A stretch of 45,683 bases of DNA, from contig DRGC01000019.1 of assembly GCA_011050235.1 (NCBI GenBank), positions 1 through 45,683 on the forward strand. The letters are read 5' to 3'. Positions 1 through 45,683 of the stretch are shown one piece after another (position 1 is the stretch's first letter; every line of letters starts with the position of its first letter). The notes under the pieces were generated by a model, which was not told the DNA's origin, ran no database searches, and saw nothing but the letters and a program-made list of their open reading frames with translations. This DNA is from Phycisphaerae bacterium (lineage in GTDB: Bacteria > Planctomycetota > Phycisphaerae > SM23-33). The position numbers were made by a program, and so were the translations under genes.

Positions 1-1815
1 GGCGGTCGAATCCACCGGCCCGGCCAGCGGCGCCAGCCGGTCCAGGCAGATCAGGTCGACGACGCCCCGCTCGCCCAGCCGCCGATGGAGGTCCTCGACG
101 ATTGTCTGCACATCCGACCATCGCTCGGCCAGCAGATACTGATCGGCCCCGGCGAGGGCGGCCTCGATCACGCCGGCATGGTCTACGTCCGTTTCGATCA
201 CGTCGCCCAACATGCCGCGAACACCCGACAGCGCCCCGCTGCGAGCGGCGGCCAGCACCTCTCGCGTGCCGGCGCTGACGCCTTCGAGGTGGACCAGCAT
301 CTCCTGGAGGGTCTCAATCCGGCTGAGCAGGCCGCTGCGCTGCTCGCGGCAGGCCGTCAGATCTGTCTGCAGGGCCTGGGCCTTGTCGTCGGTCTCACCC
401 GTCTCGCGGCGGGTATCGTCCAGACGCCGTTGCGAATCGGCCAGGATGTCCCGAACGTCGGTGAGCTTCGCTTCGTCGGCCGAGCGGCCGGCCAGCAGGC
501 CGTCCAGTGTTTCGGTGATCTCCTTGGCCCGCCCGGCAAGACGGGTGTGCTGGCTGTGCAGATTCTCACGCCGCACGGCGGAGGTCTGAACGTCGCTGTG
601 CAGTTGGGCCGTCCGGCGGAGCAGATCGATCGTGCCGTCCTGCTCGTCCTGGAGTTGGCTTTCGAGCTGGACCATCGCCCGCTCGCCCGCCGAGACCTGC
701 TCGTGGGCCCCCTCGTAGCGCTGGTCCAGAGCGGCGACTTCGGCGTCGCACTCGTAGAGGCGTTTCTGCCGCTCGGCGGCCTGGCGAACCACGTCGGCAA
801 GCTTGGCCTCGAGTTCTTCGCACCGCCGCGACGCGGCGATGAGGTGTTCGGTCAACTCGGCCACGCGCGCGACCAGCATGTCCTGGCGCTGGACGGCGAC
901 ATGGCGGCGGCTGTCGGTCGCCGACAGCTGGCCCTGCAGGTCGCCGGATGTCTTCTGCAGATCGGCGGCCTCGACCTGTGTGCTGCGGTGAGCGGCCTCA
1001 AGCTGGTTCAGCTCAGCCGACAGTTGCGTCAGATGGTCGTTGGCGGCATCCAGACGCGTTTGCAGCTCCGTCCGCTGCTGCGACAGCCGGTGATAGTTCG
1101 CCAGGTAGTGGAGGCCCTTGAGCTCCTTGAGGCGATCGGTGTGCGTCTGGTGGCTGCGGGCCCGGCCGGCCTGGAGTTTGACCGACCGCAGGCGTTTCTC
1201 GACCTCGCCGAGGATGTCGTTGACGCGGAAGAGGTCCTGGTCGACGCGTTCGAGCTTTCGCAGGGCCTCTTTCTTGCGGGCCTTGTATTTGCTGATCCCG
1301 GCGGCCTCATCGAAGATCCCCCGCCGGTCCTGGGTCGAGGCGTTGAGGAACATCTCCACGCGGCCCTGCTCGATGACGCTGTAGGCATCGACGCCGATAC
1401 CGGTGTCCATGAACATATCGCGGACGTCGCGGAGGCGGCAGAGAACGTTGTTGATGAGATACTCGCTGTGCCCGCCGCGGTACAAACGGCGCGTCACCGA
1501 GACAAGATCCCCGTCGAGCCGCTGGCGGTCGATGTTGGGCGTCAGCGCGCCTTCGACATCCGCGAACACGAGCGTCACTTCGGCCGCCCCGCTGGCTCGT
1601 CGCGTGGCCGAGCCGTTGAAGATCACGTCCATCATCTCGGCGCCGCGGAGGCTCTTGGCGGACTGCTCGCCCAGGACCCATTTTATGGCGTCGACGATGT
1701 TGCTTTTGCCGCACCCGTTGGGCCCCACGATGCAGGTGATGTCGTCGTGGAACTCAAGCTCCGTCCGGTCGGCAAAGCTCTTGAACCCCGAAAGGATTAA
1801 TCTTCGTAGCTTCAT
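1..1815 (-). CDS. smc: Chromosome segregation ATPase SMC, N-terminal part (C-terminus beyond the left edge)
   Basis: The reverse strand translates without a stop from an ATG at 1815 to the window edge, giving 605 codons. The protein opens MKLRRLILSGFKSFADRTEL, the usual SMC start, followed by a Walker A motif GPNGCGKSN at residues 31-39 and a head domain with VLGEQSAKSLRG and a DEAAGISKYKARK stretch. From about residue 170 it is a long heptad-rich coiled coil, and at about 520-530 the hinge begins (SGVRGMLGDVIE). The second coiled coil, the signature motif and Walker B lie outside the window. SMC is a cytoplasmic ATPase that compacts and segregates the chromosome with ScpA and ScpB; neither partner is in view. 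The gene ends a minus-strand run, 138 bases after the FlgI-like gene. A long plus-strand ORF lies antisense over the whole gene and is a GC-bias shadow. Confidence 0.95.
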   Translation of the reverse strand, partial: MKLRRLILSGFKSFADRTELEFHDDITCIVGPNGCGKSNIVDAIKWVLGEQSAKSLRGAEMMDVIFNGSATRRASGAAEVTLVFADVEGALTPNIDRQRLDGDLVSVTRRLYRGGHSEYLINNVLCRLRDVRDMFMDTGIGVDAYSVIEQGRVEMFLNASTQDRRGIFDEAAGISKYKARKKEALRKLERVDQDLFRVNDILGEVEKRLRSVKLQAGRARSHQTHTDRLKELKGLHYLANYHRLSQQRTELQTRLDAANDHLTQLSAELNQLEAAHRSTQVEAADLQKTSGDLQGQLSATDSRRHVAVQRQDMLVARVAELTEHLIAASRRCEELEAKLADVVRQAAERQKRLYECDAEVAALDQRYEGAHEQVSAGERAMVQLESQLQDEQDGTIDLLRRTAQLHSDVQTSAVRRENLHSQHTRLAGRAKEITETLDGLLAGRSADEAKLTDVRDILADSQRRLDDTRRETGETDDKAQALQTDLTACREQRSGLLSRIETLQEMLVHLEGVSAGTREVLAAARSGALSGVRGMLGDVIETDVDHAGVIEAALAGADQYLLAERWSDVQTIVEDLHRRLGERGVVDLICLDRLAPLAGPVDSTA

Positions 1816-1953
1816 GCCTGGCAGGTCGCCTCACAAACAAACTCAGCCGCAGACTCGCCGCGGCCGGCCCGGGGGCATTTTGTCAATGGCGGACGCTCGA
1901 AAAACGGTTAAGCCTCATGGTCGCCAACATGCTACGGATAGGGCCGGGCCCTG

Positions 1954-3684
1954 TCAAGTGCCCGACATGTTGTAGGTTTCGGCTTCCTTGATCCTCTTGA
2001 GAAGCTCGTGCTCCGCCGGGGCCGGCTCGAGAATGAACTTCGCCGGGACATGGCCCTGCTCGCACAGGCGATAGAGGACGGCCACGATCTGCCCATAGGT
2101 TAGGCCGAGCGCGTGGACCTTCCTGTCGATGCCTCGTTGAGGTTTGCCGCCAAGCGTCTGGATCAGCTCGGCCAACTCGAACGACACCTTCAACGTATCG
2201 CTGATGCGGTCGCTGCCCGGCAGACGGCGCCAGACATCCAGCGCATCGCTGCCCTCCCGGGCGTTGACCGTCACCAGATCGTCGGGCATGTTGAAGAACA
2301 CGGGTCTGGCGATCGCCAGATCGTCGCCGAATAACACGATCCTCGGGTCCTGGGTCCGCGTGGCGAAAATCATGGGCCGACGGCTGCTTGGCACAATGTC
2401 GACGTGGAACTGGCCGTCAACACTGATCGTCAGCACGCTTGCGCTGCGCCGCCTTGTCAAGGCGCGGTAGGCGGCCACACGGACCATGTCGTTGTCCCTG
2501 TCCAACAGCTCTCGCAGCGTCAGATCGGCCCGCACGATTCCTTTGATATCGCCCATGACCTCGATGGCAGCCAGTTGCAGGGGATCGCCTTGAGAGCCGG
2601 CGAAACGCCTGATGGTGTCATCAGCCAGCCGGTCGCCGAGACGAACGCCCGTCCGGGCCGCATAGAACGCCGCCGGCGCGACGGGCGCATCGTACAGGGC
2701 GCCGAGAACAGGGAGCACCTTTCGCCCGTGGGCCTCCAGGACCATGGCCAGAGACTCGTGGGCGGCGTCGGGCTTCTGCATTTCGGCCAAGAGCTTGCGC
2801 GCGTGGACCTCCCAGGCGCGAGGCCCGGTGCGCATGGGTAGGTGCATCACCAACGCCAGAAAATGCGCCTGATCGCCGCCGACTTCCCGAGGAATGGTCA
2901 ACTCCGTCACGGAAGCGTTCTTGGCCCGCGCCACTCGGTCGACTCCCGGAAACCGCGCGTTGATAAGATGCTGAATCTGATCCGACCGCGCGAAGTCCGC
3001 GCGGTACAACTGCAGGCTGACTTTTCGCCGCCGGGAGGTGACGCCGCCGCCGACGATCACGGCCTGGCGAAGCTTGGCCGCCTGTTGGCGATCGGTTGGA
3101 TCGATGAACGGGTTCACCATCACCGGCCCACCGGCGATCGCCCAGATCTTCGACCCCTGCCCGGGCTGCATGTTGCCGACATCCAGATGCATCTCGGTCG
3201 GCACAAGAATGCCTCCGTCCAGGCTGCGCGTCCCGGTGGCCGACAAGGCCGTCACCATCACGTCGAATCGACTGTCCTGCGATGCCGCCGGCGGAATGGA
3301 CCCACGCACCCGCACCACGGCTGTGTCAAGGTCCTGAAGCACCCGCGACGGCGCGACCTCGGCCAGGCCCCACCCACGAAAACGCTCACGGTTCTTCAGC
3401 AAATACTGGATCAAGTACCTACGCACATGTTGAGGAATCTCTTTTGACCCGTTGCCGCCCAGCCCCACCACCAAGCCATAGCCCTGAACCGGCAGGCGGC
3501 TCCGTCCGCCCAACGCGGCGTACTCGCCCAAGGTGCCTGCGATGTGCAGTGGCAGCTTAGGTGGTTCAGCCTGCTCCTTCGCCTTGTCCTTGTCGCTTGG
3601 ATTCAGCGCGAAGGGCTCACAGCCGGCCAGCCCTCCGGCAAGCACGAGAATCACGATCACACGAACGGCAAATCCATTGCCCAT
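1954..3684 (-). CDS. FlgI-like (P-ring family) lipoprotein, not in a flagellar locus
   Basis: The protein is 576 residues from an ATG at 3684, chosen because AAGGA lies 11 bases upstream; an ATG at 3696 would add four residues. The N-terminus is a lipoprotein signal (VRVIVILVLAGGLAGC), so it is probably anchored in the outer or inner membrane. Residues from about 45 to 300 resemble the flagellar P-ring protein FlgI: VQGYGLVVGLGGNGS, the AAVRV-like strand DTAVVRVRGSIPP, SRFDVMVTALS and SLDGGILVPTEM. Beyond that lies a C-terminal half of about 270 residues not seen in FlgI, with helical repeat-like stretches and a mixed beta region. No flagellar genes flank it. The downstream LysM protein gene, 102 bases before it on the same strand, suggests a shared cell-envelope role. 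The FlgI relationship is read from motifs; the function is unknown. Confidence 0.7.
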   Translation of the reverse strand: MGNGFAVRVIVILVLAGGLAGCEPFALNPSDKDKAKEQAEPPKLPLHIAGTLGEYAALGGRSRLPVQGYGLVVGLGGNGSKEIPQHVRRYLIQYLLKNRERFRGWGLAEVAPSRVLQDLDTAVVRVRGSIPPAASQDSRFDVMVTALSATGTRSLDGGILVPTEMHLDVGNMQPGQGSKIWAIAGGPVMVNPFIDPTDRQQAAKLRQAVIVGGGVTSRRRKVSLQLYRADFARSDQIQHLINARFPGVDRVARAKNASVTELTIPREVGGDQAHFLALVMHLPMRTGPRAWEVHARKLLAEMQKPDAAHESLAMVLEAHGRKVLPVLGALYDAPVAPAAFYAARTGVRLGDRLADDTIRRFAGSQGDPLQLAAIEVMGDIKGIVRADLTLRELLDRDNDMVRVAAYRALTRRRSASVLTISVDGQFHVDIVPSSRRPMIFATRTQDPRIVLFGDDLAIARPVFFNMPDDLVTVNAREGSDALDVWRRLPGSDRISDTLKVSFELAELIQTLGGKPQRGIDRKVHALGLTYGQIVAVLYRLCEQGHVPAKFILEPAPAEHELLKRIKEAETYNMSGT

Positions 3685-3786
3685 GGCATATTTCATCCTT
3701 GAAATTGTTATCGGACCTTGTGACGTTCCAGCCTGAGTCTTTTTCCCCCGCCCCACACCCGATGCATCCGCTGACCACACGCAGGA

Positions 3787-5061
3787 TCAGTCATAGACCG
3801 GTAGGCCCTCGGGCTCATCTTCGATCGGGCCGGAAGGCGTCTCCGGTTCGCTGCTGCCGACGATTCGTTCGGCTTCTTCGAGCGAGGGAACGACGAGCTT
3901 CTGGCCGGGCTGAAGCTGGGTCGGGTCGACATCCGGATTGGCCTGGGCGATCGCCGGGTACAGGCTGCCCTTGTTGTACATTTTCTTGGCCACGTCCCAA
4001 AAACCTTTGTCGCCGGATAGAACCGTGTAGATGCGGCGCCCGGCTTCGTCGATCTCAGACGCCGGTCGCGTCCCTTCGGTCGATGGGCGGGTGGCCGAAT
4101 CCTTCTTGGGCGGAATCACCAAGATCTGCCCGGCGCGGAGCAGGTTGGGGTCGATGTCCTTGTTGGCGTTGGCGATGATGGGCCAGAACCGTCCGTCGCC
4201 GTAGAGCTTCTCGGCGATGCCCCAGTACCCGCCGCTATCGCCCGCCTGAATGGTGTAGGTCGTCGAATCGGGCGGCGCCTCGGCCAGCTTGCGGCGACGA
4301 ATCTCTTCGGCGGACGGCTTGGTGGGAAGGGACGGAATCTTCAGCTTCTGGCCGGGCCGCAACATGGTCGACTCGACACCGGGGTTGGCTCGGGCGATCA
4401 GCGTGCCGTACTTGCCTTTCCCGTAGACCTTCACGGCGATGCCCCAGAACCCGCGATCCCCGTCAACAACCGTATACGTTGTTGCCGGCTGTGTGGGCGG
4501 CGTGCGCCCGGAGGCAACGCCCACGGGTCGACCTTCACCGCCCGATGGGGGGCCTGTCCCGCTGCCGCCGCCGCTCGGCGGGTCGCTGGTCCCTGCGTCG
4601 AGGCCCGGGCCCGTGTCCGTGTAACTGGCGTCGCTGCCGAGGCCCCCCGGCAAGCGCGCCGTGCCGCGAACGTCCTCGGCGGTTTCCGTGTCAATGGGGG
4701 CCGCCCCGCCTGCAGCTTCCGGACCGGGTCCCGGGTCGATGCCGGGACCGGCGCCGGGGTCTGCGCGGCGATCGTCACCGGTGACGCCGCGAATGCGAGG
4801 CGTAACCGTCTCGGTTTCAAAGCCGGTGGGGCCCACCGGACCGAGGCCGCCCGCATCCGCCTCGGTGTCGGACTCGGCGCCTTCCGGGCCGCCGTCCAAC
4901 GGATCGGCTTGATCGACCTGGTCATTCAGTTGCAGCCCGATGCTAGTATCCCCGCCCGGTTGGGGAGTTGGTGTCGAATCAGCGCGAGTAGCAAACCAAA
5001 TAAGGGCGCCCACTAAGACCAACCCACCCACAACGATTCCCATTTTCACATCTTGTCGCAT
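3787..5061 (-). CDS. Membrane-anchored protein with three LysM domains
   Basis: This 424-residue protein starts at an ATG with GAGGAG nine bases upstream. Residues 7-24 form a single membrane segment (MGIVVGGLVLVGALIWFA), so the rest probably projects into the periplasm. Residues 30-190 are a low-complexity Gly/Pro/Asp-rich linker. Three LysM modules follow at about 195-245, 268-317 and 344-393, each with a YT(V/I)..GD start, a (F/Y)W.(I/V)A.K.Y core and an L.(P/A)GQ.L.IP end. LysM modules bind glucan chains containing N-acetylglucosamine, typically peptidoglycan. The modules differ from ordinary LysM in a conserved G(F/Y)WG/D segment. No catalytic domain is present, so it is likely a structural or tethering protein. 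It lies between ackA and the FlgI-like gene on the same strand. Confidence 0.85.
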   Translation of the reverse strand: MRQDVKMGIVVGGLVLVGALIWFATRADSTPTPQPGGDTSIGLQLNDQVDQADPLDGGPEGAESDTEADAGGLGPVGPTGFETETVTPRIRGVTGDDRRADPGAGPGIDPGPGPEAAGGAAPIDTETAEDVRGTARLPGGLGSDASYTDTGPGLDAGTSDPPSGGGSGTGPPSGGEGRPVGVASGRTPPTQPATTYTVVDGDRGFWGIAVKVYGKGKYGTLIARANPGVESTMLRPGQKLKIPSLPTKPSAEEIRRRKLAEAPPDSTTYTIQAGDSGGYWGIAEKLYGDGRFWPIIANANKDIDPNLLRAGQILVIPPKKDSATRPSTEGTRPASEIDEAGRRIYTVLSGDKGFWDVAKKMYNKGSLYPAIAQANPDVDPTQLQPGQKLVVPSLEEAERIVGSSEPETPSGPIEDEPEGLPVYD

Positions 5062-5123
5062 GGTAGAAGGCTCCTCGGCCAGCCCGTAGGCGGCTCGGTA
5101 GCGCCTGGATCTCTAATCGGGAG

Positions 5124-5154
5124 ATTATAAGCGAAATTAGCCAACTGCAGGCAA
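5124..5154 (-). promoter_or_regulatory. Candidate promoter of the LysM protein gene
   Basis: On the minus strand a perfect TATAAT (5124-5129) is preceded at 19 bases by TTGCCT (5149-5154). It would give a leader of about 55 bases before the ATG at 5061. The spacing is slightly long, so the -35 assignment is tentative. Confidence 0.4.
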
Positions 5155-5182
5155 CTGAAAAAAGGCTGAAAATCTGCTCCGC

Positions 5183-6379
5183 TCAATCACTGCCCACCAG
5201 GTCGGCTGTGTCCCGCGCGATCATCAACTCCTCGTTGGTGGGAATAATCCACACCGGCAGGCGACAGCCATCGGCCGTGATCGGGCCCGCTCTGCCGGCG
5301 GCGGCTTCATTGCGATCGGCGTCGAAAACCGCTCCCAGTGACGCCAACTGGCGGCAGATCGCCTCGCGAACGGGCAGCGCATTCTCACCGATGCCGCCTG
5401 TCAGCACAACCGCGTCCACGCTCGGCAGCAGCGTGGTGTACGCGCCGATGTACTTGCCCACGCGGCGGCAGAACATATCGACAGCCAAGGCGGCCTTGGC
5501 GTCGCCGTCGGCCCGGGCAGCCAGCAGATCGCGCATGTCGTTGCCGATCCCGCTGACGCCCAGCAGGCCGGACTCCTTGTTGAGCGCCCGCTCGACATCC
5601 TCGATGCTCAACCCCCGCGAGACCATAAAGGGGATGATGGCCGGATCGATGTCGCCGCTGCGCGTGCCCATGACCAGCCCCTCCAGCGGCGTCATGCCCA
5701 TCGAATGGTCCACCGCCACCCCGGCGGCGACGGCCGTCATCGAGCAGCCGTTGCCCAGGTGGCACGTGATCAGGTTGACCTCGTCGACTCGCTTGCCCAG
5801 CAGCGCCGCCGCCTGGAGCGTGACGTAGCGATGGCTCGTGCCGTGGAACCCGTAGCGGCGGACCTTGTGTTGGGTGTACCACTCGGTGGGCACGGCGTAG
5901 CGATAGGCCGCCGGCGGCAGCGTCGCCAGAAAGGCCGTGTCGAACACCGCCACGTGGGCCGCGCCGCTGATGGCCGCCATGGCCCCCTCGATGCCGGCCA
6001 GGTTCGGCGGGTTGTGCAGCGGCGCCAACGGGATGTTCTGACGAATCACATCGCACAGCGCCTCGTCGATGCGGCGCGACGCGGTGACCGTCTCGCCGCC
6101 GTGGACGACCCGATGGCCGACGCCGTCAATCTCGTCGACGCTCTTCAAGACTCCCAACTCGGCGTCACACAGGACGTCCAGAATGAGGCGCACCCCCGCG
6201 GCGTGGTCAGCGACGTCCACCTGGCGCTCCACCGTCCGCTCGCCGGTGGCATGCTCCAGATTGGGCTCGCCGCCGCCAATGCGCTCGACAATGCCCTTGG
6301 CCAACACCGACTCGTCGGTCATGTCGAAAAGCTGATACTTGATCGAACTGCTGCCGCAGTTGATGACAAAGATCTTCAT
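5183..6379 (-). CDS. ackA: Acetate kinase
   Basis: The 398-residue protein has the family's usual length and signatures: NCGSSSIK at residues 7-14 (phosphate/acetate binding), VFDTAFLATLPP, YGFHGTSHRYV, HLGNGCSM and the MTPLEGLVMGTRSGDIDP segment, ending in a GGIGENA phosphate loop. It transfers phosphate between acetyl phosphate and ADP in the cytoplasm, making ATP during fermentation. The usual partner phosphotransacetylase is not adjacent in this window. It is 121 bases upstream of the LysM gene on the same strand and has its own promoter candidate, so it may be transcribed separately. Its presence fits an anaerobic or fermentative lifestyle together with the glycyl radical enzyme further right. 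Confidence 0.97.
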   Translation of the reverse strand: MKIFVINCGSSSIKYQLFDMTDESVLAKGIVERIGGGEPNLEHATGERTVERQVDVADHAAGVRLILDVLCDAELGVLKSVDEIDGVGHRVVHGGETVTASRRIDEALCDVIRQNIPLAPLHNPPNLAGIEGAMAAISGAAHVAVFDTAFLATLPPAAYRYAVPTEWYTQHKVRRYGFHGTSHRYVTLQAAALLGKRVDEVNLITCHLGNGCSMTAVAAGVAVDHSMGMTPLEGLVMGTRSGDIDPAIIPFMVSRGLSIEDVERALNKESGLLGVSGIGNDMRDLLAARADGDAKAALAVDMFCRRVGKYIGAYTTLLPSVDAVVLTGGIGENALPVREAICRQLASLGAVFDADRNEAAAGRAGPITADGCRLPVWIIPTNEELMIARDTADLVGSD

Positions 6380-6411
6380 CAGGCCTCAGGGGAGCTTGGG
6401 CTGAAACAAGC

Positions 6412-6440
6412 CTTTTAGGTACCCATTCGATGCATGTCAA
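6412..6440 (-). promoter_or_regulatory. Candidate promoter of ackA
   Basis: On the minus strand a perfect TTGACA (6435-6440) is followed after 17 bases by a weak TAAAAG (6412-6417), giving a short leader of about 26-30 bases before the ackA ATG at 6379. Confidence 0.4.
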
Positions 6441-6468
6441 GCGGCAGCGCCATATGAGGACAGTGCGC

Positions 6469-7110
6469 CTATAACTCCACGACTCCTGCTACCAGCTTGT
6501 AGCATCTTCTCGGGAGAGACTCATTGTCCGGTTGCCATGGCCCCGCTAAGCTGATTGTCAGGAGGCACTCCTTGCCGATCGCCTCCCCTTGTTCCAGGCG
6601 TCTGCAAGCGACGGGGTCGGTGAGCCCAAGATCCAAGTTGCTACCAAGACCGTCCTTGAACTTGGCCCGCCAGCGTCTTTGGTCGCGAGGATTCCGCTCG
6701 AACGTGATGTCACCGATTCGAACCAACTGCAGGGACTTCCATTCTGATGGTGGAAAGGCCTCCAAATGGACCGGGGACACGTACTTCAGACCGTTGTGCA
6801 AGATGACTCCGTCATTCTCGCAGTACTTCAGGACGTCTTGTGCCTCCAGACGTCCCTCAATGCGCCAACGCCCCTCGCTCATCAATCTGTTCTCGCGTTG
6901 ATACTTGTCTTGCAGAGAGTGGTCTTGTAGGGGAACTTCGACGATGTCCAAGATCGCAAGCTCCCGCCCATCAATGCAAACCGTCTGACAAGAGATGCTG
7001 CCCCCCGGCTCCGGAACAGGGCGGACCCACAAGTCCGTTGACAGGTCAATGCCCGCCACACAACGCTCATCCTCCCGCCAGGAGTTCGCCAGGCAGACTA
7101 GTCGAGCCAC
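6469..7110 (-). CDS. Probable dual-OB-fold (DuOB-like) protein linked to DUF488
   Basis: The product is 213 residues from a GTG start at 7110; the preceding gene's stop codon is only nine bases upstream and overlaps the purine-rich GGGGAT ribosome-binding stretch. It is a soluble, beta-rich protein with no membrane segment and no obvious catalytic motif. Recognisable features are the N-terminus MARLVCLANSWREDERCVAG, a DL.VRPVP segment and a paired layout: an early block with LAILDIVEVPL and a later block with LQLVRIGDITFERN. This resembles the dual-OB domain family found next to DUF488 genes, so nucleic-acid binding is a reasonable guess. The assignment is from recollection of the family's appearance, not a search. 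It is the last gene of a three-gene operon. Confidence 0.55.
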   Translation of the reverse strand: MARLVCLANSWREDERCVAGIDLSTDLWVRPVPEPGGSISCQTVCIDGRELAILDIVEVPLQDHSLQDKYQRENRLMSEGRWRIEGRLEAQDVLKYCENDGVILHNGLKYVSPVHLEAFPPSEWKSLQLVRIGDITFERNPRDQRRWRAKFKDGLGSNLDLGLTDPVACRRLEQGEAIGKECLLTISLAGPWQPDNESLPRRCYKLVAGVVEL

Positions 7111-7119
7111 GGTAATCCC

Positions 7120-7569
7120 CTACAAGTGCCGAATGGTCACGTCGTCCCAGCAGCGGCTTAGATGTTCTGCCAGTAATCGTCGATGACACTTAGCCGGCTC
7201 AGCTTCGCTGCACAGCAAGCACGCATGATCGAATTGCGCTGGGGTGCCACTGTCCTCGGGTCGGCGTTCCCGAAGCAGGTCCTGGAAGCGTTCTTCATAC
7301 TCCGGCCAGTCGATCCGCTTCTTCTTGTAGTCGTCGAGTATTTCCTTCGACGGCGCCAAATCAGGCCGGTGCATATACTCGATGGCAGCGATCTCGCGCA
7401 AGAAGAACTCAAGGTCTCGCTTTTTCGTGAAACCAGCTAGCTGAGAGACGTTATTCAAACGAACATCAATGACCCGTCTCACGCCCGCTTGCCTGAGCAA
7501 ATGGAAGAACTCCTCGGCAGACTTCCCCGCGAATCCCATCGTGAACAGCGAAGTCTCAGCGATCGGCAA
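7120..7569 (-). CDS. DUF488 family protein (second of an adjacent pair), TTG start
   Basis: The family core begins at LFTMGFAGKSAEEF and ends with the DUF488 signature LLCSEAEPAKCHRRLLAEHL. I place the start at a TTG (7569) because a perfect AGGAGG lies eight bases upstream and the conserved fold begins a few residues later, giving 149 residues. An upstream in-frame ATG at 7674 would overlap the preceding gene by 119 bases. The chosen start overlaps it by 14 bases, a normal coupled arrangement. DUF488 proteins are small cytoplasmic proteins of unknown biochemical role with a conserved C-terminal Cys-His-Arg motif. It diverges clearly from its neighbour and is not a recent duplication. Confidence 0.85.
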   Translation of the reverse strand: MPIAETSLFTMGFAGKSAEEFFHLLRQAGVRRVIDVRLNNVSQLAGFTKKRDLEFFLREIAAIEYMHRPDLAPSKEILDDYKKKRIDWPEYEERFQDLLRERRPEDSGTPAQFDHACLLCSEAEPAKCHRRLLAEHLSRCWDDVTIRHL

Positions 7570-8185
7570 GGCTCTTCCCTCCTGGCACAGAGACCTCTTG
7601 TCTTCGATAGGCGATCTCTTTCCCCCTTTGATGATACGCCTGCTCAAGCAGTTCTTCATCATTTGCGGACGCATCGAAAAGCGTCGGGCCGCCTACTGTT
7701 CTGACCACCAAGCGATGATCTGTCTCGCTACCGTCTTCAACAACCCCATCAGACAGTATGTTCTTGACACACACGCCTCGACCGCAAAGGGCGCGGGCCA
7801 CAAGGATAACACGATGACAATCGATGGGCTCTTTCTCTGCGCACAAGAGAGCGATTCGGTATTCCGTCATTCCATGCCGGAGCCGTTCAATTCCTCGCGT
7901 GAACGCTGGAAGGCAAACCACCTTCTCGAAGTCTACCTGTCCGTCTTCATAGCATTCTGTTTCCACTCGCCGGGCGCCTAACTCCTCGCCCAGGAAGACG
8001 TACCTGACCCCCTCTCGCTTGAGGGTCGCCTCCAAAAAATCACGATTGAAATGCGACGTTCGGCTCCGCGGAACAGAACGGACGTCCGCGACCGCGGTAA
8101 TATCGTTCGCGTGCAGTAAGCCAAGGAACTGCATCATCGAAAGGTTCGAATGTCCAATCGTGTACACTGTCGGCCTATCGGCCAT
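7556..8185 (-). CDS. DUF488 family protein (first of the pair)
   Basis: From the ATG at 8185 (GAGGG eight bases upstream) the product is 209 residues. It starts MADRPTVYTIGHSNLSMMQF, which is the typical DUF488 opening, and carries ADVRSVPRSR and the C-terminal signature LLCAEKEPIDCHRVILVA. An extra tail of about 50 charged residues follows the domain. Earlier in-frame starts at 8200 and 8233 have poorer ribosome-binding sites. It heads an operon with a second DUF488 gene and a probable dual-OB gene. The two DUF488 proteins could form a hetero-oligomer; the function is unknown. Confidence 0.88.
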   Translation of the reverse strand: MADRPTVYTIGHSNLSMMQFLGLLHANDITAVADVRSVPRSRTSHFNRDFLEATLKREGVRYVFLGEELGARRVETECYEDGQVDFEKVVCLPAFTRGIERLRHGMTEYRIALLCAEKEPIDCHRVILVARALCGRGVCVKNILSDGVVEDGSETDHRLVVRTVGGPTLFDASANDEELLEQAYHQRGKEIAYRRQEVSVPGGKSLADR

Positions 8186-8444
8186 CTTCAATGCCCTCAT
8201 CTGAACTGACCACAGCCTACTATATACTAGCATAACAGAAGATCGACTTCCACTATCGTAGCCCGAAGCTTGGCCTGTCTGTCCGCATACCCAAAGGTTA
8301 CACGCTTCAAGCCATGGTGCATCATCCCGCCAGCAAGTAGCCCGGACGATGAAGCCCAGGACAAGCCGTTACAGCCTTGACGCCGAGCCGATCAGGCCCG
8401 AGGCTACGGACCTCGATTCCCATCGCCACGAAAGGAGTGCTCCC

Positions 8445-11015
8445 ATGCCCGTCAAGCTCAACCCCACCTGGCCCGTTCTGAAGACTTACGACGCCGAGCA
8501 CCTTCGTCGCATCGCCCTGCCGTTGGGCGGGATCGGCACGGGCACGGTCAGCCTCGGCGGGCGCGGCGACCTGCGCGATTGGGAGATCGCCAATCAGCCC
8601 AACAAGGGACCCCGTTCGACCGGGAACATCGCCATGGGACGGTTCGAGACGGCCACCTTCGCCGTCTGGGCCCAGCCGACCGGAAGAGACGCGGTCGCCA
8701 AGATCCTCGAAGGCCCCATCGACTCGGCCGACTACGAAGGCCAGAGCGGCTGTGCGGTTGACAAACACGGCATGCCGCGGTTCCGCAATTGCTCCTTCGC
8801 GGCGGCCTACCCGCTGGGGCAAGTCCTGCTGAACGACCCGGACTTCCCGCTGGACGTGCGGCTGGAGGCTTTCAACCCGCTGGTCCCGCCCGACGCCGAT
8901 GCCAGCGGCATCCCCGTGGCCGTCCTGCGCTACGTGCTGATCAATAAGACCAACCGCGCCGTCAAGGCCTCCGTGCTCGGCTCGGTCCCCAACGCGATCG
9001 GGCAGCGGCTCAATCAGGAGTTCGACCGCGCCGGCAGCGCGATCCGCTTCCGTAAGGACGGCCGACTGCGCGGGCTGATCCTCAGCAACAACCGACTGTG
9101 CAAGACGGCCGAGGAAAACGGACAGATCGCCCTGGTCAGCCCCACGCCGGGCGCGGTGACCTACTGGCGCGATTGGCCCGCCGAGCAAAGCATGTGGAGC
9201 ACGGGCTGGCTGCGGCTGTGGGATGATTTTTCCGACGACGGCAAGCTGGACCCCGTCCGCGGCCACGGGCGCGAGCTGATGCAGGGGTTCATGACGGTCG
9301 GCGTGAGCGTCCCGCCGCGCAGCGAAAAGGAGGTCACGTTCCTGCTGACGTGGCACTTCCCAAACCGCTATAGCTGGTCGCCGGGCAAGGCCGTCGCCTG
9401 CTGCGACAAAGGCGACTACATCGGCAACTACTACACCACCCAATACCGCAGCGCCTGGGACGTCGCCCGCAAGATCGCGCCGAAACTGGCCAAGCTGGAG
9501 GCCGACACGGTTCGGTTCGTGGGGGCGATGGTCAACAGCGACCTGCCGCTGGCGATGCGGGATGCGGCGCTGTCGAACATCTCCGTGCTGCGAACCGAGA
9601 CCAGCCTCCGCACGCCCGATGGGCGATTCTTCGGCTTCGAGGGGTGCTGCGAGACGAACGGGTGCTGTCACGGCTCGTGCACGCACGTGTGGAACTACGA
9701 GCACACCACACCGTTTCTCTTCGGGCCGCTCGCCCGGACCATGCGAGAGGTCGAGTTCGCCCACGCCACCGAGGCGTCGGGCTTCATGCACTTCCGCGTC
9801 TATCTGCCGCTGAACCGTTCGAAGAAGTACCGCTACGCCGCCGCCGACGGGCAGATGGGCTGCATCATGAAGATGTACCGCGAGTGGCAGCTCTCCGGCG
9901 ACGACAAGATGCTCAAGAAGCTCTGGCCGAACGTGAAGAGGGCGCTGGCCTTCGCGTGGAAAAAGAACGGCTGGGATTCCGACGGCGACGGCGTGATGGA
10001 AGGCTGCCAGCACAACACGTTCGACGTCGAGTGGTACGGGCCCAACCCGCTGATGCAGTGTTGGTACTTGGGCGCGTTGCGGGCGGGGGAGGAGATGGCC
10101 CGCACCATAGGCGATGAGCGATTCGCCGCCGCCTGCCGCAAGCGGTTCGAGTTCGGCAGCCAATGGATGGACAAGCACCTGTTCAACGGCGAGTACTACG
10201 AGCAGCACATCCAGCCGCGAAAGATGGACCAGATCATCAAGGGTCTTCGCGGCGGCATGGGCGGCGACACCCCGGAAAAGCCCGCCTTCCAGCTCGGCAG
10301 CGGGTGCCTGGCCGACCAACTCCTGGGCCAGGCGACGGCCAACGTGTGCGGCCTGGGCCCCCTGCTCAAGCCCGCCAACATCCGCAAGACGCTGCGGAGC
10401 ATCATGAAGTACAACTGGCGCGACGGCGTGTGGAACCACGCCAACCACGCCCGATCGTACGTCATCGGCGACGAGCAGGCGCTCATGTGCGGCAGCTTCC
10501 CGCGCGGCGGCCGGCCGGAGGTGCCGTTCGCCTTCACGGCCGAGGCGTGGACCGGCATCGAATACACCGCTGCCGCCGGCATGTTGGCCGAGGGCCAGCG
10601 CGGGCCCGCGCTGCAGATCATCCGCGCCATCCGCGACCGCCATAACGGGAAGAACCGCAACCCGTTCAACGAGGCTGAGTGCGGCTACCACTACGCCCGC
10701 AGCATGGCCAGCTACGGCACGCTGATCGCCTACACGGGCTTTCACTACTCCGCCGTCGAAAAGGCCATGACCTTCGCCGCCGCCAACCGCGCCAAGCCCA
10801 CCCAATGGTTCTGGGCCTCCGGCGACGCCTACGGCACCGTCACGCAGAAACGCTCGGGAACCACCGGCAGAAAGATCGCCGTCGACCTGAAGGTCCTAAG
10901 CGGCAGCGTCGCCCTCAAGACACTCAAGCTCAAAGGCCACGGCTGCGCCCCCCTACCCCGCCCGCGCATCCTGAAGGCGGGCCAGTCCCTGCGAGTAAGC
11001 GTCGGCAAGAACTAG
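8445..11015 (+). CDS. Glycoside hydrolase family 116-like (DUF608) glycosidase
   Basis: The start at 8445 has AAAGGAG seven bases upstream, giving 856 residues without a signal peptide. The N-terminal beta domain begins with LPLGGIGTGTVSLGGRG (about residues 25-41), the hallmark of GH116/GBA2-like enzymes. The catalytic (alpha/alpha)6 barrel includes GSCTHVWNYEHTTPFLFGP (around 405-425) and GCQHNTFDVEWYGPN; Asp527 in that second motif aligns with the GH116 acid/base aspartate. I cannot place the nucleophile confidently: the position that is Glu in human GBA2 does not look acidic here, though Glu419 is nearby. Family members cleave beta-glucosides, beta-xylosides or N-acetylglucosaminides. The protein is probably cytoplasmic and opens a plus-strand carbohydrate region. 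Confidence 0.88.
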   Translation: MPVKLNPTWPVLKTYDAEHLRRIALPLGGIGTGTVSLGGRGDLRDWEIANQPNKGPRSTGNIAMGRFETATFAVWAQPTGRDAVAKILEGPIDSADYEGQSGCAVDKHGMPRFRNCSFAAAYPLGQVLLNDPDFPLDVRLEAFNPLVPPDADASGIPVAVLRYVLINKTNRAVKASVLGSVPNAIGQRLNQEFDRAGSAIRFRKDGRLRGLILSNNRLCKTAEENGQIALVSPTPGAVTYWRDWPAEQSMWSTGWLRLWDDFSDDGKLDPVRGHGRELMQGFMTVGVSVPPRSEKEVTFLLTWHFPNRYSWSPGKAVACCDKGDYIGNYYTTQYRSAWDVARKIAPKLAKLEADTVRFVGAMVNSDLPLAMRDAALSNISVLRTETSLRTPDGRFFGFEGCCETNGCCHGSCTHVWNYEHTTPFLFGPLARTMREVEFAHATEASGFMHFRVYLPLNRSKKYRYAAADGQMGCIMKMYREWQLSGDDKMLKKLWPNVKRALAFAWKKNGWDSDGDGVMEGCQHNTFDVEWYGPNPLMQCWYLGALRAGEEMARTIGDERFAAACRKRFEFGSQWMDKHLFNGEYYEQHIQPRKMDQIIKGLRGGMGGDTPEKPAFQLGSGCLADQLLGQATANVCGLGPLLKPANIRKTLRSIMKYNWRDGVWNHANHARSYVIGDEQALMCGSFPRGGRPEVPFAFTAEAWTGIEYTAAAGMLAEGQRGPALQIIRAIRDRHNGKNRNPFNEAECGYHYARSMASYGTLIAYTGFHYSAVEKAMTFAAANRAKPTQWFWASGDAYGTVTQKRSGTTGRKIAVDLKVLSGSVALKTLKLKGHGCAPLPRPRILKAGQSLRVSVGKN

Positions 11016-11023
11016 ATAGACAT

Positions 11024-11101
11024 GGGTGCCACGCTTCCACTTGTGGAAGCGTGCGAAGGCATCTCGAAGAACACGCTTCCACAAGTGGAAGCGTGGCACC
11101 C
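11024..11101 (+). repeat. Nested palindromic repeat (REP-like pair, family 1)
   Basis: GGGTGCCACGCTTCCAC (11024-11040) is repeated perfectly in inverted orientation at 11085-11101. Each arm also carries its own 11-bp-stem hairpin (11030-11053 and 11072-11095, two-base loops TT and AA). It starts nine bases after the GH116 stop codon. Confidence 0.9.
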
Positions 11102-11195
11102 AATACAGTCGCTACTGGCTAGCGCTGGAAATTGAGGATTGTCCTTCACTCACGCAGGCCCTACAGTCCTGACATAACAGCCGAAAGGGGCGTCT

Positions 11196-11990
11196 ATGCA
11201 ATCGGGTGATACTTTGCGCGAGCGTCTGAAGGAAGGCGGCATGGGTCGCCGCATGTCCTCTATCGGGCTTTTGCTCCTGTGCATCAGCTTCTTCCTGCCG
11301 TTCCCACCCATCTATCCGCCCAGAGTTTACCGCCACGTGGACCCCGTCACCGGAGCCGTGACGATAACCATATGCCACCCCTGGCCGTCACAGGAGAGGA
11401 CCTACATGTCACCGGCGGCCGTAGCTTTTGGCGAATATCACACGGTCGACTCTTTCTGCAGATTGTTCCTGCTCTTCGTAGTTGGTTTTCAGGCAGGTCT
11501 GCTGTACCTGCTTGCTCTGGTCATACGACGTAGCGGGCCCCGTCGCTTTCTGAAGGGGAGTCTGTGGGTCATCTGTGCGGTGTTTCTGCTCTGTCTTGCC
11601 GTATGGGCAGCCTTCGCTTCTTCCAATACCCTCGCGCAGTATGCCTACGGACAGGGGGCCACCGGGACACCTCATGAGGAGGCCAATCTGACGGTCTGGG
11701 GAGACCCAGCCCTGATACTCTTGGCCATCCCCTTAGTCGCGGCCTTTGGATGTGGCGCAATCCTCTTCGCTCGACGCCCACTGCGACAGCCGCTCGGGGT
11801 CTTCCTGTTTGGACTGGTCAACCTGCCCTTGTTCATCCTCGTCCATTTCATTGTCGATGACTTCCGCCCTCACGTCGGACCGTTCGTGTCCGTTTCAGGC
11901 CTAGCACTGATCGCCATCGGCGGTCTGTGGGAGGCGATCGCCGCTTCCCGAGCCTGCAGGGCTGAAAGTCTGCCGACCCCACATCCCTAG
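11196..11990 (+). CDS. Small polytopic membrane protein, paralogue 1 of 3
   Basis: This 264-residue protein has about four to five membrane segments, beginning right after a basic N-terminus (KEGGMGRRMSSIGLLLLCIS). AAGGGG lies five bases before the ATG. Its first 35 residues and its last segment (IAIGGLWEAI) match two proteins encoded at 14450 and 15301, so all three belong to one family, with this copy the most divergent. Between the first two segments is a loop of about 60 residues, presumably outside the membrane. No domain is recognised. It sits between two glycosidase genes and is bounded on both sides by palindromic repeats. Confidence 0.75.
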   Translation: MQSGDTLRERLKEGGMGRRMSSIGLLLLCISFFLPFPPIYPPRVYRHVDPVTGAVTITICHPWPSQERTYMSPAAVAFGEYHTVDSFCRLFLLFVVGFQAGLLYLLALVIRRSGPRRFLKGSLWVICAVFLLCLAVWAAFASSNTLAQYAYGQGATGTPHEEANLTVWGDPALILLAIPLVAAFGCGAILFARRPLRQPLGVFLFGLVNLPLFILVHFIVDDFRPHVGPFVSVSGLALIAIGGLWEAIAASRACRAESLPTPHP

Positions 11991-11999
11991 AGGGATCCG

Positions 12000-12025
12000 C
12001 GCGGCGGATTTCCTAATCCGCCGCG
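12000..12025 (+). repeat. Hairpin repeat downstream of paralogue 1
   Basis: A perfect 11-bp stem (CGCGGCGGATT and its complement) encloses the loop TCCT, ten bases after the stop at 11990. A further half copy (GATCCGCCGCGC) lies at about 12061. No T-tract follows, so it is not a classical terminator. Confidence 0.75.
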
Positions 12026-12080
12026 TTCGTGTAAGGTAATCTCAGCCCGGCCGGTCCGGAGATCCGCCGCGCAGCAGCTA

Positions 12081-12156
12081 GTAGGGCGTGTCCCGATGGA
12101 TCGGGACACGCGGAACGAACACCATGTACCCGCGTGCAACAAGTTGCACGCCCTAC
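12081..12156 (+). repeat. Nested palindromic repeat (REP-like pair, family 2)
   Basis: The outer stem GTAGGGCGTG (12081-12090) pairs with CACGCCCTAC (12147-12156). Inside are two hairpins: 12087-12110 (11-bp stem, loop GG) and 12132-12151 (9-bp stem, loop AA). The layout is the same as at 11024-11101 but with unrelated sequence. It ends 20 bases before the next gene. Confidence 0.85.
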
Positions 12157-12176
12157 CGAGATTGGCGTTTAGAAAG

Positions 12177-14417
12177 ATGGAAATGACAGACGTTCAGTTT
12201 GATTCGATCGCTGCGGCCCTGGCTGGACCGACCAGCAAGTTGTTCTGGGTTGAATATGCCGACGGCAAGGCTACGTGTGGGCATGCGGATAGCTTGTATG
12301 CCGAGAAGATTCCCGATCAGTACCTGATGTTCGACGTCTGCAACAACAAGGTGCTGGCCAATCTTGAACTCAACGGCACGGTCAAGCACTTCGCCACCTA
12401 TCGCGGCTGTTACCCATCCGACCCGATGGGGCCGGGCATATGGTGGTACAAGGATTTCACGCAGAGCGGGCCGTTTTCCTTCGCCCTCGAGATCGCGGGC
12501 CAGCGCTACGACCTGGCTGAGGTCGACTGGCCGCTTCGGATGTCGCTGCTGGACAATATCCTGCCGCTGGTCCGGCTGGCCGGGCCGGGCGTGGCGGTCA
12601 AGCTGATCGCATTCGCGCCGATCTCAGCCGATGGCGCCGACCGCCCGCGCGGGCTCATTTACGGCCTGCATCTCACCAACACCTCCGGCGAGACGCTCGC
12701 GGGCAAGGTCGTCCCGCCGGTCAGCGTGACCGGCCAATACAAGGCTCACGAAAGCTACGTCGCAACGGTCGACGGCGTGCAGCTCGACGACAGCGGCGCG
12801 ATGGCCTTCGAACTGGCCTCCGGCGAAACGGTGTGGGTCCCCATCGTTATCGCACCCGTGCCGGGTCGGCCGGTGCTCGATCAGATCAATCGCTTGTCGT
12901 CTCTGGAATGGCTCAACGAGACGCTGAGTTACTTCCGCGGAATGTTCGGCGTCCTTGAAATGCCGGGCGATCCGTTCCCGGCGGCGTTCTTCCAGCGGGC
13001 GATGCTGCTGTGTTTCGGTTCGCTGGCGATGGATGAGCATGGCGAGGCCGTCGGGGCGAACTGGTCGAGCTTCCCGGCGACGATGCAGATCTGGCAGAAG
13101 GACCTCTACCACGCCCTGGCCCCCCTGGCGACCCACGAGCCGAAGCTGCTCACGCAATACATCCTGTGGTTCCTCGACCGCTCGGTGCGGCACGAGGGCG
13201 ACAAGGTCTACGAGGGTCACCGGCTGACCGGCGGGATCGAGTTCTCGCTGACCAACACGCTGACGCCTGTGGTGCTGTCGGGCCTGTACTACGCAGCCAC
13301 GGGCGACACAACCTTCTTCGAGCAACATCCCGAGGTGCTGGCCAAGTGCAAGGAGCTGCTCGACGGCGTCTTCGCCACGCGCGAGGGCGAGCCGTACCTG
13401 TATCCGTCCCAATGGCTCTCAGACGGCCTGTCGCGGGGCGATTACCACACCGGCTCGAACGTGCTGGCGTGGGTCGCCTTCTCGCGCACGGCCGACATCA
13501 TCGAGGACGTGCTCGGCGATGCGAAACTCGCCGAGCGATATCGCACCATCGCAGCCAAGACGAAGGCCGACATCGACAAATGGTGCATCACCGAAGGCGC
13601 CATGGGCCCGCAGTACACCGAGGGCGCCTTCGCCGACGGCACGCACGAGACGCACCACGACGGCGAGGAGACCGACACCACGCTCATGCCGTTCTACGGC
13701 TACTGCGCCTACGACAACGCCGCCCACCAGAACCACGCCCGCGTCGCGATGACCGAGCACAACTGCTGGTACCGGGCCAACACCCGCGGGATCAAGGACT
13801 CGACGTGGATCTCCGAGCCCACCCCGACGATCGATGCGACCTATCCCGGCTACATGACGGGCCTGGCCGGGGTGGCGAACGCCGAGGAAATGTCCGGCCC
13901 CGACGGGGCGATGACCATCATCCGCCAGCGGACGGATGTAGAGGGCTCGGTCTGGTGGTGGCCATTCCGGGAAGACAAGATCGGCCGCGCCTATGAGATT
14001 CACGGCGGGATCGTCGGCAAGAGCGGCTGGGCCAGCGGCGTCTACGCCTGCCACTTCGTCTCGCAGATTCTGGGCCTCCATTACGATGGCCGGAAGAAAG
14101 TGCTACACTTCCGGCCGTTCAGCCCAACGAGCGATTTCACGTGGCAGCACTGCCGTCTCGGCAGCGGACGCTTCAGCGTCGAATACTCGCGCGGCGACGG
14201 CTGCGTGACCGGCAGCATCGAGAACCACTGTGACCACGAGATAACCGTCGAGTTGGAATTGATCCTTTCGCTCGGCGCGAAGGCCAAATCCATCACCATC
14301 GACGGCAAGGCGTTCGACGGCCCCGTCGAAACGGGGACGTTCTTCGATTCCACCACGGCCAAGCTAAGCACAGGCCTGTCCGCCGGTGCACGAATGAAGG
14401 TCGAGGTGACGTACTGA
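12177..14417 (+). CDS. (alpha/alpha)6-barrel glycoside hydrolase, family not assigned
   Basis: From the ATG at 12177 the product is 746 residues with no signal peptide. The longer ORF starting at 12096 would translate the palindromic repeat and is rejected. An N-terminal beta-sandwich of about 260 residues is followed by a helical barrel with alternating Trp/acidic motifs: FPATMQIWQKDLYHALAPLA, YEGHRLTGGIEFSLTN, QWLSDGLSRGDYHTGSN, ETDTTLMPFYGYC and DSTWISEPTPTIDATYPGY. A C-terminal beta domain completes it. This is the architecture of clan GH-L/GH-G-type and related exo-glycosidases or phosphorylases. Several Asp/Glu in these motifs could be catalytic, but I cannot name the pair. It likely acts with the GH116-like enzyme on oligosaccharides. 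Confidence 0.7.
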   Translation: MEMTDVQFDSIAAALAGPTSKLFWVEYADGKATCGHADSLYAEKIPDQYLMFDVCNNKVLANLELNGTVKHFATYRGCYPSDPMGPGIWWYKDFTQSGPFSFALEIAGQRYDLAEVDWPLRMSLLDNILPLVRLAGPGVAVKLIAFAPISADGADRPRGLIYGLHLTNTSGETLAGKVVPPVSVTGQYKAHESYVATVDGVQLDDSGAMAFELASGETVWVPIVIAPVPGRPVLDQINRLSSLEWLNETLSYFRGMFGVLEMPGDPFPAAFFQRAMLLCFGSLAMDEHGEAVGANWSSFPATMQIWQKDLYHALAPLATHEPKLLTQYILWFLDRSVRHEGDKVYEGHRLTGGIEFSLTNTLTPVVLSGLYYAATGDTTFFEQHPEVLAKCKELLDGVFATREGEPYLYPSQWLSDGLSRGDYHTGSNVLAWVAFSRTADIIEDVLGDAKLAERYRTIAAKTKADIDKWCITEGAMGPQYTEGAFADGTHETHHDGEETDTTLMPFYGYCAYDNAAHQNHARVAMTEHNCWYRANTRGIKDSTWISEPTPTIDATYPGYMTGLAGVANAEEMSGPDGAMTIIRQRTDVEGSVWWWPFREDKIGRAYEIHGGIVGKSGWASGVYACHFVSQILGLHYDGRKKVLHFRPFSPTSDFTWQHCRLGSGRFSVEYSRGDGCVTGSIENHCDHEITVELELILSLGAKAKSITIDGKAFDGPVETGTFFDSTTAKLSTGLSAGARMKVEVTY

Positions 14418-14449
14418 TCGGCGCGGATACTCGCGGCATGGAGACAGAA

Positions 14450-15148
14450 ATGGACAGCGACAAGACATTCAGTCGGCGAGTCAAGGAAGGCGGGACGGGG
14501 CGCAGAATTTCATTCACCGGGCTGCTCTTGCTGTGCGTCTGTTTCTTCCTGCCGCAGGTCAAGGCCTGCAACGACGACTACATCCCCGCCGACGAGATGA
14601 TAGTCTGCCAGGGGCCTCCAGACCACCAACCTCATGTGGAAATCACGCGCTTGTTCGCCCGGTTCCTGCCCTTCACGTTCGCTTTCGTCATGACCCCACT
14701 CTACCTCATCCGACAGCTGGTTCGGTTCGGATCGACTCGAAAGGCGCTGTCAGTCTTTGCGCTGATCTTTTGTCTGCTTATGCTGCTTTGGGCAGCCGGC
14801 TTCACGACGGCCCTGTTCGCAACAGACAATTACTTCGTATTCCGCGATGTCCAAGGAACGGACCTCTGGACCATGGGCAGGATCATTGCCTATCTTGTGC
14901 CCTCCGTCCTGATCTTTTGCGCCATTTCGTGCCTCTTGGTCGCTTGGCTGGCGCCGGCTGCGGCAAAAGTGCCACTGGTGATGTTCAGTTGCGGCGTCGG
15001 CGCCGCCGTATACTCCGCCACCACCGCTTACGACATGGAGGCCCGCTACGGGATCTGGTTGTCCATCACGGCATGTATTCTGATCGCCATCGGCGGCGCC
15101 TGGGAGGCCGTCCACGCCATACGACGCCGTCATGCTGGGACATGCTGA
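14450..15148 (+). CDS. Small polytopic membrane protein, paralogue 2 of 3
   Basis: The start at 14450 (GGAG six bases upstream) gives 232 residues; an ATG at 14438 would add METE. It has four to five membrane segments: the first after VKEGGTGRRISFTGLLLLC, the last ending LIAIGGAWEAVHAIRRR. The first periplasmic-side loop contains KACNDDYIPADEMIVCQ with two Cys. It is nearly identical in sequence and layout to the gene at 15301, a clear tandem duplication. No known domain is recognised; the recurrent position beside glycosidases hints at a shared local role. Confidence 0.75.
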   Translation: MDSDKTFSRRVKEGGTGRRISFTGLLLLCVCFFLPQVKACNDDYIPADEMIVCQGPPDHQPHVEITRLFARFLPFTFAFVMTPLYLIRQLVRFGSTRKALSVFALIFCLLMLLWAAGFTTALFATDNYFVFRDVQGTDLWTMGRIIAYLVPSVLIFCAISCLLVAWLAPAAAKVPLVMFSCGVGAAVYSATTAYDMEARYGIWLSITACILIAIGGAWEAVHAIRRRHAGTC

Positions 15149-15164
15149 ATGCATGAAGCGCGGC

Positions 15165-15184
15165 GTCCCGACGTACGTCGGGAC
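15165..15184 (+). repeat. Perfect 20-bp palindrome between the duplicated genes
   Basis: GTCCCGACGT is followed directly by its reverse complement. Flanking GCGGCG (about 15160) and CGCCGC (about 15190) extend the symmetry imperfectly. It lies just after the stop at 15148. Confidence 0.7.
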
Positions 15185-15241
15185 TGTCCCGCCGCGTCCT
15201 GGACCTAACTGAACCTCAGAGCTTTGCAGGAGTCCCAAGAA

Positions 15242-15267
15242 GTTGGCGGGACGGGAGCCCCGCCAAC
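15242..15267 (+). repeat. Hairpin upstream of paralogue 3
   Basis: GTTGGCGGG pairs with CCCGCCAAC around an eight-base loop. It lies about 34 bases before the start of the gene at 15301 and could sit in the leader RNA. Confidence 0.6.
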
Positions 15268-15300
15268 CGACATGCGTTCACTCGCGACATGGAGACAGAA

Positions 15301-15993
15301 ATGGACAGCGATAAGACATTCGGTCAGCGAGTCAAGGAAGGCGGGACGGGGCGCAGAATTTCGTTCACCGGGCTGCTCTTGCTGTGCGTTTGTTTCTTCC
15401 TGCCGCAGGCCGAGGGCTGCGACAGCGACTTCATTCCAGTCGACGAGATAATAGTCTCGGGGCCTCAAGACCAACCTCAGATGGACATCGGGGTCTTGTT
15501 CACCGCATTCCTGCCCTTCACGTTCGCTTTCATCATGGCGCCACTTTACGTCATCCGACAGCTGGTGCGGTTCGGATCGACCCGAAGAGCTATGTCGGTC
15601 CTTGCGCTGGTCCTTTGTCTGCTTACGATGCTTTGGGCGGCCGGCTACACGACGGCCCTGTTCGCACCAGACGTCTACTCGGCATACCTCGATCCCGAAG
15701 TAACGGACTTCTGGACCACGGGCAGGATCATCGACGGTCTTGTCTGCTCCGTCCTGCTCCTTGGCGCTATTTCGTGCCTTTTGGTCGCTTGGCTGGCGAC
15801 TCCTGCGGCAAAGGCGCCACTGGCGATGTTCAGTTTCGGTGTCGGCGCCGGCGTATACTTCGCCGCCGCCATATCGAGAACGGATGCCCGCTACGGGCTC
15901 TGGCTGTCCATCACGGCATCGATTCTGATCGCCATCGGCGGCGCCTGGGAAGCCGTCCACGCTATACGACGCCGTCATGCTGGGATATGCTGA
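15301..15993 (+). CDS. Small polytopic membrane protein, paralogue 3 of 3
   Basis: The 230-residue protein (start with GGAG six bases upstream) matches paralogue 2 over nearly its full length, including the N-terminal VKEGGTGRRISFTGLLLLC segment and the C-terminal ILIAIGGAWEAVHAIRRR. The main differences are in the first loop (EGCDSDFIPVDEIIVSG lacks the second Cys of paralogue 2) and around the fourth segment, so the loop is the diverging part. Four to five membrane segments are predicted by eye. No known family is recognised. Confidence 0.75.
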   Translation: MDSDKTFGQRVKEGGTGRRISFTGLLLLCVCFFLPQAEGCDSDFIPVDEIIVSGPQDQPQMDIGVLFTAFLPFTFAFIMAPLYVIRQLVRFGSTRRAMSVLALVLCLLTMLWAAGYTTALFAPDVYSAYLDPEVTDFWTTGRIIDGLVCSVLLLGAISCLLVAWLATPAAKAPLAMFSFGVGAGVYFAAAISRTDARYGLWLSITASILIAIGGAWEAVHAIRRRHAGIC

Positions 15994-16071
15994 ATGGACG
16001 GCGCGGACGCGCCTGTCTCTCCTGCGCGCCTTTGCTACATCTCGGCATGCATGGCCCGCCCTGCCGGATGG

Positions 16072-16077
16072 TATAAT
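16072..16077 (+). promoter_or_regulatory. Candidate -10 element, near-leaderless start of the glycyl radical enzyme gene
   Basis: A perfect TATAAT ends nine bases before the ATG at 16087, and no Shine-Dalgarno sequence fits between. If used, the transcript would begin at or next to the start codon. No convincing -35 box is visible. Confidence 0.35.
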
Positions 16078-16086
16078 CTCCGCTCT

Positions 16087-18243
16087 ATGAATGAACGTCT
16101 GAGCGCAATCCGCGAGCGTGTGCTGTCGACGCCGATGCCCGAAGATCCCGCCGAGAACGTGATCTGGTCGGAGATCGTCCGGCAGACCGTTGGCGAGCCG
16201 GACGTCATCCGCGCCGCCAAGGCCAGCGCCCACTATCGTCGCCATCGGGCGATCGTGATCCACCCGGGGGAACTTATCGTGGGCTCGCGGGTCGTGACCG
16301 ACTACACGCCGGCGAAGGATGTCGCCACAGACGAGCAGGCCTACTACGACTTCCCCCCTTCGCCCGCGCTCGCCCAAGCCTACCTCGATGCGGACATGAT
16401 CATCACGTGCGGCAACCACGAGACCATCGACTACGACACCGTCCTGTCGGTCGGCTTTGCCGGCCTGATCGAGCGCATTGACAATCGTCTGGCCGAGATC
16501 GGCGACAGCGACGCCGAGAAGCGCGACTTCCTGGCCGCCCTTCGCATCGAAGCACAAGGCCATATCGACTTTTGCCGGCGCTATGCCGATCTGGCTGAAG
16601 AACTAGCGGCCGCCTGCGACGATCCCGCCCGCCGCCAGGAGCTGCAGACGATCGCCGCCAACTGTCGGCGCGTGATCGAGCATCCGCCGGAAACATTCTG
16701 GCAGGCGTGTCAGGCGGCGTGGTTTGCGTTTTTCTTCGTAGCCGACGCGGCCGGGCGAGTGGACCAATACCTTTATCCCGCCTATCGACGCGACATCGAC
16801 GCCGGCCGAATTACACACGAGCGCGCGAAGGAACTGATCTGCTGCCTGTGGGCAAAGTATCAGGGCTGGCTAGGGGCCAGCGAACGGCGGACGGGCAACC
16901 ACCGCGTCACGCTCGGCGGCGTCCGGCCGGACGGAACCGACGCGGTCAACGAACTGTCGTGGCTGTGCCTGGACGTGGCCGAAGAGATGGCCCTCACGCG
17001 GCCGCAGGTGGGCGTGCGGTGGCACGAGGGGATGGACTCGGCGTTTCTCCGACGAGCCGTGGAGGTGCTGCGAACGGGCATCAACAACCTGGAGTTCTGC
17101 AGCGATGGGCAGATCGTCCCCGCGCTGGTTCACGCCGGCGTGGCCGAGGCCGACGCCCGCGACTTTTCACTCTCGGGCTGTCATGAGGTGATGGTGACTG
17201 GCAAGTGTCAAATGGGCGCCGTCGAGGGCATGGTCAACATTCCCAAGGTCATTCGCATCGCGCTGGGACTCGAGCCGGACCTGAGGTCCGATGTCGATCT
17301 GGCGGCCATCGATTCGTATGAGGCGCTCTGGGACGCGGTCGTAGCGGCCATGCGCGAAACCGTCGCCGCCATGCACGAGCACTCCGAGTTCCTCGACAGC
17401 CTGCGGGCCACTGAGGCCGGGCGCGCGTTGGCGTCGTCGCTGGTGACGCAAGGCTGCATCGATAACGCTCTCAGCATCCCGCAAGGCGGCGCGACCTACA
17501 ACTTCTGCAACTGGGACGCCATCGGCATCGCCAACCTGGCCGACTCGCTGGCGGTGATTCGGCGAGTGGTCTTCGACGAGCAGCGTCTGACGCTGGCTGA
17601 GTTTGTCGACGCGCTCGCCGGCGACTGGGCCGGCCAAGACACGCTCCGCCGACAGATCCTCGCCGGCGACGAGCACTTCGGCAACGACAACGACGCCGTC
17701 GACGCCATCGCGGCGGAGATCATCCGAACGCTGGATGCGTTGATGAAGACCAAGACCCCCTACCGCGGCGGGCAGTACATCCTCGGCACGCTGGCCGGCT
17801 ACGAAAACGCCCACAGCCATTTCGGCGCTCGCACCGGCGCGACGCCCGACGGACGCAGAGCGGGCGAATCGTTCGCCAACAGCCTCGCCGCCTCGGCCGG
17901 GCGCGACCACCACGGCCCGACCGCCATGCTCAACTCCGTCGCCAAGATGCCCCACCACCTGCTGCCGACCTCGACGGTCACGAACATCACGCTGAACCGC
18001 TCCCTGCTGGATGGCGATGCAGGCATCGAGCACATCGCTTCACTCATCGAGGGCCACTTCCGATCCGGCGGGCAGCAGTGTCAACTCACCTTCTACGGCC
18101 GGGACGAGTTGCTGGCCGCCCGGGCCGAGCCCGACAGCCACGGCCACGTCATGGTCCGCGTCGCCGGCTACAGCGCGCCGTTCGTCACCCTTGACGACAC
18201 GACGCAGGATGAGATCATTGCCCGGACGGAGCATGCTCTGTAA
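16087..18243 (+). CDS. Glycyl radical enzyme (pyruvate formate-lyase-like superfamily)
   Basis: The 718-residue protein has the superfamily's two diagnostic sites. The active-site loop SGCHE places the thiyl-radical Cys at 365 and a conserved Glu at 367; the C-terminal glycyl-radical motif VRVAGYSAPFV places the radical Gly at 694. The C-x-E pattern is that of dehydratase and lyase members rather than pyruvate formate-lyase, which has adjacent cysteines. The substrate cannot be named. These enzymes are oxygen-sensitive and need a radical-SAM activase; none is encoded in this window. RpiB-like and sulfatase genes follow 35 bases downstream, so a sugar- or sulfonate-related substrate is possible. 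The protein is shorter than the usual 780-850 residues. Confidence 0.9.
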   Translation: MNERLSAIRERVLSTPMPEDPAENVIWSEIVRQTVGEPDVIRAAKASAHYRRHRAIVIHPGELIVGSRVVTDYTPAKDVATDEQAYYDFPPSPALAQAYLDADMIITCGNHETIDYDTVLSVGFAGLIERIDNRLAEIGDSDAEKRDFLAALRIEAQGHIDFCRRYADLAEELAAACDDPARRQELQTIAANCRRVIEHPPETFWQACQAAWFAFFFVADAAGRVDQYLYPAYRRDIDAGRITHERAKELICCLWAKYQGWLGASERRTGNHRVTLGGVRPDGTDAVNELSWLCLDVAEEMALTRPQVGVRWHEGMDSAFLRRAVEVLRTGINNLEFCSDGQIVPALVHAGVAEADARDFSLSGCHEVMVTGKCQMGAVEGMVNIPKVIRIALGLEPDLRSDVDLAAIDSYEALWDAVVAAMRETVAAMHEHSEFLDSLRATEAGRALASSLVTQGCIDNALSIPQGGATYNFCNWDAIGIANLADSLAVIRRVVFDEQRLTLAEFVDALAGDWAGQDTLRRQILAGDEHFGNDNDAVDAIAAEIIRTLDALMKTKTPYRGGQYILGTLAGYENAHSHFGARTGATPDGRRAGESFANSLAASAGRDHHGPTAMLNSVAKMPHHLLPTSTVTNITLNRSLLDGDAGIEHIASLIEGHFRSGGQQCQLTFYGRDELLAARAEPDSHGHVMVRVAGYSAPFVTLDDTTQDEIIARTEHAL

Positions 18244-18278
18244 CGGCCCCGTTATCATCAACCAGAAAGGACATCCCT

Positions 18279-18752
18279 ATGAATATCGTGATCGGCGCGG
18301 ACCCCTGGGGGGCCGACCTGAAGGATCAGATCAAAGAGCATCTCGAAGCGCAGGGCCACACGCTTGTCGACGTGGGCACGACCGGCGAGGACCACAAGGT
18401 CGACTTCTACAACGTCTCGGTCGCCGCCGCCAAGCTGCTCCAGGCCGGTAAGGTCGAGCGCGGCATTCTGCTGTGCGGGACGGGCATGGGCGTGGCGATC
18501 GTGGCCAACAAGTTCAAGGGCGTCCACGCCAGCGTGGTCGAGTCGGCCCAGGCCGCCAAGATGTGTCGGGTCATCAACAACGCCAACGTGCTGACGATGG
18601 GGGCCATGATCGTCGCCCCGCACCAGGCCATCATGGCCGTGGACAACTTCATCGGCACGGCCCACACCGAAGGCCTGGACGACGATCTCACGGCGTTCCT
18701 GACCGACTCGCTCGAAAAGATCGCCGCCATCGAAGACGAGAACATGAAGTGA
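18279..18752 (+). CDS. RpiB/LacA/LacB family sugar-phosphate isomerase with altered active site
   Basis: The 157-residue protein starts MNIVIGADPWGADLKDQIKE with AAAGGA upstream and keeps the family core LLCGTGMGVAIVANKFKG, including the catalytic Cys before GTG. Two histidines typical of ribose-5-phosphate isomerase B are missing: the SDHAG motif reads ADPWG, and the SREHN motif reads CRVIN. The NANVLTMGA strand is conserved. Members interconvert aldose and ketose phosphates (ribose-5-P, allose-6-P or galactose-6-P). The changes suggest a non-ribose substrate, closer to LacA-type enzymes. Its stop codon overlaps the sulfatase GTG start by four bases, so the two are co-translated. Confidence 0.85.
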   Translation: MNIVIGADPWGADLKDQIKEHLEAQGHTLVDVGTTGEDHKVDFYNVSVAAAKLLQAGKVERGILLCGTGMGVAIVANKFKGVHASVVESAQAAKMCRVINNANVLTMGAMIVAPHQAIMAVDNFIGTAHTEGLDDDLTAFLTDSLEKIAAIEDENMK

Positions 18753-20257
18753 TCGACAAACCCAACGTCGTTGTAATCATGACCGACCAGCAGCGGGCGG
18801 ATGTGTCGGCCCGGGAGGGATTCGGGCTCGACACCACGCCGTTTCTGGATGGGCTGGCCCGTCAAGGCGTGTGGTTCGATCGCAGCTATACCTCCGCGCC
18901 GGTGTGCGCCCCGGCGCGGGTGAGCTTGCACACCGGGCGATATGTCAGCGCCCATCGGTGTCACAGCAACTGGAACGGCGAGCACGCGGTGTTCACCCGG
19001 GACCTGTTCGGCGTCTTTCGGGATAGCGGCTACGCTGCGGCCCTGGTCGGCAAGAACCACTCCAACATATCGCCGGCGTCGGGCGACTCCTGGTTGGAGG
19101 CCGGCCATTGGGGCATGGTTGAGGATGCTCCCACCGACCGGACGCGGCAGTTCAACCGGTTCCTCAAGAGCATCGGCATGACGGCGCTGGAGCCCACGCC
19201 GTTTCCATTGGAAGAGCAACTGCCCTGCCGGCTCGTCGATGGCGCGCAGGATTGGGTGCGTTCGGTCGCCGACGAAGGTGAAAAACCTTTCCTGCTGTGG
19301 CTGAGCTTTCCCGAGCCGCACAATCCCTATCAGGTCCCCGAGCCGTACTACTCGATGTTCCCGCCGGACGACCTGCCGCCCACGATCGCCGACGAGACGG
19401 CCCTGGCGGGCAAGAGCTACCCGTACCAATACAACCGCGCGCGGCTGGAGGACGCCTACCCGCCGTTCGGCGAGATCATCCCGCGGGCGCGGGCGAACTA
19501 CTTCGGCATGCTGCGGCTGATTGACGACCAGGTGAAACGCTTCGTCGAGTTCCTGGGCGCTCAGGGCCTGCGCGACAACACGATCATCGTCTTCACCAGC
19601 GACCACGGCGACTTCGTCGGCGAGTATGGCCTGATGAAGAAGGGCCCCGAACTGCCCGAGTGCCTCACCCGCATCCCGCTACAGTTCACGGGCCCGGGCA
19701 TTATCGCGCAACCGGACCCCCACCCCGCGCACGTGTCGATTGTGGATGTGATGCCGACCTTGTGCGACGCCATCGGGGCCGATCTACCCGACGGCGTCCA
19801 GGGCCGAAGCTTGTGGCCCATGCTGACCGGCCAGCCCTATCCGGCCGACGAGTTCCGCAGCGCGTACGTCGAGCAAGGCATCGGCGGCCTGCACATCACA
19901 GCCGGTGACAACTACGACCCAACGCAGGATGGCTTCACCCCAGCCAGCAACGGCCGATGGGGCTCGTTCGACGAACTCAACACCGTCACCCAAAGCGGCA
20001 CGATGCGCATGGTCCGCAAAGGCGACTGGAAGCTCATCGTCGACATGCACGGCGCGGGCCAACTCTACAACCTCGCCGACGACCCGGCCGAGTTGAACAA
20101 CCTTTACGGCCAACCGAACGCAGCAACGGTTCAGATGAACATGCTGGAAGAACTGCTCGCGTGGATCCTCCGCGTCAACGACACACTTCCTACGCCAGGC
20201 CCACGCTACACTCCCCAGGCGAGGACCGCAAAAATAGGGACAGACCCTATTTTCTGA
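18749..20257 (+). CDS. Type I (formylglycine) sulfatase, cytoplasmic
   Basis: The GTG at 18749 overlaps the preceding stop (GTGA), giving 502 residues. An in-frame extension upstream only reads the isomerase gene in another frame. The sulfatase signature CAPAR (Cys53-x-Pro55-x-Arg57) supplies the formylglycine, and metal-binding residues appear in MTDQQRAD near the start and FTSDHGDFVGEYG in the middle. There is no signal peptide, so it should act on imported sulfated sugars. The maturation enzyme is not in the window. The last eight or so residues (KIGTDPIF) are encoded by an inverted repeat that also supplies the stop, so the native C-terminus may have been replaced. Confidence 0.93.
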   Translation: MIDKPNVVVIMTDQQRADVSAREGFGLDTTPFLDGLARQGVWFDRSYTSAPVCAPARVSLHTGRYVSAHRCHSNWNGEHAVFTRDLFGVFRDSGYAAALVGKNHSNISPASGDSWLEAGHWGMVEDAPTDRTRQFNRFLKSIGMTALEPTPFPLEEQLPCRLVDGAQDWVRSVADEGEKPFLLWLSFPEPHNPYQVPEPYYSMFPPDDLPPTIADETALAGKSYPYQYNRARLEDAYPPFGEIIPRARANYFGMLRLIDDQVKRFVEFLGAQGLRDNTIIVFTSDHGDFVGEYGLMKKGPELPECLTRIPLQFTGPGIIAQPDPHPAHVSIVDVMPTLCDAIGADLPDGVQGRSLWPMLTGQPYPADEFRSAYVEQGIGGLHITAGDNYDPTQDGFTPASNGRWGSFDELNTVTQSGTMRMVRKGDWKLIVDMHGAGQLYNLADDPAELNNLYGQPNAATVQMNMLEELLAWILRVNDTLPTPGPRYTPQARTAKIGTDPIF

Positions 20258-20286
20258 GGAAAGTAAATAGGGTCTGTCCCTATTTT
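20231..20286 (+). repeat. Perfect 22-bp inverted repeat (family 3) at the sulfatase 3' end
   Basis: Arms 20231-20252 and 20265-20286 are exact reverse complements around a 12-base loop. Each arm contains AATAGGGACAGACCCTATT, itself nearly palindromic. The sulfatase stop TGA lies in the loop at 20255-20257. The next gene starts 13 bases after the right arm. Confidence 0.95.
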
Positions 20287-20298
20287 AGAGCGAACGGT

Positions 20299-21441
20299 AT
20301 GGCCAAGCTTAGATGGATCAGACATGAAGATATGGCCATCGACACGCGGGCGAGCGTGCGGCGGGAGGAGTATCTGGACTACATGACGTTCCAGGCCAAT
20401 GATCGGCCGTTGCTGACTGAGCTGTTCGGGCCGCTGGTTGGGCTGAAGGAGGAGTGGGAGTCCCAGGGCGCGACGCCGAAGGAGTTGGATTTCACGGCGT
20501 TCGAGTTCCGTGCGCCGCTGATCGGTCACCTGCCGGTCCGCACCGGCTGGATGGGGCCCGACCGTTACGAATCCATCGAGGAGACCGAGGACCATCACCT
20601 CTATCGCGACGGCATCGGGCGGCTGATGAAGCTCTACAAGGGTCGGGCAACGATTCCCCTGCCATTGGAGTACCCGGTCAGAACGATGGACGACTGGCTG
20701 GCGATCAAGGGCGAGTTTGAGTTCACCGACGAGCGGCTGGCCGAGGATTGGCGAAAGGCGGCCGCCGATCACCTGGCGGCTGGGCGTGCGGTGATGGTCA
20801 ACATGCCGGGCGCATTTGCCGCACCGCGCGAGTTGATGGGCGATGAGGCTGTGTGCCTGGCCTACTACGATCAGCCCGAACTGCTCCACGACATGATCGA
20901 CACGTTCCGCCAAACCACCTGCCGCGTGCTCGATGTCGTCTCGCGCGAGGTGCAGGTGGACATCCTATTCGTCCACGAGGACATGGCCGGCAAGAGCGGC
21001 CCGCTGGCCGGCCCGCAGCACGTGCGTGAGTTTTTCGCCCCCTACTACTGCACCGTGTGGGAGATGCTCTCGGATCGCGGGGCGCGTTTGTTCGAGCAGG
21101 ACAGCGACGGCGACATGCGGCCGGTGGTCGAGGCATTCCTCGACGCGGGGATCAATGTCATGTTCCCCTGCGAGCCGGCGGCCGGGATGGACATCGTGCG
21201 GCTCCGCGAGCGATACGGCCGGCGACTGGCCTTTTCCGGCGGCATCGACAAGCACGTCCTCCGCGGCACCCGTGACGAGATCGTCGCCGAGTTGGAGTAT
21301 AAAATTCCGCCGATGGTCGCCACAGGCGGCTGCGTGCTGGGCTTGGACCACCGCATCCCCAACGGCACGCCGCTGGACAACTACCGCTTCTACATCGCCA
21401 AAGCGTGGGAGATCATCAACCGCGAAGCGGCGAAGCTCTAG
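20299..21441 (+). CDS. Uroporphyrinogen-decarboxylase-like (URO-D superfamily) protein 1
   Basis: From the ATG at 20299 the product is 380 residues; the longer frame upstream reads through the sulfatase region and is discarded. A later ATG at 20332 is possible. Family features are an early REEYLDYMTFQ helix, VHEDMAGKSGPLAGP, a DSDGDMRPVVEAFLDAGI strand-turn and a CEPAAGMD segment followed by FSGGID. These resemble the corrinoid-methyltransferase and sugar-associated URO-D groups seen in Planctomycetota rather than HemE of haem synthesis. The substrate is unknown. The gene follows the sulfatase directly. Its TAG overlaps the convergent neighbour's TAG in a shared CTAG. Confidence 0.8.
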   Translation: MAKLRWIRHEDMAIDTRASVRREEYLDYMTFQANDRPLLTELFGPLVGLKEEWESQGATPKELDFTAFEFRAPLIGHLPVRTGWMGPDRYESIEETEDHHLYRDGIGRLMKLYKGRATIPLPLEYPVRTMDDWLAIKGEFEFTDERLAEDWRKAAADHLAAGRAVMVNMPGAFAAPRELMGDEAVCLAYYDQPELLHDMIDTFRQTTCRVLDVVSREVQVDILFVHEDMAGKSGPLAGPQHVREFFAPYYCTVWEMLSDRGARLFEQDSDGDMRPVVEAFLDAGINVMFPCEPAAGMDIVRLRERYGRRLAFSGGIDKHVLRGTRDEIVAELEYKIPPMVATGGCVLGLDHRIPNGTPLDNYRFYIAKAWEIINREAAKL

Positions 21442-22124
21442 GGCGCCTCGCCCTTGTCGAAATGGCATTTGCGGATGCGGGTGGCGCGGAGTAGCAGGTC
21501 GTTGATCTCATTGCGTGCTTCCGAGAGAGTTCGTTCCAGGTCCAGGCCGTCCAGATTCTCCCGCAGTTCCTCCAGCCCGCTGATCGCCTTGTCCAGCTTG
21601 CCCAGCTGAGCTGCCACAACGTCATATTCCGCCTTCTGTTGTTGTAGTCCTTCGAGCCGTTCCACGACGCGCAACATTGACGGATCAATTACCGACCAGG
21701 GACGGGCGCGAAAGTACGCCCGGACCTTCGGCAGACAGAGCACCACGTGCAGCCACACACCTATGATCACCACGCAAAGGACGGCGCTCGCCGGCCGGAT
21801 GCTGCCAACCAGCCATGGCCCGGTCCCGAACAGATAAAACCCCACCGGGCCTGGGGACTGGGCAATAGAGCGTAGAACAATGCCGCAGCCAACAAAGAGG
21901 TACCACAACTCAGCCAACACGAGCAGCCGCCAGCTACGACTGCCGCGCAGCAGCAGTGTTCCGGCGAAGAGATTGACGACCGTGACGTCGATGATCACCG
22001 AGCCCGCCAACAGCAGATTCACCGTCCAAACCAGAGACCCGATACCCCAGACGAACAACACCGCCCTGACAATACGCAACACGAACGGCGGTTCGATCGG
22101 CAGCGCGGTTATGGTCCTCTTCAT
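21438..22124 (-). CDS. Membrane protein with C-terminal coiled coil
   Basis: The 228-residue product starts at 22124 with GAGGT seven bases upstream. Four hydrophobic segments cover about residues 15-35, 40-58, 65-90 and 105-130; a soluble tail from 140 on contains heptad-like helices (VVERLEGLQQQKAEYDVVAA, LGKLDKAISGLEELRENL). The tail probably lies in the cytoplasm and oligomerises. It resembles no family I can name. It is convergent with the URO-D gene, sharing CTAG for both stops, and divergent from the next URO-D gene. Confidence 0.75.
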   Translation of the reverse strand: MKRTITALPIEPPFVLRIVRAVLFVWGIGSLVWTVNLLLAGSVIIDVTVVNLFAGTLLLRGSRSWRLLVLAELWYLFVGCGIVLRSIAQSPGPVGFYLFGTGPWLVGSIRPASAVLCVVIIGVWLHVVLCLPKVRAYFRARPWSVIDPSMLRVVERLEGLQQQKAEYDVVAAQLGKLDKAISGLEELRENLDGLDLERTLSEARNEINDLLLRATRIRKCHFDKGEAP

Positions 22125-22156
22125 TGCGGTCACCTCATCATTGCCTGGACGAGGGT

Positions 22157-22185
22157 ATTGTGCCAAACTCTTGGCTCAACGACAA
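22157..22185 (-). promoter_or_regulatory. Candidate promoter of the membrane/coiled-coil gene
   Basis: On the minus strand TTGTCG (22180-22185) and CACAAT (22157-22162) are 17 bases apart, placing transcription start about 25 bases before the ATG at 22124. Confidence 0.35.
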
Positions 22186-22222
22186 GCGTCGCCACCTTCG
22201 GCGACGGATGAAGGGAACCAGG

Positions 22223-23329
22223 ATGTCCACAGAAGCTGGAATGGCTGCACTGCGTTTGGAGATGCCGCCCAAGGTGCCGCGGACGGAGTATTCCGTCGAG
22301 ATCCACAGCGATCTGGTCCAGGCCATCACCGGGCTCGATCCTCGTTCGTGGGACGAGGGCGAAAGCCCGGGCAACTGGGATGAGCTCGAAAAACACGTGA
22401 TCGCCCGGACGGACGGCAAGAATCCCTGGCACGAACTGTACCGTATCTGGGATTACGCCTTCCAGTGGAACACCAGTATCGGCTCGGAGCATTTCGGCAA
22501 CTACACCACCAACATGGGTCACGCCGTTTACACCGAGGATGGCAGCGACTTCACCCCCGTGGGGACCTGCCCGTTTGCTACGCCCGAAGAGGCCCTGGCG
22601 TTCGATCCCGTCGACGCGTTCGGCCGGCTCGATCACGCCAAGCTGGTGGCCGACTTCAATAATTACTACGCCGCCGCCGTGCGCCGCGGCCCGATCGGCG
22701 TGGGCATGACGGGCATCTACACCACCATGCTGTCGGCCTTCATCGCCATCTACGGCTGGGACATGCTGCTGCTGGCCGCCGGGGTCGACCAGAAGCAGTT
22801 GGGCACGATCGCCAATCGTTACGCCCAGTGGGCCCAGCAACTGTTCGACGCCCTGGCCGACTGCGACGCGCCGGTGGTGATGGTCCACGACGACATGGTC
22901 TGGACGGAAGGCCCGTTCATCCATCCGGACTGGTACCGCGAGTTCGTGTTCCCGAACTTCAAGAACTACTTCGCCCCGCTGCGCGATGCGGGCAAGATCA
23001 TCTGCTTCACCTCCGACGGCAACTACACGATGTTCCTCGACGACCTGGTCGATTGCGGGGTGAACTGCTTCATCTTCGAGCCGCTGACGGACATGGCCGC
23101 CTTCGCCGAAAAATACGGCCGGACGCACGCCTTCATCGGCAACGCCGACACCCGCATCCTGTTGCGGAACAACAAGGCCGAGATCCGCGCGGAGGTCCAG
23201 CGGTGCATGGCCATCGGCAAGAGTTGCCCGGGCTTCTTCCTGGCTGTGGGCAACCATATCCCGCCGAATACGCCGGTGGACGCGGCCCTGTACTACAACA
23301 AGGTGTACGAAGAACTGGCCCAACGGTAG
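22223..23329 (+). CDS. URO-D superfamily protein 2
   Basis: From the ATG at 22223 (AAGGGA seven bases upstream) the product is 368 residues. It shares the URO-D barrel pattern with its neighbours: GVGMTGIYTTMLSAF, VVMVHDDMVWTEGPFIHPDW, CFTSDGNYTMFLDDLVDCGV and FIFEPLTDM. The (H/C/T)SDG motif and following Glu correspond to the ligand pocket of corrinoid methyltransferase relatives. It differs strongly from URO-D proteins 1 and 3, so it is not a recent copy. A small membrane protein follows eight bases later. Confidence 0.8.
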   Translation: MSTEAGMAALRLEMPPKVPRTEYSVEIHSDLVQAITGLDPRSWDEGESPGNWDELEKHVIARTDGKNPWHELYRIWDYAFQWNTSIGSEHFGNYTTNMGHAVYTEDGSDFTPVGTCPFATPEEALAFDPVDAFGRLDHAKLVADFNNYYAAAVRRGPIGVGMTGIYTTMLSAFIAIYGWDMLLLAAGVDQKQLGTIANRYAQWAQQLFDALADCDAPVVMVHDDMVWTEGPFIHPDWYREFVFPNFKNYFAPLRDAGKIICFTSDGNYTMFLDDLVDCGVNCFIFEPLTDMAAFAEKYGRTHAFIGNADTRILLRNNKAEIRAEVQRCMAIGKSCPGFFLAVGNHIPPNTPVDAALYYNKVYEELAQR

Positions 23330-23337
23330 CGACCGCC

Positions 23338-23829
23338 ATGTCATCGATTCCCCAAGATCCGATCGAGGCATTCTGGTCCGGCCTGGCGGCCGCCTGGACG
23401 ATCGTTTTGGGGCCGATCAGTGCGATGATCGCGGGCACGGCCGTTGGCCTGGTGGCCGGGGGGGCATGGTACATGCTGACCGATCCACTGGGCCTGCCGA
23501 CGTTGGGAGCCGTCGTCCTTCCGGTCACGATGCTCGCATCGCTGGGCGGTCAGGTGCGGATGCTGGTGGTGATTGGGGGCACGCTGACGTTCTGGTTTTC
23601 CAGCCGATGGCGATTGGAGGGCTGGTGGATCGTGTGCACAGCCGCCGCGATCCAAGCGTTTGCCTTCTTCCCCGGCGTATTCGGCTTTTGGCGAGTGGTC
23701 GGCGGTGTTGTGGGCGCAGGACTCCTGATCGCCCTGTATGTCGCGAGCAAGCGGTACCCCGCATGGCGCTACGAGCGCGCCCTGCGAAAGCCCCGCAAGC
23801 CCAAGCCCCGCTCGCCCGCGAAGCGCTGA
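23338..23829 (+). CDS. Small membrane protein of unknown function
   Basis: The ATG at 23338, eight bases after the preceding stop, gives 163 residues; the longer frame starting at 22828 overlaps the URO-D gene and is a shadow. It has four to five hydrophobic segments (AMIAGTAVGLVAGGAWYML, VVLPVTMLASLGG, MLVVIGGTLTFWF, and two near the C-terminus) and ends in a basic Pro/Lys/Arg-rich tail. No family is recognised. The tight spacing suggests co-expression with URO-D protein 2. Confidence 0.65.
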   Translation: MSSIPQDPIEAFWSGLAAAWTIVLGPISAMIAGTAVGLVAGGAWYMLTDPLGLPTLGAVVLPVTMLASLGGQVRMLVVIGGTLTFWFSSRWRLEGWWIVCTAAAIQAFAFFPGVFGFWRVVGGVVGAGLLIALYVASKRYPAWRYERALRKPRKPKPRSPAKR

Positions 23830-23840
23830 CTGCAAATCCC

Positions 23841-23870
23841 TTCACCTGCGCGGCCCGTTGCCGCTACAAT
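23841..23870 (+). promoter_or_regulatory. Candidate promoter of tatC, near-leaderless
   Basis: TTCACC (23841-23846) and TACAAT (23865-23870) are 18 bases apart; the -10 box ends seven bases before the GTG start, leaving no room for a leader or Shine-Dalgarno sequence. Confidence 0.35.
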
Positions 23871-23877
23871 TCTCCCC

Positions 23878-24645
23878 GTGAATGACGTGACGGACCAAGG
23901 CGTAGGTGAGCGCATGACGCTGGTGGGCCACCTGGACGAACTTCGCCGGCGGATTATCTATGCGCTGGTGGGCCTGGCCGCCGGAATCGCAGCGGCGCTG
24001 ATGCTGGGACGGCAGATCGTCGATTTCCTTCGCTACCCATACACGCAGGCCATGGAGGCCGCCAACCAGCAGCCCGACCTGTCCGTCCTGAACCACATGG
24101 CGGGGCTCATCATTTACCTCAAGACGGCGATGGCGACCGGGCTGATCATCGCTTCCCCGTGGATTTTCTATCACGTGTGGATGTTCGTTTCGGCCGGCCT
24201 GTACCCCAAGGAGCGCCGCGGCGTGATGTTCATCGTGCCCTTCTCGGCCGCCCTGTTCATCGTCGGAGCGCTGTTCTTTGTCTTTGTCGTCGCCGTGCCG
24301 GTCCTGAGTTTCCTGATCTCCGTCAACAACTGGCTGGGGTTGGAAATGCGCATCACCTTCGACAGCCACGTCACGCTCATGGCCAGGATGGCGTTGGTGT
24401 TTGGGCTGGCGTTTCAGACGCCGCTGGCGGTGCTGATCCTGGGGCGTGTGGGGTTGGTGTCCCTCAAGATGCTGCATCAGTACCGGCGGCACGTCGTTAT
24501 CGGCATCCTGATCAGCGCCGCTCTGCTGACGCCGCCGGACCCGGTCAGCCAGTTGTGCCTCGCCGTGCCGCTGTGGCTGCTCTACGAACTGGGCGTGCTG
24601 CTGGTCTGGCTCCTGGCGCCGCGCGCCAAGGAGCGCGTTGACTAA
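23878..24645 (+). CDS. tatC: Sec-independent protein translocase subunit TatC
   Basis: The 255-residue protein (GTG start) has six membrane segments and the family motifs: MTLVGHLDELRRRI near the N-terminus, the conserved FLRYP, a FVSAGLYPKERR loop after the third segment, FGLAFQTPLAV and SAALLTPPDPVSQL. TatC is the signal-peptide receptor of the twin-arginine export system in the cytoplasmic membrane. It is convergent with tatA at 25412, separated by a repeat-rich gap. The final codons and TAA stop lie within similarity to a repeat also found at 41515-41869. Two Tat-signal proteins are encoded just beyond tatA. Confidence 0.97.
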   Translation: MNDVTDQGVGERMTLVGHLDELRRRIIYALVGLAAGIAAALMLGRQIVDFLRYPYTQAMEAANQQPDLSVLNHMAGLIIYLKTAMATGLIIASPWIFYHVWMFVSAGLYPKERRGVMFIVPFSAALFIVGALFFVFVVAVPVLSFLISVNNWLGLEMRITFDSHVTLMARMALVFGLAFQTPLAVLILGRVGLVSLKMLHQYRRHVVIGILISAALLTPPDPVSQLCLAVPLWLLYELGVLLVWLLAPRAKERVD

Positions 24646-24758
24646 GCGGTCTTACGTAAGTCCGTAGCGATCGAGCCTGACGATAACCCAGGGCTTGGCC
24701 TGACGGCCTACGCCCGGGGCTAAGCAAGGGACCCCGTTGGGGCCTAACGATCAACAAG
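24636..24758 (+). repeat. Gene-end repeat, copy A (family 4, short form)
   Basis: This stretch matches, in inverted orientation, the two ends of 41515-41869. One shared block starts around the tatC stop (CTAAGCGG, then palindrome CTTACGTAAG, then TCCGTAGCGATCGAGCC). A second of about 80 bases runs from ATAACCCAGGGCTTGG to ATCAACAAG. The roughly 240 central bases of copy B are absent here. It lies between convergent tatC and tatA. Confidence 0.85.
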
Positions 24759-24778
24759 CCGATCGGCGTCCCCACACA

Positions 24779-24812
24779 AAACATGTCAGCCCACGGCGGA
24801 AGCCGTGGGTAA
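24779..24812 (+). repeat. Hairpin repeat with GGAA loop, copy 1 (family 5)
   Basis: CCCACGGC (24790-24797), loop GGAA, GCCGTGGG (24802-24809), with flanks AAACATG and TAA shared with the inverted copy at 24967-25000. Paired positions differ between copies but the stem is kept. Confidence 0.85.
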
Positions 24813-24966
24813 AGAGACGCCCGCACACCTTCATCGAGCCCCTTGCGGGCGACACAATACCGGATGGCCCAGGGGACGGACCATGACATCGTGGGGCCCC
24901 GCCACGCATCGACAACTGATTGTGCCGCCCCTGGCGGGGCTGGCGGGAAGGAAAGAGGGTCGCCGC

Positions 24967-25000
24967 TTACCCATAGCTTCCGCTATGGGCTAGCATGTTT
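24967..25000 (-). repeat. Hairpin repeat with GGAA loop, copy 2 (family 5)
   Basis: Read on the minus strand: AAACATGCTAG, then CCCATAGC-GGAA-GCTATGGG and TAA. Compared with copy 1, CG/CG in the stem is replaced by TA/TA on both sides. The rest of the 24813-25082 gap shows only GC-rich short inverted repeats (CTGGCGGGGCT at 24931 with its complement at 25042) and no coding sequence. Confidence 0.85.
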
Positions 25001-25082
25001 CGCCCTGATGAACTGGAATGCGCAGATGCTGCGCGAACAGGAGCCCCGCCAGCCGACGCTGGGTGAAAGCGCAGTCCGCCAG

Positions 25083-25412
25083 CTAGGACTGGTCCTGCTG
25101 GCTGGAGCTGGTGGAACTGGTGGAGTCGGCGCCGTTGTTGGCGTTGTCGGAGTTGGGGAGCTGTCTCGACTGGTCCGACTGGTTCGACAACTGTTTGTTG
25201 TCGTTCTTGTCGGGCTCTTCCACGTCGGTCTTGATGCCCTTCATCTCATCCTTGAACGTCCGCAGCCCGCGCGCCAGCCCGCGCGCCATCTCCGGCAGCT
25301 TGCGAGCGCCGAACAGCAACAGGATCGCCAGGATGACGATGAGCACTTCCCAGTGGCCGGGCAGACCGAAGATGGCCAAAAGGCCGGACGCGTTGCTTGC
25401 TATAGTTGGCAT
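25083..25412 (-). CDS. tatA: Twin-arginine translocase subunit TatA/TatE
   Basis: The 109-residue protein starts at an ATG with AGGAA seven bases upstream. It has the classic layout: one membrane segment (WEVLIVILAILLLFG) followed at once by the amphipathic helix ARKLPEMARGLARGLRTF with the conserved FG and P, then an acidic and Ser/Gln-rich tail. TatA forms the protein-conducting assembly with TatC. No separate TatB is seen, as in minimal TatAC systems. It is the last gene of the minus-strand redox cluster, 54 bases after the Tat-exported aldo/keto reductase. Confidence 0.95.
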   Translation of the reverse strand: MPTIASNASGLLAIFGLPGHWEVLIVILAILLLFGARKLPEMARGLARGLRTFKDEMKGIKTDVEEPDKNDNKQLSNQSDQSRQLPNSDNANNGADSTSSTSSSQQDQS

Positions 25413-25466
25413 GACAGGATTCCTGGTTGTCTCAAGCTGCTTGTCAACTTATCGGCTGGACGAAGC

Positions 25467-26690
25467 CTAGGCCAACAGGTCCTCGGCGAGCTTCATCCGC
25501 TCGGCGATGGGGATGCCCTGCGGGCAGCGGGACTCCGCCAAGGAGTAGTCCACCCGCGTCAGGCGGTTGCGGACATCGGCCGGCAAGGCCGCAAACAGTT
25601 CGCGGGCCTCGTGCTTGTCGTCGTAGGCGTTGTAGTACATGACGTATCGCATCACGTCGCAGACGGGCATCTGGCCGTCGACGGCGTGGTCGCAGATGTC
25701 GCTGCATCCGGCGCAGTAGTCCGACGCCGTCGCTTCGGCGAACGTCCGCAGGGCGGCGTGATCGGCGGCCGATAGCTCGGTCTTATCCAGGGCGGCGGCG
25801 ACGTTGGCCTTGAGAATCGTCATGTTGGGCATCTTCGAGCAAATACATGAGAACCGCTCGTCGCCCCAGACGACTTTCAGCGCCGCCTGCTGGAGGGAGA
25901 ACTTCTTGGCGGTAAAGGCGTCCAGCAGGGCCTGCTCGGCCTCGGCGTTGCTGGCCCGCATGCCCTTGGCCTGGGTCTTCATGGCCGTCATTCCGATCCC
26001 GGCCTTGTGGGCGGCATCGAGGGCCTTCTTGTATCGCCCATCCCCGCCTTCATCCAGCACCATCGTGCGGAAGTTGAAGGTGAGCATCACACCGTCCACC
26101 CAACCAACCTGAGCGGCCTTTTGCAGACACGCCGACATGTCCCTATGGCTGGAGAAGCCGAAGAACTTGATCTTGCCGGCCTTCTTCATCTTTTCGGCCC
26201 AGGCCTTGACGTCGTCATTGAGACTGTCGGGTTTGCTGATGCCGTGCAGGAAGAACAGATCGACGTAATCGGTCTGCAGACGGTCCAGGGATGCCTCCAG
26301 GGACTTGGTTCGGGCGGCGCCGGACTTGGTCACCAGGAAGATCTTCTTGCGGTCGTCGCTGTTGGCCCCCAGGTACTTGCCGAAGCCCGTTTCGCTCTTG
26401 CCGCCGCCGTATGATTCGGCCGTGTCCCAGTAGGTCACGCCCATCTGCAGCGCCTGGCGAAGCAGCAGTTGGTTGTCGATGGTGTTAAAGATGCCGCCCA
26501 GCGACAGAATCGACACGTTCACGCCCGTCTTGCCGAACGCGCGGGTGGGCATCGTTGTCGTAGCCGTCTCGGCTGCAGCGCCACCGAGAGCGCGGCTGGC
26601 GCCGCCAAGGATTGCGCCGGCCCCAACGACCGCGGCCGTGCCTAGAAAATCGCGACGAGAGATCCGATTCGAGTCTGAGCGCTCCTGCAT
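25467..26690 (-). CDS. Tat-exported aldo/keto reductase with C-terminal 4Fe-4S site
   Basis: The 407-residue protein starts at an ATG with AAAGGA upstream and carries a twin-arginine signal (SRRDFLG at 11-17, then a hydrophobic stretch), so it should be exported folded. The aldo/keto reductase barrel shows the catalytic tetrad Asp89 (YWDTAESY), Tyr94, Lys122 (VTKSG) and His149 (FFLHG). After the barrel comes an added segment with Cys326-x2-Cys329-x3-Cys333 and Cys389-Pro, a likely 4Fe-4S binding site. Cytoplasmic members use NAD(P)H; a periplasmic one would need another electron source, perhaps the polyferredoxin encoded just upstream. The substrate is unknown. Confidence 0.88.
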   Translation of the reverse strand: MQERSDSNRISRRDFLGTAAVVGAGAILGGASRALGGAAAETATTTMPTRAFGKTGVNVSILSLGGIFNTIDNQLLLRQALQMGVTYWDTAESYGGGKSETGFGKYLGANSDDRKKIFLVTKSGAARTKSLEASLDRLQTDYVDLFFLHGISKPDSLNDDVKAWAEKMKKAGKIKFFGFSSHRDMSACLQKAAQVGWVDGVMLTFNFRTMVLDEGGDGRYKKALDAAHKAGIGMTAMKTQAKGMRASNAEAEQALLDAFTAKKFSLQQAALKVVWGDERFSCICSKMPNMTILKANVAAALDKTELSAADHAALRTFAEATASDYCAGCSDICDHAVDGQMPVCDVMRYVMYYNAYDDKHEARELFAALPADVRNRLTRVDYSLAESRCPQGIPIAERMKLAEDLLA

Positions 26691-26776
26691 GGGTCGATCC
26701 TTTCCGGATGGGTATTCGCTGGATATCCCGCGATTGTACTAAACCGCCCGGCCGCTGGTCAACGGTTTCTCGCCCA

Positions 26777-28540
26777 TCAAAGCAGCAGCGATCGCTTGGG
26801 GCTGCGACTTTCGTTCTCGGCCGTCACGCGGATTGCCCGCAGGCCGCTGACGGGGCATTCGTGCTCGCAGACCCCGCAGCCGATGCACTTGTCCGGGTCG
26901 ATGTTCGGCTGCTGGAGGCGCACCTGCACGGCCACCCGGCTGCCCGCAGCCGGCGGCGCCGACCACGGCCGCTCGGGCGAAATGCGGAGGATGTCCGAGG
27001 TCTGCTGGACGATGCGGCGGCGATCGTCGTCCGGAGCGTCGACGCCCTTGACGTAGTAGTCGCCGCTGGCCCACACGCCCTCGCTCCACGCCGCCCCGGC
27101 CAGGGCCAACCGGTCCGGCGCGCTTTCGCGCACCGTCAGCACGCCGTCGCGAACGGTCTGGTAGACCTCGCCGATGAAGATCGCCTTCGGGCTGACCGGA
27201 CAGTTTTCCTGGCAGACGATGCAGGGCTTGTCCATCGCCCACGGGAGGCATCGGCCGCGATCGACAAACGCCGTCCCCAGCCGGATGGGCCCGTTGTCGG
27301 CGAACTCGCCTCTGCCGAGCTTTTCGTCCAGGCTGATCGGTCGGATCGCGCCGGTCGGGCAAATATCTCCGCAGGCCACGCAGTTGAGCTGGCACCCGCT
27401 TGTGCCGATCCGGTTGTTCAGCATCGGCGTCCACAGGCTCTCGATGCCGAACTGAGCGCCGGTGGGTTGAATAACGTTCGTCGGGCAGACCCGCATGCAC
27501 TGGCCGCACTTGATGCAGCGATTGAGGAACTCCTCCTCCACCAGCGCGCCGGGCGGCCGGATCAGCCCGGCCGGCCAGTTGCTCGTCAGCCGCCCGCCCA
27601 GCCGAAGGATTGGCACGGCCACCAGCCCCGACACCAGGGACACCAGCACGCCCCGTCGCGAGACATCCGGGCCCGTGATCTCGCCCGGGGACTTGTGGAC
27701 CTGATACGCAATCGCGTCGTGGCGACAATCGACGATGCAGTTGACGCACATCACGCATTCGCTGCTTCGCACGTCGCTGGCCGGGTTGCAGGCGCCTTCG
27801 CAATCCTTCTCGCACAGCCGGCAGATCGTGCATGGTTCCGGCCGCCGGCCGATCCGCCAGATCGTCAGCCGGCTGAACACGCCCAGAAGCGCGCCCGTCG
27901 GGCAGACGAACCGGCAATAGAAACGCGGGATGCCCAGGTTCGCCAGAACCGCCGCCACGAAGATCGCGCCCATCAGCACCGTGCCGTCAGCCAGGCGCGC
28001 CGTGATCCACACGCGCTGCAGGCCGCCGTCGACGATGGGCAGGACCACCAGGGTCACCGACCGGTAGACCAGCGGGATCGGGTCCAGCAGGCCCGTCAGC
28101 AGGCTGCCCGCGCTGCTATGCCATCCACCCAGCGCGCTGAGCGCCGCCGCGGCCAGCACAAAACCCAACACGTAATACTTCGCCGACTGCCATCGCCGGT
28201 AGCGATTCAGGCGGATGCGGTCCTCCAGCGGCCTTCGACGCCGCCCCAGCCAGCCCACCGCCTGATGGATCGTGCCGAACGGGCACAGCCACCCGCAGAA
28301 CACCCGGCCGAACAGCACCGTCAGCACGAACGTCGCCAACACCCACAGCAGCCCCACCGTCAGCGTCCCAGCCGCCAGCGCCACGCCGACGGCCACCAGC
28401 GGGTCCAACTGCAGCAGCCAGTTCACCGGCCAGCCGCCCCGCTGCCAGAAGCCATCGCCGCTGGAACTGACCACGCACAGCCATAGGAACAGCACCAGAA
28501 AGAACACCTGCGTCACTCGTCTGGCGGTTCGGATCGTCAT
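26777..28540 (-). CDS. Membrane polyferredoxin (NapH/NosR-like, multiple 4Fe-4S)
   Basis: The 587-residue protein begins with about five membrane segments and the two NapH-type motifs FCGWLCPFG (about residue 85) and YCRFVCPTG (about 220). Several ferredoxin cysteine clusters follow: CTICRLCEKDCEGACNP, CVMCVNCIVDC, CIKCGQCMRVCP, CVACGDICP, CIVCQENCP and CIGCGVCEHECP. An internal RRGVLVSLVSGLVAV stretch resembles a membrane anchor or internal Tat-like segment. It is a plausible conduit from the quinone pool to exported reductases. It lies 28 bases after the DUF362 gene and 86 before the aldo/keto reductase. Confidence 0.9.
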   Translation of the reverse strand: MTIRTARRVTQVFFLVLFLWLCVVSSSGDGFWQRGGWPVNWLLQLDPLVAVGVALAAGTLTVGLLWVLATFVLTVLFGRVFCGWLCPFGTIHQAVGWLGRRRRPLEDRIRLNRYRRWQSAKYYVLGFVLAAAALSALGGWHSSAGSLLTGLLDPIPLVYRSVTLVVLPIVDGGLQRVWITARLADGTVLMGAIFVAAVLANLGIPRFYCRFVCPTGALLGVFSRLTIWRIGRRPEPCTICRLCEKDCEGACNPASDVRSSECVMCVNCIVDCRHDAIAYQVHKSPGEITGPDVSRRGVLVSLVSGLVAVPILRLGGRLTSNWPAGLIRPPGALVEEEFLNRCIKCGQCMRVCPTNVIQPTGAQFGIESLWTPMLNNRIGTSGCQLNCVACGDICPTGAIRPISLDEKLGRGEFADNGPIRLGTAFVDRGRCLPWAMDKPCIVCQENCPVSPKAIFIGEVYQTVRDGVLTVRESAPDRLALAGAAWSEGVWASGDYYVKGVDAPDDDRRRIVQQTSDILRISPERPWSAPPAAGSRVAVQVRLQQPNIDPDKCIGCGVCEHECPVSGLRAIRVTAENESRSPKRSLLL

Positions 28541-28568
28541 GGGGGCGTCGGCCTTTCGGTTCGGCGCG

Positions 28569-29561
28569 TCAGGTCACGCTGACGGCAACGGGCTTGAGGC
28601 TCTGGTAGTCGGTCGTGCCCACACCGGCCTCGGCCGCCTTGGCGAGATAGGGCAGGTCGTCCAGCGACAGCCCAAGCAGTTGCGTCGCGCCGTAGGCGTC
28701 GGCGGCGACCTGGTCGGTGCTGACGACAAGCCGGCGCGTGTCCTTCAGGTCTGCCGGCGAGCCGCCCGTCGGACCGTTGCGTGTCATCGTCTGCACGCCG
28801 TCGAGCACCACGAGAGTCGGGCTGACCATCATCGCCAGTTCCTTGATCGTATTGTGAATCTGCTGGTGGAACTGGTTCCGCCGCCCGCCCAGCAGGCCGT
28901 ACCAATTCTTCATCGTCATCGACGCGCCGCTTCGGAAGTGGTCCTTCACGGGGGCCACGCCGATCACGCGGTCGACGCCCTCAAGCGGTTCATAGAGCAG
29001 CGGCCAGTTGCGGATCAGCCGCCCGCCCTCCACCGTCGTCGGCCGAAAGTAGCTGTCCTTCGGCAGAACCACCTTCGCCCCCGCCCCGGCCGCCGCCGCA
29101 CCGATGCCCGACAGGCGGAAGCAGTTGGCCGGATCGTTGATCGGGTTGTCCGTGACGATGACGTCCTTCGCCCCCACCCGCAGACACAGCCGCACCAGCT
29201 CGGCGACCAAGTCCGGGTTGCTCGTCGCCCCCTGCGACGGCGCGGTGGCGAAGGCGGCGTTGACCTTGATCAGCACGCGCTGCCCGCGCTGGATGTAGGC
29301 GCTGAGCCCGCCGATGGCGTCCAAGCTGCGCCGCAGCATCGTCGCGCGGTCCGTGCCCTCGGCGATGCTCATCCGCCCCGCCATGCCGGCCGCGGCGTAA
29401 TCGCCCAAGCGCACGACCTCGTCGCCAACATCTCTGTCCGCGCGCCCGACCAGCCACGCGCCGACCCCGCCGGCAGCCGCCACAGCCACACCGGCCTTGA
29501 CCGATCGGCCGAGGAACTCCCGGCGGCTGAGGCCTGTATTGTCCGGTTGTGAGTCGTTCAT
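28569..29561 (-). CDS. Tat-exported DUF362 family protein
   Basis: From the ATG at 29561 the product is 330 residues; its ATGA overlaps the stop of the upstream gene, indicating translational coupling. The N-terminus has the twin-arginine motif SRREFLGRSVKAG followed by a hydrophobic core. The DUF362 body includes RVLIKVNAAFATAP, DVIVTDNPINDP, VKDHFRSGASMTMKNWYGLL and LVVLDGVQTMTRNGPTGG. DUF362 proteins often occur with ferredoxins but have no established reaction. The segment shows few cysteines, so it probably does not hold its own cluster. Confidence 0.88.
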   Translation of the reverse strand: MNDSQPDNTGLSRREFLGRSVKAGVAVAAAGGVGAWLVGRADRDVGDEVVRLGDYAAAGMAGRMSIAEGTDRATMLRRSLDAIGGLSAYIQRGQRVLIKVNAAFATAPSQGATSNPDLVAELVRLCLRVGAKDVIVTDNPINDPANCFRLSGIGAAAAGAGAKVVLPKDSYFRPTTVEGGRLIRNWPLLYEPLEGVDRVIGVAPVKDHFRSGASMTMKNWYGLLGGRRNQFHQQIHNTIKELAMMVSPTLVVLDGVQTMTRNGPTGGSPADLKDTRRLVVSTDQVAADAYGATQLLGLSLDDLPYLAKAAEAGVGTTDYQSLKPVAVSVT

Positions 29562-30535
29562 TCGTCCGCCTGCACGGCCTCGAACAACATCTGCGCCAGT
29601 GTCGCCGCCACGGCCGGGTCGGAACATTCGTGCACACCCGCCAGCCATCGCTCGTGGGAGAAAATGATGTACTCATGCCCGAACAGCGACAACTCCGTAA
29701 AGAACCCCTGCGCCATTCGCCGCTCGCGCGCCGCTCCGTGTTTCAGGAGAAACGCCGCATACGCCCTCGCCAGCTCCGACGCCTCGGCCTCGCTCGCGCG
29801 CTGCGACAGATACGCCGTTACCTCCACGTCGTCGAACCGATATCGCGCCAGCCAGACGTGATCGAGCTTCTCGAAGCTGAAGACATCCGTCATCTGCAAC
29901 TCAACACTGCCGGGAATGAAATTCTCCCGGGGGAACATATCCTTTTCTTCCCCCGCGTCGGACTGCTCGACCGCTGTCCGGTCGACGAAGTTCCCGGCCA
30001 GCTCCAGCGCAGCAGCCAGCAACTCCGGCGACTGGACCGAGGGGATAATCTCCACGTAGTACGGCCCGTGCACGAAGTATAGACTGCCGCCCGACCGATA
30101 CGCGTGCGGCGTCAGGTCGAGGGCCGCGGCATTGCTGCGCCGCTGGGAGCTGAACACCGCGAAGGCGTTGTTTCCCTCGCCCATGTCGAAGACGAACAGC
30201 TCCAGCCACGCCTGCGGATCGCCGACCACCTGAAACCGCTGGCAGTCCAGGGCCTTGAAGTTCGCCGGCAGATAGTACCCGGCCTTGCCGTTGATCTTGT
30301 CCGATAGCGTTGCCGGGTCGAAGTGCTCCGGCGGCGTCATCACCGCCAAGCTCTCCGGCAGCAGATGGCCGAACGTCGCGGCCGCCGCGCCGTCCCCAGC
30401 CGGGCCCAGAGCGATCCCATCGCCGCGATAGGTCAGCTTCCCCGCCAGCACGGCCGCTGCAATCCCAGCAAGGACCAGCAGCACAACGGCGCTGATGACG
30501 GTCTGCATCCTTCCGCCCGATGTCTCGGATCCCAT
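29558..30535 (-). CDS. DUF6599-like membrane-anchored protein
   Basis: The chosen ATG at 30535 has GAGG eight bases upstream and gives 325 residues; GTG at 30571 and ATG at 30508 are alternatives. A single N-terminal membrane segment (VISAVVLLVLAGIAAAVLAG) is followed by a soluble mixed alpha/beta domain with two similar halves: residues with AGYYLPANFKALDCQRFQV and AYRSGGSLYFVHGPYYVEI, then FEKLDHVWLARYRF and VTAYLSQRAS. The pattern resembles DUF6599 proteins that accompany DUF362 and polyferredoxin genes. It heads the redox operon. The family name is from recollection and needs a search. Confidence 0.65.
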   Translation of the reverse strand: MGSETSGGRMQTVISAVVLLVLAGIAAAVLAGKLTYRGDGIALGPAGDGAAAATFGHLLPESLAVMTPPEHFDPATLSDKINGKAGYYLPANFKALDCQRFQVVGDPQAWLELFVFDMGEGNNAFAVFSSQRRSNAAALDLTPHAYRSGGSLYFVHGPYYVEIIPSVQSPELLAAALELAGNFVDRTAVEQSDAGEEKDMFPRENFIPGSVELQMTDVFSFEKLDHVWLARYRFDDVEVTAYLSQRASEAEASELARAYAAFLLKHGAARERRMAQGFFTELSLFGHEYIIFSHERWLAGVHECSDPAVAATLAQMLFEAVQADE

Positions 30536-30655
30536 TGTGTCAGCCTCGTCAGGTCTTCGGCCCCGCACCACAACCGGCGCCGCGGAACATCTTTTCGCAG
30601 AACAGCCACCACCCTGTCAAGGTAATCGCCGTGCGGCCCGCCGCAGCCGCCGAGC

Positions 30656-30684
30656 TTGACGCATGCGGGGCCGGTCGCCACAAT
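30656..30684 (+). promoter_or_regulatory. Candidate promoter of URO-D gene 3
   Basis: TTGACG (30656-30661) and CACAAT (30679-30684) are exactly 17 bases apart. The predicted start of transcription, about 30691, falls in the left arm of the adjacent palindrome. Confidence 0.5.
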
Positions 30685-30687
30685 GCC

Positions 30688-30710
30688 CCTTCCAATTGTC
30701 GCTTGGAAGG
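30688..30710 (+). promoter_or_regulatory. Palindrome overlapping the start of transcription and the ribosome-binding site of URO-D gene 3
   Basis: CCTTCCAA-N7-TTGGAAGG is a perfect 8-bp inverted repeat whose right arm contains the GGAAGGA ribosome-binding site seven bases before the ATG. It could be an operator at +1 or, if transcription starts further upstream, a hairpin that hides the ribosome-binding site. Confidence 0.5.
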
Positions 30711-30718
30711 ATAGGTCC

Positions 30719-31786
30719 ATGGTGAGGAATGATCGTTGGGAACGTCTCGAGGCGGCCTTTACGGGCCAAACGCCCGACCGCACGCCGACTGTCGGCGGGT
30801 GGATCAGTTGCGTCGAGACGATCTGCACGCTGACGGGCGTCAGCGTGGACGAGTACTGGGCTGACCCCGGTCCGATCTCGATGCGCGCCTACGAGCGGCT
30901 GGGGTGTGACGGCCTGATCGACAACCTCGTTCCGCGCGGGCGGGATAATCGGATCGTCGACGAACACTCCTACGCCAACGCCGACCGCGGCATGACGTTC
31001 GAGGAGTGCATCGCCCACATCGACGCCAGAGAGACCGCCGACGACGTGCTGGCTGCGTTTGATTTCGAGGCCGAATACGACTGCTTCAAGCGCCAGATGC
31101 TGGCCGGCCAGGAAGCCGCCGGCGAGATGGTCTGGTTCCCCGCGCGCTGGGATGCCTGCGCCGCCTTGGGCCATTACCACACCCTCGGGTATGAGAACTT
31201 CTTCCTGATGGTGGGCCTGGAGCCCGAGCGGATCGACAAGCTGGTTCAGATCTCCGCCGCCCGGGCCCACTGCGTCAACCGCATTGTCGCTCGGGGCGTC
31301 GCCGAGGGCATCCACCCCCACGCGCTGTTTTTGGGCGAGGATATCACCACCCAGCGCGGGCCGATGGTCTCGCCGGACTTCATGGCCGAGCACTGGGCCC
31401 CCCAACTGGCCTACAGCCTTGGGCCCCTGCTGGATGTCGGCTGCAAACCGGTGTGGCACTGCGACGGCGATGTTCGCCCGATGATGGACATGCTGCTGGC
31501 CGCCGGGGTGCAGGGCCTGCAGGGATTCCAGCCGGAATGCGGCGTGACGATCGAATACGTCGCCGGCCTGCGAACGCGCGACGGCAATCGCCTGCTGGTG
31601 CTGGGGCCCATCTCCGTGACGACCGAACTGCCCGCGCTCTCGCCCGATGAGATCCGCCAGCGCGTCCGCCACGCCATCGACGTCTGCCGTAGCAACGCCG
31701 ACCTGTGCCTGTTCACCGCCAACACCATCAACCCCGACTGCTCCCCCGAAAACATCATCGCCATGTACCAAGCCGTCCGGCAGTAG
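30719..31786 (+). CDS. URO-D superfamily protein 3
   Basis: From the ATG at 30719 (AAGGA seven bases upstream) the product is 355 residues. It begins RWERLEAAFTGQTPDRTPT, the common opening of URO-D-like proteins in sugar-degrading bacteria, and contains FLGEDITTQRGPMVSPDFM, a WHCDGDVRPMMDMLLAAGV motif and FQPECGVTIEYV. The HCDG and PEC residues match positions used for metal or cofactor binding in corrinoid methyltransferase relatives, with a Cys where many have Ser. It is not HemE-like. It is transcribed divergently from the redox operon, with its own promoter candidate. Confidence 0.82.
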   Translation: MVRNDRWERLEAAFTGQTPDRTPTVGGWISCVETICTLTGVSVDEYWADPGPISMRAYERLGCDGLIDNLVPRGRDNRIVDEHSYANADRGMTFEECIAHIDARETADDVLAAFDFEAEYDCFKRQMLAGQEAAGEMVWFPARWDACAALGHYHTLGYENFFLMVGLEPERIDKLVQISAARAHCVNRIVARGVAEGIHPHALFLGEDITTQRGPMVSPDFMAEHWAPQLAYSLGPLLDVGCKPVWHCDGDVRPMMDMLLAAGVQGLQGFQPECGVTIEYVAGLRTRDGNRLLVLGPISVTTELPALSPDEIRQRVRHAIDVCRSNADLCLFTANTINPDCSPENIIAMYQAVRQ

Positions 31787-31831
31787 GGTCGGGGTCGAAA
31801 CCCGGGCCGCCCTCCCGGCCCGCCGGCGGCC

Positions 31832-31861
31832 TTGCATCGCCCGATCGGACTGCGATATCAT
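31832..31861 (+). promoter_or_regulatory. Candidate promoter of the isoaspartyl methyltransferase gene
   Basis: TTGCAT (31832-31837) and TATCAT (31856-31861) are 18 bases apart, giving a short leader before the ATG at 31888. Confidence 0.35.
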
Positions 31862-31887
31862 GGACGTGGTCTGATGGGGACAAGGCA

Positions 31888-32769
31888 ATGGAACATCGGC
31901 ATGTCACTTTATCGCGGACGCCGACAGTCCTGATCGTTCTGTTGGTGGTCGTGTTGGCGGTCGTGGTTCTTGTCACGCAGTGGTCCGACCGTGACGAGGG
32001 GGATTGGCATTCGATCCCGCAGGACCTGGCGGGGGCCGGATCAACCACATCCGCTCCGGCGTCCGCCCCGGCCGAGACGCAACCGGCGACGCAGACCTCT
32101 CAGCCGTGGCTGCCGCCGCGCTTCACCCAGCGCCAGGGCGATCGCGACCGGATGGCCCGCGTGATCGGCGTGTATGGGCTGAAGGACAAAGCAATCCTCC
32201 AGGCCATGGCCGCCGTGCCGCGCCACGAGTTCGTCCCCGCCTCCCTGCAGCGGTCGGCCTACCGCGATTCGCCCCTGCCCATCGGCTTTGGCCAGACGAT
32301 CTCCCAGCCGTACATCGTCGCCGAGATGACGCGGCAACTGCAGCTCAAGCCCACTTCCCGCGTGCTGGAGATCGGCACGGGCTCGGGCTACCAGGCGGCC
32401 GTGCTGACCGAGCTGACGCCGCACGTCTACACCATCGAGATCATCAAGCCCCTGGCCGACGCCGCCGCCAAGCGCCTCAAGCGCCTGGGATACACCACCG
32501 TCCGCACCAAGCACGGCGACGGCTACCACGGCTGGCCGGACGCCGGGCCGTTCGACGCCATCATCGTCACCGCCGCCGCCGGGCAGATCCCCCCGCCCCT
32601 GCTGCGACAACTGGCCCCCGGCGGACGGATGATCATCCCCATCGGCGGGCGGTTCGCCACCCAGTCGTTGATGCTCGTGGAAAAACGGGCCGACGGCAAA
32701 GTTCGCAGCCGCTCCCTGATGGCCGTGCGGTTCGTGCCCTTCGTCCGAAAGGATGTCTCTGCCGACTAG
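31888..32769 (+). CDS. pcm: Protein-L-isoaspartate O-methyltransferase with N-terminal membrane anchor
   Basis: The 293-residue protein opens with a membrane segment (residues 13-30) and a Thr/Ala/Pro/Gln-rich linker to about residue 75. The methyltransferase domain then shows the family hallmark IGFGQTISQPYIVAEM (132-147) and SAM motif I VLEIGTGSGYQ (159-169), ending with RFVPFV. The enzyme methylates isoaspartyl residues to start repair of damaged proteins. Most bacterial versions are soluble and cytoplasmic, so the anchor and linker are unusual; if the domain faces the periplasm, the supply of SAM is a puzzle. The gene is three bases upstream of a membrane spermidine-synthase-like gene. 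Confidence 0.9.
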   Translation: MEHRHVTLSRTPTVLIVLLVVVLAVVVLVTQWSDRDEGDWHSIPQDLAGAGSTTSAPASAPAETQPATQTSQPWLPPRFTQRQGDRDRMARVIGVYGLKDKAILQAMAAVPRHEFVPASLQRSAYRDSPLPIGFGQTISQPYIVAEMTRQLQLKPTSRVLEIGTGSGYQAAVLTELTPHVYTIEIIKPLADAAAKRLKRLGYTTVRTKHGDGYHGWPDAGPFDAIIVTAAAGQIPPPLLRQLAPGGRMIIPIGGRFATQSLMLVEKRADGKVRSRSLMAVRFVPFVRKDVSAD

Positions 32770-32772
32770 CCC

Positions 32773-35181
32773 ATGAGCCCGTGGCGCACACGCCTGGCGG
32801 TCGCACTGACGGCGATGGCCGTGATCGCGCTCGAGCTGACCCTCATGCGGACGCTGTCGCTGAGGCTGTGGCACCACTTCGCCTACATGATCATCAGCGT
32901 CGCGCTGCTGGGCTTCGGCGCCAGTGGGACGATGCTCACGCTGTGTCGCCGGCGCGTGTTCGCGGCGCCTCAGCAGTGGCTGGCCGGTGCGATGATGGCG
33001 ATGGCCCTGTCGATCCCGGTCAGTTTGCTTATCAGCCGCTTGATCCCGCTGGACGTGCAGTTCCTGGCGTGGGACCGGACGCAAATAGTCTATGTGCTGG
33101 CCGTCGAGGCGGCGCTGCTGGGGCCGTTCTTCCTGGCGGCGACGGCCTTGGGCGTTGCGCTGATGGATCGGCCGCAACATGTCCCCGGCCACTACGCCGC
33201 CAACCTGATAGGCTCGGGCATCGGCGCGATCGTCGCGGTGGCGCTGATGGCCGTGCTCACGACGGGCCAGTTGCTGACGGCGATTTCGCTGGCGGCCTGC
33301 GCCGCGGCGGCGGTGGTCGTCCCATGGCGCCGCCGGCGGGCGGCGGTGATCGGCATTGTCGCGGTCCTCGCCGTGGCGGCGGTGAACGTCTGGCTACCGC
33401 ATCGACCGGTCGTCTCGCAGTATAAGACGCTGTCGCTGCTCCGCTCGATGCCGCGGACCCGCATCATCCACAGCGCCGAGGGCCCGCTGGGGCGCTTGGA
33501 CGTCGTCGCCAGCCCCAGCATCCACCACGGCCCCGGCCTGAGCCTGCAATACACCCGCGACCTGCCTCCCCACGTGCTGATGCTGATCGACGGCGACGAG
33601 CTGGGCGCCGTCTACGATTGCCCCCAGCGGTCGGACTGGGAGTTTCAGGACTACACGACGGCCGCGGCGGCGTATCATCTTCGCGACCGGCCCAGCGCCC
33701 TGATCATCGGCGCCGGCGGCGGGGCCGAGATCGGCCTGGCGCTGTATCACCACTGTCCCCGCATCGTGGCGCTGGAGATGAACCCGCGCGTCATCGCCGC
33801 CATGACGGGCCCCCTGGCCGGGCGCGGCGGGCGCGTCTACGAGGCGCAAAACGTGCAGGTGCTCAATCGGGAGGCCCGCGGCTACCTGTCGGCCGGCCGA
33901 GAGCGGTTCGATATCATCCAACTGCCGATCCTTGAGGCGTTCGGCGCGTCGGGGGCCGGCCTGCAGGCTGCCCAGGAGTCGTATCTCTACACCGTCGAGT
34001 CGCTGTCGATGATGCTCGACCGTCTCAGCGACCGCGGCGTGCTGGCTGTGACTCGATGGACCAAAACGCCGCCCCGCGACGGCCCGCGAACGTTCGACAC
34101 AGCCGCCCAAATGCTCCGCCGCCGCGGCCTGGACCCGGCCCGCCACCTGGCCATGATCCGAAGCTGGGCGACCGTGACCGTACTCGTATCCAAACCCCCA
34201 CTCACCCAAGCCGACGCCGATGCGGTGCGGGCGTTCTGCCGGGAGCGATCCTTCGACGTGTGCTATCTGCCCGGCATCGAGGCGGGCGAGGTCAATCGGT
34301 GGCACGTCCTGGATCGGCCCCACTATTACGAAGCGGCCCGGATGCTGCTCGGGGGCGACCGTGACGACTACATCGCCAGCTATCCGTTCGCCATCGACGC
34401 GGCGACCGACGATCGGCCGTACTTCTCGCATTTCTTTCGATGGCGATCGTTGGACTTCATAAGGCGCCAGGCCGGCCGGCTCGGGCGGTCGCATTTGGAG
34501 ATGGGATACGTGTTGCTGCTGGCCGCTCTGCTGCAGACGGTGGTGCTGGCGGTTGTGCTGATTGTCCTGCCGCTGGTCGCCGGGCGGCGAGCCCTCGCCG
34601 CCGGGGGGCGGACGTGGGTTGTGCTGGCGTACTTTCTGCTGTTGGGCGCGGGCTTCATGCTGCTGGAGATGGGCTTCCTCCAAAGGCTGATCCTGTACCT
34701 GGCGCATCCGATCTACGCGGCGGCGGCCGCCATCGGCAGCTTCCTGGTCTGGGCCGGCCTCGGCAGCCTGCTCAGCCAGCGATGGCCGGTCGCCCCCAAA
34801 CGCGTCGTGGTCTTCGCCGCCGCAGCCGTCGTGGGCCTGGGCGTCGTCTATGTTGTCGCGCTCGGCCCGTGGCTGGCGATGACGCAACATCTGTCGATGG
34901 CGGTCCGCTTCGCGATCGCAACGGTGACGGTCGCCCCGCTGGCCGTCGCGATGGGCCACCTGTTCCCCACAGCCATCCGCATGATCCGCCCCACGCACCA
35001 AGCCCTCGTCCCCTGGGCCTGGGCCGTCAACGGCTGCGCGTCGGTCGCAGCAACAGTCGCCGCCCCACTGCTGGCGATGACCATCGGCTTCACACGCTTG
35101 ACCCTCCTAGCCGTCGCCGCCTACGCCCTAGCCGCCCTCGCAGCCCTCCTACTCCCCTCCGCACCCCGCAACCGCCCGTAA
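32773..35181 (+). CDS. Polytopic membrane protein with spermidine-synthase-like domain
   Basis: This 802-residue protein has an N-terminal block of about six membrane segments (from residue 8 to 215), a soluble Rossmann-like domain (about 270-560) and a C-terminal block of about six more segments. The soluble domain contains ALIIGAGGGAEIGLALYH (SAM-type nucleotide loop), IVALEMNPRVI with the acidic residue that binds the cosubstrate ribose, and FDIIQLPI. It resembles large membrane-fused spermidine-synthase homologues of unknown substrate; the usual catalytic Asp of polyamine synthases is not evident. It follows the methyltransferase gene by three bases and is likely translated with it. Confidence 0.78.
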   Translation: MSPWRTRLAVALTAMAVIALELTLMRTLSLRLWHHFAYMIISVALLGFGASGTMLTLCRRRVFAAPQQWLAGAMMAMALSIPVSLLISRLIPLDVQFLAWDRTQIVYVLAVEAALLGPFFLAATALGVALMDRPQHVPGHYAANLIGSGIGAIVAVALMAVLTTGQLLTAISLAACAAAAVVVPWRRRRAAVIGIVAVLAVAAVNVWLPHRPVVSQYKTLSLLRSMPRTRIIHSAEGPLGRLDVVASPSIHHGPGLSLQYTRDLPPHVLMLIDGDELGAVYDCPQRSDWEFQDYTTAAAAYHLRDRPSALIIGAGGGAEIGLALYHHCPRIVALEMNPRVIAAMTGPLAGRGGRVYEAQNVQVLNREARGYLSAGRERFDIIQLPILEAFGASGAGLQAAQESYLYTVESLSMMLDRLSDRGVLAVTRWTKTPPRDGPRTFDTAAQMLRRRGLDPARHLAMIRSWATVTVLVSKPPLTQADADAVRAFCRERSFDVCYLPGIEAGEVNRWHVLDRPHYYEAARMLLGGDRDDYIASYPFAIDAATDDRPYFSHFFRWRSLDFIRRQAGRLGRSHLEMGYVLLLAALLQTVVLAVVLIVLPLVAGRRALAAGGRTWVVLAYFLLLGAGFMLLEMGFLQRLILYLAHPIYAAAAAIGSFLVWAGLGSLLSQRWPVAPKRVVVFAAAAVVGLGVVYVVALGPWLAMTQHLSMAVRFAIATVTVAPLAVAMGHLFPTAIRMIRPTHQALVPWAWAVNGCASVAATVAAPLLAMTIGFTRLTLLAVAAYALAALAALLLPSAPRNRP

Positions 35182-35364
35182 ACGCCCGAACGTCCCTGAT
35201 CGGCCGTCACTCACAAAGCCATAGAATCGGAAATCAGTGTTTCGTCCTTTATTCCAGCATAGTTTCTACTACTGTACTCGTGGCTTGACTGACAGTACTC
35301 TGGCAGGCAAGCGAAGGGGTAAGAGCCATAATGGTAGCTCATATGGCGAAAGGGCAAGAGAACG

Positions 35365-35874
35365 ATGTTAGAATTACCTGAGGATGCTGTTAGGGAGAAA
35401 CGGGCCGATATCCTTGCAAGTCTTCAGACCTGGAATTGGCGGGGCGCAACTGGATTGTACGATGAGACGCTGGCCTTAATACGCTCACCGATGGCGTGGC
35501 TATGCTGCGCCACCGTGCCTGAGTGCGCGCGGCTTCGTCGCCGTATCCGAGTCTTAATCATTGCCAACAGGGGGCTGGGCGCTCTAACGGTCATCTCAGG
35601 GGCCGTCGCCGTAATCTGCTCTTACTGGTTTCTTTTCGCAACGCTAGGCATGGCGCTGGTCTGGTACTTTGGGGTTAATCGCCTACAGACGGCAGCGAAT
35701 GTTGACCTAGCAGCCAGGGCGGAGGTGTTCTCTGGCATGGTCATGTATGACGCGCAGTTTCGCGAGCGGATCGTGGCAACGGTCCGCGATTCGAACGACC
35801 CGGACCTTTCAGCGCGTAAGGACAGTATTGCCGCCCTTCTCCAGAGCCTGGCTGTTGTTGCATCCTCCGACTGA
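35365..35874 (+). CDS. Hypothetical membrane protein
   Basis: The 169-residue protein has two hydrophobic segments (LGALTVISGAVAVICSYWF and FATLGMALVWYFGV) flanked by an N-terminal helical region of about 65 residues and a C-terminal helical tail. AAGAG lies a few bases before the ATG. No family is recognised. It opens the more AT-rich stretch and precedes the UvrD-like helicase by 91 bases on the same strand, so the two may belong together. The 183-base gap before it holds no feature I can support. Confidence 0.6.
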   Translation: MLELPEDAVREKRADILASLQTWNWRGATGLYDETLALIRSPMAWLCCATVPECARLRRRIRVLIIANRGLGALTVISGAVAVICSYWFLFATLGMALVWYFGVNRLQTAANVDLAARAEVFSGMVMYDAQFRERIVATVRDSNDPDLSARKDSIAALLQSLAVVASSD

Positions 35875-35965
35875 TGAGTTGGTATCTGTTGGGAATTAGT
35901 GCTCCATCGGCTTATTCTCTGGGGACGCGTGCGGCATTAGGCCGATTCTGTAACGAGGAATCTGC

Positions 35966-37696
35966 ATGGACACGCATGACGTAGAAGGCAAGTATGCGGC
36001 CGCTAGTCGCCAACGACAGGAGCATGTTGATGCTGTTGTCGCCGCAACCACAGGGAACAAGATAGTTGTCGCCGGACCTGGAACCGGGAAGACTTATCTA
36101 TTTCGTCAAGTACTGGCCGGCAAGAAGAACACCCTCACCCTGACCTTCGTAAACGCGCTTGTTGAGGATCTATCACTCGAACTCTTTGGGCTCTCCGAGG
36201 TCAGGACGCTTCACGGATTTGCACGTCAGCAATTGAAGAAGCTCACGCAGAAGGACGTGGAGGTTTTCTCCAAACTATCGGCAGTGATCAGGGAGGATGC
36301 TGTAGTTTTGCTGGACAACGACATTGACTTCGACCCTTTGTTCTATAACAAGTCCGACCCCGACGAACGTATTGAGTTCTACCGCAGAAGAAGGGTGTAC
36401 TATGATCACTATGGGTTCTCGGACATGGTCTACGCTGCCGTGCGGTTGTTCGAGAAACATCCAGAGAGGATCCCAGTTTACTCTCAGGTGGTAGTCGACG
36501 AGTTCCAAGATTTCAACGCAGTGGAGGTAGCCCTGATCGAACTACTTGCCTCCAAGAGCCCGATTCTCCTCGCCGGAGATGATGACCAAGCGCTCTACGA
36601 GAGCCTCAAGAGCGCAAGCACCCAGTATATCCGCCAAAGGTATGGGGATGTGACCTCCGGGTATGCGAGCTTCACGCTGCCGTACTGTTCCCGGACCACT
36701 CGTGTCATCGTCGATGCAACCAATGACATCATCTCGGGGGCTGCCGAGAACGGCTGTCTTCGTGGCAGAATCAACAAGCCCTTCCGGTATTTCGACGAGC
36801 CACAGAAGGACAAAGAAAGCGAACGTAATCCACAGCTCGTTTATACCCAAGTGTACGCAGCGCAGATTCCATGGTTCATCCAAAAGCGAGTCGAAGACAT
36901 CGCCAAGGAAGTCAGGGACAAGTTCACAGTGTTGCTGATCTCGCCGACGGGACCGAAATCGAGGCAAGTCGTCAATGCGCTGCGGGAGAAGGGATTTGAG
37001 AACATTCACTGCAAGGAGAAGCAGGAGAGTGCTGAGCCGACCTTACTGGAAGGGCTAAACCTTTTGCTCAAAGACCCCGTGAGCAATCTGGGCTGGCGCG
37101 TGGCGACAAAGGGCCTTCTTCCGGATGACGAGTTCCGGTCTCTTTTGGCGAAGACGTCTGACGCTGACAGTTCAGGACGTCTGCGCGACATTCTGACGCC
37201 GGAACGGAAGCGGGAGGTGAATGCGCTGCTGACATTACTTCGCGCTGTGAGAGACGGCAAATCCCCTGGCGATGAGGCGCATATGACCGACCTCCTGAAG
37301 CGGGTAGGAGTTGACGCAGTAGGAATGGGAACGGAGTACCTGCGCGACCACATCACCCCCCCTACAAACCGGGTGGTTGATCATGGCATCAGGAAGGTGT
37401 TCATGAGGGCCACGACGATTCCCGGTTCCAAGGGGTTGGCGGCCGACTATGTGTTTATCACGCACTTTGATGACCTGTATTTCATAAGAGACAAGGACAA
37501 GAACCAAGTGTCCGATCAGGATATCTGCGGCTTCCTGGTTGCCCTCACACGTGCGCAGAAGAAGGTCTTTCTGATATCGTCGGACCGGAAGAAGATACCC
37601 ACGTTCCTGAAGTGGATCGACGATGCACGCATCCACACAATGAAATGCGATCTGCGCCAGAAGCGACGGGCGAACAAGCGCATAGATCAGGAATAA
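35966..37696 (+). CDS. UvrD/Rep-type superfamily 1 helicase-like ATPase
   Basis: The 576-residue protein has Walker A GPGTGKT at 37-43, motif Ib TLHGFARQQL, Walker B VVVDEFQDF at 175-183, motif III GDDDQALY at 204-211, a motif V-like IPGSKGLAADYVFITHFDD and motif VI VALTRAQKKVFLIS. It is shorter than UvrD, Rep or PcrA (650-720 residues) and has reduced insertion domains, so it belongs to the small stand-alone SF1A group. Such proteins serve in repair, plasmid or phage functions, or defence systems; no nuclease partner such as GajA is adjacent. Base composition is visibly less GC-rich than in the flanking gene blocks, and a repeat begins 15 bases after its stop. Confidence 0.85.
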   Translation: MDTHDVEGKYAAASRQRQEHVDAVVAATTGNKIVVAGPGTGKTYLFRQVLAGKKNTLTLTFVNALVEDLSLELFGLSEVRTLHGFARQQLKKLTQKDVEVFSKLSAVIREDAVVLLDNDIDFDPLFYNKSDPDERIEFYRRRRVYYDHYGFSDMVYAAVRLFEKHPERIPVYSQVVVDEFQDFNAVEVALIELLASKSPILLAGDDDQALYESLKSASTQYIRQRYGDVTSGYASFTLPYCSRTTRVIVDATNDIISGAAENGCLRGRINKPFRYFDEPQKDKESERNPQLVYTQVYAAQIPWFIQKRVEDIAKEVRDKFTVLLISPTGPKSRQVVNALREKGFENIHCKEKQESAEPTLLEGLNLLLKDPVSNLGWRVATKGLLPDDEFRSLLAKTSDADSSGRLRDILTPERKREVNALLTLLRAVRDGKSPGDEAHMTDLLKRVGVDAVGMGTEYLRDHITPPTNRVVDHGIRKVFMRATTIPGSKGLAADYVFITHFDDLYFIRDKDKNQVSDQDICGFLVALTRAQKKVFLISSDRKKIPTFLKWIDDARIHTMKCDLRQKRRANKRIDQE

Positions 37697-37711
37697 GGAA
37701 TATGGGGAGGG

Positions 37712-37833
37712 AATATGGGGACGCTAACCAGGTTTGACCAGGTTTCATGCTTGGTTGTATGGCGTGTTCTCCTGTTTCACAAGGTGTTAGGAATTCACGC
37801 GTCTTGGGCTAATATGGTCAGCGTCCCCATATT
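37712..37833 (+). repeat. Palindromic repeat, copy 1 (family 6, 122 bp)
   Basis: It starts AATATGGGGACGCT and ends with the exact inverse AGCGTCCCCATATT; a partial extra start (AATATGGGGAG) precedes it at 37699. Most of the interior (TTTCATGCTTGGTTGTATGG and following) matches copy 2. The gap 37834-37942 holds nothing else recognisable. Confidence 0.88.
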
Positions 37834-37942
37834 ATTGAATCAGAAGCACTTTGACTGGACATTACCGCGCCCCAAGTGAGCCGATTGCAGATCAGGCCAA
37901 TGCCAAGCGCCTTTTCATATCTGCCGACGCTCAGGAGAACCC

Positions 37943-38923
37943 TCAGGCCACTGTAGTCCTCAGCACGAACTTGCGCGTTTTCCATCTGCGACCCCGGATG
38001 TCCCCCAGGATGATCCGCACCTTGTCTCGACCGTCCTGTAGCAGTAGCTTCAGTTCATTCAGTTCGCTCTGATTGGTCTTATCCGGGTCCTGGGAAAAGC
38101 GCATCGCTTCTACCGAATTCGCCTTGATCTGGAAATGGCTCCCCACATATACGTCAAAGCTTGTCCGGTCGCCGAGCCCTTTCAAGTGATACTCCTTCTT
38201 CCCGATACGGAGAAGGGCTGTGTCCTTCATCAGAACTTCTGTCCTGCCGCTGTTTTCACCCCAGAGATCGATCATCAAGAACGGCTTCAACGGCGTCTGT
38301 GGATCCTCCGGAAGGGCCATGATCTTCGTGTTTGCAGCAGCATCAGGTGCGAATCCAGCCTCCAAGTAATCCTTCAGCCTGGTGACTCCGATAATCGAGT
38401 ACGCCATTTGGTGCAGATCCCCTTCGAGATTGCTCTTTAACTTCTCGGACACATCGGCCGCGTCCTTCGCATAGCTGATGAAGATGTCTTCGCGGAACCG
38501 CTCAAGCCATACATGCCGAACACACGAAAGGGTGAATATCGCTTCTTGTGTCGGAGGGTCCTGCGGGCTTTCGAGGGATCGCAGCATACGGGATATGTGC
38601 GACTTCCGCTGTTCTTGTAGGTCGATGAACCTACGACAGAGGTTGGCCACATCGTGAAGCTGTCTCTCTTCAAAGCGATTCTCATCGAAGGCTCGCACCA
38701 CTTGCCATTTGACAGCCCCATCGAGCCATTTCTGAAACGTCCCCTGAGGATATGCCACGTCGTAGACCTCGTCTGGTAGCGAGATGGGTCTTCGTGCCCT
38801 GTCAATCTTCTCAACGTCGATTTTCAGGATTGGGCGCTCCCTATACTCCCGGTAGAAGTGGGCCAGAAGTGCTCCAAGTATGGCCCCAGCGACCGAACTG
38901 CCGGCGATTAACCATGTGTCCAT
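37943..38923 (-). CDS. Hypothetical membrane-anchored protein
   Basis: The start at 38923 has GGGAG six bases upstream and gives 326 residues; an upstream in-frame ATG at 38989 would add 22. Residues 5-24 form a membrane segment (LIAGSSVAGAILGALLAHFY), followed by a cytoplasmic-looking region of helices (60-200) and a C-terminal beta-rich part (225-326) containing LMIDLWGENSGRTEVLMKD and SFDVYVGSHFQIKA. A short FISYAKD stretch at 148-154 resembles the start of a TIR domain, but the rest does not fit. No family is recognised. It is transcribed against the helicase gene. Confidence 0.65.
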   Translation of the reverse strand: MDTWLIAGSSVAGAILGALLAHFYREYRERPILKIDVEKIDRARRPISLPDEVYDVAYPQGTFQKWLDGAVKWQVVRAFDENRFEERQLHDVANLCRRFIDLQEQRKSHISRMLRSLESPQDPPTQEAIFTLSCVRHVWLERFREDIFISYAKDAADVSEKLKSNLEGDLHQMAYSIIGVTRLKDYLEAGFAPDAAANTKIMALPEDPQTPLKPFLMIDLWGENSGRTEVLMKDTALLRIGKKEYHLKGLGDRTSFDVYVGSHFQIKANSVEAMRFSQDPDKTNQSELNELKLLLQDGRDKVRIILGDIRGRRWKTRKFVLRTTVA

Positions 38924-39075
38924 GACATGCTCCCAGCCGCCGGGTTCTGGAAGGACCCGATCCGCGGCACTCTCGATTGTCGGAAACATGAATTATCATC
39001 TTTTCTAGCGTCTGTGTCAACCGGGACTCCCGTTGCCACGGGGAGTAAAAGGGGGCAGGTTGCTCTGTTGCCAGG

Positions 39076-39208
39076 AAAAGGGGTCAGGTACCTTTTCTTG
39101 CGGCCGGGGACAATGGGTTGACCGTATCGCCGCGGAGTGGGGGTTGGAATCAACCCTCCGCGCCCGCGGCCAACCCAGACAGACACAAGAAGGTACCTGA
39201 CCCTTTTT
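39076..39208 (+). repeat. Imperfect long inverted repeat (family 7)
   Basis: AAAAGGGGTCAGGTACC (39076-39092) pairs with GGTACCTGACCCTTTTT (39192-39208), with inner GC-rich symmetric stretches (CCGCGGAG and CTCCGCG). It occupies much of the 38924-39256 gap, whose remainder shows no gene. Confidence 0.75.
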
Positions 39209-39256
39209 CCCCTTTTTCCCGGTTTTGTCCGGTTTTGTCGGGCGCCATATCGGGGC

Positions 39257-40006
39257 CTATTTCTCTTCCGTGAAGGTGGACCTGCCGGCGGGACCCTCGA
39301 CTCGCATCTTTAGGATGACGCCGCCGGCGAGGGCTTCGGCGAACTGCTCACGCGTCAGCGGCTTGTGGAGGCGGTAGGACTGAATCCGACGCTTGGCTCC
39401 CTCTGCATCTACATGCTCGTAGTCGCCGAGGTACAGGAAGCCGTGTCTCCATCGCAGTTCGCTGCCTTCGACAAGAGTCGATGTGTCGATCCCGCGAAGG
39501 TGGAAGTATGCGGTTGGGGAGTTGGTCCCCGGGGCCTTCGCAATCACCTCGTCGTCATCGATGACTTTCGTGACTATGCCCCACCCACTCCGCACGGCGC
39601 CTATTGTGTCGGGTGGGATGCGTAGAATTGTATAATTGGACCTGTTGTCAACGAAACGGTAGCTGTCGCCGATCATGGCGACCTGGGTGCGGTAGGTCTT
39701 GTACATCTTGTCAAACCATTGTTCTGTCCGTTTCTTGCCTCGATAGGTGTAGGCGTTTGGCGGTGCGGGCTTCTTCGCCGCCGGGTCTGCCGCGGAGGAG
39801 CCCTTCTCCTTCAGCTTGGCGATCTCGTCGCGTTGTCTGGCCGTGATCTTCTCCAGGGCCTCGATCCTGGCCTTCAGGAGCTTCACGGTGGCGCGGAGTT
39901 CCTGCAGCTCCTTGTCGCGGGGGTCTGCAGGTCCGTCTTGGGCGATGGTGACGCCGGCAAAGGCGGTGATGAGCAGCCCGATCAATATGAGTCGTCTGGC
40001 AATCAT
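39257..40006 (-). CDS. Secreted protein with coiled coil, unknown function
   Basis: The 249-residue protein starts at an ATG with AAGGGAT upstream. It has a Sec signal (MIARRLILIGLLITAFAGVTIAQ, cleaved after about residue 22), a coiled coil at about 33-68 (ELQELRATVKLLKARIEAL and following), a Lys/Ala/Pro linker and a beta-rich C-terminal domain of about 150 residues. No catalytic motif is visible. It is bounded by repeats of families 6 and 7 on the two sides and has no obvious partner. Confidence 0.7.
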   Translation of the reverse strand: MIARRLILIGLLITAFAGVTIAQDGPADPRDKELQELRATVKLLKARIEALEKITARQRDEIAKLKEKGSSAADPAAKKPAPPNAYTYRGKKRTEQWFDKMYKTYRTQVAMIGDSYRFVDNRSNYTILRIPPDTIGAVRSGWGIVTKVIDDDEVIAKAPGTNSPTAYFHLRGIDTSTLVEGSELRWRHGFLYLGDYEHVDAEGAKRRIQSYRLHKPLTREQFAEALAGGVILKMRVEGPAGRSTFTEEK

Positions 40007-40068
40007 GGGGTATCCCTTGTGTCTGCCCGTGCAATGGGTTTGTTCCCGTTCTTCCCGGGGAATATGGG

Positions 40069-40180
40069 AATATGGGGACGCTAACCAGGTTTCATGCTTG
40101 GTTGTATGGCGTGTTCTCCTGTTTCACAAGGTGTTAGAAATTCACGTATCCGTGGCTAAGATGGTTATCGTCCCCATATT
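40069..40180 (+). repeat. Palindromic repeat, copy 2 (family 6, 112 bp)
   Basis: It has the same ends and interior as copy 1 (AATATGGGGACGCTAACC at the start, TCGTCCCCATATT at the end, one arm base changed) and shares the TGGTTGTATGGCGTGTTCTC stretch. It lies between two minus-strand genes. Confidence 0.88.
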
Positions 40181-40205
40181 ACACGGCCGAGGGCCTGCCG
40201 CCCGT

Positions 40206-40841
40206 TTACGGCCGGCGACACTCCAGGCCCAGGCATTCCTCCCAGCGGTCGGGGTCTTCCACCTCGCCGAAGCGCGCAAGGGCCGAATCGCCACAGCTCG
40301 CCCGCCGGATGCCCTCAAAGCCCGCCCGCCGAAGTTCCTCCGACAGCGACGCGAAATCCCACATCCACCGGTGCCGGCTGTGCCCCAACCATGCGCGCAG
40401 AAAGCCCGATAGCCCCCGCGGACGGGACCTCATGCCCAGCGCCGCTCGATCCATGAACGTCCCGGCTGGGTCGCCGTCGCCGGCGGCCAGGTAGTCCCGC
40501 GCCAGGCGCTGCAGGTCGGGAACGACCAGCCGAAACACCCCGCCCGGCTGCAAGTAGCGAAACGTGTTGGCCAGGGCCTCTTGCGCGTCGGCCATCGCCA
40601 GATGCTCCAGCACGTGCGAACAATAGATCGCGCGGCACGAGCCGTCGGCCACCGGCAGGCCCCTGACGACGTCGCCGTAGCGAACGTTCTTCGGGAAGGC
40701 GGGCCCGCGCCGCCGCGCCAGCCAACCCCCCAGTGGGATGCGCCGCAGCGCCACCCACGGACTGGCGTCGAAGTTGACCCACCCCTCGGGGGCCGACAGG
40801 CCGCAGCCGTATTGCAGGTGGAGATCGTTGGCCTGCTTCAT
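40206..40841 (-). CDS. SAM-dependent methyltransferase (type 11-like)
   Basis: This 211-residue protein has the short class I methyltransferase pattern: motif I-like LHLQYGCGLSAPEGWVNFD, YGDVVRGLPVADGS, AIYCSHVLEHLA with the typical HVLEH, and YLQPGGVFRLVVPDL. It resembles small methyltransferases found in glycan or lipid gene clusters, where they methylate sugars; no such cluster is adjacent. Repeats of family 6 flank it on both sides. The substrate is unknown. Confidence 0.85.
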   Translation of the reverse strand: MKQANDLHLQYGCGLSAPEGWVNFDASPWVALRRIPLGGWLARRRGPAFPKNVRYGDVVRGLPVADGSCRAIYCSHVLEHLAMADAQEALANTFRYLQPGGVFRLVVPDLQRLARDYLAAGDGDPAGTFMDRAALGMRSRPRGLSGFLRAWLGHSRHRWMWDFASLSEELRRAGFEGIRRASCGDSALARFGEVEDPDRWEECLGLECRRP

Positions 40842-40853
40842 GATCCGTCTGGG

Positions 40854-40907
40854 AATATGGGGACGCTAACCAGATTTAACCAGGCTCCATGCTTGGTTGC
40901 CATATTA
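40854..40907 (+). repeat. Palindromic repeat, copy 3, truncated (family 6)
   Basis: The left end AATATGGGGACGCTAACCAG and the GCTTGGTTG stretch match copies 1 and 2, but about 55 central bases and the right arm up to CATATT are missing. Confidence 0.8.
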
Positions 40908-41030
40908 TTCACCCGCCAATGCACGCCGATCAAGTGAGCGGCCAAAACGGGCCGCACCGGTGATCAGTCGCCGCCGGGGACGGATTGCGGTAGACTGTGA
41001 CACCCGCTGACGGGGGAGGAGAGCTTGCCC

Positions 41031-41510
41031 ATGACGAGCGAGACGACAACGCTGGCGAAACTGGACGACCTCACGGCCGCGATCGGAGCGTGCGACGATC
41101 CGCGTCGGGCTTCGCAGTGGAGCCAGGTGCATAAACTGCTGCAGACGACCGATCTGCCGGGCCCTCAGGTGACGCACGTCGTGGGCATGCGCGATGTGGC
41201 TGGGTTGATGGACCTGGTCGATCAGCTTCGCGCCCCTGCCGATTCGGACGAGGCGCCCGCCGGAGCCGCCGGGGCGGTGGATGAGGCCACATGCAAGCGG
41301 GCGCTGCGGGCGTTCCGCAAGCGACTGTCGGTGACGGTTCTTGATGATCAATCCACGCTCGGCCGCAGCCCGCTGACCAAAGGCGCCCCCGCCGGCACAC
41401 CCGCCATCACCCCGCCGACCGAATGGCCTGAAGAGGTCTGGCAGGACCTCGCCCGCCAAGGCAAACTCCGTTACATCGGCCACGGCTTCTACGAGCTACC
41501 CAAGGGCTAG
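41031..41510 (+). CDS. Hypothetical protein
   Basis: The ATG at 41031 has AGGAG nine bases upstream and gives 159 residues; a TTG at 41025 would add two. It is soluble, with helices in the first half (LAKLDDLTAAIGACDDP, VGMRDVAGLMDLVDQLR), an Ala/Pro-rich linker and a second helical block (EATCKRALRAFRKRLSVTVL). The end is a W-x5-QDLARQGKLRYIGHGFYEL segment. No domain is recognised. The gene is convergent with the double-vWA gene and ends four bases before copy B of the gene-end repeat. Confidence 0.65.
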   Translation: MTSETTTLAKLDDLTAAIGACDDPRRASQWSQVHKLLQTTDLPGPQVTHVVGMRDVAGLMDLVDQLRAPADSDEAPAGAAGAVDEATCKRALRAFRKRLSVTVLDDQSTLGRSPLTKGAPAGTPAITPPTEWPEEVWQDLARQGKLRYIGHGFYELPKG

Positions 41511-41514
41511 GCGC

Positions 41515-41869
41515 CTTGTTGATCGTTGGGCCCCAACGGGGTCCCTTGTGTAGCCCAGGGCGTAGGCCGTCAGGCCAAGCCCTGGGTTATCGTCGGTGTT
41601 TCGGCAAGCCCCGTAAGGGGTGTCTTGGCTTTGTCGACCATGCGCTTGAAACCATCGTCGAGCCATCGCATCCCAGCAGCCGGCGCGATCGGGCCCCTCA
41701 AGGCGCCCCGTTGGGGCTTTCCCATTGGACGGTTCATTCCCCAGGGCTCGCCGTTCGGCTGCTCGCTGCGCTCACGCTCACGGCTTCGCCCCGGGCTAAG
41801 CAAGACGGCCCTTCGGGCCTTAGCTGATGGCTCGATCGCTACGGACTTACGTAAGGCCGCTTAGCAACG
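41515..41869 (-). repeat. Gene-end repeat, copy B (family 4, long form)
   Basis: This 355-base element fills nearly the whole gap between two convergent genes. Read on the minus strand it begins CTAAGCGG, CTTACGTAAG, TCCGTAGCGATCGAGCC, as in copy A at 24636, and ends with the ATAACCCAGGGCTTGG...ATCAACAAG block. Between them are about 240 bases with short hairpins (GGCCC-TTC-GGGCC, GCCCC-GTT-GGGGC). No coding sequence is seen. Confidence 0.85.
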
Positions 41870-41874
41870 TCAGG

Positions 41875-44676
41875 TTAGAACTCTCTGCGGTTGGTTCGGC
41901 CTTTGGCGCGGCGGCGGGCGCGGCGGAGGAGGTCGCCGAGGCCCTCTGATGGGGGCGGGGGTTCGGGCGCCTTGGCGGCTGGGGCTTCGGGGATGGGGGG
42001 AACTGCTTCGGGGGCTTCGGCGGTCTTGGCGGCGCGGCGTCGACGATGGCGACGGCCGGGGGCGGGCGGTTGTGAGGCAGCCTGCTCGGCGGCGACGGCG
42101 CGGGCTTTGATGGGGCGCCAAACCGATAGCAGGCCCGTGCGCCGCTCGAAGATCTCCAGCAGGAATACGACGATCGCCGCCATCAGCAGCCACGGCGACA
42201 GGTTGATCTGTCTCGGCCGGGCCGGCAGGTCCTGCCAGATGCCGCTGAGGTTCACGCGCTGGCGGCCGCCCGTGATCCGGGCCACCCGCTCGAGCAGGTC
42301 GGCCCCGCGCTGCTCGTTGGCGGGCCGATACTCCGGCGAGTAGGGCAGACACACCGGGGCCAGCGAGAACCGCCCGATCGACGGGATCTCCACCGCCGCC
42401 AGCGCCGTCTCGCCGCCGTCGAGGGGGATGGTGAGTTCGAGCACGTCGGTCGACGCCCACCGCATCTGGTCGCGCCTGGAGGTCAACTGGCCGCCAAGCT
42501 GGCCCTTGAGCATCGTCACCTCCGGCATGCCGCCGAACGCCACGTCCGTCCGCTCCGGGTCCAGGTGAAGTTGGATCCGGCAGGCCCCATCGACGACCTC
42601 CTGCGTCAGCAGCATCTCATCGGGCAGCTCGGACACCTGCCCCATCGTCCACCTGGCCAGGCTGGAGAAGAACTCGCCCACCTCCCCCCACCGGGCGATC
42701 GGCCCGGTGTATTTGCCGTCGGCCTCGCCCGTGTACGATAGCGCCCGCCCGGCGCCGACGTTCCAGGCCGCCACCACCGGGGCCTTGTATTCGTCGACGG
42801 TCCTGGCCGCCATGATCGCGTCGGGGCGAAGGTAGCACAGGTTGTACCCGCCGATGGGCGGGGCGTCGGAGAATCGTCGCTGGGCCAGCGTCATCAGGCT
42901 GCCGGTGGTCTTGATCGGCGTTTGCTCGTCGAGGAAGGCGCTGCGGGCGACGATAAACGTATCCTGTGCGAACAGGCGCGGAAGTTGTTGGGCGCTCTCG
43001 GTGAAAAAGCACCGCCCCCCGCCGCGCTTGGCGATATCTTCGAGCAGCCGAGCGTCCGAATCCGCCCGCGTGCCCAGGCCGATCACACTGACGGTGATGT
43101 TGGCGCGGCGGCACGTCTCGATCAACTGCTTGTACTTGCCGGGCTCCTCGGCATCGGCGGCGTCGGCAAAGAGAATGATATGTCGCGTGCCGGCCTTGGC
43201 CTTGGCCAGCATCGCGGCGGCCTTGGACAGCGCCTCGTAGACGAAGATGCCGCCGCCTTCGGAGCGGATTCTCAGGATCTTGTCGGTCATGCGCTTCTTG
43301 TCCGACACCGGGGCCAGGTTGACGATCACGTGGGCCGACGAGTCGACGGCCAGGCAGCCGAACTCGTCCATGCTCGACAGCAACTGCACGACCTCGGCGG
43401 CCCCCAGGTCGGCCAGGTCCATCTTCGTTCGCCCGGCGCTGACGGGCACGGCCATCGAGCCGGACCGGTCCAGGGCGACCACAATCGCCAGCGCCAGCTT
43501 GCGGTGCTCGCGGCGGAGCTCCATCGACACCGGCAGAATGTCCTCCAGCGGCGAGCGGAAGTAGCCCCCCGGCCCGTACGCGTTTCGCCCGCCCGTCATC
43601 ATCAGGCCCGATCCGATCTCGCGGACCCAGGCGGAGATCGTCTCCATCCCGGCCGTGCCGATGTCGTCGGCGAGGGTGTTCTCGATCAGCACGCCCGAGT
43701 ACTGCGACAGATCGGCCAGCGACCAGTTGCACTGTTGCGGTGTGCGGGCGACCACGTTCACCCCGCCGGCGGCCAGCAGACGGCTGAGGCCCGACGGGCC
43801 GCGGGGCGAGACGCACAGCAGCGGCTTGTCGCCGCGGACGGCGACCAGGATTCTGGCGCGGTTGTTCTCGGGCACGGGGTCTTTCCCGCCGGCCGAGATG
43901 CCGACGGTGTATTGGCCCACGCCGCTCTCGGCGGCGCGGTCGCGGAACGTCAGTCGGCTGTCGCCGGCGGTCGCGGCGCGGGCGCCGCTGGCCAGGACGG
44001 TCTGGCCGCGGCGAAGCTCGTAGGCGATCTCCTGGGAGATCGGAGATCGGACCCACACGGAGATAAGGAATGATTCGCCCGGCCCGACGGATGAGGGGGC
44101 GTCGACGCGCGAGATCGCCAGGTCGTTGGTCGCCGGGCGCTGGACGAGTCGATAGTCCACGGCGATTTCGCGGGCGGCTGCGCGCGATGCCGCCGCCAGC
44201 GGCTCGCCGCCGGTGTGTCGCCCGTCCGAAAGCACCAACACGCGCCCCGGCGATTCCGGGGGCACGAGCGAGGCCGCCAGGTCGATGGCCGCCGCCAGGT
44301 CCGAGCCTTCCGGATCGGTCCGCGTGATAAAGCCCGAGAACCGCCCGCCCTGGGGGGCCAGTTCGACAGTGGCCTTTCGCCCGAACGAGACGACGGCGAG
44401 ATGGCTGGTGCGTTGGCCCTGTTCCTGGATCAGCTTGACGGCCTCGGTCTGGATCTGTTCGCTGTCGGCGGGCATGGATAGGCTTCGGTCGGCGACGATG
44501 ACGACCGTGCCCGCTCGGCTGGGCAGGTCGATCGCCAAGCCCGCCATCGCCAGCACCATCAGCCCCACGGCGACGGCCCGCAGGATCTGCATCAGGCGCC
44601 CGGGCAGCGGCCAATAGAGCATTGCCGCCGCCAGCGGGATCGCCAGCACAAGCCACACCGGCTGGGTGAGCGTCAT
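41875..44676 (-). CDS. Membrane protein with two vWA domains and an amidotransferase-like middle domain
   Basis: The ATG at 44676 overlaps the upstream stop (ATGA), giving 933 residues; a longer frame upstream is a shadow. Two membrane segments open the protein (about 5-20 and 30-50). The first vWA domain has the MIDAS sequence DRSLS at 63-67, and a second has DRSGS near 403. Between them is a domain like the glutamine-amidotransferase-like fold of BatA-associated proteins (NNRARILVAVRGDKPLLCVS; YSGVLIENTLADDI). A further membrane segment lies near 820 (SPWLLMAAIVVFLLEIF), then a basic Pro/Ala-rich tail. It probably assembles with the adjacent BatA-like protein and perhaps a MoxR ATPase outside the window. 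Confidence 0.85.
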   Translation of the reverse strand: MTLTQPVWLVLAIPLAAAMLYWPLPGRLMQILRAVAVGLMVLAMAGLAIDLPSRAGTVVIVADRSLSMPADSEQIQTEAVKLIQEQGQRTSHLAVVSFGRKATVELAPQGGRFSGFITRTDPEGSDLAAAIDLAASLVPPESPGRVLVLSDGRHTGGEPLAAASRAAAREIAVDYRLVQRPATNDLAISRVDAPSSVGPGESFLISVWVRSPISQEIAYELRRGQTVLASGARAATAGDSRLTFRDRAAESGVGQYTVGISAGGKDPVPENNRARILVAVRGDKPLLCVSPRGPSGLSRLLAAGGVNVVARTPQQCNWSLADLSQYSGVLIENTLADDIGTAGMETISAWVREIGSGLMMTGGRNAYGPGGYFRSPLEDILPVSMELRREHRKLALAIVVALDRSGSMAVPVSAGRTKMDLADLGAAEVVQLLSSMDEFGCLAVDSSAHVIVNLAPVSDKKRMTDKILRIRSEGGGIFVYEALSKAAAMLAKAKAGTRHIILFADAADAEEPGKYKQLIETCRRANITVSVIGLGTRADSDARLLEDIAKRGGGRCFFTESAQQLPRLFAQDTFIVARSAFLDEQTPIKTTGSLMTLAQRRFSDAPPIGGYNLCYLRPDAIMAARTVDEYKAPVVAAWNVGAGRALSYTGEADGKYTGPIARWGEVGEFFSSLARWTMGQVSELPDEMLLTQEVVDGACRIQLHLDPERTDVAFGGMPEVTMLKGQLGGQLTSRRDQMRWASTDVLELTIPLDGGETALAAVEIPSIGRFSLAPVCLPYSPEYRPANEQRGADLLERVARITGGRQRVNLSGIWQDLPARPRQINLSPWLLMAAIVVFLLEIFERRTGLLSVWRPIKARAVAAEQAASQPPAPGRRHRRRRAAKTAEAPEAVPPIPEAPAAKAPEPPPPSEGLGDLLRRARRRAKGRTNRREF

Positions 44677-45664
44677 TGCACGGCCCCCTTTCGCCCGTAG
44701 CCCAGCCACGCCAGATGCAGCGTCAGCAGGCCCAGCGCCGCCATCAGCAGCGCCCAGCGGATCGGCCGATAGTGCAGGCGGGCGTCGGTGGCGCTGACCC
44801 ACTCGCCCCATCGGCCCGCGGCGCGACGGGTCAGGTCCGACTCGCCCATCTGCAGGGCGTTGACGGCGAATGTGTGTCGCCCCTGCCCCGCCTGCAGCGT
44901 GTACAGGCCGCACCGATCGGGCCGGACGAACACGACGCCGGCGCGGCCGTCGCGCTGTTCGGTCCGGCCGTCGGGGTGATGCAGCTCGACGGACTCGACG
45001 CCGGCCGGCAAGGACAGGCGAACGGGCAACCCAAGGCGCGCGTTGACATCGCTGAGCCCCGGCAGCGCCGCCGCCCGGTACCGCAGCAGGTTCCACCACA
45101 GCACGGGCCAGTTGGCCGTCTCGGTCAGCGTCGATAGCTTCGGCTGGAGGCGCAGGCGAATGAGCCGCCCGCCATCGCTGCCGCGGCTGTCGGTGACGAG
45201 CACGACGTTGCCGGCCGAGATCACGGCCGAGCCCGCCAGCGAGGGCTCGCGGGCGGCGGCCCAGACCACGCCCGACAGGTCCAACCCCTCCGACAGCGGA
45301 TGCGACCGGTCGATCAGGAACGGCCCGACGAATGCCTCGGCCTTCTTGTCGGCTGCGGCGCGGACGGTCCACGCGGGGCTGGCCGCGACGCCGGTCGGGC
45401 GGTCGGTGATCACCAAGTCCGCACCGGCCGTCACGATCTTGGCCAGGCCCGTCGCGGCCAGGCCGCTGGTGACGACCTTTCGAAGAGCGACATCGGCGAT
45501 ATCGAGCGTGACGCGAACGGGCGGGCGCCGCTCGGGCAGCAGCACGACGTGGTTGTCGGTATCCAAGGCGTCGTCATCAAGCTCCGCCCGGACGACGTCC
45601 GCCCCGGCAGGGAGATCGACAAACAGCGTCGCACTCTTGCCCGCGGGCAGGGACACCGTGCGGG
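44673..45664 (-). CDS. BatA-like membrane protein, C-terminal part (5' end cut by the contig edge)
   Basis: The frame is open from the contig end to the stop at 44673; a GTG at 45656 is only an in-frame codon (the sequence reads ARTVSLPAGKSATLFVDLPA), so the true start lies outside. The visible part contains the conserved VVRAELDDDALDTDNHVVLL segment of planctomycete vWA/BatA-like proteins, a SDVNARLGLPVRLSLP domain and a C-terminal membrane segment (IRWALLMAALGLLTLHLAWL). The vWA domain expected at the N-terminus is missing because of the truncation. Its stop overlaps the start of the double-vWA gene by four bases. Confidence 0.8.
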
Positions 45665-45683
45665 CTGTCTCTTATACACATCT
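45665..45683. other. Sequencing adapter: Tn5/Nextera mosaic end at the contig terminus
   Basis: The last 19 bases, CTGTCTCTTATACACATCT, are the reverse complement of the Tn5 transposon mosaic end used in tagmentation libraries. They are not genomic and should be trimmed. Confidence 0.97.

Follow-up and report, generated by a model that had tools for sequence, protein, structure and literature searches.

A conserved periplasmic four-gene redox module with a Tat-exported aldo/keto reductase and a NapGH-like polyferredoxin

Described relatives of the module proteins

Few oxidoreductases are as common as the aldo/keto reductases (AKRs), which are regarded as NAD(P)H enzymes. Members of this superfamily, such as Tm1743, AKR11C1 and L-galactose dehydrogenase, share with the AKR described here the barrel, the D-Y-K-H tetrad and membership of PF00248; the latter differs by adding a Tat signal and a C-terminal four-Cys domain, and by variable residues at loop positions 286 and 289. 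Closer in architecture are the two-cluster Fe-S AKRs (COG1453-like; L045-L047 and L053 among our loci), in which the barrel is likewise followed by C-terminal cysteine clusters. These have eight cluster cysteines, whereas AKRs of the present type have four invariant cysteines at a single site. Some of the two-cluster AKRs adjoin DUF6599.

For the membrane component, the closest described systems are the NapGH-type proteins, which are quinol dehydrogenases supplying periplasmic reductases (PMC5449189), and Q1NSB0, a seven-cluster Sec/Tat polyferredoxin from delta proteobacterium MLMS-1 (Tooke et al. 2017, PMC5449189). Like the protein described here, Q1NSB0 is a NapH-NapG fusion, and both contain an internal twin arginine before the last transmembrane (TM) helix; their motifs account for three [4Fe-4S] clusters on the cytoplasmic side and four on the outer side. 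That paper deals with polyferredoxin biogenesis only; as neither 'DUF' nor 'Planctomycet' occurs in its text, no partner of this kind is named there. DUF362 is placed with LarA, a nickel-pincer nucleotide enzyme, in Pfam clan CL0471 (PMC11770544). Our search of the open-access literature found no paper on the module, and none of the papers found assigns a function to DUF362, DUF6599 or the Sec/Tat polyferredoxin.

A four-gene module found in at least six phyla

The window (the whole 45,683-nt stretch of DNA analysed) contains a tight minus-strand series of genes encoding a DUF6599 protein (29558-30508; 316 aa from its ATG, with an in-frame GTG as a possible start at 30571), a Tat-exported DUF362 protein (28569-29564; 331 aa), a NapH-NapG fused polyferredoxin (26777-28540; 587 aa), a Tat-exported AKR (25467-26690; 407 aa) and TatA (25083-25412), with TatC convergent next to them on the plus strand (23878-24645). 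This order and these families are as given in the original prediction, and Pfam and NCBIfam matches agree with them. The same prediction held that the system brings its own Tat genes, as might be suggested by the position of TatA and TatC beside it. These genes (TatA_B_E match, E=3.2e-15; TatC match, 1.6e-55) are the only ones of their kind detected in this 95% complete genome, and Tat genes are absent from all related loci examined. We therefore reject a dedicated Tat translocase as very improbable: there are no Tat genes beyond the general set, and none is conserved with the module. TatC lies outside the module and TatA probably does too; the module proper consists of the four genes at 25467-30508 (or 30571), leaving out the Tat genes.

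The same four-gene order is seen in Desulfobacterales, Sumerlaeota, Verrucomicrobiota, Planctomycetota, Acidobacteriota and Hydrogenedentota (at least six phyla), bearing out, by gene-neighbourhood search, the expectation that the four families co-occur in Planctomycetota and extending it to other phyla. The polyferredoxin lies within the fetched flank of the AKR in 17 of 38 loci drawn from ~85,000 species genomes, against a random-position expectation of ~0.4% per genome; this comparison is uncorrected for kinship, yet six phyla are represented. The linkage is far above chance, and the two genes are separated by -23 to 69 bp in 15 of the 17 loci, often by less than 50 bp. Where the AKR gene stands alone, a polyferredoxin is encoded elsewhere in 16 of 21 such genomes. 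Within 244 Planctomycetota genomes, the AKR and DUF6599 genes lie within 5 kb of each other in 12 of the 13 genomes having both, the polyferredoxin is linked to DUF6599 in 32 of 40, and DUF362 is linked to the polyferredoxin in 28 of 39. Strain NaphS2, a cultured relative, encodes two AKRs and a polyferredoxin. Gene order, invariant residues and fold together define a conserved periplasmic four-gene redox module. Deducing a substrate from neighbouring genes was tried and abandoned, since beyond these four no gene is conserved across loci.

The polyferredoxin matches NapH (TIGR02163; 3.6e-19) and NapG (1.4e-18), both with scores under the curated cut-offs. Its membrane domain is N-terminal, and it carries two [4Fe-4S] motifs on the cytoplasmic side, two CxxxCP pairs and four [4Fe-4S] motifs predicted to be periplasmic, all motif cysteines being invariant among 18 sequences. 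The internal twin arginine (RR295-296) precedes the last TM helix (297-315) and is RR in most of the 18 rows, and KR or TR in the rest. With NapGH it shares the membrane CxxxCP motifs, the periplasmic four-cluster domain and a predicted quinol-to-periplasm electron route, but it is one fused chain, and its partner is an AKR operon instead of NapA. More distant relatives adjoin FMN_bind and ApbE genes, which points to other periplasmic redox partners.

The DUF362 protein (PF04015, E=2.5e-41) has the Tat twin arginine in 17/17 sequences and invariant H209, K219 and H233. It has a LarA-type fold: over ~206 residues it superposes on the N-terminal domain of LarA with Z 15-17, the next fold reaching 5.6. 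The invariant H209-x9-K219 resembles LarA H174-x9-K184, and the protein from the window has an HxxxGxSxxxK-like motif in common with the LarA superfamily. In contrast to LarA, DUF362 is exported, lacks the C-terminal LarA domain and has no evident counterpart of R75 or H108 (the nickel-pincer nucleotide site being taken as R75, K184 and H200, besides the catalytic His), and the LarA profile gave no profile-profile alignment with DUF362 (hhalign Prob 0.3%). LarC is present in 13 of 16 genomes checked, which is uninformative on the DUF362 cofactor because 191 of the 244 genomes of the phylum also carry it; neither LarC nor the profile comparison speaks for a nickel-pincer cofactor. The DUF6599 protein (PF20244, E=4.1e-42) has one N-terminal TM helix and no conserved Cys, and is fused to a related polyferredoxin in other Planctomycetota (ORFs of ~815-860 aa). 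Sequence searches found no solved-structure relative of the polyferredoxin, DUF362 or DUF6599.

The exported aldo/keto reductase and its proposed source of electrons

The AKR matches Aldo_ket_red (8.5e-26) and the Pfam TAT_signal family. Invariant across 46 AKRs are the Tat arginines, the tetrad D89/Y94/K122/H149 and the cysteines C326, C329, C333 and C389, whose numbering had been predicted exactly. In the AlphaFold model (pLDDT 87.5), residues 44-331 form an (alpha/beta)8 barrel that matches NAD(P)H AKRs, including the NAD-dependent L-galactose dehydrogenase, with Z 26-29; the structural matches mostly span this barrel portion. The cysteines sit on an additional C-terminal segment outside the barrel, a region uncovered by any solved-structure match among those listed. 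One-cluster AKRs form a single separate clade (SH-aLRT 99). The positions aligned to the Lys and Arg of the Tm1743 nucleotide-binding loop vary (286 = A/Q/H/E/G; 289 = N/S/T), so there is no conservation where Lys/Arg would be expected to bind the 2'-phosphate of NADPH. N296 and K238 are invariant, so the AKR may still bind a nucleotide.

We propose that the polyferredoxin acts as a single-chain quinol dehydrogenase of the NapGH type. Sec would insert it and Tat would complete the process, and it would transfer electrons between its four periplasmic [4Fe-4S] clusters and the (mena)quinone pool. The AKR would acquire its fold and its [4Fe-4S] cluster in the cytoplasm, possibly binding a nucleotide there as well, before the general Tat system exports it; at the periplasmic face a carbonyl or an alcohol would be its substrate, and its single C-terminal cluster would act as a relay to the polyferredoxin. 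The LarA-fold DUF362 protein and the membrane-anchored DUF6599 protein are constant partners. In favour of this scheme stand the gene order across six phyla with its short polyferredoxin-AKR gaps, the invariant AKR residues, the single clade of one-cluster AKRs, the polyferredoxins kept in genomes with a stand-alone AKR, the polyferredoxin-DUF6599 fusions, the likeness of the polyferredoxin to the Sec/Tat type, the AKR barrel with its additional cysteine-bearing segment, the variable loop positions and the other redox neighbours of distant polyferredoxin relatives. We consider the chances about evenly balanced that this is a quinone-pool-linked periplasmic AKR, receiving or delivering electrons through its own [4Fe-4S] cluster, with topology, electron path, direction and substrate all predicted. 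The narrower reading, in which the AKR draws electrons from the respiratory quinone pool via the polyferredoxin and its own cluster, replacing soluble NAD(P)H outside the cytoplasm, with an exported LarA-fold partner, is put forward tentatively, as quite possible but short of probable.

Several alternatives bear on this proposal. The original prediction of a periplasmic redox system is partly supported: the module is conserved, and the AKR has one invariant four-Cys site beside its invariant tetrad. The Tat genes as part of the system are not supported, and the argument that an exported AKR cannot easily use NAD(P)H is weak. Glucose-fructose oxidoreductase (GFOR), an NADP-containing enzyme, keeps its cofactor during Tat export (Halbig 1999, as cited in PMC6708511), so the AKR could use NAD(P) despite being exported. 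Against our proposal, AKRs transfer hydride, and we know of no route by which a hydride could come from a cluster that carries single electrons when neither flavin nor nicotinamide is present. It may then be exported GFOR-like, with tightly bound NAD(P)(H) in a closed redox cycle and a structural [4Fe-4S] cluster, the polyferredoxin, DUF362 and DUF6599 serving otherwise or only regenerating the nucleotide. The invariant tetrad, N296 and K238, and the superposition on NAD(P)H AKRs agree with this, as do three Planctomycetota loci (L048-L050) in which the same module adjoins a Tat-AKR lacking the cysteine cluster, and because of which membrane-fed supply is perhaps unnecessary. We nevertheless consider a GFOR-like enzyme unlikely: the Tm1743 loop positions vary, and a merely structural cluster leaves the co-occurrence with the polyferredoxin, within tens of bases and across six phyla, unexplained.

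Electrons might also flow the other way within the quinone-linked scheme, the AKR oxidising a periplasmic alcohol, sugar or hydroxy acid and the polyferredoxin passing the electrons to the quinone pool. The AKR reaction is reversible and sequence does not fix its direction; by analogy with NapGH, which feeds periplasmic reductases, quinol-fed reduction is likelier, and oxidation into the quinone pool is a possible but rather doubtful variant. More improbable still is a core device of polyferredoxin, DUF362 and DUF6599, with the LarA-fold DUF362 catalytic or cofactor-bearing and the AKR an optional accessory enzyme or maturation factor. Many Planctomycetota have these three genes without this AKR, which makes it dispensable for the core and counts against our main proposal too, and the DUF6599-polyferredoxin fusions, the LarA superposition and the shared His-x9-Lys spacing fit such a device. 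Against it, the DUF362 and LarA profiles do not align, R75 and H108 lack evident counterparts, LarC says nothing, and the AKR is often multi-copy, adjoining the polyferredoxin.

Significance of the proposed membrane-fed aldo/keto reductase

If membrane-fed electron supply to the AKR is correct, an exported AKR tied to a quinol-type polyferredoxin would be a new means of powering a very common fold. The range of AKR chemistry would then include reductions or oxidations driven from the membrane in the periplasm of sulfate reducers and other anaerobes, and a shared, testable context would be gained for the orphan Sec/Tat polyferredoxin as well as for DUF362 and DUF6599.

Gene set and conservation of the module

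The five minus-strand genes and the convergent TatC gene described in the original prediction are all present in the window. The former encode a DUF6599 protein (29558-30508, start possibly at 30571), a Tat-signal DUF362 protein (28569-29564), a polyferredoxin of 587 residues (26777-28540), an aldo/keto reductase (AKR) with a Tat signal (25467-26690), and TatA (25083-25412); TatC lies on the plus strand (23878-24645). Three plus-strand genes, distributed over both sides of the module, encode URO-D/methylcobamide-methyltransferase-like proteins (20329-21438, 22229-23326, and 30656-31783, the third with a sub-cutoff match only). An acetate kinase (5183-6379, minus strand) and a GH116-like glycosidase (8349-11015, plus strand) are compatible with a fermentative, sugar-degrading lifestyle.

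Each family was searched separately in 244 Planctomycetota genomes. Among genomes that have both members of a pair, the two genes lie within 5 kb of each other in 12/13 for AKR-DUF6599, 32/40 for polyferredoxin-DUF6599, 28/39 for DUF362-polyferredoxin, and 9/15 for AKR-polyferredoxin. An AKR-profile search across species genomes returned 39 loci. The polyferredoxin shares the AKR locus in 17 of 38 counted loci, and in 15 of these 17 the gap between the two genes is -23 to 69 bp. Another 21 genomes have an AKR gene that is not next to a polyferredoxin gene; 16 of them encode a polyferredoxin elsewhere. The order DUF6599-DUF362-polyferredoxin-AKR recurs at related loci (L numbers) in Desulfobacterales (L061, L063, L073), Sumerlaeota (L072, L074), Opitutaceae (L079), Phycisphaerae (L082), other Planctomycetota (L083-L085, L090-L093), Acidobacteriota (L086, L089) and Hydrogenedentota (L088), the divergent DUF6599 at some loci being identified through clustering or a Pfam profile. 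Other neighbouring genes show no conservation across loci. Many genomes carry the core of DUF6599, DUF362 and polyferredoxin without such an AKR, and three loci (L048-L050) combine it with a Tat-AKR lacking cluster cysteines. Some loci have 2 to 4 AKR copies; four one-cluster Tat-AKR genes follow the module in tandem at L082 (6285-12628), suggesting diversified substrates. L091 (QNYK01000106.1) is labelled Bacillota, probably wrongly; it agrees in length and in the position of its AKR with a contig of the Planctomycetota sample (G196:C7).

Tat genes and module proteins

The module had been credited with its own Tat genes, a claim that is not supported: the window holds the sole TatC and sole TatA/B/E matches of the whole source genome (4.0 Mb, 98 contigs, 95.5% complete), and TatA and TatC are absent near the module at every related locus examined. 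The simplest reading is therefore that both belong to the cell's general Tat machinery and adjoin the module by chance. The module requires Tat, as judged from the signals of its predicted cargo, the AKR and DUF362; the last part of the polyferredoxin is probably cargo too.

In the polyferredoxin, profile searches match NapH to the first half and NapG to the second, and CxxxCP and the cluster cysteines are all invariant (n=18). RR295-296 directly precedes the transmembrane segment 297-315, a position occupied by RR in most relatives and KR or TR in the rest. The predicted architecture is that of the Sec/Tat polyferredoxin which Tooke et al. (PMC5449189) examined without giving it a function, with three clusters inside and four outside. 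Several Planctomycetota families fuse polyferredoxin and DUF6599 into one protein of ~815-860 residues; at loci L129-L132, L138, L143, L144 and L147 the fusion has ~815-850 residues. Since more distant relatives in the phylum adjoin FMN_bind and ApbE genes, it is probable that the polyferredoxin relays electrons in a general way and that its partners in the periplasm can be swapped. Relatives at L140 (8019-10369), L141 (11449-13534), L142 (8661-9986) and L146 (8341-9531), all in other Planctomycetota, stand beside FMN_bind/TPR proteins without AKR and DUF362; L140 and L141 also have a Tat-signal ApbE flavin transferase there.

The DUF362 model (pLDDT 85.8) matches 12 entries of the LarA (nickel-pincer lactate racemase) family with Z 14.8-17.0 over ~206 residues (next fold 5.6), and both families belong to Pfam clan CL0471 (PMC11770544). 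H209, K219 and H233 are invariant (n=17), spaced by 10 and 14 residues, against 10 and 16 for LarA H174, K184 and H200; as a profile comparison of the two gave no alignment, their equivalence is a lead only. LarC, found in 191/244 Planctomycetota genomes, is too common to inform on DUF362.

A candidate electron-wired reductase

The cysteines proposed for the AKR cluster (326, 329, 333 and 389) were numbered exactly, and are invariant in 46 sequences together with R12, R13, D89, Y94, K122, H149, K238 and N296. One-cluster AKRs form a single clade (SH-aLRT 99), separate from two-cluster and cluster-less Tat-AKRs. In the AlphaFold model (pLDDT 87.5, pTM 0.84), the barrel spans residues 44-331 (Z 26-29 against known AKRs), C326-C333 lie at the join, and C389 sits on a helical C-terminal extension. 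In the AKR fold, the tail beyond the last helix is a loop closing the substrate pocket, so the predicted cluster may lie near the active site.

Most likely, the NapH half would oxidise quinol and pass electrons over to the NapG half and then to the AKR cluster, if occupied, for reduction of a carbonyl in the periplasm; electrons may instead flow in the opposite direction. The gene set, its order, the invariant residues and the fold are observed; membrane topology, cluster occupancy, electron route, direction and substrate are deduced. The main obstacle is a chemical one: AKRs work by hydride transfer and no flavin is evident, so a cluster-fed AKR may need a bound nucleotide or other carrier. 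At positions 286 and 289, where Tm1743 has Lys and Arg in the alignment, the AKRs vary or have Asn. This pattern is nearer to NAD-dependent L-galactose dehydrogenase than to an NADPH enzyme, making NAD a possible cofactor. The premise that an exported AKR cannot easily use NAD(P)H is weaker than stated, since glucose-fructose oxidoreductase, a nicotinamide enzyme, is exported by Tat with its cofactor bound (Halbig 1999, as cited in PMC6708511). The module is real and widely conserved and, though assembled from known protein types, apparently undescribed so far; its electron-wired AKR is promising, not proven.
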